DNA of 64,000 nt, from the NCBI RefSeq assembly GCF_018143015.1, contig NC_054746.1:12391532-12455531 (forward strand), in the 5' to 3' direction. Source of the DNA: Lytechinus variegatus (Eukaryota; Echinodermata; Echinoidea; Temnopleuroida; Toxopneustidae). The notes below the pieces were generated by a model, which worked only from the letters and a program-made list of their open reading frames with translations, was not told where the DNA came from and made no database searches. Every line of letters starts with the position of its first letter. Position 1 is the first letter of the stretch. Of the stretch, positions 1 through 64,000 are shown piece after piece. Made by a program: the position numbers and the translations under genes.

Positions 1-145
1 AAACGCCCCTTTTTCCGTGTTTCATGTTTGTGATTTGAAAGACGTTTATTTCCACTTTCGACTAAACGCAATCGTGATTCTGCAGAATCATGATTTGAAT
101 CATGATTCTAATCATGATTCTAGGGTAAAAAAATGTCGAATAAAC
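1..145. repeat. Right end of a palindromic repeat cut by the window edge
   Basis: The stretch holds repeated inverted words (AATCATGATT several times) and ends in GAATAAACGCACCC, while AAACGC-like words recur in opposite sense near the start. This looks like the right terminus of a foldback MITE whose left part lies outside the window. The family was not identified. Confidence 0.3.
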
Positions 146-885
146 GCACCCTTAATGTACAAGAAATTTAGCTTTTGCTGTAGATGAAAAACATGTGTCA
201 TGAAATACACATATAACTTCTACACCTTTTACATGAAACAACATTAGAAACTGAGATCATGGTGGGGGAGGATAGGGGACCTCAGACCTACAAAATTATA
301 AAATTAAATCATTTAATCATTGCATTCATTCAACATAAGATTTATACATCAGATTTTCTTTAACATAAAGAAGAAAATGGCACATTGAAATCAAATTTAC
401 TAATTAATAAATATATGCCACCTTTTTTACTTTAGGGTGGGGGTTGGGATGTTTGAACATGTCCAAAATTTCAGCCTTTCAAAATTACGTCACTGTCATC
501 GAGTGGAGCAATGCAGAAAGCAATTGATTATACAGACTTGCAGGATGGGTTTCTAACAAGTTAAACAATCAAGACAATACAACATTTAAGCTTCTAATCC
601 AATGCAATGTTTTGGCATTAGCACTTCCTGCAAAATCAATTATATCCCACCAGGTGTAACTCAATGAACCACTTATGTATAAATAGAGTTCATCTCAGCT
701 AGAGCTTCTGTACTGGTTTCCTTACCATTCACTTAAATCCTGGCTTAAATGGATTTTTTAATCTGCTTAGACAGTTAACTGGAGGACTTGGAGGTGCAGT
801 GGTCTAACTGCTTCATTGGTCAAACTTGGTATTCGTGGAAATCTACGTTCACTCGATTCTGCTTCTTAGATTGTCCAATACCACG
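146..885. other. Non-coding AT-rich spacer
   Basis: No open frame, splice-flanked exon or terminal inverted repeat was found here on either strand. The segment is ordinary AT-rich intergenic or intronic sequence. Confidence 0.4.
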
Positions 886-992
886 TACGCTCAACCCGTT
901 TGGTCTAATTACCATTTGGTCTATAATACATTTGGTCTAATGTTACCAACTAGGTCTAATTCTCATTTAGTCTTATACCCTGTTGGTCTTAC
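886..992 (+). repeat. Short degenerate minisatellite, TTTGGTCTAAT unit
   Basis: The words TTTGGTCTAATTACCA, TTTGGTCTATAATACA, TTTGGTCTAATGTTACCA and CTAGGTCTAATTCTCA follow one another at a spacing of about 17-20 bases. A weaker relative of this repeat appears near 46.5-46.7 kb. It abuts a SINE on its right. Confidence 0.5.
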
Positions 993-1026
993 TTCCACTC
1001 TATATACTTATTATTCTATACTTTTG

Positions 1027-1317
1027 TGGAGCGTTGTGGCCCAGTGGATTAGTTTCCGGACTTTGAAACAGAGGGTCGTGGGTTCAAATCCCAGCCATGG
1101 CGTAGTTTCCTTCAGCAAATAATTCATCCACATTGTGCTGCACTCAACCCAGGTGAGGTGAATGGGTACCTGACAGGAATTTACTCTTTGAAATGCGTGT
1201 GTGCTGTGATCTGAGTAATTACAGCTGCCGAGCTACAGCCGGGGAGCTTTGAAGCGCTTAGAGACATTATTCATAATGTGATATGCGCTATACAAGAACT
1301 GTATATTATTATTATTA
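1027..1317 (+). mobile_element. tRNA-derived SINE
   Basis: The head is tRNA-like, with a B-box-type GGGTTCAAATCCC. It is followed by a body shared with other copies in this window (ATCCACATTGTGCTGCACTC, then AGGTGAGGTGAATGGGTACC) and a tail of ATT repeats. Copies of the same family lie at 10.75-11.04 kb (opposite strand) and 51.71-51.98 kb. An open frame across this element is a by-product of the repeat. Confidence 0.85.
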
Positions 1318-2074
1318 AATGAAAATTTGGTTCATTAGCAGATCATCTAGTCGATAAGACCACATGGATCATGAAATGGACAAAGTCCAACTAGAAACTA
1401 GACAAAATTGTTAATGGGTTACATGACGATTACATTGAATAATATTGCATTCTTTCAAATATTTCATCAGGAAAATGTACACTAAACCTTAAATTTCTCT
1501 GCTTCCACAATCACATCTTTTAATACAAGTCACCACAAAAAAAAGTGAATAACAATGAACTTTCATTAGGAATATCAATCAAATTCGACTGAAAGGGAAA
1601 GTCCCGAAGACTTCATTCTTGGAAAGTCTCATTACCTGTATCCTGGATATTCATCATCATTATAAAAATATCTTTTAATAATTGAACCAATTTGTCTATC
1701 ATTCTTTAAACTCCCAAGAATAAATATATCAAAATGTGTGAAACTTCACATTAAACAAATCCTAAAATAATCATGATTATCAGAGAGTCATAGCATGTCT
1801 ATAGAGGCCTTTAGATATGAAAAGATACAATGAGATAATGGGCTTCCTATCAGTGACACGACATAATATGTTTCAGAATAATGTAGGGTCAGGGTCTATT
1901 TGGTATTGGGGCTTAGGTTTTATGTTTAAATTTTGCACCAGAGCAATCATCACTGGAGAAACTAATCAACAAATACATTATTACCCCTGTCACCTAATCC
2001 TGCATACAATGTATGCACTTTCTCTACTCCCTGGGGAAGCTAACCAACAAGAGTTTCAAAGCTCAATCACTAGG
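1318..2074. other. Non-coding spacer
   Basis: AT-rich sequence. A 111-codon open frame at 1817-2152 runs into an old SINE and has no recognisable protein features or splice context, so it is not called as a gene. Confidence 0.4.
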
Positions 2075-2252
2075 CATATTACACATATGCTTTCGCATCC
2101 TACCAGGTACCCATTTGCATCTCTGGGTGGAAATTGGCAAAAAGGGGATTGATGCCTTCCAAAACGACGCTAGGCTGTGATGTGATTCAAACACACAACC
2201 ATTTGATTACCATGCAAGAGTCAGAACCACTACACCATGATGCTTCCACTAA
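2075..2252 (-). mobile_element. Old tRNA-derived SINE remnant
   Basis: On the minus strand a tRNA-like head (near 2195-2250, with the B-box-like GTGTTTGAATC) is followed by a body ending in the GGGTACCTGGTAGGA region, matching the SINE body seen elsewhere in this window. The copy is strongly diverged. Confidence 0.55.
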
Positions 2253-2443
2253 TAAATAATTGAGAATTCTCTTTTGCAATTCCTTTAATTTCTTGATTCT
2301 AATTGGTGTCCCATCCATGTACTTGGAATTTGAATATCTGGCATGAGGTGAAAAGGCTACAATTCATTGATCCTGTAACAGCACATGGTTTAGTATGTGG
2401 GGCCTTTTCTCTAATCCCATTATGAGTAAGAATGGCAGACTAA

Positions 2444-3889
2444 TACCCCTTTCATAAACCTATCCTCCAATTAGCCGCCTAAGAGTAATGTGGATAATTC
2501 AATAACAAGTGGAATGCCTCTGGCCGTCTCACCTGCATCACGCGGTTCAATATAGCAGCAGTGCTCACTTTGAATACTACTCTAACTCGCACAAGATGTT
2601 CAGTGATACATGGTTACTCTTATTTCCCTTTTTAATGAACTAGACCAAAAACTTCCAGAGATATGATGGTTATTCAACAAAAAACCCAACATGGCCATGG
2701 TCAAGTTCATTGACCTTACATGACCTTTGACCTTGATCATGTGACCTGAAACTCGAACAGGATGTTCAGTGATACTTGATTACTCTTATGTACAAGTTTC
2801 ATGAATCAGATCCATAAACTTTCAAAGTTATGATGGTAATTCAACAGATACACCCAATTCGGCCAAAGTTCATTGACCTTCGACCTTGGTCATGTGACCT
2901 GAAACGCGCACAGGATGTTCAGTGATACTTGATTACTCTAATGTCCAAGTTTAATGAACTAGACCAATAAACTTTCAAAGTTATGATGGTAATTCAACAG
3001 ATACCCCGATTCGGCCAAAGTTCATTGACCCTAAATGACCTTTGACCTTAATCATGAGACATGAAACTTGCACAAAATTTTCAGTGATGCTTGATTACTA
3101 TTATGTCCAAGTTTCATGAATCAGATCCATAAACTTTCAAAGTTATGATGGGAATTCAACAGATATCCCCAATTTGGCCAAAGTTCATTGACCCTAAATG
3201 ACCTTTGACCTTGGTCATGTGACGTGAAACTCATGCAGGATGTTCAGTGATACTTGATTAACCTTATGTCCAAGTTTCATGAACTAGGTCCATATATTTT
3301 CTAAGTTATGATGACATTTCAAAAACTTTACCTCAGGTTAAGATTTCGATGTTGATTCCTCCAACATGGTCTAAGTTCATTGACCCTAAATGACCTTTGA
3401 CCTTGGTCATGAAACTCTAATAGGATGTTCAGTAATACTTGATTAACCTTATGGCCAAGTTTTATTAACTAGGTCCATATACTTTCTAAGTTATGACGTC
3501 ATTTCAAAAACTTAACCTCAGGTTAAGATTTGATGTTGACGCCGCCGCCGTCGCCGTCGGAAAAGCGGCGCCTATAGTCTCACTTTGCTTCGCAGGTGAG
3601 ACAAAAATTGCGTTCATAAATTCTACCAAAAATAATCTGCAATATTTTTACGAGCGCCCATCCTGAAAAAGGAGGATAATCGTCATGGCAACCGAACACA
3701 CACCTCCACTCCATGGCAATTATCCGCATTACTTTCGAAATGCGTTCATAAACTCAAAATCTGGTCCCGATGCTGCTATTATGCGGATAATAGCAGCATC
3801 AAAATAATGCGGATAACTCTGGTCCTCCTTCGATTTTACGACCAAATTATGCTGCTATTAGCCGCATAATTTGGTTTATGAAAGGGGTA
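2444..3889. mobile_element. Harbinger-type MITE, interrupted
   Basis: Terminal inverted repeats TACCCCTTTCATAAACC at 2444 and its complement ending at 3889 are flanked by TAA on both sides (2441-2443 and 3890-3892). A second copy at 41200-41575 in opposite orientation has TCA on both sides. Three-base TNA duplications are typical of PIF/Harbinger elements; the superfamily call is inference. The interior contains inverted words such as ATGCTGCTATTA and GCGGATAA. This copy is split by the element at about 2506-3603, while the 41.2-kb copy is uninterrupted. Confidence 0.75.
2506..3603 (+). mobile_element. Helentron-like non-autonomous element with ~160-bp core tandem repeats
   Basis: Compared with the uninterrupted MITE at 41.2 kb, this copy holds an extra ~1.1 kb between TTCAATAA and AAATTGCG. 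The insert starts CAAGTGGAATGCCTCTGG and ends with GCAGGTGAGACA. Its core has five diverged tandem units, marked by AGTTCATTGACC at 2704, 2867, 3019, 3182 and 3373. Short inverted ends GTCTCACCTGC / GCAGGTGAGAC lie inside the borders. No target duplication is visible and the site is A-A (T-T on the other strand). This architecture fits Helentron-associated elements (HINEs) and the Pearl/CvA elements of bivalves as I know them. No coding capacity is seen. Confidence 0.65.
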
Positions 3890-3892
3890 TAA

Positions 3893-6800
3893 GATATTGA
3901 CATGAAAATATTTACATGTTCCTCCATGATAATAAAGTGTAGGAGAGTGCATGGTTCACGGCACATAATGTCTCCTTTGATCAGCCTTCATGTCTCCATG
4001 CAGTCATTAGCAAACATTCAGTGAAGTTTAGCACATTCATAATAATAGATGTTTCTTAGATGTTTCTTAGATGTACTAGTACATTATCACATAATAATAG
4101 TATTCCGCTATATACGCTCTAAACATGAAACACCCCCTCCACCCCCCAAAAAAAAAAATTCTCTTTCTCCAAAGTTTAAATTCAGAAAATTATTTTGTAT
4201 TTATACAGAGGTATGATATGTTGTCTGCATTATATTTTGATAACTGCCTTATAATGGGAAAAATCACTTGGGAGAAAACCACAAATTTGTGATAATTATG
4301 TACATGACAAATTGGAGAGTTGTCCCTCCCATCTGTCATGACGTATCAACAGAATTGCCAATTTGAGATTTATAGAGATTTCGTATGGCTCTTAAGACAG
4401 TCATCCATACTTTTCTTATCCTTTGTCCGATATCTAAAAGTTTCTTAAATTTTCTGCTTTCACAAAAATAAAAATGTTATTACCACAGATTTATTTCATG
4501 TTTGACATTGGCTCTTGACAGGAAGATATTATGAACACTTCATGAACAATTTGATTTTCTATGTAAACTAAAGAGGCTTATTTTGTAAATCTATTATTCA
4601 GTTCTAAATATAAGCACAAAATTATAAAAGCGACAAAATGCAAAACATATCATGTTCCAATAGGAAGAAACAGAACATCCTTTTACAGAAAATTTGGATG
4701 TCCTGTATAATTTTCCCATATTCCTTTGTAAATCTATCACCACTATATTGTTCCCAGATGGAAAGGTTCCACATGGGATTACATTAATCAAATTTTCCTT
4801 CGAAATATTTTAATTTAAAAGTTTCTGACCATTGACAGCAGAAGTTTTAATTCATAAAGGCCTACCCCAATCCTTCTATCCCTAAAACTGCTCTCTTCTT
4901 TTTTTTCAGTCAAGGTGTCCTCTATTGACCAAAGTTCAACAAGATATTATCCTCTCCTGGCCAAATACACAGTAATTTTTTTGATTACAGGACAAATATT
5001 ATTTTTCCCAAAATACTTGCTATTGAACCAGCTCTGACTGCTACCTGACAAGTGAATATTTATCATTCACCAGATGGGTCGTAAAATCTCCTCAACATAA
5101 ATTTTCTTCCTGTGGAAAGCGATAAAACTGTAAAGATACTCTGGACAAACTGTTTGGTGAATAGAAATAAGATTTTCCTTTGTGTATCATCATTTTTTTT
5201 CCATGATCAGAAAGTGTTCAAATCAATAAATAAGGAATCCAGTGTGATATACTAGTAATTTGTAGTTGATTTTATAGCTGAGGTGTGATTTTTTCAGAAA
5301 GTTTCTGCAATAACAAAGAATTTTTGCTGATGGCTGATCCCTCTAACTACATCACACAGAACCAACAAGCCCCTCCCCTCCATTCCTCTTCTTTCCCCAT
5401 GTGAAAAGCATTAAAAGATGCAAGAGAATTGTCCATATTGGCCATAATATAACCAACACTGAATTTAAAGAGGGAGCATTGAAAGAGTTTATTCGAATAG
5501 GGTATAATTGTTTAAAATAATTGTTTCTGGAGGAGGTAATTTTTCCTAAACTATTTCGGTTTTGTCACACGTTGCACCAGTTACTTTGAGGTAAATCTCT
5601 AAGGAGCACTCTGCGCACATTTGGCCTACATTCATATGGTACTACTGTGAGTAGGGGTCAGGTATCATGACAAAAATAAAACTTCATAAAATTTTATAGC
5701 TAATTAACAAAGAACTTCTCTGTTTATCTAACAGAGTCCACCAGTAGTTTTATCGGCCTGGTGATATTTACAAAGATAGAGACGTCTGCCAAATAGCAAA
5801 ATATTTATTTAATTCTTTGTCTGCTTATCGCATGTTATCGTCCCAAGAAGCAAATATATCTGTTACTTCCAAGTTCTATCTATGCTAAATCTCCTTCCTG
5901 GCCACTCCTGGATTTTGAGTGGGAGTAGTACTTAAAGAGATTAAAAACCTGAGTGACTGTTGTACCAATATGGTAAAATTTCATGAAATTCAGTTAGAAC
6001 ATAAACTTCACAGAGCTATCAGGGCCAGAAAATTGAATAACCGAATTCACAAGAAATCATGAAAATCAAAGCAAAATCTAATTTTAGAAGAAAATCTCCT
6101 GACCAAAGTGGTTTGCAACTGTTTACCATGCGATCATTGAGCTTTATTGTCTTGCTGCCGTTAAGTTTAAGTTAAAACTTATGTTGCCTTATCAAAGAAC
6201 AAATAATTAGAAGTTTAGAATACTATAGAAAATTGAAATTTTGCATTTTAGAAGGCTTGTAATTTAAGAGGGGAAAAAAACTATGTTCCATCTGAAAATA
6301 TTGAGCAATTGAACAGAGAAGCCCCTTTATACATGCCCTTGAATGTAAGATCCCATTGGAAATAAGCAGATATTTTTCTCCACTTTTAAATAATGAAGTG
6401 AATACCTTTTTTTTCATGAAAAATCACATTCATCTCTCTTTAGGCTCGCATAAATGACCTCAGCCTACATAATTTTTCAAGCTTGGTACAATATAGGCAG
6501 AATTATTTGACATTTGATTTGAAGTGGTATTTATTCCATCCACATATCCATAGGCAGAATAGTGGACAGAACAAACATTAAATTGATTTCCAACAGTTTG
6601 CTCTGCTTGATAAGCCCCTGATTCCAAGCTTATCCACATACCATCCCACTCAACTTGACTTCCACTCCCAGCAGTTCAATATTAATCAGCTGAAGAGCAA
6701 TAAATTGCTCAATAGGATTAACATTCTTGAATACACCTGCACTTCCAAGGTAATTCTTATAGTCCAATGACTCAAAGGTAAACATTAGCAACTTGAACGT

Positions 6801-7043
6801 AATATGTAGAAAACTTCATTCATATACCGTTTGTCGGTCTTGTTTCAAAAGATAGTTGCTATGATTGTAAGGCTAGAAACACTGTGTTCTTAATATTTTT
6901 TAATATTTTAAAGTTCAATGTACATAAAAAATATGATATTCGTGCATTCCATGATTGAAAACAGAAAAATATCTCACTTTTTTGTGACAATGGTAAATAG
7001 GGGTTTATATGTAGATAACAGGGGGAGGGTGGATCCAATCTAT
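3893..7043. other. Long AT-rich non-coding stretch
   Basis: About 3.1 kb with no terminal inverted repeat, no SINE and no convincing exon. A strong-looking + strand acceptor (long pyrimidine tract and CAG near 4908) is followed by about 60 open bases and a GTAATT, but the peptide is not recognisable and this is not called. The other open frames here (60-75 codons) look random. Confidence 0.4.
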
Positions 7044-7906
7044 AGGGGAAGGCGGGGTAAGTTGTGACAGTTTTTGCTTTTTGCATGTTAGAATTGATAT
7101 GATTAATAATCTTGTCGAAATAAGTACCTTGCCTTGAAATTTAATTCTTCTGAAATATTTTCCACCTATATATAACTTTCTATCCCCACACTGAAAGTCA
7201 TCGTGACCTTTGAAAAAAACGATGTCAAATGGCTCAACTTGCCCCATATATGGGGTAAGTTTGAGCCACCTTCTGGGGTAAGTTGAGCCACAAAAACTAT
7301 GTACAAAATGTATGAGGGGAGAACAAGCATGTCAATTTTTTGTTTAAAGTCTTTTCACTTGCTAATTTTCTATAAATACTAACATCCTTTAAAAGGAAAA
7401 GAGTAGTCATGTAAATTTGCTCCTTTCAGCCAGCATTTCAATCGATTTTTATGGTTTGTTTGTTTTTTAAGATACATTACCATAGGAATTACCATGGCTC
7501 AACTTGCCCCATGCTGTTTGGCTCAACTTACCCCAGTCCGAACTTAGTGCAATAATTTTGTATCCACACATTTATTATGCATCCATCATATAAAAGACTA
7601 TGACAAGAATGAAGATCCATACCTGGACTAATAATGTTGTTATCATGTCTTTATTATATTTAAAGACGTGTGTGTTTATAAAGCACTTATCTATTTCACA
7701 CTCTTTTTTACTTTTTTGGCTGAAATTCATATTTTTCCCTCTAAAAAACTACTTTTTGTTTCAAAGTTGAAAACAATGTGGTGGGGTTAGGGGTTATGTT
7801 ATGGGTCATCAATACATGACACCACCATAATGTCTGACTCATTCATTATTGGCCTGGGGCTGGTGGCTCAACTTGCCCCTATGCTCAACTTACCCCGCCT
7901 TCCCCT
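7044..7906. mobile_element. TIR DNA transposon remnant or MITE with GGGGTAAGTTGAGCC repeats
   Basis: The ends AGGGGAAGGCGGGGTAAGTT and its complement (AACTTACCCCGCCTTCCCCT) form terminal inverted repeats about 860 bp apart. Subterminal copies of GGCTCAACTTGCCCC and GGGGTAAGTTGAGCCA occur at both ends in both orientations, a pattern often used as transposase binding sites. No transposase frame remains. The superfamily is not assigned because the target duplication is ambiguous. Confidence 0.75.
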
Positions 7907-8034
7907 AATACCCTAGGATTGAAGGATTGGTGTCGTAGGACCTATTTAAAATGATTTAAAGTTAAAGCAAAGAACCCCCCCCCCCCCCAGCACCCTATCC
8001 CTATACATTTGAACCTATCTGCACACAGCACATT

Positions 8035-8430
8035 AGGTGGTGCACCAGCCTGAGTTTCTGCAATCTCGAGATTTAAGCCCGATCGTCCCTCTTCGCGATT
8101 AATCTTGAGATTCAAGAAACCCCGTCTCCACCATCGCAAGAGCGATTTCTACTCAAGCAAGGCATCGATGCATTATGGTCTGATGCCGTGAATAAATAAT
8201 CCCGAGTGTGTCTGCACCTGCAAAATAGCGGGATGATTCATAAAATAGCGCACTATTTTGCAAATAATCCCAAGATGACTTGGGATTGCAATCTCGGGAT
8301 TAATCCAGCAACCTAGCGGGATAATTGCGTCTCCATTACAAATAATCTCAAGATTGTTCAGATTGGGATAATTTGCTGGATCAGAAATAGTGTGCTAATT
8401 CGAAAACTCAGGCTAGTGCAGATAGTCCTG
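8035..8430. mobile_element. Internally deleted copy of the 0.9-kb GGCGGTGCTGCACC MITE family
   Basis: The ends (AGGTGGTGCACCAGCCTGAG and its inverted partner near 8403-8430) and the subterminal blocks match the two long copies at 16.1 and 18.7 kb. About 500 bases of their middle are missing between the blocks near 8160 and 8170. This copy is clearly more diverged than the two long ones. Confidence 0.75.
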
Positions 8431-8924
8431 GTGGCACAAAACCATGCTTAACCCCAACTCTCTTACTCTCTTAAGTCTTTACCATTAATGGAATTTGTAT
8501 GATGTCATACATAAAATAATTTAAAGTTGGGGTAACGAACAACCCCCCCCCCTCCTCTCCTCCCTTAGAACTTCAGCACACCTTAAATTGGCAATATGTT
8601 ACCCAACTAACTCTCTTTACCACTAATTGAACACTCCGTGGAATTTGTAAAGGTCTGCCCTTACATTCCAATGCCTTTTATTTCTAGGTTAGTTGTCTAC
8701 TTAAATCACACCTTCACAGATTATCCTTCAAGCAGTCCAATATCAAACATGATTTATCATCTTTCCACTTCATTGTTTCTTAAGAATACAATGCCAACAT
8801 ACATTTCAAATAATTACTAATAAAATCACATTAATTGCTCTTTAAAGCAACGCCTCCAGATCTTTAACAGGCAGAGGATATTGCAGAAATGAATGGAATG
8901 CGGAACAATAACTAGGCTGGCCCA
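8431..8924. other. Non-coding spacer
   Basis: AT-rich DNA with a C-rich run near 8542. No exon, RNA gene or repeat structure was recognised. Confidence 0.4.
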
Positions 8925-9371
8925 ATGATTGAAATTCTGTTGGATGAGACTCAAAACTACCCATAAAATGAAAAGTGACTGAGAGCTATTAATCTAAATA
9001 AAACTTGACCTCCAAGTATAGACTGGAAAAACAAAAGGGTAGATATCAAAGAATGATTTCAATTGGTTTGTGTAATTAAGATTCTGAGAGATGAGACTGA
9101 AAATGTCCTTTACATGACAAGTGACAATGGGTATCAAAATTAAATCAAACTTGCCCTCAATCTAAAGACTGGGGCACCAAAAAGACAAATATCAAAGAAT
9201 AATTTCAATTGGTTTGTGTAATTCAAATCCTGAGGGGTGAGACTCAAAACTACATTTCAAATGATAAGTGACAATGGATAAATTTCATCAAACTTGCCCT
9301 CCATCTAGACGAATGTCTGGGGCATCTAGAGGGTTAGATATCAAACAATGGCGTTAATCAGTTTGTGTAAT
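8925..9371. repeat. Three diverged tandem copies of a ~147-bp unit
   Basis: The words GATATCAAAGAATGATTTC and AATTGGTTTGTGTAATT recur at about 9042, 9188 and 9337. The segments between them share AAACTTGCCCTC and GAGACTCAAAACTAC. The array lies directly beside the putative terminal exon at 9372-9680, so the repeat would be in its 3' flank or 3' UTR. Confidence 0.65.
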
Positions 9372-9680
9372 CTAATGATACTTGTAATCTACATCTTCAG
9401 TCACTGCTGTGCCTTCAGCCATCTCCATATCCAGAAGATCCTTCAATGATGATGGAGGAACAATCATCCAGGACCAATGTTTGGTCCTCCTGGTCTCTGG
9501 AGGTTGTTCCTCTGGGTATCACTTTCCAGCCCCCAGGGTAGGTGTTATAATGACATTGTAAGCTAATCCCCTTATCACCTTCACCCCATCAGGACAATGC
9601 TCAAGGGAGACCAGGGTCTGGGCTGGGTTAGACTGGTAGCCAGACCCCAGCGTGACAGACCTTGGGATTGATAAACTGGA
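9372..9680 (-). CDS. Putative terminal exon of an unrecognised gene, with one in-frame TGA
   Basis: On the minus strand one frame is open from about 9680 to 9522 (53 codons), meets TGA at 9521-9519, and then stays open in the same frame for another 48 codons to TAG at 9374-9372. Both halves look coding. The first contains SLEHCPDGVKVIRGLAYNV; the second contains DLLDMEMAEGTAVTEDVDYKYH. The segment is richer in GC than its surroundings. A splice acceptor probably lies in the CAG or AAG near 9661-9678, but the exact one is unclear. I recognise no family. Possible readings are a stop followed by an accidentally open 3' UTR, a nonsense mutation or pseudogene, stop readthrough, or a sequence error. 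It may be the 3' end of the minus-strand gene carrying the exon at 19.9 kb. Confidence 0.4.
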
Positions 9681-9840
9681 TCACCTTCTTATCTTGCTCA
9701 AGTTTGTGAACTTCAATCCTGCTTCAAACAAGAAAAGTAAAGTGTCTGTCTGCTTGCCATCTTCTCTCTTTGTATCTATCCTCTTTTTTTCTCATATGCA
9801 CCTCCCCTCTCCTTTACTTTCTCCCTCTCTTTCACACCCC

Positions 9841-10075
9841 CCTTATAGTGGTTAAGACTCTTGTCTTTCAATCAGAAGGACGCGGGTTCGATTCCATGCC
9901 ATGGTATGTTTTCCTTCAGCAAAAATACCCACACTGTGCTGCACTCAACCCAAATGGGTACCAGCAGGAAGTAATTCATCAAAAAGATGTGCCCACCGGG
10001 ATCAGTAGACTAGCTTAGCCAGGGTAATACAGGAGTACCTTGAGCACCAAGCAAGGTAAATATATGTGTTATACC
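9841..10075 (+). mobile_element. tRNA-derived SINE, variant head
   Basis: A tRNA-like head (TAGTGGTTAAGACTC and GCGGGTTCGATTCC) is followed by CCATGCCATGG and a body with CACACTGTGCTGCACTCAAC and AATGGGTACCAGCAGG. The body belongs to the same family as the other SINEs here, but the head differs. Confidence 0.7.
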
Positions 10076-10746
10076 ATGGACCTATCACACCATGGACCTA
10101 TCACACAAATCCCACATGTTTGGTTTTAAATTTGTTCATTCATTCCTTGTCACAAAAATCGACAGAAAAAATTATCCATCTGACACCACACTCCTCAATT
10201 CCAATAGCAGAATAATAAAGCATCACAAAAATAACATTCAACCAAGCTACCATCATCTAGCATTCATGTTCTTGGCACCTACAAAAAAAATTCCTGCTAC
10301 AGTCAATGCAATTTATTGATGAATTGTCGGAACTGGGCATCAAATAAAACAAATTAAAAGTGTCAAATTTGAACCAATCCACACAAACCAGCCACGCTAT
10401 TATCAAAGTTTGGCACAGATCCATTTTTTTCTCCAACACAATTAAAGTAATAAAGGGCATATTCGAAGTTATTCAATTTTGTTGTGTAATTCTGAATAAA
10501 ATGGGTGATCTGGTGGGTTAATCAATGGTTACACCTTTAATAATAAAACATTCATTTTTATGAGGTTATTGCCAGTGACCTCTGACAGGTGCAATGCCTT
10601 GCCCTGTCACCCCCGTGTCACCCCTGCTCACCCCTGAGAGTCAAAACTGATCCCAATACTCAACCCTTTGGGATTCCCATCTATTTCTCTGATTTTATTA
10701 AGAGCGCCAGGTTTAAATCAAATGCCAGTGTTGCTTATCATAAAAT
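10076..10746. other. Non-coding spacer
   Basis: Two adjacent copies of ACCATGGACCTATCACAC occur near 10073-10105; otherwise this is plain AT-rich DNA. Short open frames on both strands overlap each other without support. Confidence 0.4.
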
Positions 10747-11044
10747 TAATAATAATAATAATAGACAGTTCTTGTATAGCGAATAACACATTATAAATAA
10801 CGTCTCTATGCGCTTCCAAAGGACTTGGATATTATTACCCTGGCTTTAGCCCCGCAGCCTTTTACAGCGCTGGGGCATTTCAAGGAATAAATTCCTGCCA
10901 GGTACCCATTAACCTCACCTGGGTTGAGTGCAGCACAATGTGGATGAATTTCTTGCTGAAGGAAACTACGCCATGGCTGGGATTTGAACCCACGACCCTC
11001 TGTTTCAAAGTCCGGAGACTAATCCACTGGGCCACAACGCTCCA
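10747..11044 (-). mobile_element. tRNA-derived SINE
   Basis: This is the same SINE family as at 1027-1317, in opposite orientation. The AATAAT tail lies at the left, the GGTACCCATT-CACCTCACC body in the middle, and the tRNA-like head (GGGATTTGAACCC on the + strand) at the right near 10978-11043. Confidence 0.85.
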
Positions 11045-11742
11045 TATGAGAATCATCAGTAAACCTCCAGGGATAAGATATTTGTTACAGGGGCCATGGG
11101 ATGTTTTGAAATTGGGGATGGGGGCTAAGCCAAAGGGGGGGGGGGGGGGTTGCCCATTCAAAAATCACATACAGATGGTCATTTTCACTTTTTTGTACAC
11201 ATTTAATTGAAAAAAAATGGGGAGCCCAAGCCCCATGCTTGTGAAATAATAAACTGCAAATTCAATGAATTCCTCAGTTAATGATATTCAATTGAAAAAG
11301 TGAATTACATTAAACTTTCAGAAATCATAGAGTTAAGATGTCATTCTCATCCGAGTCCTCTCCCTAGAGGAAGTGGGAAGTTTACTTCTGTTTCATGGGC
11401 AAGATACTGGGTCAAAGAGTAAATGTTCATCTATTATTCAATACAAAATGAATTTTGCGGAAAGCATTTGCGTTATTAAGTCTTTAAGTGGGCAAGAAAC
11501 TCACTCCATCAGGAGGTCTCTATTTCTAATTCACAGCTGTGTGTGCATGGAACAAAACTTGCTGGTTTAAAATCTAAAAGTTTTATCATTATAGGAGTAT
11601 CTCATGGCAATATTATAAATGTTCTTAAGTCAACCATTCAACAAATCATGAGAATGATGAACCCTGTCATTATTTTGGACCTTCAATTTTCTCTTCCTGA
11701 AATGCAAGACATTGATGTACGAATATAACCCTCTTAACCTAG
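11045..11742. other. Non-coding spacer
   Basis: Holds a G run near 11140. No splice-flanked exon or repeat boundary was found. Confidence 0.35.
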
Positions 11743-11946
11743 CATGCTGTCTCCGGGCTGCCAAAAGAGGTCAACAGCCTAGGTAGCAATGACTTTAAAT
11801 CCTATCTGAGGAACTGGCCGCTAGGGAATGGATACAAAGTGACTGAAGGGTACAACCACTTCACCAGAGAGGAAATCTGTGGTTCAGGTGCTAATGCTCT
11901 TATACACTTTGTCATGTTATCCTGTTGTAATCTCTTTGGCTTTTAA
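11743..11946 (+). CDS. Exon-like open frame, possibly a 3' fragment of a LINE protein
   Basis: A pyrimidine-rich acceptor (CTCTTAACCTAG) precedes 67 codons open to a TAA at 11944-11946. The peptide includes LPKEVNSLGSNDFKSYLRNW. LINE reverse-transcriptase proteins (CR1/L2/jockey type) often end in a similar LPxEI-(x)n-FKxxLK segment, so a retroposed fragment is one possibility. A host terminal exon is another. No further domain is visible upstream, and the codon use is not decisive. Confidence 0.25.
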   Translation, partial: HAVSGLPKEVNSLGSNDFKSYLRNWPLGNGYKVTEGYNHFTREEICGSGANALIHFVMLSCCNLFGF

Positions 11947-12990
11947 GTCAAAGAAGAGAAAGCCACAGAAATAATCATGTCCATCTTACATGTCTTATGA
12001 AGAATCATTGTACATCAAACCATACTTATCCATATAAATTAAGTGTGTCATCAACCCCCTCAAGAACTCTACTTTTAATCCAAATTCCAATTCAAACCTT
12101 TAATCTCTTTAAGACTAATCCCTTCTTAATCCATTTGTCCTCCTTGTACAGCCCTTCCCACAAAGATAAGCCTTTGTAAAAATGAAGAATGGGGGTGGAG
12201 TGTTCTATGGTGCTGAAGCTCCACTAAATAAAGCACTTTGACAGGAAAGAGTATTCAAATAAAGAATACGACAATTTGTTGTTCCACAAATTTGTGGAAC
12301 AACTCTTGTTCGACAAATCTTGTCTGCATGAATGACACAATGTCTAAAATAATCTTATGTAAAAATGACAAGATGGGAGGATTTTTTTCACAAAAAAGTG
12401 AAGAATTTAAATCAGGCCCTAGTCTATGAAGCTTTCTTATTTCTGCATTTTCTGACTGGTCAATACTTTATCTTTGCACATCATACAATCAACAAGTTTC
12501 TTGCTACTTTTTATTTTGTTTTATGCTGAACAAATCAATATCTTATTTGTCTATTTCACAAATGCATTTAACAGCATGATTTTAAGTTGTTCCTGTGAAT
12601 TTTCTTAAGCATGAATTGGTTTTAAGACCTCCTTTATAATATTCTGCATTACATGACCTTGTTCACAACATTATTGTGAGAGGGTTAATCTAGCTCAGGT
12701 CACGAGCCATTGTTGTCTGCGGTTCTTTGATCTTTATTGTGGCTGGGCTTTGGAGGGCTTGTTAATTTACTAGAAAAACTCTCTTGGCAATTACCAGATA
12801 ATAGAACTTACTATAGCCCTCATCCATGGTTTCCTTTATTATGCTTGACTTGCATCACCATGCCATAGTAGCCTACAAACTATACCCATTCAGCAAGGTG
12901 ATAGTCTAGCCAGCTGATTAGCAGAGGTGACCAAGGATATTATGAATAAAAAAAGTAATGGCGATGCACCAGCATAAAATATGGAAATTT
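11947..12990. other. Non-coding spacer with a perfect 24-bp palindrome
   Basis: A perfect palindrome with half-site TTGTTCCACAAA lies at 12279-12302. Nothing else in this kilobase looks like a gene or a bounded repeat. Confidence 0.4.
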
Positions 12991-13321
12991 ACACTGTAAA
13001 AACTATGGTGTTAAAACTGACACCAATTGGTGTTAATAGAGGACCACACACTGAGGTGTTAAAATAACACCCTAGAGATTGAACATAACACCAAAGAGTT
13101 GCTGATGTGGTTTACGGTACACCATGTGGAGTGTTATAGAAGCAGTGGATAGAAGGAGAGAGGAAGTGGATAGGCGAGAAAGTGGAGATTTGAGAATAGA
13201 GTATTCTTTCTTGAGAATAGTCCTGAAAAGGACTGTAAACCAGAAGGAATGTTGAGTGAGAACAGCTTGAGTAGTAGAGCTGATGAGGAGATGCTGGCTT
13301 GCGTCGGCGAGTAGAGATGAT

Positions 13322-13375
13322 GAGTAGTAGAGAGACTCGACGTTTCGGACAGGTTGACTGTCCGTCTTCAGGAGT
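13322..13375 (-). ncRNA. Hammerhead-ribozyme-like motif near the Penelope 3' end
   Basis: On the minus strand the order is ACTC, CTGAAGA, a hairpin GGACAG-TCAAC-CTGTCC, GAAAC, GTC, GAGT. CTGAAGA fits the CUGANGA core, GAAA and a GUC cleavage triplet follow, and ACTC can pair with GAGT as stem I. Stem III would be just ACGU, which is self-complementary and would need a dimer. One extra C sits between the core and stem II. Penelope-like elements are known to carry minimal hammerheads, but activity of this copy is inference. Confidence 0.4.
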
Positions 13376-13492
13376 GAGTGTTCGCTCGGCGTGCGGCGGT
13401 ACTTATGGCGTGCGTGCGGACGTGGGGGAAAGCTCTAGGCCGGCGGTCACGGCGGGTTGACGTCGTAGGTGGCGCTCTGTGTGTGGGTCGGC

Positions 13493-14200
13493 GGTTTTGG
13501 CGGGAAACGAGTGGGCGTCGTATGCGGACGTGGTGAGTAGACGGCGGCGTGAGTTACGGCGGCGTGTGTGTGTGTCGGCGGTGTGTACATCAATGGTGGC
13601 GTTCTGTGCGTGTTGGTCGGCGGACTCGTCGGGTGAGCTTCGGCGGGAGTGAGTGGGTGGCCTGGTGTACGGATGAGGTGTTGGGTCGTCGGCGGAGGTT
13701 GTAGCGAGGTGTCGGTGGCGGTGGTTTGTGTGTCGGCGGAGTCCCTGGTTGAGTTGGTGATGCAATCAGACTGCTGTGTTGGGTAGGAGGGCTCGGTGGA
13801 GTGACGGTGGACGGCTGGTTGTTTGTGGATTGGTTAGAAGTTTGGTGGTTTTGGCGGGAAACGAGTGGGCGTCGTATGCGGACGTGGTGAGTAGACGGCG
13901 GCGTGAGTTACGGCGGCGTGTGTGTGTGTCGGCGGTGTGTACATCAATGGTGGCGTTCTGTGCGTGTTGGTCGGCGGACTCGTCGGGTGAGCTTCGGCGG
14001 GAGTGAGTGGGTGGCCTGGTGTACGGATGAGGTGTTGGGTCGTCGGCGGAGGTTGTAGCGAGGTGTCGGTGGCGGTGGTGTGTGTGTCGGCGGAGTCCCT
14101 GGTTGAGTTGGTGATGCAATCAGACTGCTGTGTTGGGTAGGAGGGCTCGGTGGAGTGACGGTGGACGGCTGGTTGTTTGTGGATTGGTTAGAAGTTTGGT
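13493..14200 (-). repeat. Two tandem 354-bp units inside the Penelope-like element
   Basis: The word GGTTTTGGCGGGAAACGAGT occurs at 13493 and 13847, exactly 354 bases apart, and the following ~260 bases are almost identical. The period equals 118 codons, so the minus-strand frame is preserved across copies (two nearly identical open frames start MHHQLNQGLRRHT). The few differences suggest a recent duplication. Confidence 0.8.
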
Positions 14201-14535
14201 GGTGACGTAGGATTGGGTGCCAGATGCTGTTGATGTGGAGGCCAGGGTCTTGAGGCACAGTGTTGTGTTGATGTATCTCAATGGCTTCCCTGACCCTTCT
14301 GGTATTCCAGTGCCGGATGTTGGTGATTAGGTGGCTCCTTTCCCATTCTATGCGGTGATTCTCTTGTTGTGCGTGCTTGACGATGGCGGATCGTCCAAAG
14401 AGTGTAAATGTAACAACCATAGGTGTTGTAATAACACCTATAGGTTTAAAACTAACACAACCAATTTAACAACGGTGTAAAATAACTGGTGTGGTCCTCT
14501 ATCTACATCGGTTAACACCACAGTTTTTGCTGTGT

Positions 14536-15487
14536 AATTTGTGTCAAATTATCAGAAAGATTTGATGTCTGGTGTAAGAGATGATAAAAAAGCAAAATGG
14601 GTTCTTGTTATGTGAAGTCATGTTAGTACAAACATCCTGAGAATAAAACGTTTACATTTATGGAGGTCTAGTATCTAAATACCATCTATAAAAAAATCAT
14701 GTATCAACAACATAGCTATCACACATGTTCAAAGGATGAGAAAAAGGTTTCATGACATAAGCCAATAACACATCATAATTCACCGCCAATACAAAATCTT
14801 GCAGTACTTCTGTCATTCAATCGACCTTCATCACACTAATTTTTCATACTTCATTTACCAAGTTGTTGAAATACTGGACCATGTTTATCAAGACAGGAGA
14901 GATATCTTCATGATCTTCTCAAAATTACTAACGATGTTCTCTCTACGCATAAAAACAACATTGAATGTGCTCTTGCTATTCAAATTCTTGCAGCATCAAA
15001 GAACCATGATATTATAAATAAATATGCTCAAGGCAAATTACTCCATACTTCTCTCAAATTATAATAAATGATAGTTGTGCAGAACGCAGAGCAAGTCATG
15101 CATGCAACAAGCTTATTTCTTGATTCATCTACACAATAACTTGACTTTTTGCTCACACTCTGGTCTTTAGTCCATCTTTTGTTGCCATCAAACAAATGAT
15201 TGCATTTTGTCTTGTCAACCTGCATGCACCTCAAAAGCGGCTTTGCTACAAAAGGGTGAAGTCATGCAAACCAGAAAGAGCTCTCTTCATGAATTCGGTA
15301 CCTGGGAGGTGTTTCACAAAGATTTGAGTGTGACTGAAAATCAAAATTGAATTTCCAGATGCATGTGGTAAATATTGCATCACCACATTGGTCAGCTCAT
15401 GTAAAGGGGAAAAGTGCTACCATGTATCTGTAATTGGAATTACGTATTTAATAATATGCACTCTTATTTTAGAGGAGTCGAATTGAA
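14536..15487. other. Non-coding spacer
   Basis: AT-rich. Around 14885-15050 one + strand frame has a protein-like stretch (LAIQILAASKNHDIINKYAQ), but there is no splice context, no start and no family match, so it is left uncalled. Confidence 0.35.
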
Positions 15488-15671
15488 CTTGGGAATAGTG
15501 CTAGGTGGGAGCCCACTCTGGTTCTAGTAAGAGTGACTCATTTCATAGTTACTTTGACTTGTAATTAAGTGATTACCAGCTGATTGGATACCATTTCGAG
15601 TTAAATCAATTCAAATTTGAGTCACTTTGACTCTCAATAGAGTCAACTCCCAGTTGGCACCATTCCGAGGC
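15488..15671. mobile_element. Small imperfect-TIR MITE
   Basis: GGGAATAGTGCTAGGTGGGAG on the left is matched in inverted sense by CTCCCAGTTGGCACCATTCCG on the right, and GAGTCACTTTGACT-type words recur inverted in the interior. About 184 bp. The family was not identified. Confidence 0.5.
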
Positions 15672-16105
15672 TAATTTGGCTCTGGATAAATTGTAGTCTG
15701 CATGCATAGACCTAAATTGAAACTTAGATCCTCAAGTGAGTCTTCACAAAAAGGATAGCATGTTTAAAACTTGCTGTTCCTTCAGTACGCAAACCATTGC
15801 AGGCTGTGTATTCTGACCACATTTCCCAAGTAAAGATTGATTGGATTATGTGCATGTTATATTTGCTAAGTGTGACTTTAAATCATTCACAAACTTTTGT
15901 GAAACCCCACCCTGGACATGCTGGTATATGATGGTCCTATTCATCGGTTTCATCAGCAAAGAGAGCGCCAAAATTAACACCCAACATCGATGGAGCATAA
16001 AATCTGGGTTTCCTTTTATAGATGTTCATCACGTTGATGATGCATATCTACATGTACAACAGGAAGGGATTGAATTGATCACTTTGGCCCTATTATAGAC
16101 TCTAA
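15672..16105. other. Non-coding spacer
   Basis: An 85-codon frame at 15841-16098 starts without promoter or splice evidence and matches nothing I recognise. It is regarded as chance. Confidence 0.35.
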
Positions 16106-17010
16106 AGGCGGTGCTGCACCATCCCGAGTTTGCTCAATCTCAAGATTTTAGCCCGATCAGCCCTCTTCGCGATTAATCTCGAGATTCAAGAAACCCCGTC
16201 TCCACCATCGCACGAAGAACGATTCTTGCTCGAGCGAGGCAACAAGCCCGATATTCCGAGCATGCGCACTTTCGATCTTGGAGTTTCAACGGCCCGCGCT
16301 TTTGAATAACTTCCCGCGATATGCAATCAAGTACATGTACTCTTTTCACTAGCACTTTCGCCGAATTCGACCGTTGTTATGCAACAATCCTCTCAGCTCA
16401 GCCGCGCTATAATTATAAGCGAGTGAAGTATTCTTCATTTAATATGATGGCGGACGACAGAGGGGAAGAGAGAGAGAGAGAGAGAGGAGGAAAGAAATGC
16501 TATTTGCTCACATTTTGCGAAGGAATAAGACGACACTGCTGAGTGTCAGTATTGTTATTGACTATGACCATCGTCGATAATAAGCGCCTCCCCCATCAGT
16601 CTGGTCTCTCCCAAAATCCACCATCGTTGCTGATTGGGGAATTGATGAACGCTATTCGCTATAAAGTTGACTTTCGCATGCGTTCGGTACAATCACGATG
16701 TGTTTATGTTCTGACCAAGGCGGAAATGGAACGCGAATTGCATTATGGACTGAAGGTCATGAATGAATTAACCTGAGTCCAAACCCGAGTGCGTCTGCAC
16801 CTATGAATTAGCGCGATAATTCGTAAATAGCGCGCTATTTTGCAAATAAACCCGAGTTGACTTAGGATTGCAATCTCGAGATTAATCCTACGAACTAGCG
16901 CGATAATTGCGTCTGCATTACAAACAATCTCGAGATTTTTCAGATCGGGATAATTTGCCGGATCAGAAATAGCGCGCTAATTTGAAAACTCGGGATGGTG
17001 CAGACGGCCC
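16106..17010. mobile_element. 0.9-kb MITE, GGCGGTGCTGCACC family, long copy
   Basis: Termini are GGCGGTGCTGCACCATCCC and GGGATGGTGCAGACGGCC in inverted relation, with subterminal CTCGAGATT and TAGCGCGC words in both orientations. The interior is almost the same as the copy at 18662-19570, differing by small indels and substitutions. The shared short open frames (including LLIGELMNAIR) are in the element, not host exons; they may be remnants of a master element. Confidence 0.8.
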
Positions 17011-17016
17011 TTTTGA

Positions 17017-17447
17017 CAATGTTCTAACTACCTAAAACTAGTTTACTGGAAACTAGTTTAACGTGTAGTGAGAACGGTAAAAGCAATCTTGGAAGCGATC
17101 CTCCAAACCGGTTTATAAAACCACCTCATGATGTAGTTTTGAAGATCGCTTTGCCTCGTTAAACTGGTTTAAACTGAGGACACAACCATACTTCGGGAAT
17201 CGATCTTTGCACATTTTTAGCACACTGTGCGTAGAATGCCAACGCTGCAGTTTTGAACTCCGTGCGAAACGTGTCACCCCACTGAGAGCGTTCCCAAAAT
17301 TCCCATAGCAACAAGATCGCTTTATGTGAAGTAATTTTGAAAACCACTTTCTGGTGATCAAATGGGACCACTAGCAAAGCAATCTTCCAAACTGGTTTCC
17401 TGAACTGGTTCCAGTAAACTACTTTTAGAAAGCGTAATGAGAACGGT
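17017..17447. mobile_element. MITE of the CCCGTTCTCATTA family
   Basis: The right end (AGTAAACTACTTTTAGAAAGCGTAATGAGAACGG) and a more degraded left end (GTTCTAACTACCTAAAACTAG) form long imperfect inverted repeats. The interior contains AACTGGTTTCC-like words in both senses. A better-preserved relative is at 28065-28456. It directly abuts the preceding MITE. Confidence 0.65.
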
Positions 17448-18413
17448 GTCTAGGTTACAAGAAACTAAAACTTATCTACTCTTATGTTCAATAGTGTTGC
17501 ATCTCAGGTTCGGTACAAGCCTATATATCATTTTTTTAAATTTTGAATATATCAAGTTTTCATATCAAAGTGGTAACAAAGATATAATTATTTCAATAAC
17601 TGGAATTACAGAATAATCATAACCATGAGATTCGACGAAAGTGATGTAGAATACACTGTCGGTCGATTCTACACTTTGTGGAAGTATGGTCGTGGTTTAA
17701 CAATAATTAGCAGCCACACTCAGCAGCCACATAACTCAGTCTCATGCAAAAAAAGGGTTCAGGACAATAATAAATGCTACTTGCAAGCTTAAATAAATAC
17801 AAGACAGGCCATATTTACATTGCACATCTTCAGCCTTTAAAGCTAGGATGATGGGGTACGAGATGGCCATTGCAATAGTTTTTAGAGCACAGGAGTGTTT
17901 ACAAAGTTATTCAACCACACCCACAAGAGGGTCTTGATATAAATATTCTCAAACAGACCCTGTGTGAGTTTTTTCAAAATGTTTTCCCCAAACTACCTCG
18001 CTATTAGCTATCAATCAATTCAATCGTCCATCAATACACATTGTCCATGATAGGTATACTCCAAGCACCCATCCCCCTTCCACTTACAGCACTCGAACCG
18101 AATTGGTCTATACATTGTTCTTTCTCCATCACGACTGACCTTAGGACCACCTCCATGGTATGTAATAATTATAACAATAATATTCATAGTGCATATCATG
18201 TACCTTTAAACGTTTCTAATTCTATGCACTTTCAAAGTAACTACCATCACAACAACAACTGCCACATCCACAACACTGTTTCCTCTATCTCTCGAGCCCA
18301 CCCCTTACTATGCTGTAAGCTGCAATCAGATTTCCATTATGAATCACAATTATCAAATGAAATTTTCACTTATCAAGTTTTCAAAAATCTTATAAAAACT
18401 TTGCTATTTAACT
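17448..18413. other. Non-coding spacer with a 125-codon open frame
   Basis: The + frame at 18041-18418 is open for 125 codons, but it is rich in Asn, His and Ser and ends at the repeat tail described next. No start context, domain or splice support was seen. Confidence 0.35.
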
Positions 18414-18500
18414 CTTAGCTCTTTACGCGCCTTGAGCACTCTACAGAGTGGATTTGGCGCTTTACAAGTCTCATTATTATTATTATTATCAAGTTTTCCT
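18414..18500 (+). mobile_element. 3' tail of a LINE- or SINE-type retroelement
   Basis: GCGCCTTGAGCACTC, then CAGAGTGGATTTGGCGC, form a short stem-like block followed by an ATT-repeat tail. This type of 3' end recurs in echinoderm non-LTR elements (family knowledge). The 5' part cannot be delimited. Confidence 0.5.
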
Positions 18501-18661
18501 GAATCAATTTTTAATTAATATTTTACCCCATATTACTTTTGTTTGAGACAAGTAATATATCTGGAAAAGGGGCCAAATCGAGATAAACTCATAAAAGGTT
18601 GCAAGACAGCACTGATATCACGATTTGGAACCGATTTGGCATTAATAAAAAGGCCTGTGAC

Positions 18662-19570
18662 AAGGCGGTGCTGCACCATCCCGAGTTTGCTCAATCTCGA
18701 GATTTTAGCCCGATCAGCCCTCTTCGCGATTAATCTCGAGATTCAAGAAACCCCGTCTCCACCATCGCACGAAGAGCGATTCTTGCTCGAGCGAGGCAAC
18801 AAGCCCGATATTCCGAGCATGCGCACTTCCGATCTTGGAGTTTCAACGGCCCGCGCTTTTGAATAACTTCCCGCGATATGCAATTGCTTTTCACTAGCAC
18901 TTTCGCCGAATTCGACCGTTGTTATGCAACAATCCTCTCAGCTCAGCCGCGCTATAACATAATTATAAGCGAGTGAAGTATTCTTCGTTTAATATGATGG
19001 CGGAGGAGGCAACGACAAGGGGGGGGGGAGGAGGAAAGAAATGCTATTTGCTCACATTTTGCGAAGGAATAAGACGACACTGCTGTCAGTATTGTTATTG
19101 ACTATGACCATCGTCGATAATGAGCACCTCCCCATCGGTCTGGTCTCTCCCAAAATCCATTCACTGGGGGGCTGGACACCATCGTTGCTGATTGGGGAAT
19201 TGATGAACGCTATTCGCGATAAAGTTGACTTTCGCATGCGTTCGGTACAATCGCGATGTGTTTATGTTTTGACCAAGGCGGAAATGGAAAGCGAATTGCA
19301 TTATGGACTGAAGGTCATGAATAAATTAACCCGAGTCCAAACCCGAGTGCGTCTGCACCTACGAATTAGCGCGATAATTCGTAAATAGCGCGCTATTTTG
19401 CAAATAAACCCGAGTTGACTTGGGATTGCAATCTCGAGATTAATCCTACGAACTAGCGCGATAATTGCGTCTGCATTACAAACAATCTCGAGATTTTTCA
19501 GATCGGGATAATTTGCCGGATCAGAAATAGCGCGCTAATTTGAAAACTCGGGATGGTGCAGACGGCCCTA
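18662..19570. mobile_element. 0.9-kb MITE, GGCGGTGCTGCACC family, second long copy
   Basis: It is co-linear with the copy at 16106-17010 over its full length and very similar to it. A CTGTGA word borders both ends (18655-18660 and 19571-19576), which may be a target duplication. The two long copies lie 1.65 kb apart in the same orientation. Confidence 0.8.
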
Positions 19571-19900
19571 CTGTGATGTCATTATTCACTAGATTACTGG
19601 ATTACTAGTTGTTGAAGTTGATAGTGTGGAGATATTTGGATTTACATTTCATCCATGAACAGACAGTCCTAAAAGTGATGTTGGATTTATTAAAGTAAAG
19701 CTAAGTATAGTACGTATATAATCGTAGAACTATATAGCAATCTCCCAAGGAAAAAAAAATAATTGGAGTGAATCACACCCTGTGATGTAGGCTTCTTACC
19801 CCTTTAAAGAAGGTTGTTACCTGAAAAAGTTATCCAGGTAATTTGAGATTTATGCCGGAGAGAAAGATTTGAAAGGGTTTTTAAAACGTTCATAACCTAC
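19571..19900. other. Intronic or intergenic spacer
   Basis: Plain AT-rich DNA. On the minus strand it directly follows the donor site of the exon at 19901-20022. Confidence 0.4.
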
Positions 19901-20022
19901 CCAGCGATACACTGTCTCTCTTGGTAAGACACCCCTCCTCCACAGGATCTTGAGCATGCACTCCAGATGCCCCATTCCCCCCATCCTGACTCAGGCTCTG
20001 CTTGACGGGCGATGCGATGGAT
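19901..20022 (-). CDS. Exon encoding a thrombospondin type 1 repeat (ADAMTS-like protein)
   Basis: On the minus strand, an acceptor (CATCCCATTTCAG) leads into 122 nt that end at a consensus donor (GTAGGT). The exon starts in phase 0 and ends in phase 2. Of 41 encoded residues, 14-30 read [17 protein letters not shown], followed by VSYQERQC. This is a classic TSP1 repeat start: a W14/W17/W20 ladder for C-mannosylation, and C23-S-R-S-C27-G, the O-fucosylation motif. Among families I know, the closest is the first repeat of ADAMTSL2 ([20 protein letters not shown]); papilin and THSD4 are alternatives. The product would be a secreted matrix protein. Neighbouring exons must lie kilobases away; none with further TSP1 or spacer sequence was found between here and the left edge. 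Confidence 0.8.
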
Positions 20023-21502
20023 CTGAAATGGGATGAGATGCAAGAACTATGAGTAATCCGCAGCTAAATTTCATTAATTTGTGAAGAATTGATTCCTAAT
20101 TATGAGAAACTCTTCCATAACATATGCATACTCATGACTAAACTTTGGTAAGAGGTTAGTAATGTGAATTATTCTTGGGTATCTTCTAACAACCCAATCT
20201 CACAAAAGAGTATTTGCCATCAACTTTGTTTTTAGCTGTTGGTTACTTTGTGAAAAAATAAAACCTAGTATTATCTTATTTTCATTTTCTTTCAACACCC
20301 TGTCTTAATTGTAACAAATCCAATGACTGGATACAAGAAAAACACATCATATCCTGAAACTTTCAGCTCATTTCACACATTAGAATTCATTATATGTTAA
20401 AGATAACAAAATACACAAATATCTTTATTTTGATCAGGCAAAGTAAATAAGTTCCTGTAAAATCGTAAGACATTATCCACATCTAAACAGTTTATGGTCA
20501 AACAAGTTGATATCATCATGGCTCTACTGATATCATACATGTAGTAGTGACTGGCTGGCAGAGAGGTCGAAACTTTTAGATTATTCACCAAAATTTTAAA
20601 GTGGTTTTCAGAAGGCACAGATATATAGAGTCACAAAACAAGGTACACAGAGAGTGAGAGAAAGAGCAGGGAAAGAAATATATCCAATTAGACATGATAT
20701 TTAACCATCCATTTCGCTCTAGCAGTGTATCTCACACAAAAATAATACTTCATAAAATATTTTTGTATAAAAAGGGGCATTTTCTTTTTTGCTGAAACTG
20801 TAAAAAGAAAAAAAAGACAATGGGAAAATGTGAGAGTAATAAACAGAAGCGTACTTGTATGGAATGAAGTATCCCCTGATACCTCGGATGATAAACAACT
20901 CGTTAAAGCAGATTGAAGGACATATAAATCTATTAGCCTTTTCAAGCTATAGCGAGTACACAGTCTTTGTATTTACAGCACATATACGAACTAAAGAAAA
21001 AGCAACAGAAAAAGAAAGTTTAAGTTTTGGGAGGTCAGAACAGCTGACCAATCATTTCAATATGACACTTGATAGTAGTCTTGTATATTCATCAATGTAA
21101 TTAGGTATATGAAATGGGCAACAGCAGTGACAAAAAAAGGAAATTTTGTGGTATAAATGAATATTAAACATGCCGATTAGTATCTATAAAGCCTTCAGAC
21201 TAAGGTCAAACATTATTTGCTACTGCATGTTGCTATACCATAAATGTTGATAATCTGAACGGAGTAAAATCATGAATGGCTGTGAACGCAACATATATCA
21301 AAGTCACCAAGGACGAAATATATCCCCTGCGACAAGGACCAAAGTCAATATTTGATCTGTGATTCAAGAGGACTATTATCAATGGCTAAGCTTTTCTCAT
21401 AAAACATGCTGATAGGCACAATTAATGAACACACAATGAATAATCATGTGTACTGTATGCCAAATGCGGATATTTATGTCCCTATATTGGTGAAAGCATC
21501 AA
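20023..21502. other. Intronic-looking AT-rich DNA
   Basis: Upstream of the TSP1 exon on the minus strand. No further exon, RNA gene or bounded repeat was recognised in 1.5 kb. Confidence 0.4.
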
Positions 21503-21675
21503 ATTTGTGGGCTTATCCTGGTCTGGTGGTTCCGACTCTCATTTTTCAGAGGGTCGCAGGTTCAAATTCCAGCCAGGGTGTGTTCTCCTTATTTTAAGCA
21601 AGAAGTTCTTCTATACTGTGATGCACTCAACCCAGGTGAGGGGAATGGGTACCTGACATGATAAATGTGAATGCA
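21503..21675 (+). mobile_element. Truncated tRNA-derived SINE
   Basis: A tRNA-like head with GCAGGTTCAAATTCC is followed by the shared body words TGTGATGCACTCAACCC, AGGTGAGG and AATGGGTACCTGACA. The tail is lost where the next MITE starts. Confidence 0.75.
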
Positions 21676-21699
21676 TTGAATGGTGGAAGCAGCAGCTAG

Positions 21700-21866
21700 A
21701 GGGGCGTTTCATAAAGTTTTTCGCAAGTTAATGACTGGTGATCTTTTCTTGTGGTAAATGATTTTCACCATTATGTCCATTGGTGATTATTTAGCATGAG
21801 AGAAAGGATCACCAGTCGTTCTTAAAGTTGCCCTTAACTTATGAACAGCTTTATGAAATACCCACC
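21700..21866. mobile_element. Short MITE with TTTCATAAAG ends
   Basis: GGGGCGTTTCATAAAG at the left matches CTTTATGAAATACCC at the right in inverted sense. The arms continue as AAGTTAA / TTAACTT, and the interior as ACTGGTGATC / GATCACCAGT. About 167 bp. Confidence 0.7.
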
Positions 21867-24675
21867 AGAGTAAATGATCGTTGCATGTTATATCATTATC
21901 ATCAAATTGAAGGACATGGTATGTTTAATGTGGCATGAAAGTCAACAAATGTGTCCTGAAAGAAACAAGATTTCATCCAGGAATGAACAAAATAATAATT
22001 TATCAATAAAAGTTTAAATAATTCTCTATATTTCTCCCTTGCTACATCCTTCTTATACCATCTAGGATTAGAGTTAGGTTTTACATTTGGCTTAGTGTGA
22101 TTGACACCAGTGCATACACAATGATATAGAATAAAAATAAGACCCAGGTCCCGGGGCCCCCCACCATTCAAGGTTTTTGCCATCTTATAAATGTATACCA
22201 TAATGAAATTTCCCAAAACTATCAAATACCAGATGAATTATAAAATATCTATGGTAACCTACTAACCTTGAAACTTTCAAAAAGTGGTAAATGAATCATA
22301 ATGAAATGAAAGATATATCATAAGATATCTATGGTGACCTTGAAACTTTTTAAAAAAGAAATCTTAGGTGAAATTGAACAAGAAACAGGGTCTGTTGGTG
22401 CCATGGCCTGTTTGGAGTCATAATGTCCAGTAATGTTACCATTTCAGGGTCATATTTGATCCTTTCTGTGTCACATTAGATGTTAATCTGCATCTTTTTT
22501 TTTACCCAGAAGAGATGTGGCACCATCACATATTCACAGCAATATTCACTCAGTAGCTTACAATATGTGACAGTGTTTTGCAATAACTTTTGAACGTGAC
22601 AGCCTCCTTCCTGAAATTTGGATGCCTACTTTTATTTGCAAAATATTCTGATCTTGAAAGAGTTTTTAACATTGGCAATGGAATGCCAATCGCAAACAGA
22701 CAAGGAAGTTTCAAAGCCTTGACCCCTCCTCGAAAAAGAAGAGAAGAATTGAATTTTTAAAGTGGTCAAGTTTTTTAGTAACTTCCCAAGAGGAATATAA
22801 TGATCTAACCCTTGAGTTTGTTTATCACCTGTTTCTTTCTGTCACTTTACCTTGTTTAGAACTTTGAAAAAAAAATTTGGTAAATAATAATTCATATGGT
22901 CAACTGAAAGAAGGAGTTTAGGGTCAACCGATATTTTTCTATCTTTCAGAAGTCTCATTGGCACTCTGGGATATTTAGGGATTATAATTCTAAATCTGGT
23001 CAATCATGTCCATTTACATAGCGCAGTTACTATGTGCATATACTCAACTGCGCTTTGATACTTGGTATTTTAAAATATAAACTTAAACTGAACAAAAGCA
23101 TAAGACATTGACAGTCGGCATTCAACCACGTTTTCCTTTCTGGTATAACTATGAAAAATGTATGTCAAAGGTTTTTCATTGAAAGTGAGGTGTTGTTTGT
23201 CAGCCAGCCTTGGTATATTATTGACCATGCGAAGACGTAATCATGAATGCGATGAAGATAAAGAAATAAACCGACATCAAGTACTTAGGCATGAGGTCAT
23301 GCCGACCGCTGACATCAATAGTGCTGTAAATCAGAGATACCTTTCTTCAGTTTTAAGTGTGCATCCTGTTCACTTTGGCATTGTGAGCTAAATTATGGCA
23401 TGGCCATCACTACCAGCTGCCGAACTTGTCTTGGTATATTCACACACTTTCCAAATAATTCAGCTATTGAAGAAAAAAAAAACAAGTTCATCTTTAAAGT
23501 AGTTATGACTCTAACTTATGATCTTGGCGGAGGCCGCAGCTATTGTCTAGTTGCTTTCGTGTGTCTGAGATGCTGTTATGCAAAACCTTGTTAGCTATAT
23601 GTCTCATGCGGCAAGACTATGAACAGCGGCTGTAAGTTGTTGTTTTCTTTTTATCGATGAATGTCGCATGAAAAACCCGCATCGAGTCTTGGTTGTTGAA
23701 AAGAAAACAACATAAGCAAGACGTGTAGTTCAAAGACGGTGGTTGCTACACACTCACTTTTTGTCTCCCCGCATCACACACATCACTCACATTTAGAATA
23801 ACAGCAACCTGTGCGAACTTGGCCTAGATTATTGGCTATTTTCACTCCATGCAGAAACTACATAAGAACACATTCTGTGAAGAAGTACTTGTAAATTTCA
23901 TCAAAACTTCGAGGTCAATCTAGTTGGGCTTGTTCTAATAATTTCTTGCTATTGTTTCAATTAGAAAGTAGTTCTCACAAAACCATAGGGTCCTCTGAAA
24001 GAAGAGGACCACTATTATGACAAAATTGAACTCATCATTTACTAAAAGATTACCAAATCAAACATTTACACATCAGCTATACAGTAATAAGGCACATACA
24101 TTAGGTAAGATATTTGCAGATTTATCACAATGATTCTCATTAAATAAATGATTGCATAATCTTGGTGAAGAACTTGACAAGAATACCACTTACTTATCTC
24201 GTTAATGATATGTAAATAAAAAAGATCAAATCAAACCAATCTCCCTTAAGCTTAAAGCTTTAAGTCAATACCATCTTGGCCTTTAAAAAGAACTCACAAT
24301 GAGTTATTATACAGTTATATTAATTAGTCAATTTTAGCTCTAAATAGTAATCAATACCAATAAACATTCATTCAATTAAAAAAGGCAGTAAATAGTATAT
24401 CACTAAACAGGTCAAGTTTTCATAAATGTATCACACTTCAATTCTTCCGGTCAATTAAATAGCCACTTAATATACCACAGCAAGCACACATCACTAATTA
24501 CCCCTAATTCTTGTTGCCCCATGCAGTGGAGAAACTTTCCCTAATTCCAATAATATATTACGTTTCTGCCTGAAATCACACAACCTTTTCAAGGATGTGA
24601 ATTGGCTTGCGGCAATAGGCTTGGTGATTATGCCCAGCTACCTATTAAAATGCTTTCCCTATTAAACCAAGATAA
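21867..24675. other. AT-rich stretch; one small hairpin
   Basis: A 13-bp perfect inverted repeat, GTTGTTTTCTTTT at 23639-23651 and its complement at 23699-23711, with inner ATCGATG/CATCGAG-type words, forms a possible hairpin in a locally CpG-richer zone (23.5-23.8 kb). A minus-strand GTGAGT donor-like site is nearby (about 23758). No exon could be defended. Confidence 0.35.
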
Positions 24676-25254
24676 AGGTCAAGTCCACCCCAGAAATATG
24701 TTGATTTAAATCACTAGAGAAAAATCAGACAAGCATAATGCTGAAAATTCTATGAAAATCGGATGTAAGATAACTAAGTTATGATATTACAAAGTTTCGC
24801 TTATTTTTCACAAAATAGATACCAGTATGCAAAAAAATTAGTCACATGGAAATGGCAGAGTCTATAATGTCCCTCACTCACTATTTCTTTTGTTTTTTGT
24901 TTGAATTATACAGTATTTCAATTTTTACAGATTTGACAAAAAGGACCAACTTGACTGAACCATGAAATGTTAAACAATGGTAATTCCAAATGTTTAGGGA
25001 GAAATAAAACTTTGTTTCACAGGACAATGAGGAGAAAATTATAATAATATTTCATGTAATAAAATGCAATAGAAATTGTGAGTGATGCCATCAGTCCCCT
25101 CATATGCATACCGACAGGGATGTGCATATAACTGTTATGTGAATTAAGCGAACTTTAAAATGTCATAACTTTCTGATCTGATAAATTTTCAGTGCTATGC
25201 TTCATGAATTTTCTTTTTATTCAAATCAAGTTTTTGTTGGGGTGGACTTGTCCT
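24676..25254. mobile_element. TTAA-flanked foldback MITE (piggyBac-type), copy 1
   Basis: The ends AGGTCAAGTCCACCCCAG and its complement (GGGGTGGACTTGTCCT) are flanked by ATAA on the left and TTAA on the right. Inverted similarity continues through most of the element (CAAAGTTTCGCTTATT-type words in both senses). TTAA targets suggest piggyBac mobilisation. The sister copy at 45756-46359 has perfect TTAA on both sides. Confidence 0.75.
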
Positions 25255-25465
25255 TTAAGGAAAATTAGAATATCACTTTGTGATTGAGCATTCACATCAC
25301 AACCTTCAGAACTGGTTATTGCTATTCGAACATTCTCAGTGAGATTGAATGTTCCTCACAAAATTTGAAACTGTTTTGAGCGGCTTGCATTGTGAAGTGT
25401 ACTAAAAAGCAAAGGCAATTTGCACAAACTGCAGTATTTGCAGGTGAAGATAACTTCCAGAGCAA

Positions 25466-25706
25466 ACACTGTAAAAACTACAGTGTTGAAACTGACACCA
25501 ATTGGTGTTTATCGAGGACCACACCCTGAGGTGTTAAAAATTACACCCTAGAGATTAAACATAACACTAAAGAGTGTAAATGTAACAACAACAGGTGTTA
25601 TAATAACACCTATAGGTGTAAAACTAACACCATCAATTTAACACCGGTGTAAAATAACTGGTGTGGTCCTCTATGTACACCGGTCAACACCACAGTTTTT
25701 GTTGTG
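25466..25706. mobile_element. ACACTGTAAAAACTA MITE, intact copy
   Basis: A 241-bp element with inverted ends ACACTGTAAAAACTACAGTG and repeated inner words GGTGTTA/TAACACC. It serves as the uninterrupted reference for the split copy at 12991-14535. Confidence 0.8.
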
Positions 25707-27411
25707 AAGTTTTGTCTGATCTAATCCTGATTATACTGGTTGAAATATCCAAAGTGCCGGGTCTTGTGAGGTCAGTTTCTGTACCAGCTTACAAGACCTC
25801 TTAAGATCGCTTCTAAAAGTTCTTTGAGTGTTCTGATCACAAGTTAAACTGGTTCATACTAAACAGGTTTACCTTCAGCTGGTTCAAACCCAACTGAACC
25901 ACACACTTCCAGAGGTAAGTTGGTTTTTTTAATTATCAATATGCGCAGAATGGTCTGAGCAGCAGAAAAGGCTGCACTTTGAGACTTCCTAGAATGGCAA
26001 GCGGAGAGACCCAAGCACCTTATGGCACACACTTTTTTCAATTCAATTCAATTCATTTATTTCCATTTTCAAATCAAGTTTTCTTCGTTGAGTTTTGGAA
26101 TAAACATTTTATATCTGAACAGGCTGCAACTGACTTTGCCCTCCAATGTCACCTGCTTCACACATGTATGGGTGCATTTCATGTACCCCTTGGGTAGCAA
26201 TGCCTTTGTTTCCGATCCTCAGGTCCTAAGCAGCTCTACAATAATGTATTTTCTTCTTTTCTCTTTCAGGCAAAGTCACTTTGGAAAAAGTCACCAAAAG
26301 GGCAATTCTTTCGTTCTTTGATTGAGTTGGATTCTTTGATTGTATCCAACTCTGCGTGCTTGAGGAAAATAGGCAGATACTTCACAAAGGAGTACTGGGT
26401 TACCCCTTTGACAAAAATTGGACCAGCTTTTGATTTAAACTGCATTGAAACTCCCTCTTTATGAAAAAAATATATGCAGATTTTCCGAGAAGTAAAAGAA
26501 AAGCCTATATCAAATTTCTGTTTAAATGACAATTGATTAAGCAGCTGATCTTCTTATTTTTGTTAATTATTTCAATTCTGCTGAATAGAGTATTCTTGTT
26601 TATCTAGGTCATCAACAAATTACAGAGTAATGCTAGAGAATTTTGTCATACAATAGAAATAATGGATTTCCATCCTCTATATTCATTATTAGCCATATTC
26701 AGTAGAATAAGTTTTCAGATACACTATAAAGAATGATAGGATGGAGAGGGGTGAGTCATCCTTATAAAGGGGTGACACAATTTTTAATAAGAATGGAAAT
26801 AAACACTGTCATTTCTCAGCCCTTTTCTATCCTTTTCTATCTTTTCCACCTTTTTGTGTTTTTCAGAGTGTATTGATTTCAATTTGAACAAATACCTCAA
26901 TATAAAGCATATTGCTTTATGCAATATAAAATCAAGTAATGGTCTTTTTTTTCTTTGAATGGGGGGAGGGGTGGGTCCAAAATGCTGTTGCAACTGGTAT
27001 CTTATCAAATAAAAAGCATGTGTACAAGATAGTAAATCTAGCAAAAACTTATAAATCTTAAGATAGTACATCAAACAAATTTTGTTTGATTCACTATGTA
27101 CAGTATCTCTCAGTCAATTTATGTTATGAGATGTATTACTACAAAAATAAACCAAAATACAGCTGTGCTCAAAAGTTGGTGAACCCTGCCACAAAATGTA
27201 CTCTTTCATGCAGTGTTGGATGGAGACAGCAAGACTACAATGTTTGGCGTGCCCAGAGAAACAAACTATATTGCATGTAATATTTTATCACCTGAATATT
27301 CAATGACTTAAATATCTAGAACATGACAGAACTTGAACACTTTAAATATGTTCATTTTCTGGTGGGTTCACTAAGTGTTTAGCAGCACTGTATTTGTAGA
27401 AATGCTCTCAA
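25707..27411. other. Non-coding spacer
   Basis: Overlapping open frames of 60-99 codons on both strands around 26.0-27.1 kb lack any domain, splice or start evidence. A segment near 25.80-25.88 kb vaguely recalls the AACTGGTTTC MITE family. Confidence 0.35.
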
Positions 27412-27887
27412 TAGGCGGTTTCAGACCGCCTCGAAGTTCGCCAGTTCCAGGTATTCTCTGATCGGGAAATTTACCCCGATCAGAAAATACCAGGTATTTT
27501 GGTAATGTGAAAGCAAACTACGCGTAATTTCCCCGAAAGAAAATACCCGCTAAATAGTAGGTACTTGGCGAAATTACGAGAACTTTCGTGGGGATTTTTC
27601 CAAGGTCGCAGGTATTTTGGCGATGTGAAAGCAAATTACGGGAACTTTTATCCCAGCGTGTCGTTGGGCGCGGCGGCGTGGGTGGCTGCTGGGCTAGTGA
27701 TTTTTAATCTCCCGCCTTGCCTGCTTATCAGACCACACTGCGCATGCTCGTAACTTCGGGAACTTATCCGAAGGATGTGTTTCGGGGCGGTGTGAATGCA
27801 GGAATAATTAACGGGTATTTTTTAGCCTTAAAAAGTTCTCGTAATTTAACGGGGATTCTTGTGATCGAGGCGGTTTGAAACCACCTA
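27412..27887. mobile_element. TIR MITE with GGCGGTTTCA ends
   Basis: TAGGCGGTTTCAGACCGCC at the left is matched by GGCGGTTTGAAACCACCTA at the right, bordered by TA. The interior repeats GGTATTTTGG-AATGTGAAAGCAAA twice (near 27493 and 27611). It is GC-richer than its surroundings and has no coding capacity. Confidence 0.75.
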
Positions 27888-28064
27888 ATATCTTTTGCCT
27901 CTGCCCTCATATATCACCATGTCACCATACAATATCACATCATTCCCAATCTCTTTTTTCGGTATCAGAGAAGTTTAAATAAATCATTTCATGTGCCAGG
28001 TCACCAGTTGGGATAGTATACACTGTTTAGATCATTTGTGTGACCTGACATGAATCTCATAGAC

Positions 28065-28456
28065 CCCGTTCTCATTATGCTTTCTAAAACTACCATAGTT
28101 TACAGGAATTGGTTCAGGAAACCAGTTTGGAAGATCACTTTGTTAGCATTCCCATCTGATCACCCAAAAGTGGTTTCCAAAAACCCATTAACGAAAAGCG
28201 GTCTTGTTGCTCTCGGAGGGGTGATATGTTTTGCATGAAATTTGAAATTACAGCATAGACATGTGTGGACAGTTGTGCCCTCACTTCCGCTAAAACCAGT
28301 TTAAATAGGGATAACAATCTTGAAAACTACATTGCGATGCGGTTTCTAAACTGGATTTCCAAGACTGCATGCTTAGAGCTTTCTCCTTACACTGTAAACT
28401 AGTTTCCACTAAACTACTTTTCAGTAAACTAGTTTTAGAACAGTAATGAGAACGGG
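28065..28456. mobile_element. MITE with CCCGTTCTCATTA ends
   Basis: CCCGTTCTCATTATGC and AGTAATGAGAACGGG form the termini. The inverted similarity extends inward (TTTCTAAAACTA / TAGTTTTAGAA; GGAAACCAGTTT / AAACTGGATTTCC). It is related to 17017-17447. Confidence 0.75.
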
Positions 28457-28751
28457 CCCACGAAGCACCTAACACCCCTGAAAATTTAGATCATTTGTGC
28501 GACTAAACTTCAATCCATAGCTTTATGAACCTCATGTGCAAACAGGTAGGGTATGTCAACAACATGAAACAGAAGTTTGTAATTTTCGCTGGTTCAAAAG
28601 TCACTTTACAAAACCCATGAATGAGCATGGATATACCGATTGTCTGGGACAGCGAATGAACAAGTTATGGGTTGATCTGATTTGAAACAGAAGTGTCAAT
28701 GACTGGTAAATTATTCACTGTGGTGTAAGGATAAAAATAGAACTTTGTGCA

Positions 28752-28826
28752 GTTTCATAAAGCTTGTTATTATACCAAATGCACATTTTTTTATTGCAAT
28801 TTTGTTATTACAACAGGTTTTATGAA
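28752..28826. repeat. Short inverted repeat
   Basis: TTTCATAAAGCTTGTTATTATA and its imperfect inverted partner ending TTTTATGAAA lie within 75 bp. This is likely a very short MITE related to the TTTCATAAAG type at 21.7 kb. Confidence 0.45.
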
Positions 28827-29660
28827 AAAGGGCCCTGCAGAAATTCATTTGGGGAATCTGCAGTGACAAAATAGAAAGGACATGTAACAGTTGAAAAGAA
28901 AGACAATAAAAATAGCCTTGAAAATTAAAACGTTTGTAACCATGATGAAATAAATTTTTAAGACATCATTTTAATTCACCAAGTATCTTCTATTGGTTAA
29001 GTCTATGTATTCAATGAAAGTCCAACCTTTTAAAATAAAAGACTCTTTACACAGCTAAAATACCATCTACCAATTTATTTGATTGCATCATTTACTTTAT
29101 ATAAAAAAGTTACTTTCATTTTACTACATTCCCTAAGTTAAAAATCATCAAATGGAATATTATTGTGTATTGTTAGCATCTTTTTTAAAGGGGGGATGTT
29201 GGTGAGTAGTACTCACACTTTAAATATCTGCACTGCATCTGATTGCATGGGAATAAGGCAAGTACTTTCATTGACTAAAATTATTCTCTACTTGGCTCAG
29301 TAAAAAGCATTTTGTCTTTGCTATAGATCGGCAGATCAGAAATATATTTTTGCAAAAAGTTTGGGTATATTTTGGAATAAATCTTTTTATTTCATTTATA
29401 AGAATTCAAATCTGGAAGGTCTGCACACACTGCTGCTCCTAAAATAAATGTAATACACCTGCATTTGATTACTATCATACTCTTATGATTTGTATTGTTC
29501 AATAATGTTAACTACACATGGGAGCAATGATAATATCTGAATATCTAGATGAACTTACTTATCTCTCTAGACAAACAGGCTACACAAAGTCCATATGTGA
29601 CACATTCTCATCCACTTAGAGATCTTTTTTCTTTTGTTATTCTAATTCTAAGGTCCATAA
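28827..29660. other. Non-coding spacer
   Basis: AT-rich, with no recognised feature. Confidence 0.4.
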
Positions 29661-30123
29661 TTACCGTGTTTACACATTGACTCGGCTCGGGTGTTGAATC
29701 CGCGAGCCGGGTTGAACACTGCGAAGAAGGGATCAGAGATCACGTTTATACGTACATATAAAAAGGCGAGTTCAACACGGCTCGCGGATCTCGAACGGAA
29801 GAATTATGACGTCGCAAATTAAACGCGGGAAATTCACCGCCGGAATCGAATCTTGTCTGTGCGAACAACAACAATGCCAAAAGTGAAAGCGCGCGCAGTG
29901 ACCTGGTCAAGAGAGTTCGACACGGCTTTCTGTTTACACACGAAAAAATTGCCGAGTCTGACTCGGCTCGCGGGTTGAAACCTACGATTTTGGCGGATCA
30001 AAAAAGCTGTGTTCGACACGGCTCGCGGATCACACTGATCGCGTTTACACAGCATAAAATTGCCGTGTTGAGCACGGCTCGCGTGTCGAACCCCCGAGCC
30101 GTGTCACTGTGTAAACACGGTAA
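29661..30123. mobile_element. GC-rich MITE with CCGTGTTTACAC ends
   Basis: TTACCGTGTTTACACA and TGTGTAAACACGGTAA are the ends, and GGCTCGCGG-type words are repeated inside in both senses. The CpG-rich interior stands out from the flanks. The short open frames on both strands are by-products. Confidence 0.8.
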
Positions 30124-30340
30124 TACTCTATTTTTACCAGAAGCTATCAAAACTCAATGTAATCTCCGGACCTACATCTAGTCTGAGATGTAGGAGGGGG
30201 CAGGGGGAAATTGGTTTGCTATGGGTGAAGGGGGCTTGTAAGAACAGGTTGAACACCCACAAGCCAAGAGTAGCACCTACATCTACATGTATGTGCAAAA
30301 ACTCTGAATGTCCAAGCAGTCTACCTTATATTGTATTTAC

Positions 30341-30490
30341 AAATATCACAAAATAATCTCCACTGGGAAGTTGCCTGAATTTCTTTGATCGATCCAATCC
30401 ACTGTATAGCATCCTGGCTCATATTTGCAGGGTGTGTCGTCGCTGCCAACGCTGCCAGTAATCCAGTACAATGGACATAGCTCTTTGACC
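30341..30490 (-). CDS. Exon-like segment, two alternative open frames, product unknown
   Basis: On the minus strand a good acceptor (TTATTCATAATGATTTCAG) precedes a GC-richer 150-nt block. One frame (47 codons to a TGA) is Cys- and Trp-rich (ELCPLYWITGSVGSDDTPC). A second frame reaches a GTAAAT donor and includes CTGLLAALAATTHPANMSQD. I cannot decide between them and recognise neither. The first could join in phase 0 to the TSP1 exon if a weak GTGGAG donor were used. The segment lies on the same strand as that exon, 10 kb upstream, so it may be part of the same gene. Confidence 0.3.
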
Positions 30491-33400
30491 CTGAAATCAT
30501 TATGAATAAACTTTCAACCAATCAGATCTCTAAGATTAATTATTCAAATTTTTTAGATTAATGCGCGGTAATTACAGAATAGGGATGCAAGCATAAACAG
30601 GTACCAATCGAGAAAAAAAAATCAAAATCTACTCAACACCTAATGAAAAGACTTATTTCCATAATGTAGTGTCGAGTTCCCCAACACACCCTCAACATTT
30701 TACAAACTTCAGAAATATACACGATCAACCCCCCCCCCAGCCTTCATTTCAACCACTCCCCCCACCCCCTCCTCCACAGCCTTCATGAATTTGACCCACG
30801 AATAAAATTTTCAATCAGAAAACTGAATGCAAGAAAATGCAATTTGTACGGTACTTGGTATTTTTGTTGGTTTGGGGGTCAAATTTAAGGGGAGCAACAC
30901 GTTCATGGCAGGGAGTACCCCTTCTGCTTCCATCACTCAAAGTCATGACCACCCCACACACCCCATTCAGGAACAAATCACGAAGGGTTTGCATTGACCA
31001 ACTTGCCCTGAAAAATAATCACTAGAAATCATGTTTCACCGCCTCAAAATTATCCGCTCTTTGAAGTGCCTTGTACTCTCTTCATCAACAGTACGTAGCA
31101 TTATTACATTTTCCTATTTAATAAATGTCCGAGCCCTCTGGGCAAATCATGGCTCGCAAATCTACACCACCATTCTACAAGGAAAAATATCCTTACACAA
31201 AACATGTTATTGCTGTATGATTTATCTCAAAGAACCTAAAATTTTGGCCCTGCTATTCATTTCACCAAATGATATAATCTGTCCATATTTAAGTATCCAC
31301 ATTGGCAAACAATAAATCAGTGGTTGTATTTAAGCACGATAAATATATTGTTAAAAAATTAAGTTACAAGAGAAAAGAATGGAAAGTTCTGTTCACACAA
31401 AAAAAATAATCCAGGTACAAAAACATGTTATTGCTTTGTCTAAAAATTTTATATTTTGTTCCTACTATTTACTTTACAAAAGGGGATGTTTAAGTATCCA
31501 TATTGACAAACAATAATTCAATAATTGCAACTTGCATTTATGGTACAAAATACCCCCAAAAATCTATTGTGTTCTATTTATTGTGGGGCAAACTTGAAGC
31601 AAACACTAAAAATCAAATTATGGACAGAATTTTAGGGCCAAAAAAATAAAAAATTTGAAAAATAAAATGTTTTGTTATATAAATTGATTTTCAATATACT
31701 GGTATTGAGCTTGACAAAGTTTATTAATTATCCGCTTCTTCATTCATAAAGTGTTATTTTTTGACAAATTTTACTTATTTGGCACTAACGTGTAACGATC
31801 ATTCATATACATTTTGGCGTTATCTGTTAAATGTTTTGCTAAGCAATGTGAAGAAAGCTTTTGTGAGTTTAGGTAATAAACTCATTGAAATTTCATACTA
31901 TCCTGATTCAGAATTCAATTTCAGCATCAGCAAATAATCATTGATCTTCTAATTAACTATTCACTTTTAATTTTGAAATTAAAGTATTGAAATAAAATCT
32001 TGAAAAAAGGTTTCAGTATTGACATTATTTTAAAAAAGAGTCCCTTAATTCCCAATTTAACTCTCAAAAATGAAATACACTATTCAAATATAACTTATTT
32101 TTCTCAAGTTTACTTACATTTTTCTTTGACTTTTTTTTCATCGACTTTCACAGGTGGCTTCTGCAGGAGTAAATTGGGCCCATAATCCTCAATTTAGGAT
32201 CCGATATGGATTATAACAGCTGTTAATGGTTTGGTAATGCCTTAGGGCAAGGGGTACAAATTAACTTCACCTTCCCCCATCAGACATAAATTGGTACTGA
32301 GGTTAAGACGAAAAAGCCAGGTACAGTACCCGTGGGAGTGGTATAGATCTAAGCAGGTAAAAGGGTAATTCTGTCAAGCCTATCAAATAAGATATGATTT
32401 TCCTGGTATATATTTGACAACTTTCTCACAATATCTTGGAGAACTTTTGAAAATTGGATTCAGGGGGGGGGTCAAATTATTTTCAGAAGTGCTTGGCAGA
32501 GGTATAAATATTATGAAAGATAACCAAGATATTAAAGGTTCTGACTTTTTAAGTTTTTTTTAATGATGAATGATATAATTTGTGTTTTATGAAAACATGA
32601 TAAATTTCAAAGAATCCAGTAGGCTAAAAATTTTTTTTTACTTAATTGTTGTTCGGAAAGTAAAAGGGCAATATGACACTATTGATTGCAAAAACCTAGC
32701 CTGAACAATCTATCCCCAAAAAAAATGTTTGACTAAGAACAATTTTTTTCATGATAATGAGCAGTAATATTACCCTTTTACTGCCAAATGAAAAAATCTT
32801 CAACAAAATTCATCAAACATAAGTTCCTCTAAAAAAAACCCTCATATTTCTCTTTCTTTCACTCTCTCTCTCTCTCTCTCTTTCCCTCTATTTTCACCCA
32901 ACCCCAACAGAAGGAATTGCATAGTAACAGTTGGTATCATATCCCCTCCTTTACCCAGGTTTGCCTGAGGTGTCTCTCTCTGAACCCACTGCAAAATGCA
33001 ATTAAGATAAAAGTAATGTTATCCTACAATGAATAAACAATGAAGAATGTCTCCTAGCAGTTCTAGGTCATTGACCCCAAACCTAGACATCAGTAGGCCA
33101 TCTTCACAACCCAAAGTTTTCAAATTATCACACCGTTTCTAAACCAGAAAATTATTCTGATCAGACAATGATGAGATTATTATTAACAGAATTGTGATTA
33201 GCAAACTATTTTGTTGGCTTATAGTCTCAAGATTGCAATCCCAAGAATTTATTTGTAAAATTGCTAGTACACAAAAATCATTTTTCCATTCACTTTTCAA
33301 GGAAGCGTGTTTGTCAGTAGATTTTCCCAGTGAAATAAAATTCAAACATAATGACCTTGCAAAAATAAACTAAAGAAATGAATACATACATGCTCTCTTT

Positions 33401-35449
33401 AATTGGCTTTAAACTAGTAAAATAGCACATTTCATATATTTAAGCTATATCACACAAAAATTACCTTAATTTTAAAAATCTTTTCAGAGTTTTTTTTAAT
33501 GATTTCCAAGTGAATCCATATATGTAAATCCATATTTACAATGACCTTGCAAATGTCTGGTTTGTACGACACTCAACAGTTATAGAATGAACAAAGAAAT
33601 GAAGACATATATGCCCTCTTAAATTGCCTTCAAACAGTGAAGAGTCAACTACAGGCCAAAGCCCTGTGATGTGGTCTTGACTTCTGAAAATGTTTCTCCT
33701 GCCAGCCGATCTCCTCTGAAATAATATGTGAACACTTCACATATCTGAATGTAAACATTTTTGTAATAGGCTGACATGTACACTTATGATTTCATGAAGA
33801 GCTTGGAACAAGGGTAGCTATCCTGGAGGGAACATCCCCACCCTTGAATTTAAAATTTTGTACGTAGGAGAGGATGATCTTGTGCCATACCCCCTCCCAC
33901 TTGTGAACCAAAATTCACTTGTGCATGGCTAGGAAGGGCAAAAATTTGGAAAATACCTTCTTAAATTTCCTTTGTTTGTGTCTCTTTCGCCTAAACCTCA
34001 CTCCATCTCCACCCTTCCCCCTTCTTCCTCACTCCTCCCCCACCCCACCCCCTCTCTCTCTTTAATGAGCTCCTTTGTTAATCAACTGATTTTCAAAGTA
34101 ATTCACACGATTTACCATTTTACAGATAAATGCAATAATGAATCATTTTGTTCTTAATATTCTTTACACTTTACTTGAAGTTCATAACATTGCGTCCACC
34201 CCCCTCCCCTAAAAAAAATCCCACAGTATTCACACAAAACCTGGGCAGTGTAAATATGGCGTTGACATATTTTGGAGTCAATCTTGGATTATGTTGACAT
34301 TCAGCATGTTTGCAAACAAGCAATTTATTACAGGACTGTAACAAGAGACAGCGCACAGCGTGAACTTTGGATTATGTGCAGTTCCTTGCCAATGTATAGA
34401 TTCTAGTTCATTCACATACTGTATGCTAAAACTTAAAAGTCTGGATTTATTGTCTGGTTATCCAACATGAGTAAATTGACTGAAATACTAATCAAAATAG
34501 ATTTTGGCAATAACTTGGATACTAAATGCGCAAGTAAGGCCTTTTAGAAATAAAAATGAAATATAGCCCAAATCTAAAATTTTGTTTATTTGGTATAGAA
34601 ACATAATAAAATGAGATGGATCAATTAAACTGTGCACAACTACAAACACAATTTCTTGTGGTCTTGTAACCAATAATTGACTACACATGATGTCAATGTT
34701 CTTTTTCAAAATATAAAATATAACTTCTTCATAAATTAAAAAAAAAAAATGTTTAATATTGACATAAGTGGGTATGTATAAACCATGAAAGGAAAAAATA
34801 CATAAAAGGAGATAACTTATTATAAAACATGATAATGGGTGGCAAATTTATATCTCATTACTTGGGGTTATTTATTTTTCCTACTTGACTCAAACCCTTT
34901 CATTACTTTTCTGTAATAATACTTATAAATGTGACCAAATACAAATTGAGCAATTGTTTAGATAAAACTCAAATGCAACACAATTTTCATTCAGCCAATA
35001 GGGACCTATTGAGTAGTTGTGTTGATTAACTCACTCAAAACAGGGTTATATTTAACAGACCCCTGCTTTTTTAAAGTTATTTTTATCCTTAGTTTTATCA
35101 TTAATTTTCTTCATTCAACATTGCATTTCCCCTTTAATTTCTTAATTTCACCTTCTTTTGTAAACATTTGCCATGATCATGAACTCTCAATCTTATGCCT
35201 GAACTAGCCCATTTCTTTGAAGTCATTTCTTCACACCTACATGTATGTGCTCAAATATTTATCCCTGTCCTGGACACACATTTACTCTCCCATTTTTTCC
35301 TATATACTATCAAATAGTGAATGACTACAGTAACAATGAGCCCATGGCAGTAAACATGAGTGGAATGTTTTATATCAGCTTATAATATGTCAGATAAATC
35401 AATCATGGAACTAAACTTGTCACACATCAACAAAACCAACTCCAAAAAT

Positions 35450-35451
<2 letters not shown>
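30491..35451. other. Long AT-rich stretch with minor repeats
   Basis: About 5 kb without a defensible gene. Two diverged tandem pairs occur: around 31190-31315 and 31420-31530 (shared ATGTTATTGCT, TTAAGTATCCA), and around 33348-33430 and 33539-33645 (shared AATGACCTTGCAAA). A pure CT run is listed separately. Confidence 0.4.
32862..32884 (+). repeat. CT microsatellite
   Basis: An uninterrupted run of CT dinucleotides within a wider pyrimidine tract. Confidence 0.85.

Positions 35452-35483
<32 letters not shown>
35452..35483 (+). repeat. 32-base poly-C tract
   Basis: An unbroken run of C directly abuts the CCCGTCT end of the next MITE. Its length may be inflated or shortened by sequencing. 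Confidence 0.85.
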
Positions 35484-35484
<1 letters not shown>

Positions 35485-35709
35485 TCTACAAAGAATTGTG
35501 ATTGATCCGATCAGTCAAAGCTATGGACGGCCAGCAACGTCAACATCTATTTATGCATGTTTGTTCACATTGTTTTCTTGAAAATACACTGTGCTTCTCT
35601 TTGTTTATGAAGGACATTGTGCAAATTTCCTGTAGAAAAAATTATGACACTGATGGATTTCCATAGAATTACAACTGATCGGATCAATCGTAACTCCTTG
35701 TAAGACGGG
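35481..35709. mobile_element. MITE with CCCGTCTTACAAAG ends, copy 1
   Basis: Inverted ends CCCGTCTACAAAGAATTG and AACTCCTTGTAAGACGGG, with inner GATTGATCCGATCA / TGATCGGATCAATC. About 229 bp. A second copy lies in intron 1 of the astacin gene (61018-61237). Confidence 0.75.
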
Positions 35710-36837
35710 GCCCTGACCTCTGATATGCCACTGGTAATAACATTATAGCATTTGTCAGTCTGCATTTTTCGAGTGGGACTGTACCATATCTTTGTAATTG
35801 TAAAAGACTGCATGTTATACCATGAGATTTTCAACAAGAATTTCTTTCTTTCTCTTCTTTCAAGTCACTTTTTTAATGTTATAACTGAGTTTTTTATTGA
35901 TTCTCATATCAAGTCTTTGTTTTAATGCTGATAGGTACTGATTTAAATCAAATATAAAATCTAATGAACGTATTCAACAACCTATCAAACTAATTAACAT
36001 CAGACAATAACACCAAGAGACAATCTTTGTAAAATGTAGGTAAAATTTTTTAAATATTTGTACACTAAGCAAAACCTTCTCAAAGCAATTAACGCCAGCT
36101 CATCCTGTCAAGTTTTACAGAAACTTCTATTTTCGACTCATATTGACAAATGGTCCAGTTTTCGAACAAAAACTGTCTAGCCTACCAAAAAGGGGAACGT
36201 ATAGACTACATCTCTTCTATCACACAATTTTCCTTTTTTCAATTAAATTTTGAAATACAAGGTGATATGGAGCGAATAGATCCTCCTTTCTTTTAATACA
36301 TTTTGTGTTTTTCATGGTCTGAAAATTCTCAACATGTATAAGTCTGAAAGAACCAATTAAACCAACAAAGTACTTTATTATAAGAGTGGTGTTTCCCTAT
36401 TCAGTGGATAATCCTCGTCTTCCTAAATCCATTGTTATTTAGGGTACAATGTCATGCCTTCAAATCTGAAGTGGGCTTCTATTCTAATCATTAATTTTCT
36501 GGTACAGCAAGTCTTAATCCATGTCTATTCGCTGATGATAATAATAACTAAATCTTAATCTATGTATTTTATTTACTGACAATGTATACAGTGGCACACC
36601 TTCAATCTCAATTTGCAAGGTAACCAGTAATATGGATTTTTGGAGAAAAAGTTTTTCAAAAAATCAATCATTTCCTCTTTATTTGTCAAAATCACTGAGC
36701 AGATCACAATTGATTTACCAGATTATCATTCTAACAAGGTTGATTCAGACTGCTTTCTTCCTTTTTTTGAGGGGGGGGGGTTATAAAGTGACTTTTTAAA
36801 TATCCATTCCTTTAATAATGATAAAAGTAACATTTAT
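35710..36837. other. Non-coding spacer
   Basis: AT-rich, with a G run near 36772. No recognised feature. Confidence 0.4.
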
Positions 36838-37082
36838 ATAACACTTCATACCATGTTTCTATGCACAGCATAATGTCAACTTGGCTTTATGAGGGCTACC
36901 ACGATTAGGTGCGAGAGCTTTAAAGGAATTCCTTCCTACCAGGTTTACCCATCTTCTAAATCTGGGAAAAGACTTGCAACTGATATCAAATGCCTTGAAA
37001 AAGGACATGAGTGCTGTGGTGGGATTTGAGCCCTGGACCTTGTGGTTCAAAGTCCAGAAACTTATCCACTGAGCCATGACAC
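36838..37082 (-). mobile_element. Diverged tRNA-derived SINE
   Basis: On the minus strand the tRNA-like head (TGGCTCAGTGGATAAG, then GGGCTCAAATCCC) is followed by a degraded body with TGGGTAAACCTGGTAGG and a final TATAAATGTT. It is older than the other copies. Confidence 0.65.
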
Positions 37083-38164
37083 TGAATACTTTGCCTTCTA
37101 AAATATTTTAAGGGGACACTATTTCTACACAACTTCTTTTCCTTAGATCAGTACTGATATAATTCAATATTGGTCTTGGAAGGATGATACATCAAAACTT
37201 TCATCTCACTAGAGTCCTTTTAAAAAATATCGATTTACTTCACAATTCACTATTCAAGTATGTACAGAGTGGATTTGATGCTTAACAAATGACAATATGT
37301 CTATCGTCATCATTCTCAAATTCACAACAACAATAGACTGTAAAATTTGTGATTTCATAAAAATTATACTTTATATTTTTTTCTTTACAGTCGAAAGGAA
37401 CGGAGTAACACAACTCATCTTGACTAGGGACTATGTTAATTCAGGCTCTCGAGGAAGTATTTGGACACTGTCTATCAAATATGTGTGAAGTCAAGATGTC
37501 ATGTCTTTTCTTATTTTCAAATGGGCACTTACTGTAAGTGGCTAGCAAATAGATGACTGGACAAACCCAATTTAAATCTATTTACATCCAGACCTTTGTA
37601 TGCTGTGCAAACCCATCACTCAAGGAAAGTGGTCTGAATATTCAGCCTAGGGTCCCTGCCTAGCTTGTGCACAGAAGGTCTTTCTCATTTGAATTTGAAA
37701 CAGCAGGATGTATTTGTGCTAGTCTTATGTGTAGACCCACTTGTTGATCAAAGTTTCAATCAGGGTCTATGCATGAAGACTATTCAGACCATACCATACA
37801 GTTATATTTTGAACACTCTATTGGACATAAATACCTTTCATTCTTCTTTTTACTCTTTACAATATTTACTCTTTAGGGGATTGAATGGCTATATATATTT
37901 GCATTCCAGCAAAATTGGTAGCAAAACAAGAAAACAAAAAGTCAAGTTCTCTCAGATTCGTTTGTGAAATATGACAGATGAAAATAAAATTATTTTAATA
38001 CATGTTAGTGTGTCTGTTTTTAGAGTAGCTTTCATGAATTTATCATGGAATGTAATCTTCAAACAACTTTTGTGTGCAGTAATATTTGCTAGTTCATATC
38101 ACAAGGATCATGCTGTCATTACATGTATTTGAATAATGAAATTAGGAATGTCAAAACTGTATAT
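37083..38164. other. Non-coding spacer
   Basis: Open frames of 63 and 100 codons (near 37297 and 37665, + strand) are AT-rich and unsupported. Confidence 0.35.
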
Positions 38165-38455
38165 CAGGGGTTCTCAAACTTTTCCTAGATGTGTCAGTGG
38201 GATTCCAAAGACACTAGTAGGGCCAGAGTTATCTGTGTAATCAATGTAGATTTTTAAATTTAAACAGCAACATGGCTCATGATTAAAAACTCAATTACAA
38301 AACACAGAACACAAACACCATCAGCGGTGTACTGTTCAGCATCAAATATATGAAGCTGATTATTTCCTGCTTTATTCAGCGCAACTTTATTCCTGTTTGA
38401 CCCATCACAAGAAAGGCCAATTCTGGCACCTGCTTATGTAGGCTTCCACTTTGAG
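38165..38455. mobile_element. hAT-like MITE remnant
   Basis: The left end CAGGGGTTCTCAAACTTTT is the typical start of hAT (Charlie-like) non-autonomous elements. About 285 bp to the right, CACTTTGAGAACA is an imperfect inverted partner. No clear 8-bp target duplication remains. Confidence 0.5.
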
Positions 38456-40672
38456 AACAAATTTAAAGACATTTCAATACTCAATCGTGTTCAATATCGC
38501 ATTTGAGATGCTGAAGATCGTGAAATCTGAGGTGATCTTGTTAACAAATGCATCATTTTTTATGTCATATTTCATTGCTTTAGTTTCATCTTTACTATTC
38601 CCAACTATTGTGGTCAGTATTATGCTATCATATTATTTTTGTTTTATTCTAAGAGCATCTTTAAATGAAAGAGATAAACATACCTGCGAAGCCTGACTGG
38701 ATCTAAAGATGACAATGATGCAGATCAAAGAAAGCCATTGCACCTCTCTAAAGGCCATTGTATGCCTGTGGATAAATGGTTAAGAAACTACAATTATTAC
38801 TTTTATTCAATATTCCAATTTGAAGTATGTTTTCATTATAATCACCTCAATAAATTGTCTTTGATATCAAAACATTACAGGTCTAACTGAAAAATGAATG
38901 GAAATAAAGAAATGCATTCTTTCCAAATCAGGACACAATAGACTTTGCATCAGTGCATAATTAAACATAATCATAATTAGTTTTATGTTTTATTTTACAC
39001 CCAGGAAACTATTTCAGTAATGTTAAAATCATTAATACAAGTGTCACTACAGCACATCCTTCTTGACATAATGAACTTATCAAAAGCATAATTTCATAAA
39101 ACTCAATTCAAAGAAAAGATTTATTTCATATTAACAAACAGTCACACCAATGAAATCAACTCCAAACCATGGCTGTATACAAGGGGGTGGGGGAGGGCAA
39201 GGGGCAGCCCCCCCCCCCCTGAATTTTTTTGGCAAACTTACATATCAAACTTACTGAGATTATTGCACAAATTCGCCAAAGTAAACAAGAAATCCTTCAA
39301 TTTCACTTAACAAAATGCAGAAATGCCCAAATGACAAGCTTGGTTGCTTCAACCCCTCGCTATTGATTTTTTTCCAAAAAAGTTTATGCGTGCAGCCCCC
39401 CAGCAAAAAAAAATCTGCATATGGCCATGCTCCAAACTGACCAACAGTATGCCATTCAAAACAATTCACTAGATTTGATTAGTCTGGAGTCGGATTTGTT
39501 GTTGCGACAATGGCATCATTATGTTTCATGTATTTTTTCAATCATGGATTAAGCTCCATGATTTAATCACAGCATACGTACTTCAGCCTACTGGCTGTTC
39601 TTCGGCCACTCCATGTAAAAATTGAAAATCATAAGAAACAACGCATACTAACAATTATTTCATGATTAAAAACAGAGAACATGAAAAATTAAATTAAAGA
39701 ACACAAAAATCAACTGAAAGAAGTGATTTGAACATGAATAACACACAAATAAGCAAAGGATGTAAAATTATCAAATAAAAAACACATAGAGGTGAGAAAA
39801 TAACAAAATTACATTAAAAACTCTTTATCAGGGTTAGAGTGTCAAGCTTATGATTATGGATCATGTCAATATTATTCCAAAGATATATTTCTTTCATGGT
39901 GTTAAAGTACATGTGAAAGCACAGCTTAAAATAAACCCCATGCCTAATCCGAGGCAGAATGCAGCTCCAATAGCATTGCATATTTCCTTTTACAATATCC
40001 AATTCAAAGACTAATGAGCTCTGACAAACACGACATGGAAATAATGATTACCCTGATATGAATTAAATCCTTCTTGATGGATAAATCATTTCAAGAATCA
40101 TGTTAGAGTATGCATGTATGCGAATGTAACAACATAAAAAATAAAGCATCTTAATTAAGTTTGTAACAGTTTATAAAATCTGTTATGTTGGATGTCTGAT
40201 CTTTGGAGGACAAAAAAATCCTAACTTCAAAGAAAAAAAATCCTCACTTTGAAAGGAAAAAAAAATATCACTTAAAAACACTTCAAAACAGAAACAAAAA
40301 TCAAAGAATGAACCATTGAAAGTTTCAGTCATTTGTATAAAGTGAATTCCATGTGCTTAAACCTGTCTAATGCACTTGTGAATACAAAAATTTCCAAGAA
40401 CACACACATTTAAAGTTCACTCATTCACTACTGAATGCTGAAAATATTGTTGCATTCTCTTGTAATTTGTAAATCTATGCAGGCCTTAAATTTGATAATT
40501 TTGACGACAAAGGCCATTTTTCTACAGGGCACATTTTTATATTACAGCACAAATAGGATAATTGAAAAAGGCACAAAAATATACAAGACCATTGAGAGGA
40601 ATATTAGGTTGAATTGATCAGGCATTCAAGGCTATGGCTTTGATTTATTTAAGCCCTTTATACACATCTAGG
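38456..40672. other. AT-rich non-coding stretch
   Basis: A C run lies near 39209. No exon, RNA gene or bounded element was found in 2.2 kb. Confidence 0.4.
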
Positions 40673-40888
40673 TCCGGGGGAGGGGGGCACTTCCATTGAG
40701 GAGTGCATACCATGCACGACCAAAAACCACGTAAAAATGATGTCTTTTTTCAAGATAGGGCACATTACGTATGTAATGAAAAAAGGATATCTATTTTGCT
40801 AGGAAAGCTACGTGTTTAGTCACAATTTCGAGACCCCATGGTTGTGCAAGGTATCCACTAAAATGGAAGTGCCCCCCCCCCCTTCCTA
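40673..40888. mobile_element. Small MITE with GGGGGGCACTTCCATT ends
   Basis: GGGGGGCACTTCCATT on the left is matched by AATGGAAGTGCCCCCC on the right. About 216 bp, no coding capacity. Confidence 0.75.
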
Positions 40889-41199
40889 TCTAGGTATATT
40901 GAGCATTATGTGGGGTGTTTTTTGGTTCCTTATGAGTAACAATCGATAAAAAAAATATAAAAACTTTGGTAGCAATAATTGCAAATAAATATCACAACAT
41001 AACTTAAAATTAATCCAACTTTATAGTGAAAGGTATGGATCTGTGTTTAAAGGAAAATTATGAAGGATAGCAAAACAGAATCTTGATACCGACTCCTCAG
41101 GTTGTGTTGCAGATAATGGAAATATTTCAGAAACAAAAGTTCCAAAATATGTGCACAGGGGTGTCATAGGCATGAGGCATTTCATAAAGAGTTCATTCA

Positions 41200-41575
41200 T
41201 ACCCCTTTCATAAACCCAATTATGCGGCTAATAGCAGCATAATTTGATCGTAAAATTGGAGGAGGACAAGAGTTATCCGCATTATTTTGATGCTGCTATT
41301 ATCCGCATAATAGCAGCATCGGGACAAGATTTTGAGTTTATGAACGCATTTCCAAATAATGCGGATAATTGCCATGGTGCGGTCACAAGGTCACCCTTTT
41401 CCAACACAACTGCTTCGGAGGGGGCGAAGTTGTCATGACGATTATCCGCCTTTTTCAGGACGGGCGCTCGTAAAAATAATGCGGCTTACTTTTGGAGTTT
41501 GTGAACGCAATTTTTATTGAATTATCCGCATTACTCTTAGGCGGCTAATTGGAGGATGGGTTTATGAAAGGAGTA
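41200..41575. mobile_element. Harbinger-type MITE, uninterrupted copy
   Basis: TACCCCTTTCATAAACCC and GGGTTTATGAAAGGAGTA are terminal inverted repeats bordered by TCA on each side (41197-41199, 41576-41578). It is inverted relative to the interrupted copy at 2444-3889 and shows that copy's pre-insertion state. Confidence 0.8.
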
Positions 41576-41578
41576 TCA

Positions 41579-43330
41579 GTGATTTTCTCTGAGCCAATCA
41601 GACGCAATGATTTCTAGTAGCTTATAACAAATTCAGTGAAAATCACCGACCATATATTGCTTCATGAGATGTTACCCAGATATTAATATTGAGGGAAGGT
41701 GGAAGGTTGGGTAGGGCAAGATAACAATTTGTAATTCACAGCTTACGCGATGCTGTCAGAAACATATACAATGAATGCATTTACATCATGAATTATAGAC
41801 ATAAAATGATATATCTCTCAGATATTACCAAAAGGAATTTGAGAATTTCAAGGGCTTGATACTTGATCGTAAATATCACCTCTACGATTGACGGCAAAAA
41901 TATTTTAGGAGTTGAACCGTTCTCCCACAAGTTACTATTCAAACAGTTTTTAAAACCACCTGCAACAATATTTCTTTGATGCTTTATCGTAAAGCACTTA
42001 CAGCAATGCAAGATATGAATTACAACAATGAAGCCGTCCCCACCGAGCTGTGAGACATATATACAAAGTTGTCAGAATTACGGTGTTTCTGAGCAAATAT
42101 TTACGTGGTTCTCTTTTAAATTTCACACCTGATTGGTTGACTCTTATGAATCCACAGAAGCAACCAGCTAAGGTGAAATCAATGTTGTGACCATTTGGAA
42201 TGGATGTAAATCAATCAATGTCCAAAAGATTAAACTGTAATCTTTCCCATAAACTTCGCACATTACGCACCCTACAAATCAAATTACGAGATGTTCATGG
42301 AAAGCCCCCTATTTCTGCTTTTACCAGAATTTGATGGAGTGATATGTGCTTGTAATTATTATCACAAAGAATTTTCTCCTTCATTTTTTGTTTACTTATC
42401 ACAAGGAAATGGGCATAAGTCATCCCAAATAATGCTCAATATAATGATGTACATGATGGTATTTGAAGAATTCAGTTTCATATGAATTGAAGTAAATTGA
42501 ATTGATATGAAGTGAAAATATTGAATGTTATCAATAAAATTGTAAAGAATAAGGTCTAAGAATGGCATAGGCATGATAGGGGAGTCACATCCCAATGGGC
42601 AAGAAAGGACTTTGGAGCATTATGACTTTGAGATGAAACCAATTCTTTCAGATAAAATCAAAACTTCAAGAGTATAAGATTTTTTGCAAAAGGTCAAATT
42701 TTGGTCAAGATTGCCCTATAGCATTTTGAACCTGAAAATAAAACCAAGTAATTTCAAGCTATAAGCTTCATTTCAATGCAAAACGTTTGAACAGAAGACA
42801 AACATTGTTTGTTCCATTGTTGGCAATGCAGTTGTGTCGGAAGTATAAAACTGTCTACAGTACATTTTCCAATTACGTTTACAAAATTGTACAAGCCTTG
42901 AGGTGCAAGACTAAAAATGATTTATTCTTAATATGGGAGTATTGAATGTTTGAAATGACAAAGTTAAATGAAAAACCACTATCAATAAGTCATCTAAATG
43001 AAGGTTGTACATTTCATAGATTGTATAAAAACCTCTTGTTAATATGTAGCAAATTGTGGGGTTTGATGACCCCAACAAAAAGCAAAACTTACCACAATCT
43101 ACTTTGAATGTAATACACAACAATAATAATAATTTGGCATAATTTAGAGATTTTCAAAAGATTCCCTACATGCATTTAGCTATAACAATGGACTCTGGGA
43201 GTCCAAAATTTCTTCTGTTATGCACTGCCTGGAGGAAGATCAGATAAATGATAGAATGCAAAATTTTCGGATATAACCAATTTTCTTAAAGAATGCCGCT
43301 TTTCTCCTCATTGTATTGATTAAAATCAAC
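41579..43330. other. AT-rich non-coding stretch
   Basis: No bounded element or exon recognised. Open frames are 64-72 codons and without features. Confidence 0.4.
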
Positions 43331-43706
43331 ATTAATAACAATATTTCATAAATTGAAAAGAGTAATGCAGTACCAAATTCTGGTACTGTGGTACTCTGGT
43401 TTGTTATTCAATGTTATACAAACAATAGTCACTTAATAACAATGTGATATCAAGCAATACCCCAGAAGAAAAATGTATTTTTTAAACATAATTCTGAAAC
43501 ATTACCAGAGCAACATTACCATAGCAACATTAATAACAATATTTCATAGATTGAAAAGAGTAATGCAGTACCAAATTCTGGTACTCTGGTGTGTTATTCA
43601 ATGTTATACAAACAATAGTCACTTAATAACAATGTTATATCAAGCAATATCCCAGAAGAAAAATGTATTTTTGAAAAAAATAATTCTGAAACATTACCAG
43701 AGCAAT
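43331..43706. repeat. Tandem duplication with 198-bp spacing
   Basis: ATTAATAACAATATTTCATA begins at 43331 and again at 43529. The following ~180 bases, including AAATTCTGGTACT and AACATTACCAGAGCAA, are nearly identical. A short TGTGGTAC insertion distinguishes copy 1. A C run (from about 43718) follows. Confidence 0.8.
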
Positions 43707-43946
43707 AGGTATCTTACCCCCCCCCCCCCCCCCCCCGTGCATTCCCTAAGAAAGTAAGAGAGTAAAAACCTTAATATAAACAAAGAAGAATGAATAGAAG
43801 ACATTGAGAAAAGGTTATACAAAAAATTAAGACCAAGCCGGGACGGGGGTAAGAAAGGGAGAGAGGATAAACCCCATTCTAAATGCAAATTCAGAGATAT
43901 TGCAATTGTTAAACATGGCACATAATTTTGACCAACCCATCACACC

Positions 43947-44350
43947 AGGGGAAGGGGGGCAGTCAAATATATTGCTGTACACATGCATGATCCCCCAAAA
44001 CATGTTTAAAGGGGTGTTTATTCAGTTTTGGACGCGAGCCACGCATGCACTCGTTAAGGGTATCAAAAACACTGATTTTCTAGAAAAAGGGTGGTTTTGA
44101 AAGACTCGTCAATGGTCAATCACAGGGTCAAACATATTTAGGGTGAATCTATGTCTTTTTCCAAAGCTTTTCTTTTAAGACTAGCCAAACTTGTTTAGGG
44201 TATGTTTTTTCCCCAATCTTTTTCCCCGAAGCAAAAAAAAATGTTTAGGGAGTTATTTTGCACACGGAGAAAAAAACTGTTTTACTTTAGGGGATGTTTG
44301 GAAATGATTTGGTCATGCATGTGTACAGCAATACATTTGACTGTCTGAGG
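43947..44350. mobile_element. MITE with GACAGTCAAATATATTGCTG-type ends
   Basis: CAGTCAAATATATTGCTGTA and TACAGCAATACATTTGACTG, each next to G- or C-rich ends, are terminal inverted repeats about 400 bp apart; CATGCATGA/TCATGCATG continues the arm. Degenerate relatives of the TTTAGGG/GGGGTGT interior recur inside. Confidence 0.75.
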
Positions 44351-44689
44351 GTTTAAGAATAAGGATTGGGGTCAAATTAGGATAATCATCAAAATAAAGA
44401 AAAGGTTTAGGGTTTGGGATTTAAGGTTGGGATGCAATTGCAGCCTGAGTAACGGTAAATAATCTAGTAGGATCTACACGTAACTTGTTTTATAACAGTA
44501 TGGGTAGATAACAAATTTATGGGACTTGGCCTACCGATGCGATCCTCCGACACGACAACGACTCCAATTATTCTCACTGGCGAACAGTTCTCTTAAAACA
44601 AAACACAAATAATATTTACCGAGTGGAAGTAGCTCTTCAGGTAAATCTCTGCAATTATTTTTTGTAATGTAAAGTTGGTCCAGTAAAAT

Positions 44690-45050
44690 CAAAATCCGAA
44701 AACTACCCGTCCTTGTTCCTCCAGTTCTCCCGTGCCTGCACTTCTTCGGTCAGCCTGATCTCCGAATCACCAGCTAATCGTCCGCATGCGAGATCCGACA
44801 GTCCAGGTAATTCCTGTGCGGTTCTTCCACACAACGTGTGTTTCGACTTGCGATCGCGATTGATCAGCTGTGCTTGAATAGGAGGAGCTTCTTTGAAACC
44901 ACGCCCCATTTGAAACTTCTTAGCCAATGAGAGAAAGTTTCTGCTACATCATGGTAGAAACGCTTTGCCAGTTATTAATGAGGGAAAACGTGATCATAGC
45001 TCGAAAGAGGAACTGGTGCACGATGGAGGGGCGCGCAGCGTCGTGTCATA
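44690..45050 (-). promoter_or_regulatory. CpG-rich promoter-like segment, probably minus strand
   Basis: This is the only CpG- and GC-rich non-repeat island between 31 and 59 kb. Read on the minus strand it has CTCATTGGCTAAG (an inverted CCAAT box, near 44930), GGGGCGTGG (a GC/CACCC box, near 44905) and CAGCTG, then about 150 GC-rich bases up to a GTAGTT donor-like site near 44704. There is no TATA box. A 74-codon frame (44703-44927) lies inside but has no family features. It could be the first exon and promoter of the minus-strand gene that includes the TSP1 exon. A plus-strand donor-like AGGTAAAT near 44640 leaves the orientation open. Confidence 0.3.
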
Positions 45051-45570
45051 TACTAGTATCTTCTTATGAAATTGTGAAATTCTTGTGTTTCAAGACTTAG
45101 AAATACAAAGTGTTTAAAAAATGCTAAAATTGTATCTGGTTTTTTTCCTTATCTCGGAAATGGTTAGAATCGCTTTAAATTATAAACCGATCAGGACGGT
45201 AACTCTGCCCTCTTCAATAAGATGAATTTTCTAACTTATAAATCGCAAGAAATGTGGGATTTGGGTGAATTTGATTGATTTGATAAAACCGGATTAGGCA
45301 CCCGTTGAGACGTCACAAAATAAAATTTTGAAAATTGATTACTCTGTGAATCTATTAATTTTGACTTGAATTTCTTCTTTAATTAAAACCAAATCGACGT
45401 GAATGTTAATTTCCCCTTCAATCACAAGCATCCCTCCTCGGGAGCGACGCTATTTGGAATGTAGGGGCACCCCCCTTTCATTTTTAAGTGAGGGATCAAA
45501 GGGGCCGGGGGAGAAACATGTGGCACCTATCATTCAATTGAGAAGAAAAACACTAACGTCCATTAATGTC

Positions 45571-45597
45571 ACCCCCCCCCCCCCACCACCACCACCT
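45571..45597 (+). repeat. C run and CCA repeats
   Basis: A run of about 14 C is followed by ACC trinucleotides. Low complexity only. Confidence 0.7.
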
Positions 45598-45755
45598 TCA
45601 TCAGAACACCCGAGTGCCACCTCAGTGGTGCCTTGCAAACTTGAACAATACTTCATGATGATGGTGTGTAACGCTCATAGAGATATGTACTAATCAACTA
45701 GTACTATTCATCTCTGTGGTAACTCTCGAGCCCTAAGAGAAAGAGTGTTGGTTAA

Positions 45756-46359
45756 AGGTCAAGTCCACCTCAGAAAATGTTGATTTGAATCAATAGAGAA
45801 AAGACAGACAAGCACCATGCTGAAGATTTCATTAAAATCGGATGTAAAATAAGAGAGTTATGGCATTTCAAAGTTTCGCTTATTTTTAACAAAATAGTTA
45901 TATGAACGAGCCAGTTACATCCAAATGAGAGAGTCGATGATGTCACTCACTCACTATTTCTTTTGTTTTTTATTGTTTGATTTATAGAATATTTCAATTT
46001 TTACGAATTTGATGATTAGGACCCCCTTGCCTGAAGCCCAAAATGTTGAAGTAATGGAATTCCACGTGTTCAGGGAGGAATGAAACTTCATTTCACTTGA
46101 CAATGATGAGAAAATCAAAATATTTCATATTTCAAACAATAAAAAACAAAAGAAATAGTGAGTGAGTGACATCATCAACTCTCTCATTTGGATGTAACTG
46201 GCTCGTTCATATGACTGTTTTGTGAAATGTTCAGCGAAACTTTAAAATGTCATAACTTTCTTATTTGACATCCGATTTTGATGAAATTTTCAGTGATATG
46301 CTTGTTGATTTTTTTCTCTTTTTATTCAAATCAAGTTTTTGTTCGGGTGGACTTGTCCT
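45756..46359. mobile_element. TTAA-flanked foldback MITE (piggyBac-type), copy 2
   Basis: AGGTCAAGTCCACCTCAG and GGGTGGACTTGTCCT are bordered by TTAA on both sides (45752-45755, 46360-46363). The two halves are inverted copies of each other almost throughout: GAGCCAGTTACATCCAAATG near 45908 and its complement near 46183 are particularly well conserved. RNA from it would fold into one long hairpin. Confidence 0.85.
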
Positions 46360-46479
46360 TTAAATAGAAGCGGTGAGATGGCGCTCTTCTAAAATAGGAT
46401 AAAGAAGGATAGAGTAGGCCCTATTTGCCGACACCGTACCAATTCATCACACTGTCCAAACCGAGATGGTCTACAAGCA

Positions 46480-46700
46480 GTTCGTCTACTAATAGTTTAG
46501 TTTTATTGTCATGTAGCCAATTTACCATTTTGCTTGATTTCCATTAGGCTATACCATTTCGTCTAATATCCACTTGGTATAATACAACTTAGATATTGTT
46601 AGACATGAGCAAAACCTCCAGTTGGCAATGTGAACAAAGTAGGTGAAATTAGTGGACATTGAACCAACTGGACATAAGACCAAACGAGAATGAGACTCAG
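46480..46700. repeat. Degenerate TTTGGTCTAAT-type minisatellite
   Basis: Words such as CATTTCGTCTAATATCCAC, CACTTGGTATAATACA and GGACATAAGACCAAACGAGA recall the repeat at 886-992, partly in opposite orientation. Strongly diverged. Confidence 0.4.
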
Positions 46701-46796
46701 CGATAATAGTCAAATTCACTGGTTGCCAAATGAAAACAGCAAATGGTTGCTAAATAAAATAAATGTTTATTTGAAAAAAAGAAAAAAAAATGAAAT

Positions 46797-46876
46797 TTTA
46801 TTTCTCCTCCTGGGATCAACATTGCCATTTTAAGTAACAACCACAACAATTAAGCTGGCATATAAGGAAACTTAGG
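46797..46876 (+). repeat. Left fragment of duplicated tRNA-Thr segment, copy 1
   Basis: TCTCCTCCTGGGATCAACAT and the following ~65 bases match 50147-50213. In copy 2 this block leads directly into the tRNA-flanking sequence; here it is separated from its continuation (48895 onward) by about 2 kb of inserted DNA. Confidence 0.7.
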
Positions 46877-47354
46877 GCGATTCCATACGTGTCGTACGGG
46901 CATGGGTGTCGATCGGTACGGTTGGGGGGGGGGATGATTGACACAAATGTTCTTGTGGATGGGGATCTTTCAACATATACCCCCACTTAAATCACAAGTT
47001 ATATAGGACATTTTGGAGTGGTTGATATGCATGGTGTTCTTTGAGATTCCTTCATTGTTGCAGTGCACTGTACTTGTATAATTTTTTTAATTCAATTTGT
47101 GTTACAAGTAAGCCTATTCTAAACTCATAAGAAAGAAAAAAGGACAAAAATTGTCTGGACCATGTACAAAGTGATCTGTTTATTGAGCATGATTTATACA
47201 ACTTCTCACTTAAATCTAACCCGACTGGCAATACCTTTTTTCCTTTTAATGCATAATGATAAAATGCAGATTCGGACAAAGACTAGTGCAAATTACAAAC
47301 TGTGTGACTTCTCGTGCGCCATCGGGCTATACCGTCATTCCTGGGAATTTCCTG

Positions 47355-47562
47355 AAGGTCTGGTCACACGGCCCGAGCGTTGTTGGAGCGGTCGTGGAGC
47401 GGTAGGGAGGGCCGAATTTCGCTCACAAAATTGGGGAAAAAATCGAAAACAAAAACAAACAATCGAAATCGAAAATGGTGAACGGTAGCGAGCGGTGGTT
47501 ATTTTTTTTCTTTCCGCTCTACGACCGCTCCAACAACGCTCGGGCGGTGTGAACAGGCCTTT
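47355..47562. mobile_element. MITE with long GC-rich inverted ends
   Basis: The words GCCCGAGCGTTGTTGGAGCG at the left and CGCTCCAACAACGCTCGGGC at the right are perfect inverted partners; the arms continue outward as GGTCTGGTCACAC / GTGTGAACAGGCC. Confidence 0.8.
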
Positions 47563-48492
47563 AGACGATTTTAACCCTTGATTTTAACATGTTTTAAATG
47601 CTTTATAAGTGCATGAAACAAAAACAAACGATTCTAATTCACTTATACTTGGGGTTGCTTGAAAGAAGTTTGTTATTTTGGAATACTTTTTGCGCTTTGC
47701 ATCCATTTTTAGCTTCAGATTATGTCCGCAATATAATCAGGATAATTTGTTCAACAGCTTTTACATGTTTTATCACCAGCGCGTTTTGCGCAAAGAGAAA
47801 TTCTTGGTAGCTTCGCGCATTGGAATTTGGTTACGATAACTTTTTTATAGCAGCGATGCCTGGCGATTTAGTTATTTTACATAACAAAAATGAAGTGATA
47901 TTCAAAATGGTTGTAGATTAAATGGAACAAACATCATGCACTTGGATGTGGGGAGGGGTAAATCTGAGAAAAGTTATTTGTACTTTTTCAAGATCTACCT
48001 CTCTGGGATTTACGTCCGTGGGGTTTTCCCCGTTTATCTTGCCACCCTTTTACTCCCGTTTATTTTTCCACCCTTTTGAATTAATTGATTTATTAAAATT
48101 GATTTATTCACCACTGGTGGGATGGAACACCCTATCAACAAAAGTTGTTTTTCGTCCAGGTCCTTTTATGTCATGTGTTAAAAAAACATGTCATTCTTTT
48201 TCATCTTGAACCTCCACCCATCTGTTTAAAAGTCCTGGAAAAGAATGTTTTTATTTAATAACAATATACACAAATTGCGAGGGAAACAAACTGATTGATG
48301 GCATACTATAATCATCACTATAATCATTCATGATCAAACTTTCATTTTTTCATCATCATTATTATAATTTTTCTACCCTAAATTATTGGGGGGATGATAA
48401 TACAGGCCATTCCCCCCACTTGAAATATTGGGGGATGATAATACAGGCCATTCCCCCCAATTGAAATGGGGGGATATATCCCCCATCCCCCC

Positions 48493-48873
48493 GTGATCCA
48501 TGCGTATGGGACATTTTGTCAACAATTTTTAGTCTCTTAGCTGATTGCTTGAGCAGTGAAAAATTATTTTTGGTCAATAATAAAGCTATAGTGGGTAGTC
48601 ATGTGAAAAACTGATTACCGACAAAAAATATTTGATTATGGCTGAATCAAGGGCGAAAATGTTGTGTTATACGGGACTCAGAAATGTCCCGTACGACACG
48701 CAACATTTTCACCTCTAATTCACCCATGGACAGCATATTTTTGTTGGTTGTCACTTTTTCATACGTCTACCCAGTAGAACTCTATTATTACCACAAAAAC
48801 AATTGAAATTCTTCGTTTGTGTGGAAAATATGTTGAAAAATAGCTGATTTTTTTAGCATGGAATCCCCCCTTA
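48493..48873. repeat. Imperfect large inverted repeat with conserved core hairpin
   Basis: Arms of about 180 bases meet near 48682. The inner 23 bases (AAAATGTTG and ACGGGAC on each side of an 8-base loop) are almost perfectly paired; the outer arms (TGGGTAG, AATATT, AATAATA words) are about 70% alike by eye. Probably a foldback MITE related to the sequence at 46877. Confidence 0.6.
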
Positions 48874-48894
48874 ATGAATTAAAAAGGGGCACTT

Positions 48895-49390
48895 GAAGAC
48901 AATTATGCGGCGTATCATGGGGCCTTTGCTGCCCCTTCTGCTAATATGTAAAGTATATTTTGAAACCTCTTATTAGATGTGTCCCTATTTTGTATGTCAT
49001 GTGTGGGGCTAGTGAGACCCTCCCCTTTCTCTTTTCTTTCTTTATTCTTACCCTATTTAAGTAAAGAGTTAATTCATTTTGTGCACCCTTCTATCCATCT
49101 TGACCCATGCATGTATAGGTGTCTATAGAATCATTCTGGACTTTCCAAGAGATTACTAGATTTTCTGGATGTGAGTACAATGTAGCCATTTTTAGAACCT
49201 TGCGACTATGAGCGGCGCTGTGGCTTAGCGGTTAAAGCGCCTGTCTAGTAAACAGGAGATCCCCGGTTCAAATCCGGGCAGTGCCTACTCTTACTTTTTT
49301 TCATAACTGGGCAGGAGTAAGATTTATCAAATTCATGAACGATACGAAACGAAATTTAAAAAAAAAGTCTTTCGTTTTATATCCGTGACC
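48895..49390 (+). repeat. Duplicated tRNA-Thr segment, copy 1 main part
   Basis: It aligns with 50225-50740 over its whole length (ATTATGCGG..., TGCCCCTTC, GAAACCTCTTAT, TTTAAGTAAAGAGTTAATTC, TTTCCAAGAGATTACTAGAT, the tRNA, then GATTTATCAAATTCATGAAC). There are only scattered differences outside the tRNA. Confidence 0.85.
49214..49286 (+). tRNA. tRNA-Thr (anticodon AGT), copy 1
   Basis: A 73-nt cloverleaf. The acceptor stem GGCGCTG pairs with CAGTGCC (one G-T); the D arm is GCTT...AAGC; the anticodon stem CCTGT/ACAGG encloses loop CTAGTAA with anticodon AGT; the T arm is CCCGG-TTCAAAT-CCGGG; the discriminator is T. A run of T follows at about 49293, a Pol III terminator. The sequence is close to the animal tRNA-Thr-AGT consensus, with intact A and B boxes. 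Confidence 0.95.
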
Positions 49391-49509
49391 ATTATTTTCA
49401 ATATCTGTGTAGGAAATTTATTTACATTTGAATAATTATTATTTCTTAATAATAATATATATTATCATTGATAGTCTTATTATTCTTATAGTCTTATTAT
49501 TATTGTTAT

Positions 49510-49760
49510 TATTATCAATATTGGGTTATTCCATTTTAGATGGGCTGTTCCATCTTATCTTTTTTATTAATTTATATATAGTTTTGATTGGTTATTGGAG
49601 TTAAATTGGGTTATTCCATTTTAGTTTATTCAATTTAATTAGGTTATTCCGTTTTAGTCTGGTTATTCCTTTTTCGTTTGGTTGTTCCATTTCATTAAAG
49701 AATAATAAAAATTGGTTCTATTTGATTTGGACATTTCCGTTTAATTTGGGTTATCGTCGC
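49510..49760 (+). repeat. Minisatellite TTGGGTTATTCCATTTTAGT, first block
   Basis: Imperfect ~20-23-base units (GGGTTATTCCATTTTAG, TGGTTATTCC, GGTTGTTCCATTTCATT). The same unit fills most of 51.1-52.9 kb. Confidence 0.75.
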
Positions 49761-50139
49761 TTGTCAGATATTTTTTTGGGAAAAAAGTGGAGCCTATTAT
49801 CATCCCCAATGACCAATCTTGAATCCACCGCATTTTCTTTGAGGGGGTGGTGGAAATGAATAAATACGAATTTGAATTATAATATAATTCTATTTGTATT
49901 CTAATATATTTCTAAATGAATAAAAACAAAAACATATCATTATTGATTGTTACCCCATTTGTTTCATTTCAATATTTTGATAAATAAAATGAGAAAATAA
50001 GGTACCATCCCCCCCGCAAAAAAATATTATTTCAAAGTGATTCCCATGGCCCCTTCGGTATATATTTTATAAATAGTCTCGTTTTTCGTTGTTGTTTTTT
50101 TTTTGGGGGGGGGGCAGAATAAGGATAATGTTTGATTAT

Positions 50140-50740
50140 ATTTTATCTCTCCTCCTGGGATCAACATTGCATTTTAAGTAACAACCACAATTAACTTGGC
50201 GTATAAGGAAACTCACAAATATTCACAAGAACATAATTTATGCGGTATATGGGGCACTTGCTGCCCCTTCCGCTGGTAATTGTAAAGTATATTTTGAAAC
50301 CTCTTATGAGATGTGCCCCTATTTTTTAACATGTCCTTTGAGGGTGCTATTGAGACCCTCCCCTTTCTCTTTTCTTTCTTTATTCTTACCCTATTTAAGT
50401 AAAGAGTTAATTCATTTTGTGCACCCTTCTATCCATCTTGGATCCATCCATGCATATATAGGAGTCTATAGAATCATTCTGGACTTTCCAAGAGATTACT
50501 AGATTTTCTGGATGTGAGTACAATATAGCCATTTTTAAAACCTTGCAAATGTGAACGGCGCTGTGGCTTAGCGGTTAAAGCGCCTGTCTAGTAAACAGGA
50601 GATCCCCGGTTCAAATCCGGGCAGTGCCTACTCTTCTTCCTCATTTTTTTAATAACTGGGCAGGATAAAGATTTATCAAATTCATGAACAATACACGATT
50701 AAATGAAAAAAAAATCTTTCGTTTTGTATCCATGACCGAT
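50140..50740 (+). repeat. Duplicated tRNA-Thr segment, copy 2
   Basis: An uninterrupted version of the segment whose other copy is split between 46797-46876 and 48895-49390. It carries the second tRNA-Thr gene. Confidence 0.85.
50557..50629 (+). tRNA. tRNA-Thr (anticodon AGT), copy 2
   Basis: Identical over all 73 nt to the copy at 49214-49286, while the flanks have diverged, which suggests selection or recent gene conversion on the tRNA. A run of seven T lies about 17 nt downstream. Same strand, 1343 bases from copy 1. Confidence 0.95.
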
Positions 50741-50776
50741 ATCTTTTTGAAAGAAATCATTGATATTTGATTAATA

Positions 50777-50990
50777 GGCGCGATAGCTCAGTCGGTAGAG
50801 CGGGGGATTCGTATTCCGGTGACCCGGGTTCGATTCTCCCTTGGTGCGCTAGTGCCCTTTGGTAAGGCATTAATTCTCAGTACCAGGTCCTTCGGAGAGG
50901 ACCTTAAGCCGTCGGTCCTCTGGTTGCTTGCTTACAAGCATTCATGCTTTCTTAGCAATCAGGTGAAAAATCACCACTAATCAATCAATT
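50777..50990 (+). mobile_element. tRNA-derived SINE, second family
   Basis: The head GGCGCGATAGCTCAGTCGG with GACCCGGGTTCGATTCTCC is tRNA-like but cannot form full acceptor and anticodon stems. The body has CCTTTGGTAAGGCATTAATT, CCAGGTCCTTCGGAGAGGAC and CTTAAGCCGTCGG, different from the other SINEs here. The anticodon position reads TCG, so an Arg-type ancestor is possible. Confidence 0.7.
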
Positions 50991-51129
50991 ATAAATAATA
51001 GAAATAATAATATACTGTGATAGTCTGATTGTTATTATTGCTATGATCATTATTATCAATATTATTGATTAGTATTATTATCAATATTATTATTATCATC
51101 TTTAAAAGTTTTTAAAAAAAATTAAATTT

Positions 51130-51712
51130 AATTCTGTTTTCTAAATGTTATTACATTTTAGGTGGATTAATCCATTTTGACCCATTGTTCCATTTTACTT
51201 TTTCTAATTAATTTGTTTATTTAAGTTCACTTTCACTTTAATTCGAATGTTCCATTTTATTTTTTTTAATGATTAAGTTCATATTTTTTAAAATTCATTC
51301 ATTCTTTTTTTATTTTGGTTATCCCATTTTAATTGGGATGTGACATCCTACTTTTTTTATCAATTTGGTTCTATTTTAGTTGGGTTATTCCATTTCAATT
51401 TTTCAAATTCATTTAGTTTTTTTTTTTATTTGGTTTATTCAATTTTAATCGGGTTATTCCATTCTATTTTTTTTCTTGGGTTATTCCATTTTATTTTATT
51501 TTTATCAATAGTTCTACATAGTTTGGTTATTCCATTTTACTTTTTTATATATTCACTTATTTTTTTTTATTTGGGTTATTCCATTTCAACTAGATTGTTC
51601 CATTTTTATTCCATTAGTTCTATTTTAGTTGGGTTATTCTATTTTAGTTGGGCTGTTCCATTTTACTTAATTGTTAATTTAGTTCTGTTTTAGTTGGGTT
51701 ATTCATTAAATT
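51130..51712 (+). repeat. Minisatellite TTGGGTTATTCCATTTTAGT, second block
   Basis: Many diverged units (TTGGGTTATTCCATTTCAAT, CGGGTTATTCCATTCTATT and similar) separated by T-rich fillers. The 117-codon frame at 51340-51693, with repeated VGLFHF, is only the translation of the repeat. Confidence 0.8.
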
Positions 51713-51984
51713 GCGGCCAATTGGATAAGTTTCCTGACTTTGAAGCAGTGTTGTTGGTTCGAATCCCAGCCATGGCGTAATTTCATTCAAAAAGAAATTT
51801 ATCCACATTGTACTGCACTCAACCGAGGTGAGGTGAATGGGTACCCGGCGGGATTAAGTCCTTGAATGCATGAGCGCTGAAAGGCAGATCGAGCTAAAGC
51901 GGGGGTAACAATAAAAACAACGTGCCTCGGAATAGAATATTTCTAGATAGATGGAGCAATTTAAATGCCTTTTATTATTATTGA
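51713..51984 (+). mobile_element. tRNA-derived SINE inserted in the minisatellite
   Basis: A head with TGGTTCGAATCCCAGCCATGG, the shared body (ATCCACATTGTACTGCACTC, AGGTGAGGTGAATGGGTACC) and an ATT tail. Minisatellite units continue on both sides, so insertion followed the array's formation. Confidence 0.8.
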
Positions 51985-52860
51985 TTTTAGTTGGGTTGTT
52001 CCATTGAAAATAATTTAGTTCTATTTTTGTTGAGTTATTTCATTGTACTTGGGTTAATCCATTACGTTTTTATCAATTAGGTTTTATTGAAGTTTGGTTG
52101 TTCCGTTTTGCTTTTGTTAGTCCATTTTAAATTCGTTAGTCCATTTTAGTTGGGTTATTACATCAGTATTTGGGCTGTTCCATTTTATTTTTTTTCTATT
52201 AATTCATATTTATTTTTGATTGGTTATTCCGTTTTAGTTGGGTTATTCCATTTTAATTGGGTTATCCATCTTAGTTGGGATATTTCATTTTAATTGGGTA
52301 ATTCCATTTTAGTTGGGTTTACTCCATTTTATTTTTTATTCTTTATTATAGTTCTATTTTGTTGGCATTTCCCTTTTAGTTTGGTTATTCCATTTTAATT
52401 GGGTTCACTTGTTAAATAAAAAAAGGGAATTTAGTTCTTCTATTTTGTTGGGTTATTCCGTGTTAATTTGGTCATTTAATTTTAATTGGGCTTTTTCCAT
52501 TTTTTTTCAATTTTTGTTTTTGTTGGGTTATTCAATTATAGTTGGCATACTCCATTTCAATTGGGTTGTTCCATTTTTAAAAATAAATTAGTTATCATTA
52601 TTTTTTTTTTTGGGGGGGCTATTCCATTTTAGTTGGGTTATTCAATCTTAATTAGGTAGTTCCATTTTATTTTTTTCTGTTAATTCATATCTATTTTTAA
52701 TTGGTTATTACGTTGTAGTTGGGTAATTCTATTTCGATTGGGTTATCCCATTTTAATTCGGTTATTCCATTTCATTTTTAATTAATTAAATTATTTTTAG
52801 TAGGGTTATTCGATTTTAGTTGCGTTCCATTTTTTTCAGTTGGGTTATTCCATTTTTTAT
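51985..52860 (+). repeat. Minisatellite TTGGGTTATTCCATTTTAGT, third block
   Basis: The densest part of the array, for example near 52210-52420, where GGGTTATTCCATTTTA-type units follow one another every 20-23 bases. The strand is strongly T/G-biased. Confidence 0.85.
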
Positions 52861-54115
52861 ATCTTTGTCTTCTTTGCTTGTCAACTTCTTTCTGACGACA
52901 ACCCCTAAACGAAATCCCCAGCACCCCCTTTTAAAAACTTATTCCGAGGGCCCGGGTAGTAGTAGTAATAGCATTACTATTAGTATTACCATTATTTTTA
53001 TTTATTATCCATCTATCTATTCTTTCCGGGGGGGTGATATCATTATTGCGCAAGAACTCGTGCATTACCTTGACGAACGAGAGCTTATTGGCTAACCAAC
53101 GCAGAAATAATTTAATGCAACTATTACCATAAATGCTATGTCATTCTCGTATTATGTATCACTTATTTAGGTTTTTGATAAATGACCGAAATGATACAAT
53201 TAAACGGCAATTATATTGGTCTTTACTGTATTTAAATTTATTCATTCGACAGATATCATAATTGCATTATCGATTTCCAAACAATCTTTATTATTTACAT
53301 TTATATTTTTTTCGACAGATAGATTTAATTGAATCATCGATTTCAATACAATGTTTGTTAATTGGTGTTTGTAAGAATCAATATATTTCAGCTGCCTGAG
53401 CATACCTTGTTTTATCAATACCGTGCCTACCATACATAGAAAAAAATATTGAATCTAAGTTGATTGAAAAAAAATGGATGGAGATTTCTTCTATATTTGG
53501 ATAAGAAGTAGGGATAAAGTAGCTTTCACATCTGGACTTTTTTTTATACCAAGTAATGAAATTCAAGATTTTATTCCCTGATGCCAAGAAAGCATTGTCA
53601 TGAAGTTTAATAAAGGACAAACCTTTGTAAAAGAACAGATTTTTCATACCAAGGATTAGAATATGATAGAATTGGCTTACCTTAATTACACCTGTATGCT
53701 GACTCAAACATTCACTTATGACGGTATTATTTGCAGGTTTGTAAGCTGTCACATCTGTGGTCCGTTTAAAAAAAGCGTTGCAAGTAAAAAGGTAACGTTG
53801 CCATTATGGCTACTACCATCAACAGACAATCATAATCAATGTTTCCTTGGTAGTAACCATTATGTAAAAGTATTACTATGACATTACCAGTGTGACCAAC
53901 TTGAAGTCTCCATAATAATGCATAGTCTGTGATTACAACTTAAAAAACAAACAAAAAAACATTTAAAAGTCGTATCTTTCTTATCGTTCTTCCATACTGT
54001 TCAAATTTTCAGCTATTTGTCTAATTTGTCCTTTCCTTTAAACCAAAATTTTCATGTGGGTTGTATCCCCCTCTAGATAACATTGTGTTATAAATAAATG
54101 GCTTGCCATTAGCTA
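52861..54115. other. Non-repeat spacer with an unexplained 124-codon frame
   Basis: The minus-strand frame at 53378-53752 (MTAYKPANNTVISECLSQHT...) is the longest in the window that is not inside a visible repeat. It has Ile/Phe/Lys/Ser-rich AT-driven composition, no signal peptide, domain or promoter, and I recognise no relative. I see nothing else here. Confidence 0.3.
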
Positions 54116-54252
54116 CGGATCCCTTAAAGTGCCATCGACTTGTAGACATGGCGAGATAATTATATCTTGTCAAGTCGACATAATTATGTTATCATATGAT
54201 ACATTATCTCGCCAAGACAACACATTTCGCCAAGTTGACTAACACCTGCCTG

Positions 54253-55281
54253 CAGTGGCGTACCGTGGGTCACCGCATGGGGGGGGGCATCAGCAAACAT
54301 TTTGAGTCAGCGCTCGAAGCACGCTCAGTTGCCAGATATACTGACCTTATAGATACATTTGAAGGACAGTACCTTTAAACGGATGTGTATCTCACTGATC
54401 ACATATAATGCGAGCCCGAAGCGCGAGCTGAAATTTCTTGATATTCCGACCGAAAAGGGACATTATAAGCAAATTCATGTAATAACGATACGTACCTGTC
54501 TCGCTAAACAAACAATGCGAGCGCGAAGTAAGAGCTGAAATTCTTTTATTTATTGACCCCAAACAGGGAATCCATTAGGAATCCATTAAGTGTATACATA
54601 TCTCACCATCTAATGCGAGTGCCAAGCGCTTGCTGATTTTGATAGAATCACATCTAAATACAACCACTTGTATTTATTGCAATCATGATTATCATACGCA
54701 TCTCATTGCGAGTGCGAGCTGAAAGTTTAGGAAATTCAGACCTGAAGAGGGGCATTATAAGACTTGCTTGTAGGAATTCACGAAGACTATACGCATTTCA
54801 CTAACCACTAATGATGCGAGCGCGAAGTACTGAAATTTTTGATAATAAGATCAGAAAAAGGAACATTTTAAAGACTAATTTTAGGAATTCATGAAGAGCA
54901 GACATATCTCACCAATCCACTATGCGAACGTAAACACGGACAGGAACCTTAAAATGGGGCAATCACTTTAAGTAGTCATGAAAAAGAAGCATATGCCACT
55001 ACATAAAACAATAATTCGAAGTGAGAGGAAATATAATTATTTTATAAAACGGGAGGTTTTAGAACAACAGGATTATATATCTCGTCAAATAGAAAATGCG
55101 AGCACCAGGAACAATAGACATAGGCCCTGAACAAATTATGTTTCATAAAGTTACGAATTTTTTAAAAAGTAATATAACATAACATAATTATAATATAACA
55201 TTTTAACGAACAATAATCTCGTCTTTCCCACTACGTTTTTTCCCCTTTCCCCTCCATTTCTCCGTTTCCCCTGTTTTTTTT
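54253..55281. mobile_element. Element with GCGAGCGCGAAG tandem repeats nested in the foldback
   Basis: It begins CAGTGGCGTACCGTGGGTCA and ends in TTTTTTTT, flanked by GCCTG on both sides (54248-54252, 55282-55286). The interior has diverged ~100-110-base units, each with TGCGAGCGCGAAG-type and GCTGAAATTTTTGAT words (about 54410, 54516, 54616, 54706, 54816). Its insertion interrupts the left arm of the foldback. Confidence 0.6.
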
Positions 55282-55371
55282 GCCTGCCTGTATATCATCT
55301 TGGCGAGATAACGTATCTCGCCAGGTTGACATTTACATTTTTGTATGTCATGTTGACACACACTTGTTTAC

Positions 55372-55856
55372 GGAGCCTTTAAAATGCCATCGACTTGACG
55401 ACTTGGCGAGATACTTTATCTGGCCATGTCGACATAATAACCTTATTACGTCGACATGGCGAGATACATTATTTCGCCAATTTGACTTATAGAAATGTAT
55501 ATGTCGACAAGGTGAGATACGTTATCTTGCCAAGTTGACTTACAAAACATTATATGTCAACATGGAGAGATGTGAAGTGTCAAAGGCCCGTCGAGAGTCC
55601 AAATATCTCGCCAAGTTGACATATAACTTTTTATAAGTCGACTTGGCTAGATCAAATATCTCGCCATGTTGACATATAACTTTTTATAAGTCAACTTGGC
55701 AAGATAATGTTTCTCATCGTGTCGACATATACATTTCTATAAGTCGACTTGGCGAGATGACGTATTTCGCAAGGTCGACATAATAAGGTTATTATGTCGA
55801 CATGGAAGATAAAGTATCTCGCCAAGTCGTCAAGTCGATGGCACTTAAAAGGCTCC
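55372..55856. repeat. 485-bp near-complete inverted repeat
   Basis: GGAGCCTTTAAAATGCCATC at the left pairs with the complement of the right end (GATGGCACTTAAAAGGCTCC), and the arms stay alike for about 200 bases each. Within each arm the TCGACTTGGCGAGATA word alternates in orientation, so hairpins exist inside the hairpin. The only unique part is about 60 bases near 55570-55600. Confidence 0.8.
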
Positions 55857-55948
55857 ATACTTTTTCGTATGTCGACTTAAGAATATATAATTTCTCACCA
55901 AGGTGACATAAAACTTTTGATAATTATGTCGACTTGGTGAGATAAATA

Positions 55949-57238
55949 CGGAAGCTTAAAAGTGCCCCAAGAAGCCGAGATAATTTAAGACGAGAAAAAA
56001 AGTCAAGAAGACGAGAAAAAGAGTCAAGAAGACAAAAAGAAGAGGCAAAGAAGACAAAAAGGCAAAATCCTGGATCTCGTCAAGTCGACTTCCGAAGGAC
56101 AAGAAGACAAGATCCCAGAACTCATCAAGTCGACTTCGTCAGGACGAGAAGACAAGATCCTGGATTTCGTCAAGTCGACTTCTGTAGGACGAGAAGACAA
56201 AAAGACAAGATCCTGGATCTCGGCAAGTGGACTTCCGAAGGACGAGAAGACAAAAGACAAGATCCCGGATCTCGTCAAGTCGACTTCTGTAGGACGAGAA
56301 AAAAAAAAGATAAGATCCTCATTCTCGTCAAGTCGTCTTCGTTAGGACGGGAAGTCAAGAAGACGTGCATGATCCAGGATGTCGTCAATTCGACTTACTT
56401 AGGATGAGAAGACAAGAAGACAAGATCCTCAATCTCATCAAGTCGGCTTTGTCAGGACGACAAAGCTTCTCTCCGCCGCCCCTGCAAAGAAACACAAGAA
56501 TTATAGGTTCATAGGCTCTAAGCATATAATGTTTCATAAAGTTACGAAAAAAATATTCATGCAATATGATATACATATATATATACGTTTCTCTTTCTTT
56601 CTCTCCTTTCCCCCGTTTTTGACCTTGTTCACACAGAAATGAAAAAGTGTTGGAAATATAAGAGAACTTCAGAAATATTGACAACCAAAAAATTAAACGA
56701 AACGACTGAATTATAGTCTATCGCGAATAGCCATCTTGGCACCAATAAGTTGATTTGCCGAGTTTTCACAACTCGTCATTTTGTTTTCTCGTCCTGATAA
56801 AGTCGATTTGTCGAGATTGAGAATCTTGTCTTCTTGTCTTCTCGTTTTGAATAAGTCGACTTAACGATATCCTGGATCACGTCCCCTTGACTTCCCGTCC
56901 TGACGAAGACGACTTGACACGACTTGACGAGATTGAGGACCTTCTCTTCTCGTCCCAAATAAGTCGACTTGACGAGATAGAGGATCTTGTCTTCCTGTCT
57001 TCTCATCCTAAATAAGTCGATTTGATCAGATTCTGGATCTCGCCTTCTACTGTTCTTGTCCTAGTTAAGTCGACTTGACGAGATTGAGGATCTTGTCTTC
57101 TTATCTTCTCATCCTAAATAAGTCAACTTATTGAGATTGAGGATCTCGTCTTCTTGTCTTCTTTCCTCGTCTTCTTGTAATCTTGACTCTTTTTCTCGTC
57201 TTCTCAACTCGTCTTCTGGGGGCACGTCTAAGCTTCCG
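55949..57238. mobile_element. Inner foldback element with tandem-repeat arms and unique middle
   Basis: CGGAAGCTTAAAAGTGCCCC (55949) and GGGGCACGTCTAAGCTTCCG (to 57238) are inverted ends. The left arm (about 55975-56460) is a tandem array of AAGATCCTGGATCTCGTCAAGTCGACTTC-like units of about 45-65 bases; the right arm (about 56780-57230) is the same array inverted. The middle, about 56470-56770, is unique. The AGAAG/CTTCT-rich frames on either strand are by-products. Confidence 0.75.
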
Positions 57239-57341
57239 TAGATAAAGTATCTCGCCAAGTTGACATAATACATTATTATGTCGACTTGGCGAGATGAATT
57301 ATCTCGCAATTTCTACAAGTCGATGACATTTCAGAGCTTCC

Positions 57342-57560
57342 TTAATCAACGTCGCTGTACGTTGAATGGTAACGAAACACGGAAACATCCAATATTGATG
57401 AAAAAGCTAGTGACAGATGCCATTCCTAATTTATCAGATATTATTTTCTTTATGTTGTTATCTAATAAAGGGCAAAAAACGCATTGATTTATTGATATAA
57501 TCAAACGAAAAACATCTGGCGTTTAAAGTACATGTAATAATTCATTCCGCAAGACATCGA
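57342..57560. other. Non-coding spacer
   Basis: No feature recognised. Confidence 0.4.
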
Positions 57561-58211
57561 ACGGGGGGGACACTCAGCTATATAGTTGTACACACGCGCG
57601 ACCACACGTTATGCACCCCCCCCCCCCCTTTAACAAATTTATCCATTGGTCCAGTTTATACCCTATTCAAATATATTTCTTGTGCTTTTTGACAATTTTG
57701 CCCCCTAACCAAGTATAACAAGTATAAATCTTGAAATATACCCTATACAATTAAGTATAACCTCTCAACGATGTTTATGACAATATCTCTCGAAAAACCT
57801 CTTAAAATAATGGAAGTTGGATCGAAGTTGCACGAATTTCTAAGTAGCAAGCTAAGAAAACGAGTTTGGAGAAAAAATGCCCACAACATTTTTAAGAGCT
57901 AAACAAATTGAGATTCTGTGTGAAGTTAAATTTTAGTAAATTAAGTGATAATTTCCATTACACTATTTAACAATGAATGAATGAAACTGTATTTGTGTAA
58001 ATTATGGGGCTAAAATGTTATGATTTATTATCATGTACATGATATATATTTGTTTTACTCCACAATCATACCCTTTATGTCCGATTTTGGCCTTCTTTAC
58101 CTAAACGTGTCACTCTCGTGACGCACCATGATCAGCAAAAAGTACCCTTTTAGGCGTTTTTGTTTTGTTTTTTTAGGTCGCGCAGCAAATATAGTTGAGT
58201 AGCCCCCCGGG
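57561..58211. mobile_element. 0.65-kb MITE with CGGGGGG ends
   Basis: CGGGGGGGACACTCAGCTAT and GACC-CGCGCG words on the left are matched by GGTCGCGCAG, ATAGTTGAGT and AGCCCCCCGGG on the right. The interior is AT-rich and non-coding. Its ends resemble those at 43947-44350. Confidence 0.65.
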
Positions 58212-58797
58212 ACAGAGAACTGTAATTGCATTATCGACGTTAAACAATAATTGTTTCTGTGTTTGTCAGAATTAATTAATTTTCTATAATAGGTGGTTAG
58301 ATAAAGTTTTTTTTGTCCATATACATAGGCCTAAACTTTAAGTACAAACATTGTCCGGATCCATATCTTATAATGTAATTATCAAATTGAGAAAAAAAAA
58401 CCAGGAAAGTGCAAAGACAATATTTGAAAAGGAGAAGGTCTGACGCCCCCACAATGGAGAGAAGGGGCAGGGATTATCACCCCTATGGTTTTCAAGTAGT
58501 GAAAAAGGGGGCAAGGAAGGAGGAAAATGGAGGGAAGAAATGGAAGAAAATAATGATAAGAAAGGATTGCTATAGTGTATCCCCATAGAGCACATTATAT
58601 TTCAATAGAAAAAAAGACGTCACGTTAAGATCGCCTTGCCCATATTGTAATTGCGCCGCCCCTTAAAAAAGCAATACATTTCCCAGACCACGGGTTACCT
58701 CCCCCCCACAAAAAAAATAATGAAATAGAAATAACAATAAATATATAAAATATGCAAATTGTTCAACTGGCAACAAAATGCTTTAACGGTTCTGATT
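58212..58797. other. Non-coding spacer
   Basis: No exon or element recognised. The 75-codon minus-strand frame at 58368-58595 is unsupported. Confidence 0.4.
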
Positions 58798-58885
58798 CTT
58801 TCTTTTTTCTTTCTTTCTTTTTTTCTTTCTTTCTTTCTTTCTTTCTTTCTTTTTTTCTTTCTTTTTTTTTTTCTTTCTTTCCTCT
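58798..58885 (+). repeat. TTTC microsatellite
   Basis: TTTC tetranucleotides with T-rich interruptions, about 255 bases upstream of the astacin TATA box. A polypurine/polypyrimidine tract of this type can take unusual DNA structures. Confidence 0.85.
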
Positions 58886-59139
58886 TTCTTTATGTTTTTA
58901 ATATGTTGAGAAGAATTGCTTTCACTTTTTTGTGTTCCCCCTTTGTTGTTTATCGAGGACACTGCTCATCTTCCATTCCAAATACAGACAAACAAAGAGG
59001 CCGTTCGTATATTTACAGAGTAAATGATTTGTCACGTAATCAAATTAATTAATATATATCATTCAATTGGGTAAACAGGTATTTCGAGATTAATTTGAAA
59101 CGGTATTATTGTAAGAACTATAATTGGTGGTGATTTTTG

Positions 59140-59217
59140 TATAAATACACCAGTCATATTGGGAGAGATTTCGTGGTACTCGTCATTCAGCTAAGTATCT
59201 CTTAGTTTTAACCAAAG
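59140..59217 (+). promoter_or_regulatory. Core promoter and 5' UTR of the astacin gene
   Basis: TATAAATA at 59140-59147 is 71 bases before the ATG at 59218. A start site about 30 bases below the TATA box (near 59170) would give a 5' UTR of roughly 45-50 nt; TCATTCAG at about 59182 is a plausible initiator. The start context AAAGATGG has a favourable A at -3 and G at +4. Confidence 0.6.
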
Positions 59218-59295
59218 ATGGGACTCTTTTCAGCATGCATCGTGGTGGTGACCTGTTTGGTCGCGGTCAGTCTAGGCAAGCCATTGTCTAACAAG
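59218..59295 (+). CDS. Astacin-family metalloprotease, exon 1 (signal peptide)
   Basis: First of four in-window exons (59218-59295, 61310-61577, 63140-63272, 63789-63876) that join in phases 0, 1, 2, 0 to 189 codons of a secreted zinc endopeptidase of the astacin (M12A) family. This exon codes residues 1-26: Met, then a hydrophobic core (ACIVVVTCLVAVSLG) and a probable signal-peptidase site after Gly20. It ends at a GTAACA donor. The gene continues beyond the right edge. Relatives in sea urchins include the blastula proteases (BP10/SpAN), which act outside the cell; this one's role is not known. It could also be a nas- or meprin-like paralogue. The CUB or other C-terminal domains that would tell them apart are out of view. 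Confidence 0.85.
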
Positions 59296-59967
59296 GTAAC
59301 ATAAAGAGAACTTTACTTTACTTCCTACATGTACTGATGTATTTATCCTTTAAAATGCCTTATTTCTTACAAATACTAATACATGCATGGGAACGCATTA
59401 GGTATATTTGCATGTATTTTGCACAATTTCATATTTGATGAGTATTTAAGTCTATATTGTTATACTTTGTTATTATATGTCTGTATTTGAAGAAGTTATT
59501 TTTACCTTGTTAAAAAGTAAGCTTTTGCAATCTGGTTTTTGTCGCATAGAAAGTATATTAACAAACCACATCGAATTGAATTGAATTGTATTTATCTGAA
59601 ATTAGTTTGCAAGTCTCCGAGTTTACGGTTTTGTGTATCATTTTCTGCAGTGGTGTAGAAAGTCAACATTTTTAAGTGGGCATGACTTGGTGTATGTAGT
59701 TTATATTCCTAAAAGTGAGTGAAGTAAGCGAGTAACATTTATTGGCCTTTTGGATAGAATTTTGTGATATATTGTGGCACAATAATTTACACATGCTGTC
59801 ATCTTTCAACGGTTCTTTTTTTTTCTCCTTCCATTTTGTCCCCATCACTCGTGGAAATTTTTTGGGAGCCAGTGCCCTATAAGTTATCCCACATCTATAC
59901 GCCAGTGAGTCTGTGTGTACATATGTTTATATAAACAAAAGTAGACTTGATAGAAACGCCGTGAGGA

Positions 59968-59969
<2 letters not shown>

Positions 59970-60041
<72 letters not shown>

Positions 60042-60057
60042 CATGTGTGTGTGTGTG
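59970..60057. repeat. AT then GT dinucleotide microsatellite
   Basis: About 31 AT repeats (59970-60032) run into a GT-rich stretch. Open frames of alternating Tyr-Ile on both strands come from it. Confidence 0.9.
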
Positions 60058-60106
60058 TAAAGCTTTACATGTACAACAGCTTTTGGCAACTCTTTTTTAT
60101 TTAAAT

Positions 60107-60488
60107 ATTGTAAAGAAATGGATGAAGAGAACAATGGTAGGCGTAGCTTAAATCAAGGTTCCCCAGAGAAGCAATAGCTTCGATCCAGCTGAGGCATGGC
60201 GGCTTGTCATTGTTCAAAACTCACCTTCACCCGACAAAGGAAAATATAATTGGTATAGTGTCGAAAATCTGTCTATCTGACGGTCAATCGGATCTGGCTC
60301 GCCCTAACCATTAACCCGTGTCTGTGGTCTAGTGGTTAGGGCACCGGCGTTCAAAGCGGGGGCCCGGGTTCGATTCCCGGCAGAGACATTTTTTCGGCAT
60401 CACCAATTTTTCCAAAGGGTAGATAGCTCTGGGGAACCTTGATTTAAGCTACGCCTACCATTGTTCTCTTCATCCATTTCTTTACAAT
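60107..60488. mobile_element. Element with perfect 62-bp inverted repeats around a tRNA-like core
   Basis: Bases 60107-60168 and 60427-60488 are perfect inverted copies (starting ATTGTAAAGAAATGG, ending TTCCCCAGAG). Between them are about 258 bases that include a tRNA-like sequence and a T6 run. No target duplication is clear. Perfect arms imply recent insertion or ongoing conversion. The family was not recognised. Confidence 0.8.
60318..60388 (+). tRNA. tRNA-like sequence, probably degenerate
   Basis: GTGTCTG can pair with CAGAGAC (one G-G mismatch). TGGTCTAGTGGTTAGGG is a good D arm and A box, and CCGGG-TTCGATT-CCCGG an excellent T arm and B box. The anticodon arm CCGGC/GCGGG has a mismatch, the variable loop is short (3 nt), and the loop GTTCAAA would read anticodon TCA. 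It is followed directly by TTTTTT. The D and T arms resemble tRNA-Glu or related tRNAs. It is best seen as a tRNA pseudogene or Pol III module of the element, not a working tRNA, and not a Sec tRNA, since there is no long variable arm. Confidence 0.5.
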
Positions 60489-60497
60489 GTATATATG

Positions 60498-60742
60498 TAT
60501 ATATCGTCGGCCTTATGCCAAAAGGGCCTTAACCCGATTTTAGGGGTTCTGAATATTTTATAATAAATTTAACACATTTCATGTAAAACTTAATAACTTA
60601 ACACGTTTATCGAAATTGGCTTCAAAAGCAAAAAAACGACCACACTCTTTTGATTATTAGAGAGGCCAAAACCTTTAAACGCCATTATCTCGGAATGGCC
60701 AAAAGCAGTTAAGGCCCTTTTGGCATTAGGCCGACGATATAT
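60498..60742. mobile_element. 245-bp MITE with CGTCGGCCTTATGCC ends
   Basis: TATATATCGTCGGCCTTATG and AAAAGGGCCTTAA on the left have inverted partners on the right (about 34 of 35 bases). TA-rich borders suggest insertion at TA. It sits 9 bases from the preceding element. Confidence 0.8.
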
Positions 60743-61017
60743 AAGCCGGCTTCACGTCACTCATTTGTGCGCACGATGGATTCAAGAACGCAGTAAATGT
60801 ATTGAAAATGCCCATCAAATGACAATCAACAGCCGAGAGGTAAACCGGAACAACAGTTTCGTCCTAAGTTTCGGAGCTGACGAAATATTGCAAATATGTC
60901 GTCTGTCCAGAGTCAAGGACAAAACTGCAAACTACTTCTTGGTTGTTCATTGTCGTGAATCTGTCGTGCATCGTGGAAGCGAAAGCTGAAGCGAAAACTC
61001 CCTATCATAGTTCTATT

Positions 61018-61237
61018 CCCCGTCTTACAAAGAGTTGCGATTGATCCAATCAACCACAACTATGGAAAGTCAGCAACATCAATATCTATTTCGCACGCTC
61101 GTTCAAAATATTTTCTATTTTCTTATAACTATTAATGATGTATATTGATCACATGTCTTGTAGAAAATATTATGATCATGATGGATTTCCATAGAATTGA
61201 AGTTGATCAGATAAAAAATAACTCTTTGTACGACGGG
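61018..61237. mobile_element. MITE with CCCGTCTTACAAAG ends, copy 2
   Basis: The same family as 35481-35709: CCCGTCTTACAAAGAGTTGC and AACTCTTTGTACGACGGG as ends, inner GATTGATCC and GATTTCCATAGAATT conserved. It ends 73 bases before astacin exon 2. Confidence 0.75.
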
Positions 61238-61309
61238 ACTCTGAACTACATTTAATCTCCACTGGGTTTTGAAACAATGAATGTGAATTACTTTGTTGTG
61301 TCTTGATAG

Positions 61310-61577
61310 GAACGGCCAATAAGGAAATTCGAATTCAACGGCGAAGTCGTGTACGTACCCGTTGAAAACAAGTTCGTCGACCCGTTCTCATCCAGAGTAC
61401 CAGGTGACGAACAGAACAACGATATGATCTTGAATGAAGAACAGGAGGAATATATTCGTCAGATGACGGATGGGCGGAGCAAGAGGAAGGCCATCAGAGA
61501 TGTTGTGTACAGATGGACAAGATACGCTGGGGACGACAACGGGGACGTCATTGTGCCATTCCAAATTGATAGCCCAA
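61310..61577 (+). CDS. Astacin-family metalloprotease, exon 2 (propeptide, start of mature enzyme)
   Basis: Codes residues 27-115 plus the first base of codon 116, between a TCTTGATAG acceptor and a GTAAGC donor (phase 0 in, 1 out). Residues 27-81 are an acidic propeptide. FSSRVPGD (52-59) takes the place of the astacin FxGD motif whose Asp normally covers the zinc, though the fit is loose. RSKR at 82-85 is a furin-type site; the segment after it (KAIRDVVYRWTRYAGD, 86-101) and VIVPFQID (106-113) correspond to the N-terminal RxAxxD..YxW and VIPYxID strands of mature astacins. Cleavage after Arg85 would therefore release the active enzyme in the secretory path. Compared with astacin itself, the DDNGD loop (101-105) is an insertion. 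Confidence 0.9.
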
Positions 61578-63139
61578 GTAAGCTTTGATTTCATCTAGGC
61601 CTACCTCTTAATTTTTCTCTCTTCTTCTGTTTTAGTCATTTATTTTATTCAAGGAAGGGACACGATAGGATACAAAGATCATGATATAGATTACACTAAA
61701 TGAAAAATAAACTAATATAATTCAAATGCAATGTATAATATGTATTCTCGTCAACTGAACTTAAGACTAAGAGAATTCTGCCGGCACAGACCCTTATTAT
61801 TATTTTTTATAGGTAGGTCTTCGCACAAAGACTAGCACATATAAAACTTGCTAAACGAGAGTGACTTCAAATACACTCCTCATTGTAGGCTTTGCATTCA
61901 GACCAATTAACTGGAGGGAATGTTTTGCACAGAGTAGTAAGATCCATGATTGTCCTAAAGTGGACATTTACGACGGTTTCGGCCGAATGAAGACAAATGG
62001 ATTAAAAATGAAAATAAGAGAATTATCAGGCGAGAGTGGAATATATAAATAGAGGAGAAGAAAGTGTTATAATATGAGATAAGGCAAGAGTTATTAATTA
62101 AAAGGACTGCAAACGAGATGAGATACGATGGCTATATAGGAATAGGAGAAGAGCAAATGAGGTCAAGAGTAGGTGTGGGAGGAGTCTCTACAGTGATGAG
62201 TAGGTGGGATAAGGAGTAATAGTGGTAAAGAGTAGAAAAGATAAGGAGTCTCGGTGGCGAAGAGTTATTGATATTAGGAGTCTCAGCGACGAAGAGTAGA
62301 TGAGAAAAGGGTTCTCGGTAGGGAAGGGAAGGCGAGATAAGGAATCTCGGTGACGAAGGATACATGAGAATATAAAGGGGTCTTGGCGGCAAAGAACAAG
62401 AGAGATAAAGAGTCTTGGTGGTGAAGAGTTGATGAGATATTAAAGGAGTCGCAGCTCTCCATTATGATGCAACTTGCATTTTTAAAGGAATGGTGTGTTG
62501 TAGAGAGCGGCCGAATCGTCACTACCAAAACTCCCTCACGAGATGAGCCTCGATGACGAAGAGAAAGTGAGAAAATGATTCTCGGTGGCAAGGAGAAGAA
62601 GAGATAAGGAGCCTGGCGGCGAAGGATAGATAGGATGAGGGGTGTTGGTGACGAAGAATAGATGAGATAAAGAATCTCGTTGGCGAAGGGTAGATGAGAT
62701 GAGGGGTGTCGGTGACAAAGAGTAGACGAGAAGAGGAATCTCGTTGACGAAGAGTAGATGAGATGACGGGTGGCGATGACGGAAGAGTAGATGAGACAAG
62801 GTGTCTCGGCAAGATAATAAGGAATCAGTCAACCTCCTTCCCCGCCCCATGCATGTCATCAAAATTAAAGTTGTGATTAAAGAACAGATGCATTCTTTGT
62901 ATTTGACTTCCCCAGTGCAATAACGCTTCAGTCACAACTGTGAAACCGACTCCAAACCGACAAAGTTATTACATTATTACCGATGACAGGCATTCGGTCA
63001 TTTGGAATCTGTTTCATTGATGTGACCGCTGCATGACGTCATCTAATCTATGAATATAAGAATATTCAATACGATATTCTACTTTTAAGAAGCAAGTAAA
63101 CATCTTGATGAACTTTCATTTCTTTTGTTATAATTATAG
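61578..63139 (+). other. Astacin intron 2
   Basis: A 1.56-kb phase-1 intron from GTAAGC to TTATAATTATAG. It contains the purine-rich minisatellite at 62.15-62.82 kb and otherwise plain AT-rich DNA. Confidence 0.75.
62150..62820 (+). repeat. Purine-rich minisatellite in astacin intron 2
   Basis: Units of roughly 40-45 bases built on GAGTCTCGGTGACGAAGAG and TAGATGAGATAAGG are repeated more than ten times with substitutions, with one non-repeat break at about 62445-62530. The plus strand is nearly all A and G with few C, so the five overlapping minus-strand frames of 86-108 codons (Ser/Leu/Pro-rich) are by-products. Confidence 0.8.
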
Positions 63140-63272
63140 GCGAAGATATACCATTCATATACGCTGCAATGGAGCATTGGACTAACAAGGCGTGTGTTCA
63201 GTTTGTACCATATTCCGAATTAGCAGGTTCACTTAGTCATAACCAATATCTTCGGTTCGTGCGAGAGGATGG
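63140..63272 (+). CDS. Astacin-family metalloprotease, exon 3 (catalytic domain, N-terminal part)
   Basis: 133 nt between TTATAG and GTAAGT, phase 1 in and 2 out, coding residues 116-159 plus two bases of 160. IYAAMEHWTNKACVQFVPYS (residues 122-141) is the typical astacin helix A and strand: the AxxxW..xtCxxF pattern, with Cys134 equivalent to Cys42 of crayfish astacin. YLRFVREDG (152-160) is the strand leading to the next conserved Cys. Confidence 0.92.
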
Positions 63273-63788
63273 GTAAGTTGGTCATTATAAGCAAAGGCGT
63301 GCATTCTTTGATGTTTGAAGTTGCTCATAACAGTATTTCTATGTCTGTTACCAGCATGTGGCTAGCGATCAAAATTTAAGGTTATGTAATGAATGTTATG
63401 TATTACTTATTGAAAACTTGCTTTTTTGCCCAAAATGATTTGAGCAGATCAATTGGTCCCACAGTTTCATCAGATTTACCCAATTACCAATGAAATTTCC
63501 TCGCTAAACAATATTTGTCGAATATTGGCTTAATTGTTTCTCAGCGAAAGATTGTCAGACTTGTTCACCAGATACGTGCAAAACGAAATGAGCAGGTTTG
63601 GGGTCGAACCATTATTTACGCCTCAGAATACGTTTGGGGAAAAGAAATATAATTATCAAAAGGTCAAGAAAATGGAGTCATGATAATATTTATACCGTAA
63701 CAATCTTAGGAAACTATTTTAATGACTCAGAGAAATAGTATGATATGATTTGGATGAATCTTTAAGAATGAATTTGATTTCGTTCTAG

Positions 63789-63876
63789 GTGCTGGTCATA
63801 CGTTGGCAGGCAACCAACATCAGGCACGGCAGGGATGTTTCCACAGAAAGTATCAATCGGAACTGGTTGCACGGAG
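63789..63876 (+). CDS. Astacin-family metalloprotease, exon 4 (catalytic domain), GC donor
   Basis: 88 nt after a TTTCGTTCTAG acceptor, phase 2 in and 0 out, coding the end of Gly160 through Glu189. CWSYVGRQ (161-168) and VSIGTGC (181-187) are astacin hallmarks; Cys161 and Cys187 match the Cys64-Cys84 disulphide. In the family the zinc motif HExxHxxGFxHE follows within about ten residues and is not here; reading on gives a stop. The exon therefore must end at GAG followed by GCAAGT, the usual context of GC-AG introns. The rest lies past the window. Confidence 0.88.
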
Positions 63877-64000
63877 GCAAGTAATATTTAAAGACAAGAG
63901 CATTTTACAAGAACCAACTGCTTAAAAAACAACAACTGAACTTGATATATGCTCTGCAGTTCAAAAAAACATGTCTTCCTGTCCTAATTTATTAAGTATT
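63877..64000 (+). other. Start of astacin intron 4, cut by the window end
   Basis: Begins GCAAGTAATA, a GC-type donor. Nothing else is visible. Confidence 0.7.

Follow-up and report, generated by a model that had tools for sequence, protein, structure and literature searches.

Sea urchin TU elements are foldback transposons with 8-bp target duplications and ~15-bp tandem repeats in their arms. Further elements of this build are described in other reports: Tetris is apparently non-autonomous and its arms have seeded a satellite (PMC4079207), the arms of Tm1, of the Mutator superfamily, consist of a variable number of 13-15-bp units (PMC3169594), and Galileo is placed in the P superfamily. For the little-studied cut-and-paste superfamily IS3EU, published accounts describe fungal families with 6-bp duplications, terminal inverted repeats of >30 bp and ends of the form TAYGG..CCRTA (PMC12730594), and complete families that always have TA..TA ends and usually 6-bp duplications (PMC10045372); Repbase is stated there to hold 45 IS3EU families, 17 of them autonomous, and non-autonomous ones are known (PMC10045372). 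Among the papers listed in a literature search, judged by their titles and abstract openings, none deals with a foldback IS3EU; PMC8268682 mentions both foldback and IS3EU, in unrelated places. The term 'TU elements' is absent from the ten papers listed in a further search.

The DNA analysed here is a stretch of 64,000 nucleotides from Lytechinus variegatus (the window), situated on contig 7 of a genome that comprises 869.6 Mb in 33 contigs. The original prediction, made from the letters of the window, had placed at least three nested inverted-repeat elements between positions 54116 and 57341. Self-comparison and repeat finding confirmed that three such elements exist, with ends no more than 2-3 bases from all six predicted coordinates. 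The outer pair (54116/57341) is not a single 3.2-kb foldback, as had been proposed: both arms are parts of X, a palindrome of 396 bp that runs from 54114 to 57344 (with an extra TA on each side of the predicted ends) and is split by three insertions, A, B and C, the first of them missing from the prediction. The locus is most probably a small, old, hairpin-shaped element X that was later hit by two relatives, its sibling B and its cousin C, and by the unrelated A. We are fairly confident that X, B and C are three non-autonomous IS3EU-type DNA transposons of one foldback clan, and that A is a hAT-like element. The features of the locus are as follows.

54108-54113, no strand: left target duplication of X, ATTAGC (right copy ATCAAC at 57345-57350, 4/6 match)
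54114-54252, + strand: X piece 1, left end TACGGATCCCTTAAAGTGCCATCGACTTG, finishing with the 8-base left duplication of A (54245-54252)
54245-54252 and 55283-55290: target duplication of A, CCTGCCTG on both sides, 8/8
54253-55282, + strand: A, a truncated hAT-like non-autonomous element inside X, starting CAGTGGCG; 3' terminal repeat missing
55291-55368, + strand: X piece 2, finishing with the 6-base left duplication of B (CTTGTT)
55369-55859, + strand: B, a 491-bp palindromic foldback, TACGGAGCC...GGCTCCATA
55399-55571, + strand: left arm of B, 53-bp tandem units
55604-55829, + strand: right arm of B, 53-bp tandem units
55860-55865: right target duplication of B, CTTTTT, against CTTGTT on the left, 5/6 match
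55866-55946, + strand: X piece 3, finishing with the 6-base left duplication of C (GATAAA)
55941-55946 and 57241-57246: target duplication of C, GATAAA, perfect, 6/6
55947-57240, + strand: C, a 1294-bp foldback, TACGGAAGCTTAAAAGTGCCC...GGGCACGTCTAAGCTTCCGTA
56049-56449, + strand: left arm of C, ~7.8 units of 53 bp, purine-rich
56510-56620, + strand: middle of C, with patches that resemble the tail of the hAT family to which A belongs
56772-57162, - strand: right arm of C, ~7.3 units of 53 bp, inverted relative to the left arm
57247-57344, + strand: X piece 4, to the right end ...GAGCTTCCTTA

The uninterrupted X was joined from 54114-54252, 55291-55368, 55866-55946 and 57247-57344, after removal of the three insertions and of one duplication copy for each, with its ends set by the terminal TAY/RTA. 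In forced global alignments of the 396-bp join with 22 B-type copies (gaps excluded, better orientation), the six best show 82-83% identity. An earlier join of 408 bp, made while TA was taken as the target duplication, gave a local alignment to the copy L031 over positions 1-397 (66.5% identity), to L030 over 1-383 and to B over 1-361; these matches span all three junctions (137, 217 and 306). The C junction in the 396-bp join reads GAGATAAAGTATCTCGCCAAG, near the usual form of the 53-bp unit. The duplication flanking X is weak, its 4/6 match being expected by chance in ~4% of cases by arithmetic. In the sequence of events that we propose, X (396 bp) would have inserted first, and A, B and C would then have entered it by ordinary cut-and-paste, each making its own duplication, of 8, 6 and 6 bp. 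Read in this way, the locus shows how nested insertions can mimic one large foldback.

Element A is a member of a dispersed genome family. All seven of the other A-type copies read have 8-bp duplications, each matching at no fewer than 7 of 8 positions. hAT elements have 8-bp duplications and CAGTG-type ends, and A shows both, the 3' end of the window copy itself being missing. The middle of C, which carries the A-family patches, is as a whole common to the C-type copies L040, L042 and L064; accordingly, an ancestor of these C copies seems to have carried an A-type fragment between its arms.

The ends of the foldback elements are TAYGGARSYTTTWAARTGCC or near it. This motif departs widely from chance, with 719 matches in the genome at ≤3 mismatches and 0 for its reversed control. 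As a count of insertions 719 is too high: 12 of the 23 listed one-mismatch matches are one variant, and reading of three places with this variant and a fourth with a close relative showed it to sit inside a longer repeat in all four. The end-pattern searches gave 719, 200 and 35 matches, of which 100, 100 and 35 were listed, and first-look candidates for the B, C and D queries numbered 768, 857 and 1226, with 40 scored for each. The word predicted to be shared by the elements, TCGACTTGGCGAGATA, is absent from the window in its exact form, and it is its variants that are present, the 11-base core TTGGCGAGATA occurring six times; the predicted common end GTGCCATCGACTTG occurs in exact form once in X, once in B and not at all in C.

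For the B subfamily, 30 loci were fetched; without three repeat views they make 27 distinct places, window copy included, and at 26 of these both ends could be located. Among these best matches, in which well-preserved copies are over-represented, 19 of 26 have 6-bp duplications matching at 5 or 6 of 6 positions (10 perfectly), while only 0.77% of re-paired flanks reach 5/6. The match between the flanks extends exactly six bases beyond the TA (mean 4.62/6, compared with 1.59 for re-paired flanks); at widths of 4, 5 and 7-10 the agreement exceeds that of re-paired flanks by little, if at all. A convincing duplication is lacking in seven of the 26 copies (L015, L016, L017, L018, L020, L035 and L038); in L017 and L035 the ends seem to have been set at wrong positions. 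Scanning of 37 loci gave six further end pairs; L041, L074, L079 (outer end) and L080 match at 6/6, and the other two fail, with 3 (L050) and 1 (L056) of 6. A single end was seen in L075, and L077 and L078 have several kb in common. The genome search for copies with the same ends and target duplications thus found dispersed, discrete copies, so that the locus is not unique and the prediction of one mobile family is upheld.

The arms of B and C are tandem arrays with a main period of 53 bp, in line with the 45-65-base units noted from the letters alone. The B, C and D subfamilies have ~20 bp of end in common and arms built of this unit. Among lags of 20-129, 53 bp ranked highest in the autocorrelation of 9 of 10 B, C and D elements, with a slight lead in L080, and ranked second in C_L041. 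By repeat finder there are about 3-4 units per arm in B, 7-8 in C and 6.5-9.5 in D, and short 21-bp runs occur at both tips of C. The B unit consensus is dyad-symmetric, GTCGAC is present in the unit consensus of B, C and D, and the B and C units share the core ATCTCGYCAAGTYGACTT. Alignment of one B consensus with the unit of the left C arm scored 24, a modest margin over the best of 500 letter-shuffled C units (21); the unit of the right C arm scored higher, 43, the shuffle control covering the left arm only. B folds as a nearly full-length hairpin at -194.9 kcal/mol, compared with -48.1 ± 4.65 kcal/mol for shuffled sequences, none of 100 being as good.

Identity was measured in 22 B copies, leaving out L016, L017, L018 and L035 because their ends are doubtful. 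Its median is 0.846 between the two arms of a single copy and 0.866 between different copies, values near those expected if the copies had spread from an almost perfect palindrome. Several D copies show 92-94% identity in the same orientation and 87-89% in the opposite one, and their arms were therefore already unlike when whole elements were copied; other D copies are equal in this respect (87/87, 89/89), and in the pair L074/L079 all within- and between-copy identities are 0.91-0.92. Expansion of the arms, the second process predicted, is visible in unit numbers that differ between arms and in the D-type copy L079 (contig 1, 58738300-58741700), in which the last 172 bp, including the right end, form a fresh tandem duplication (98% identical), with the 6-bp duplication GCATAC at the outer end copy. 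At L073 (contig 7, 29742200-29746200) a tandem array of 63/70-bp units carries 23 exact, complete C-type ends on one strand; it is a satellite derived from the end of a transposon. All of the 15 best matches to its unit lie within L073, and weaker ones elsewhere often come in 53-bp steps.

More arrays related to the C unit, mostly with 53-bp spacing, lie on contig 1 (92935118-92935844 and 73025250-73025775) and contig 16 (14759660-14760381). Tandem repeats of other kinds occur elsewhere in the window: two 354-bp copies, 99% alike, at 13493-14203, in a G+C-rich stretch with strong strand skew, and minisatellites of 32/64-bp units with a strong purine bias on one strand at 62228-62796.

We infer that the arms grow by duplication and that nesting does not make them. 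Growth would proceed by gain and loss of 53-bp units, through unequal exchange within the palindromic array or slippage during its replication. The clan itself in all likelihood spreads as ordinary non-autonomous cut-and-paste elements. The parts of the model that the data support directly are the ends, the duplications, the agreement of the joined X with family copies, the dispersed copies, the 53-bp units and the copied ends.

A bolder reading, which we consider rather unlikely, is that of an IS3EU lineage whose arms are phased arrays of a 53-bp unit with a GTCGAC core (fully dyad-symmetric in B), which would serve as ladders of putative transposase-binding sites set on one helix face, so that added units or ends would be a gain. 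The DNA helix has 10.5 bp per turn. The reading is based on the closeness of 53 bp to five helical turns and on the constancy of the period in three subfamilies while the remainder of the unit diverged, and the supposed gain on the end duplication in L079 and the 23 exact tandem ends at L073. Alternatively, the 53-bp period may merely have been inherited. If our main reading is right, the clan provides a series for copy-by-copy comparison of foldback-arm growth and of satellite birth from transposon ends.

Our initial reading was of Tc1/mariner-type foldbacks with a TA target duplication and ends CGGAGCC..GGCTCCG. TA is found at both ends of 25 of the 26 B copies, a count that the method favours because the end pattern used contained TA, and the genome has many Tc1/IS630-type transposases (150 DDE_3 matches from 382 candidates, and 70 DDE_1), some with long open frames. 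However, outside the TA the flanks match for exactly six more bases; the TA therefore belongs to the element, a 2-bp TA target duplication is not what is found, and the reading was rejected as very improbable. Moreover, none of the 179 listed ends comes closer than 38 kb to a listed DDE_3 match or closer than 50 kb to a DDE_1 match. An element-owned TA can be mistaken for a Tc1/mariner footprint. As an observation apart, contigs 2, 3, 5 and others hold many Tc1/IS630-type matches, quite a few of them lying in unbroken frames of 300-383 aa, because of which Tc1-like elements are likely to have been active recently in this genome. Scarcely credible is an assembly artefact or a local satellite in place of mobile DNA: palindromes and tandem arrays are error-prone, and L073 is a true local array of ends, but discrete copies lie on many contigs with different flanks, and perfect duplications flank 10 of 26 B copies.

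The original prediction also held that one family makes new foldbacks by insertion into its own arms. Members are indeed inserted into the arms of another member, B and C lying within those of X, and neighbouring B-like matches (C10:624355-625270, C3:48584072-48584727 and C2:51759444-51760050) hint at further nests or pairs, as neighbouring D-like matches (C6:40232907-40235098 and C2:67906942-67908928) hint at nests or tandem pairs. As the source of foldbacks, however, insertion is improbable: once the inserts are taken out, X has the palindromic form of its kin, and copies at other loci are palindromes with nothing nested in them. When the other 26 B places were read together with flanks of 1.5 kb, additional ends (≤3/17 mismatches) appeared only at L018, L024 and L038, where they are weak and without TA, and several D copies derive from copying of whole elements, unlike arms included. 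The proposed kinship with the sea urchin TU foldback family fares no better. The two have in common modular inverted-repeat arms of tandem units and the lack of any coding capacity seen, yet here the duplication is 6 bp rather than 8 bp, a width of 8 showing no excess (2.12, compared with 2.08 for re-paired flanks), and the main arm unit is 53 bp rather than ~15 bp, which makes membership in that family extremely unlikely.

X, B and C are accordingly filed, with a high degree of confidence, as non-autonomous IS3EU elements by footprint and ends, and not yet by enzyme, because TAYGG..CCRTA ends and 6-bp duplications are those reported for IS3EU. The 6-bp duplication was found in 19 of the 26 B copies (at ≥5/6), in the window copy of C and in four of the six further pairs; TAYGG..CCRTA termini occur in B, C and most listed copies, with deviations at the right end of X (TAAGG) and in several copies; and the inverted repeats, being near full-length, exceed 30 bp. 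Movement of X, B and C would be effected in trans by an IS3EU transposase recognising the common ~20-bp end. If this assignment is right, IS3EU is one more transposon superfamily in which the foldback structure has arisen, and here a single repeat period has persisted across three diverged subfamilies.

The observation that no transposase is visible at the locus fits the stretch, in which 17 open frames of 60-153 codons are listed. The Pfam model rva_4 (PF24764), which we take as a marker of the IS3EU transposase, gave 35 matches in about a dozen regions of the genome. These integrase-core matches, on contigs 1, 2, 4, 6, 11 and 18, are in some cases locally clustered and in some interrupted by stops, and they may be host genes or IS3EU relics. 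In 3 kb around one of them (L081) there is an open frame and no family end at ≤4 mismatches. Ends were compared with 21 rva_4, 67 DDE_1 and 150 DDE_3 places, neighbouring rva_4 and DDE_1 rows being merged; in the total of 179 ends every place is counted a single time, except that the L073 array contributes two rows, and most of the 719 ends lie outside this set. None of the 179 has an rva_4 match within 98 kb (nearest, 99 kb), and none of the rva_4, DDE_1 and DDE_3 places lies within 38 kb of any of them. In the part of the genome examined, an element with these ends and an IS3EU transposase was not found.

Two candidates for an autonomous form were set aside. Convergent end pairs ≤20 kb apart number 19 among the 179 listed ends, 18 of them spanning 217-819 bp and one 4,550 bp; the latter (C5:41576479 to 41581029) has unlike flanking 6-mers (GAAACT and TGGTTG) and is probably two elements. 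The end variant CTCTAAAATG proved to mark a B-type element carried within a longer repeat. At L069-L072 (contig 1) a B-type element with the end variant CTCTAAARTGCC lies inside a longer repeat whose main blocks are 85-96% alike between copies, and this element spread as a passenger.

Compared with known systems, X, B and C are like IS3EU in their TAYGG..CCRTA ends, 6-bp duplications and long terminal inverted repeats, and differ in being whole-length palindromes with arms of 53-bp units, a build unmentioned in the accessible parts of PMC12730594 and PMC10045372, and in having no transposase linked to them here. The superfamily is already known, and the 53-bp foldback build seems to be a new variant of it. 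Like the sea urchin TU elements they have modular foldback arms in an animal genome, and they differ from these in duplication and unit length. With Galileo, Tetris and Tm1 they share long, internally repetitive inverted arms; Tetris and Tm1 have target duplications of 8-10 bp, in contrast to the 6 bp found here, and Galileo (P) and Tm1 (Mutator) belong to superfamilies other than IS3EU.
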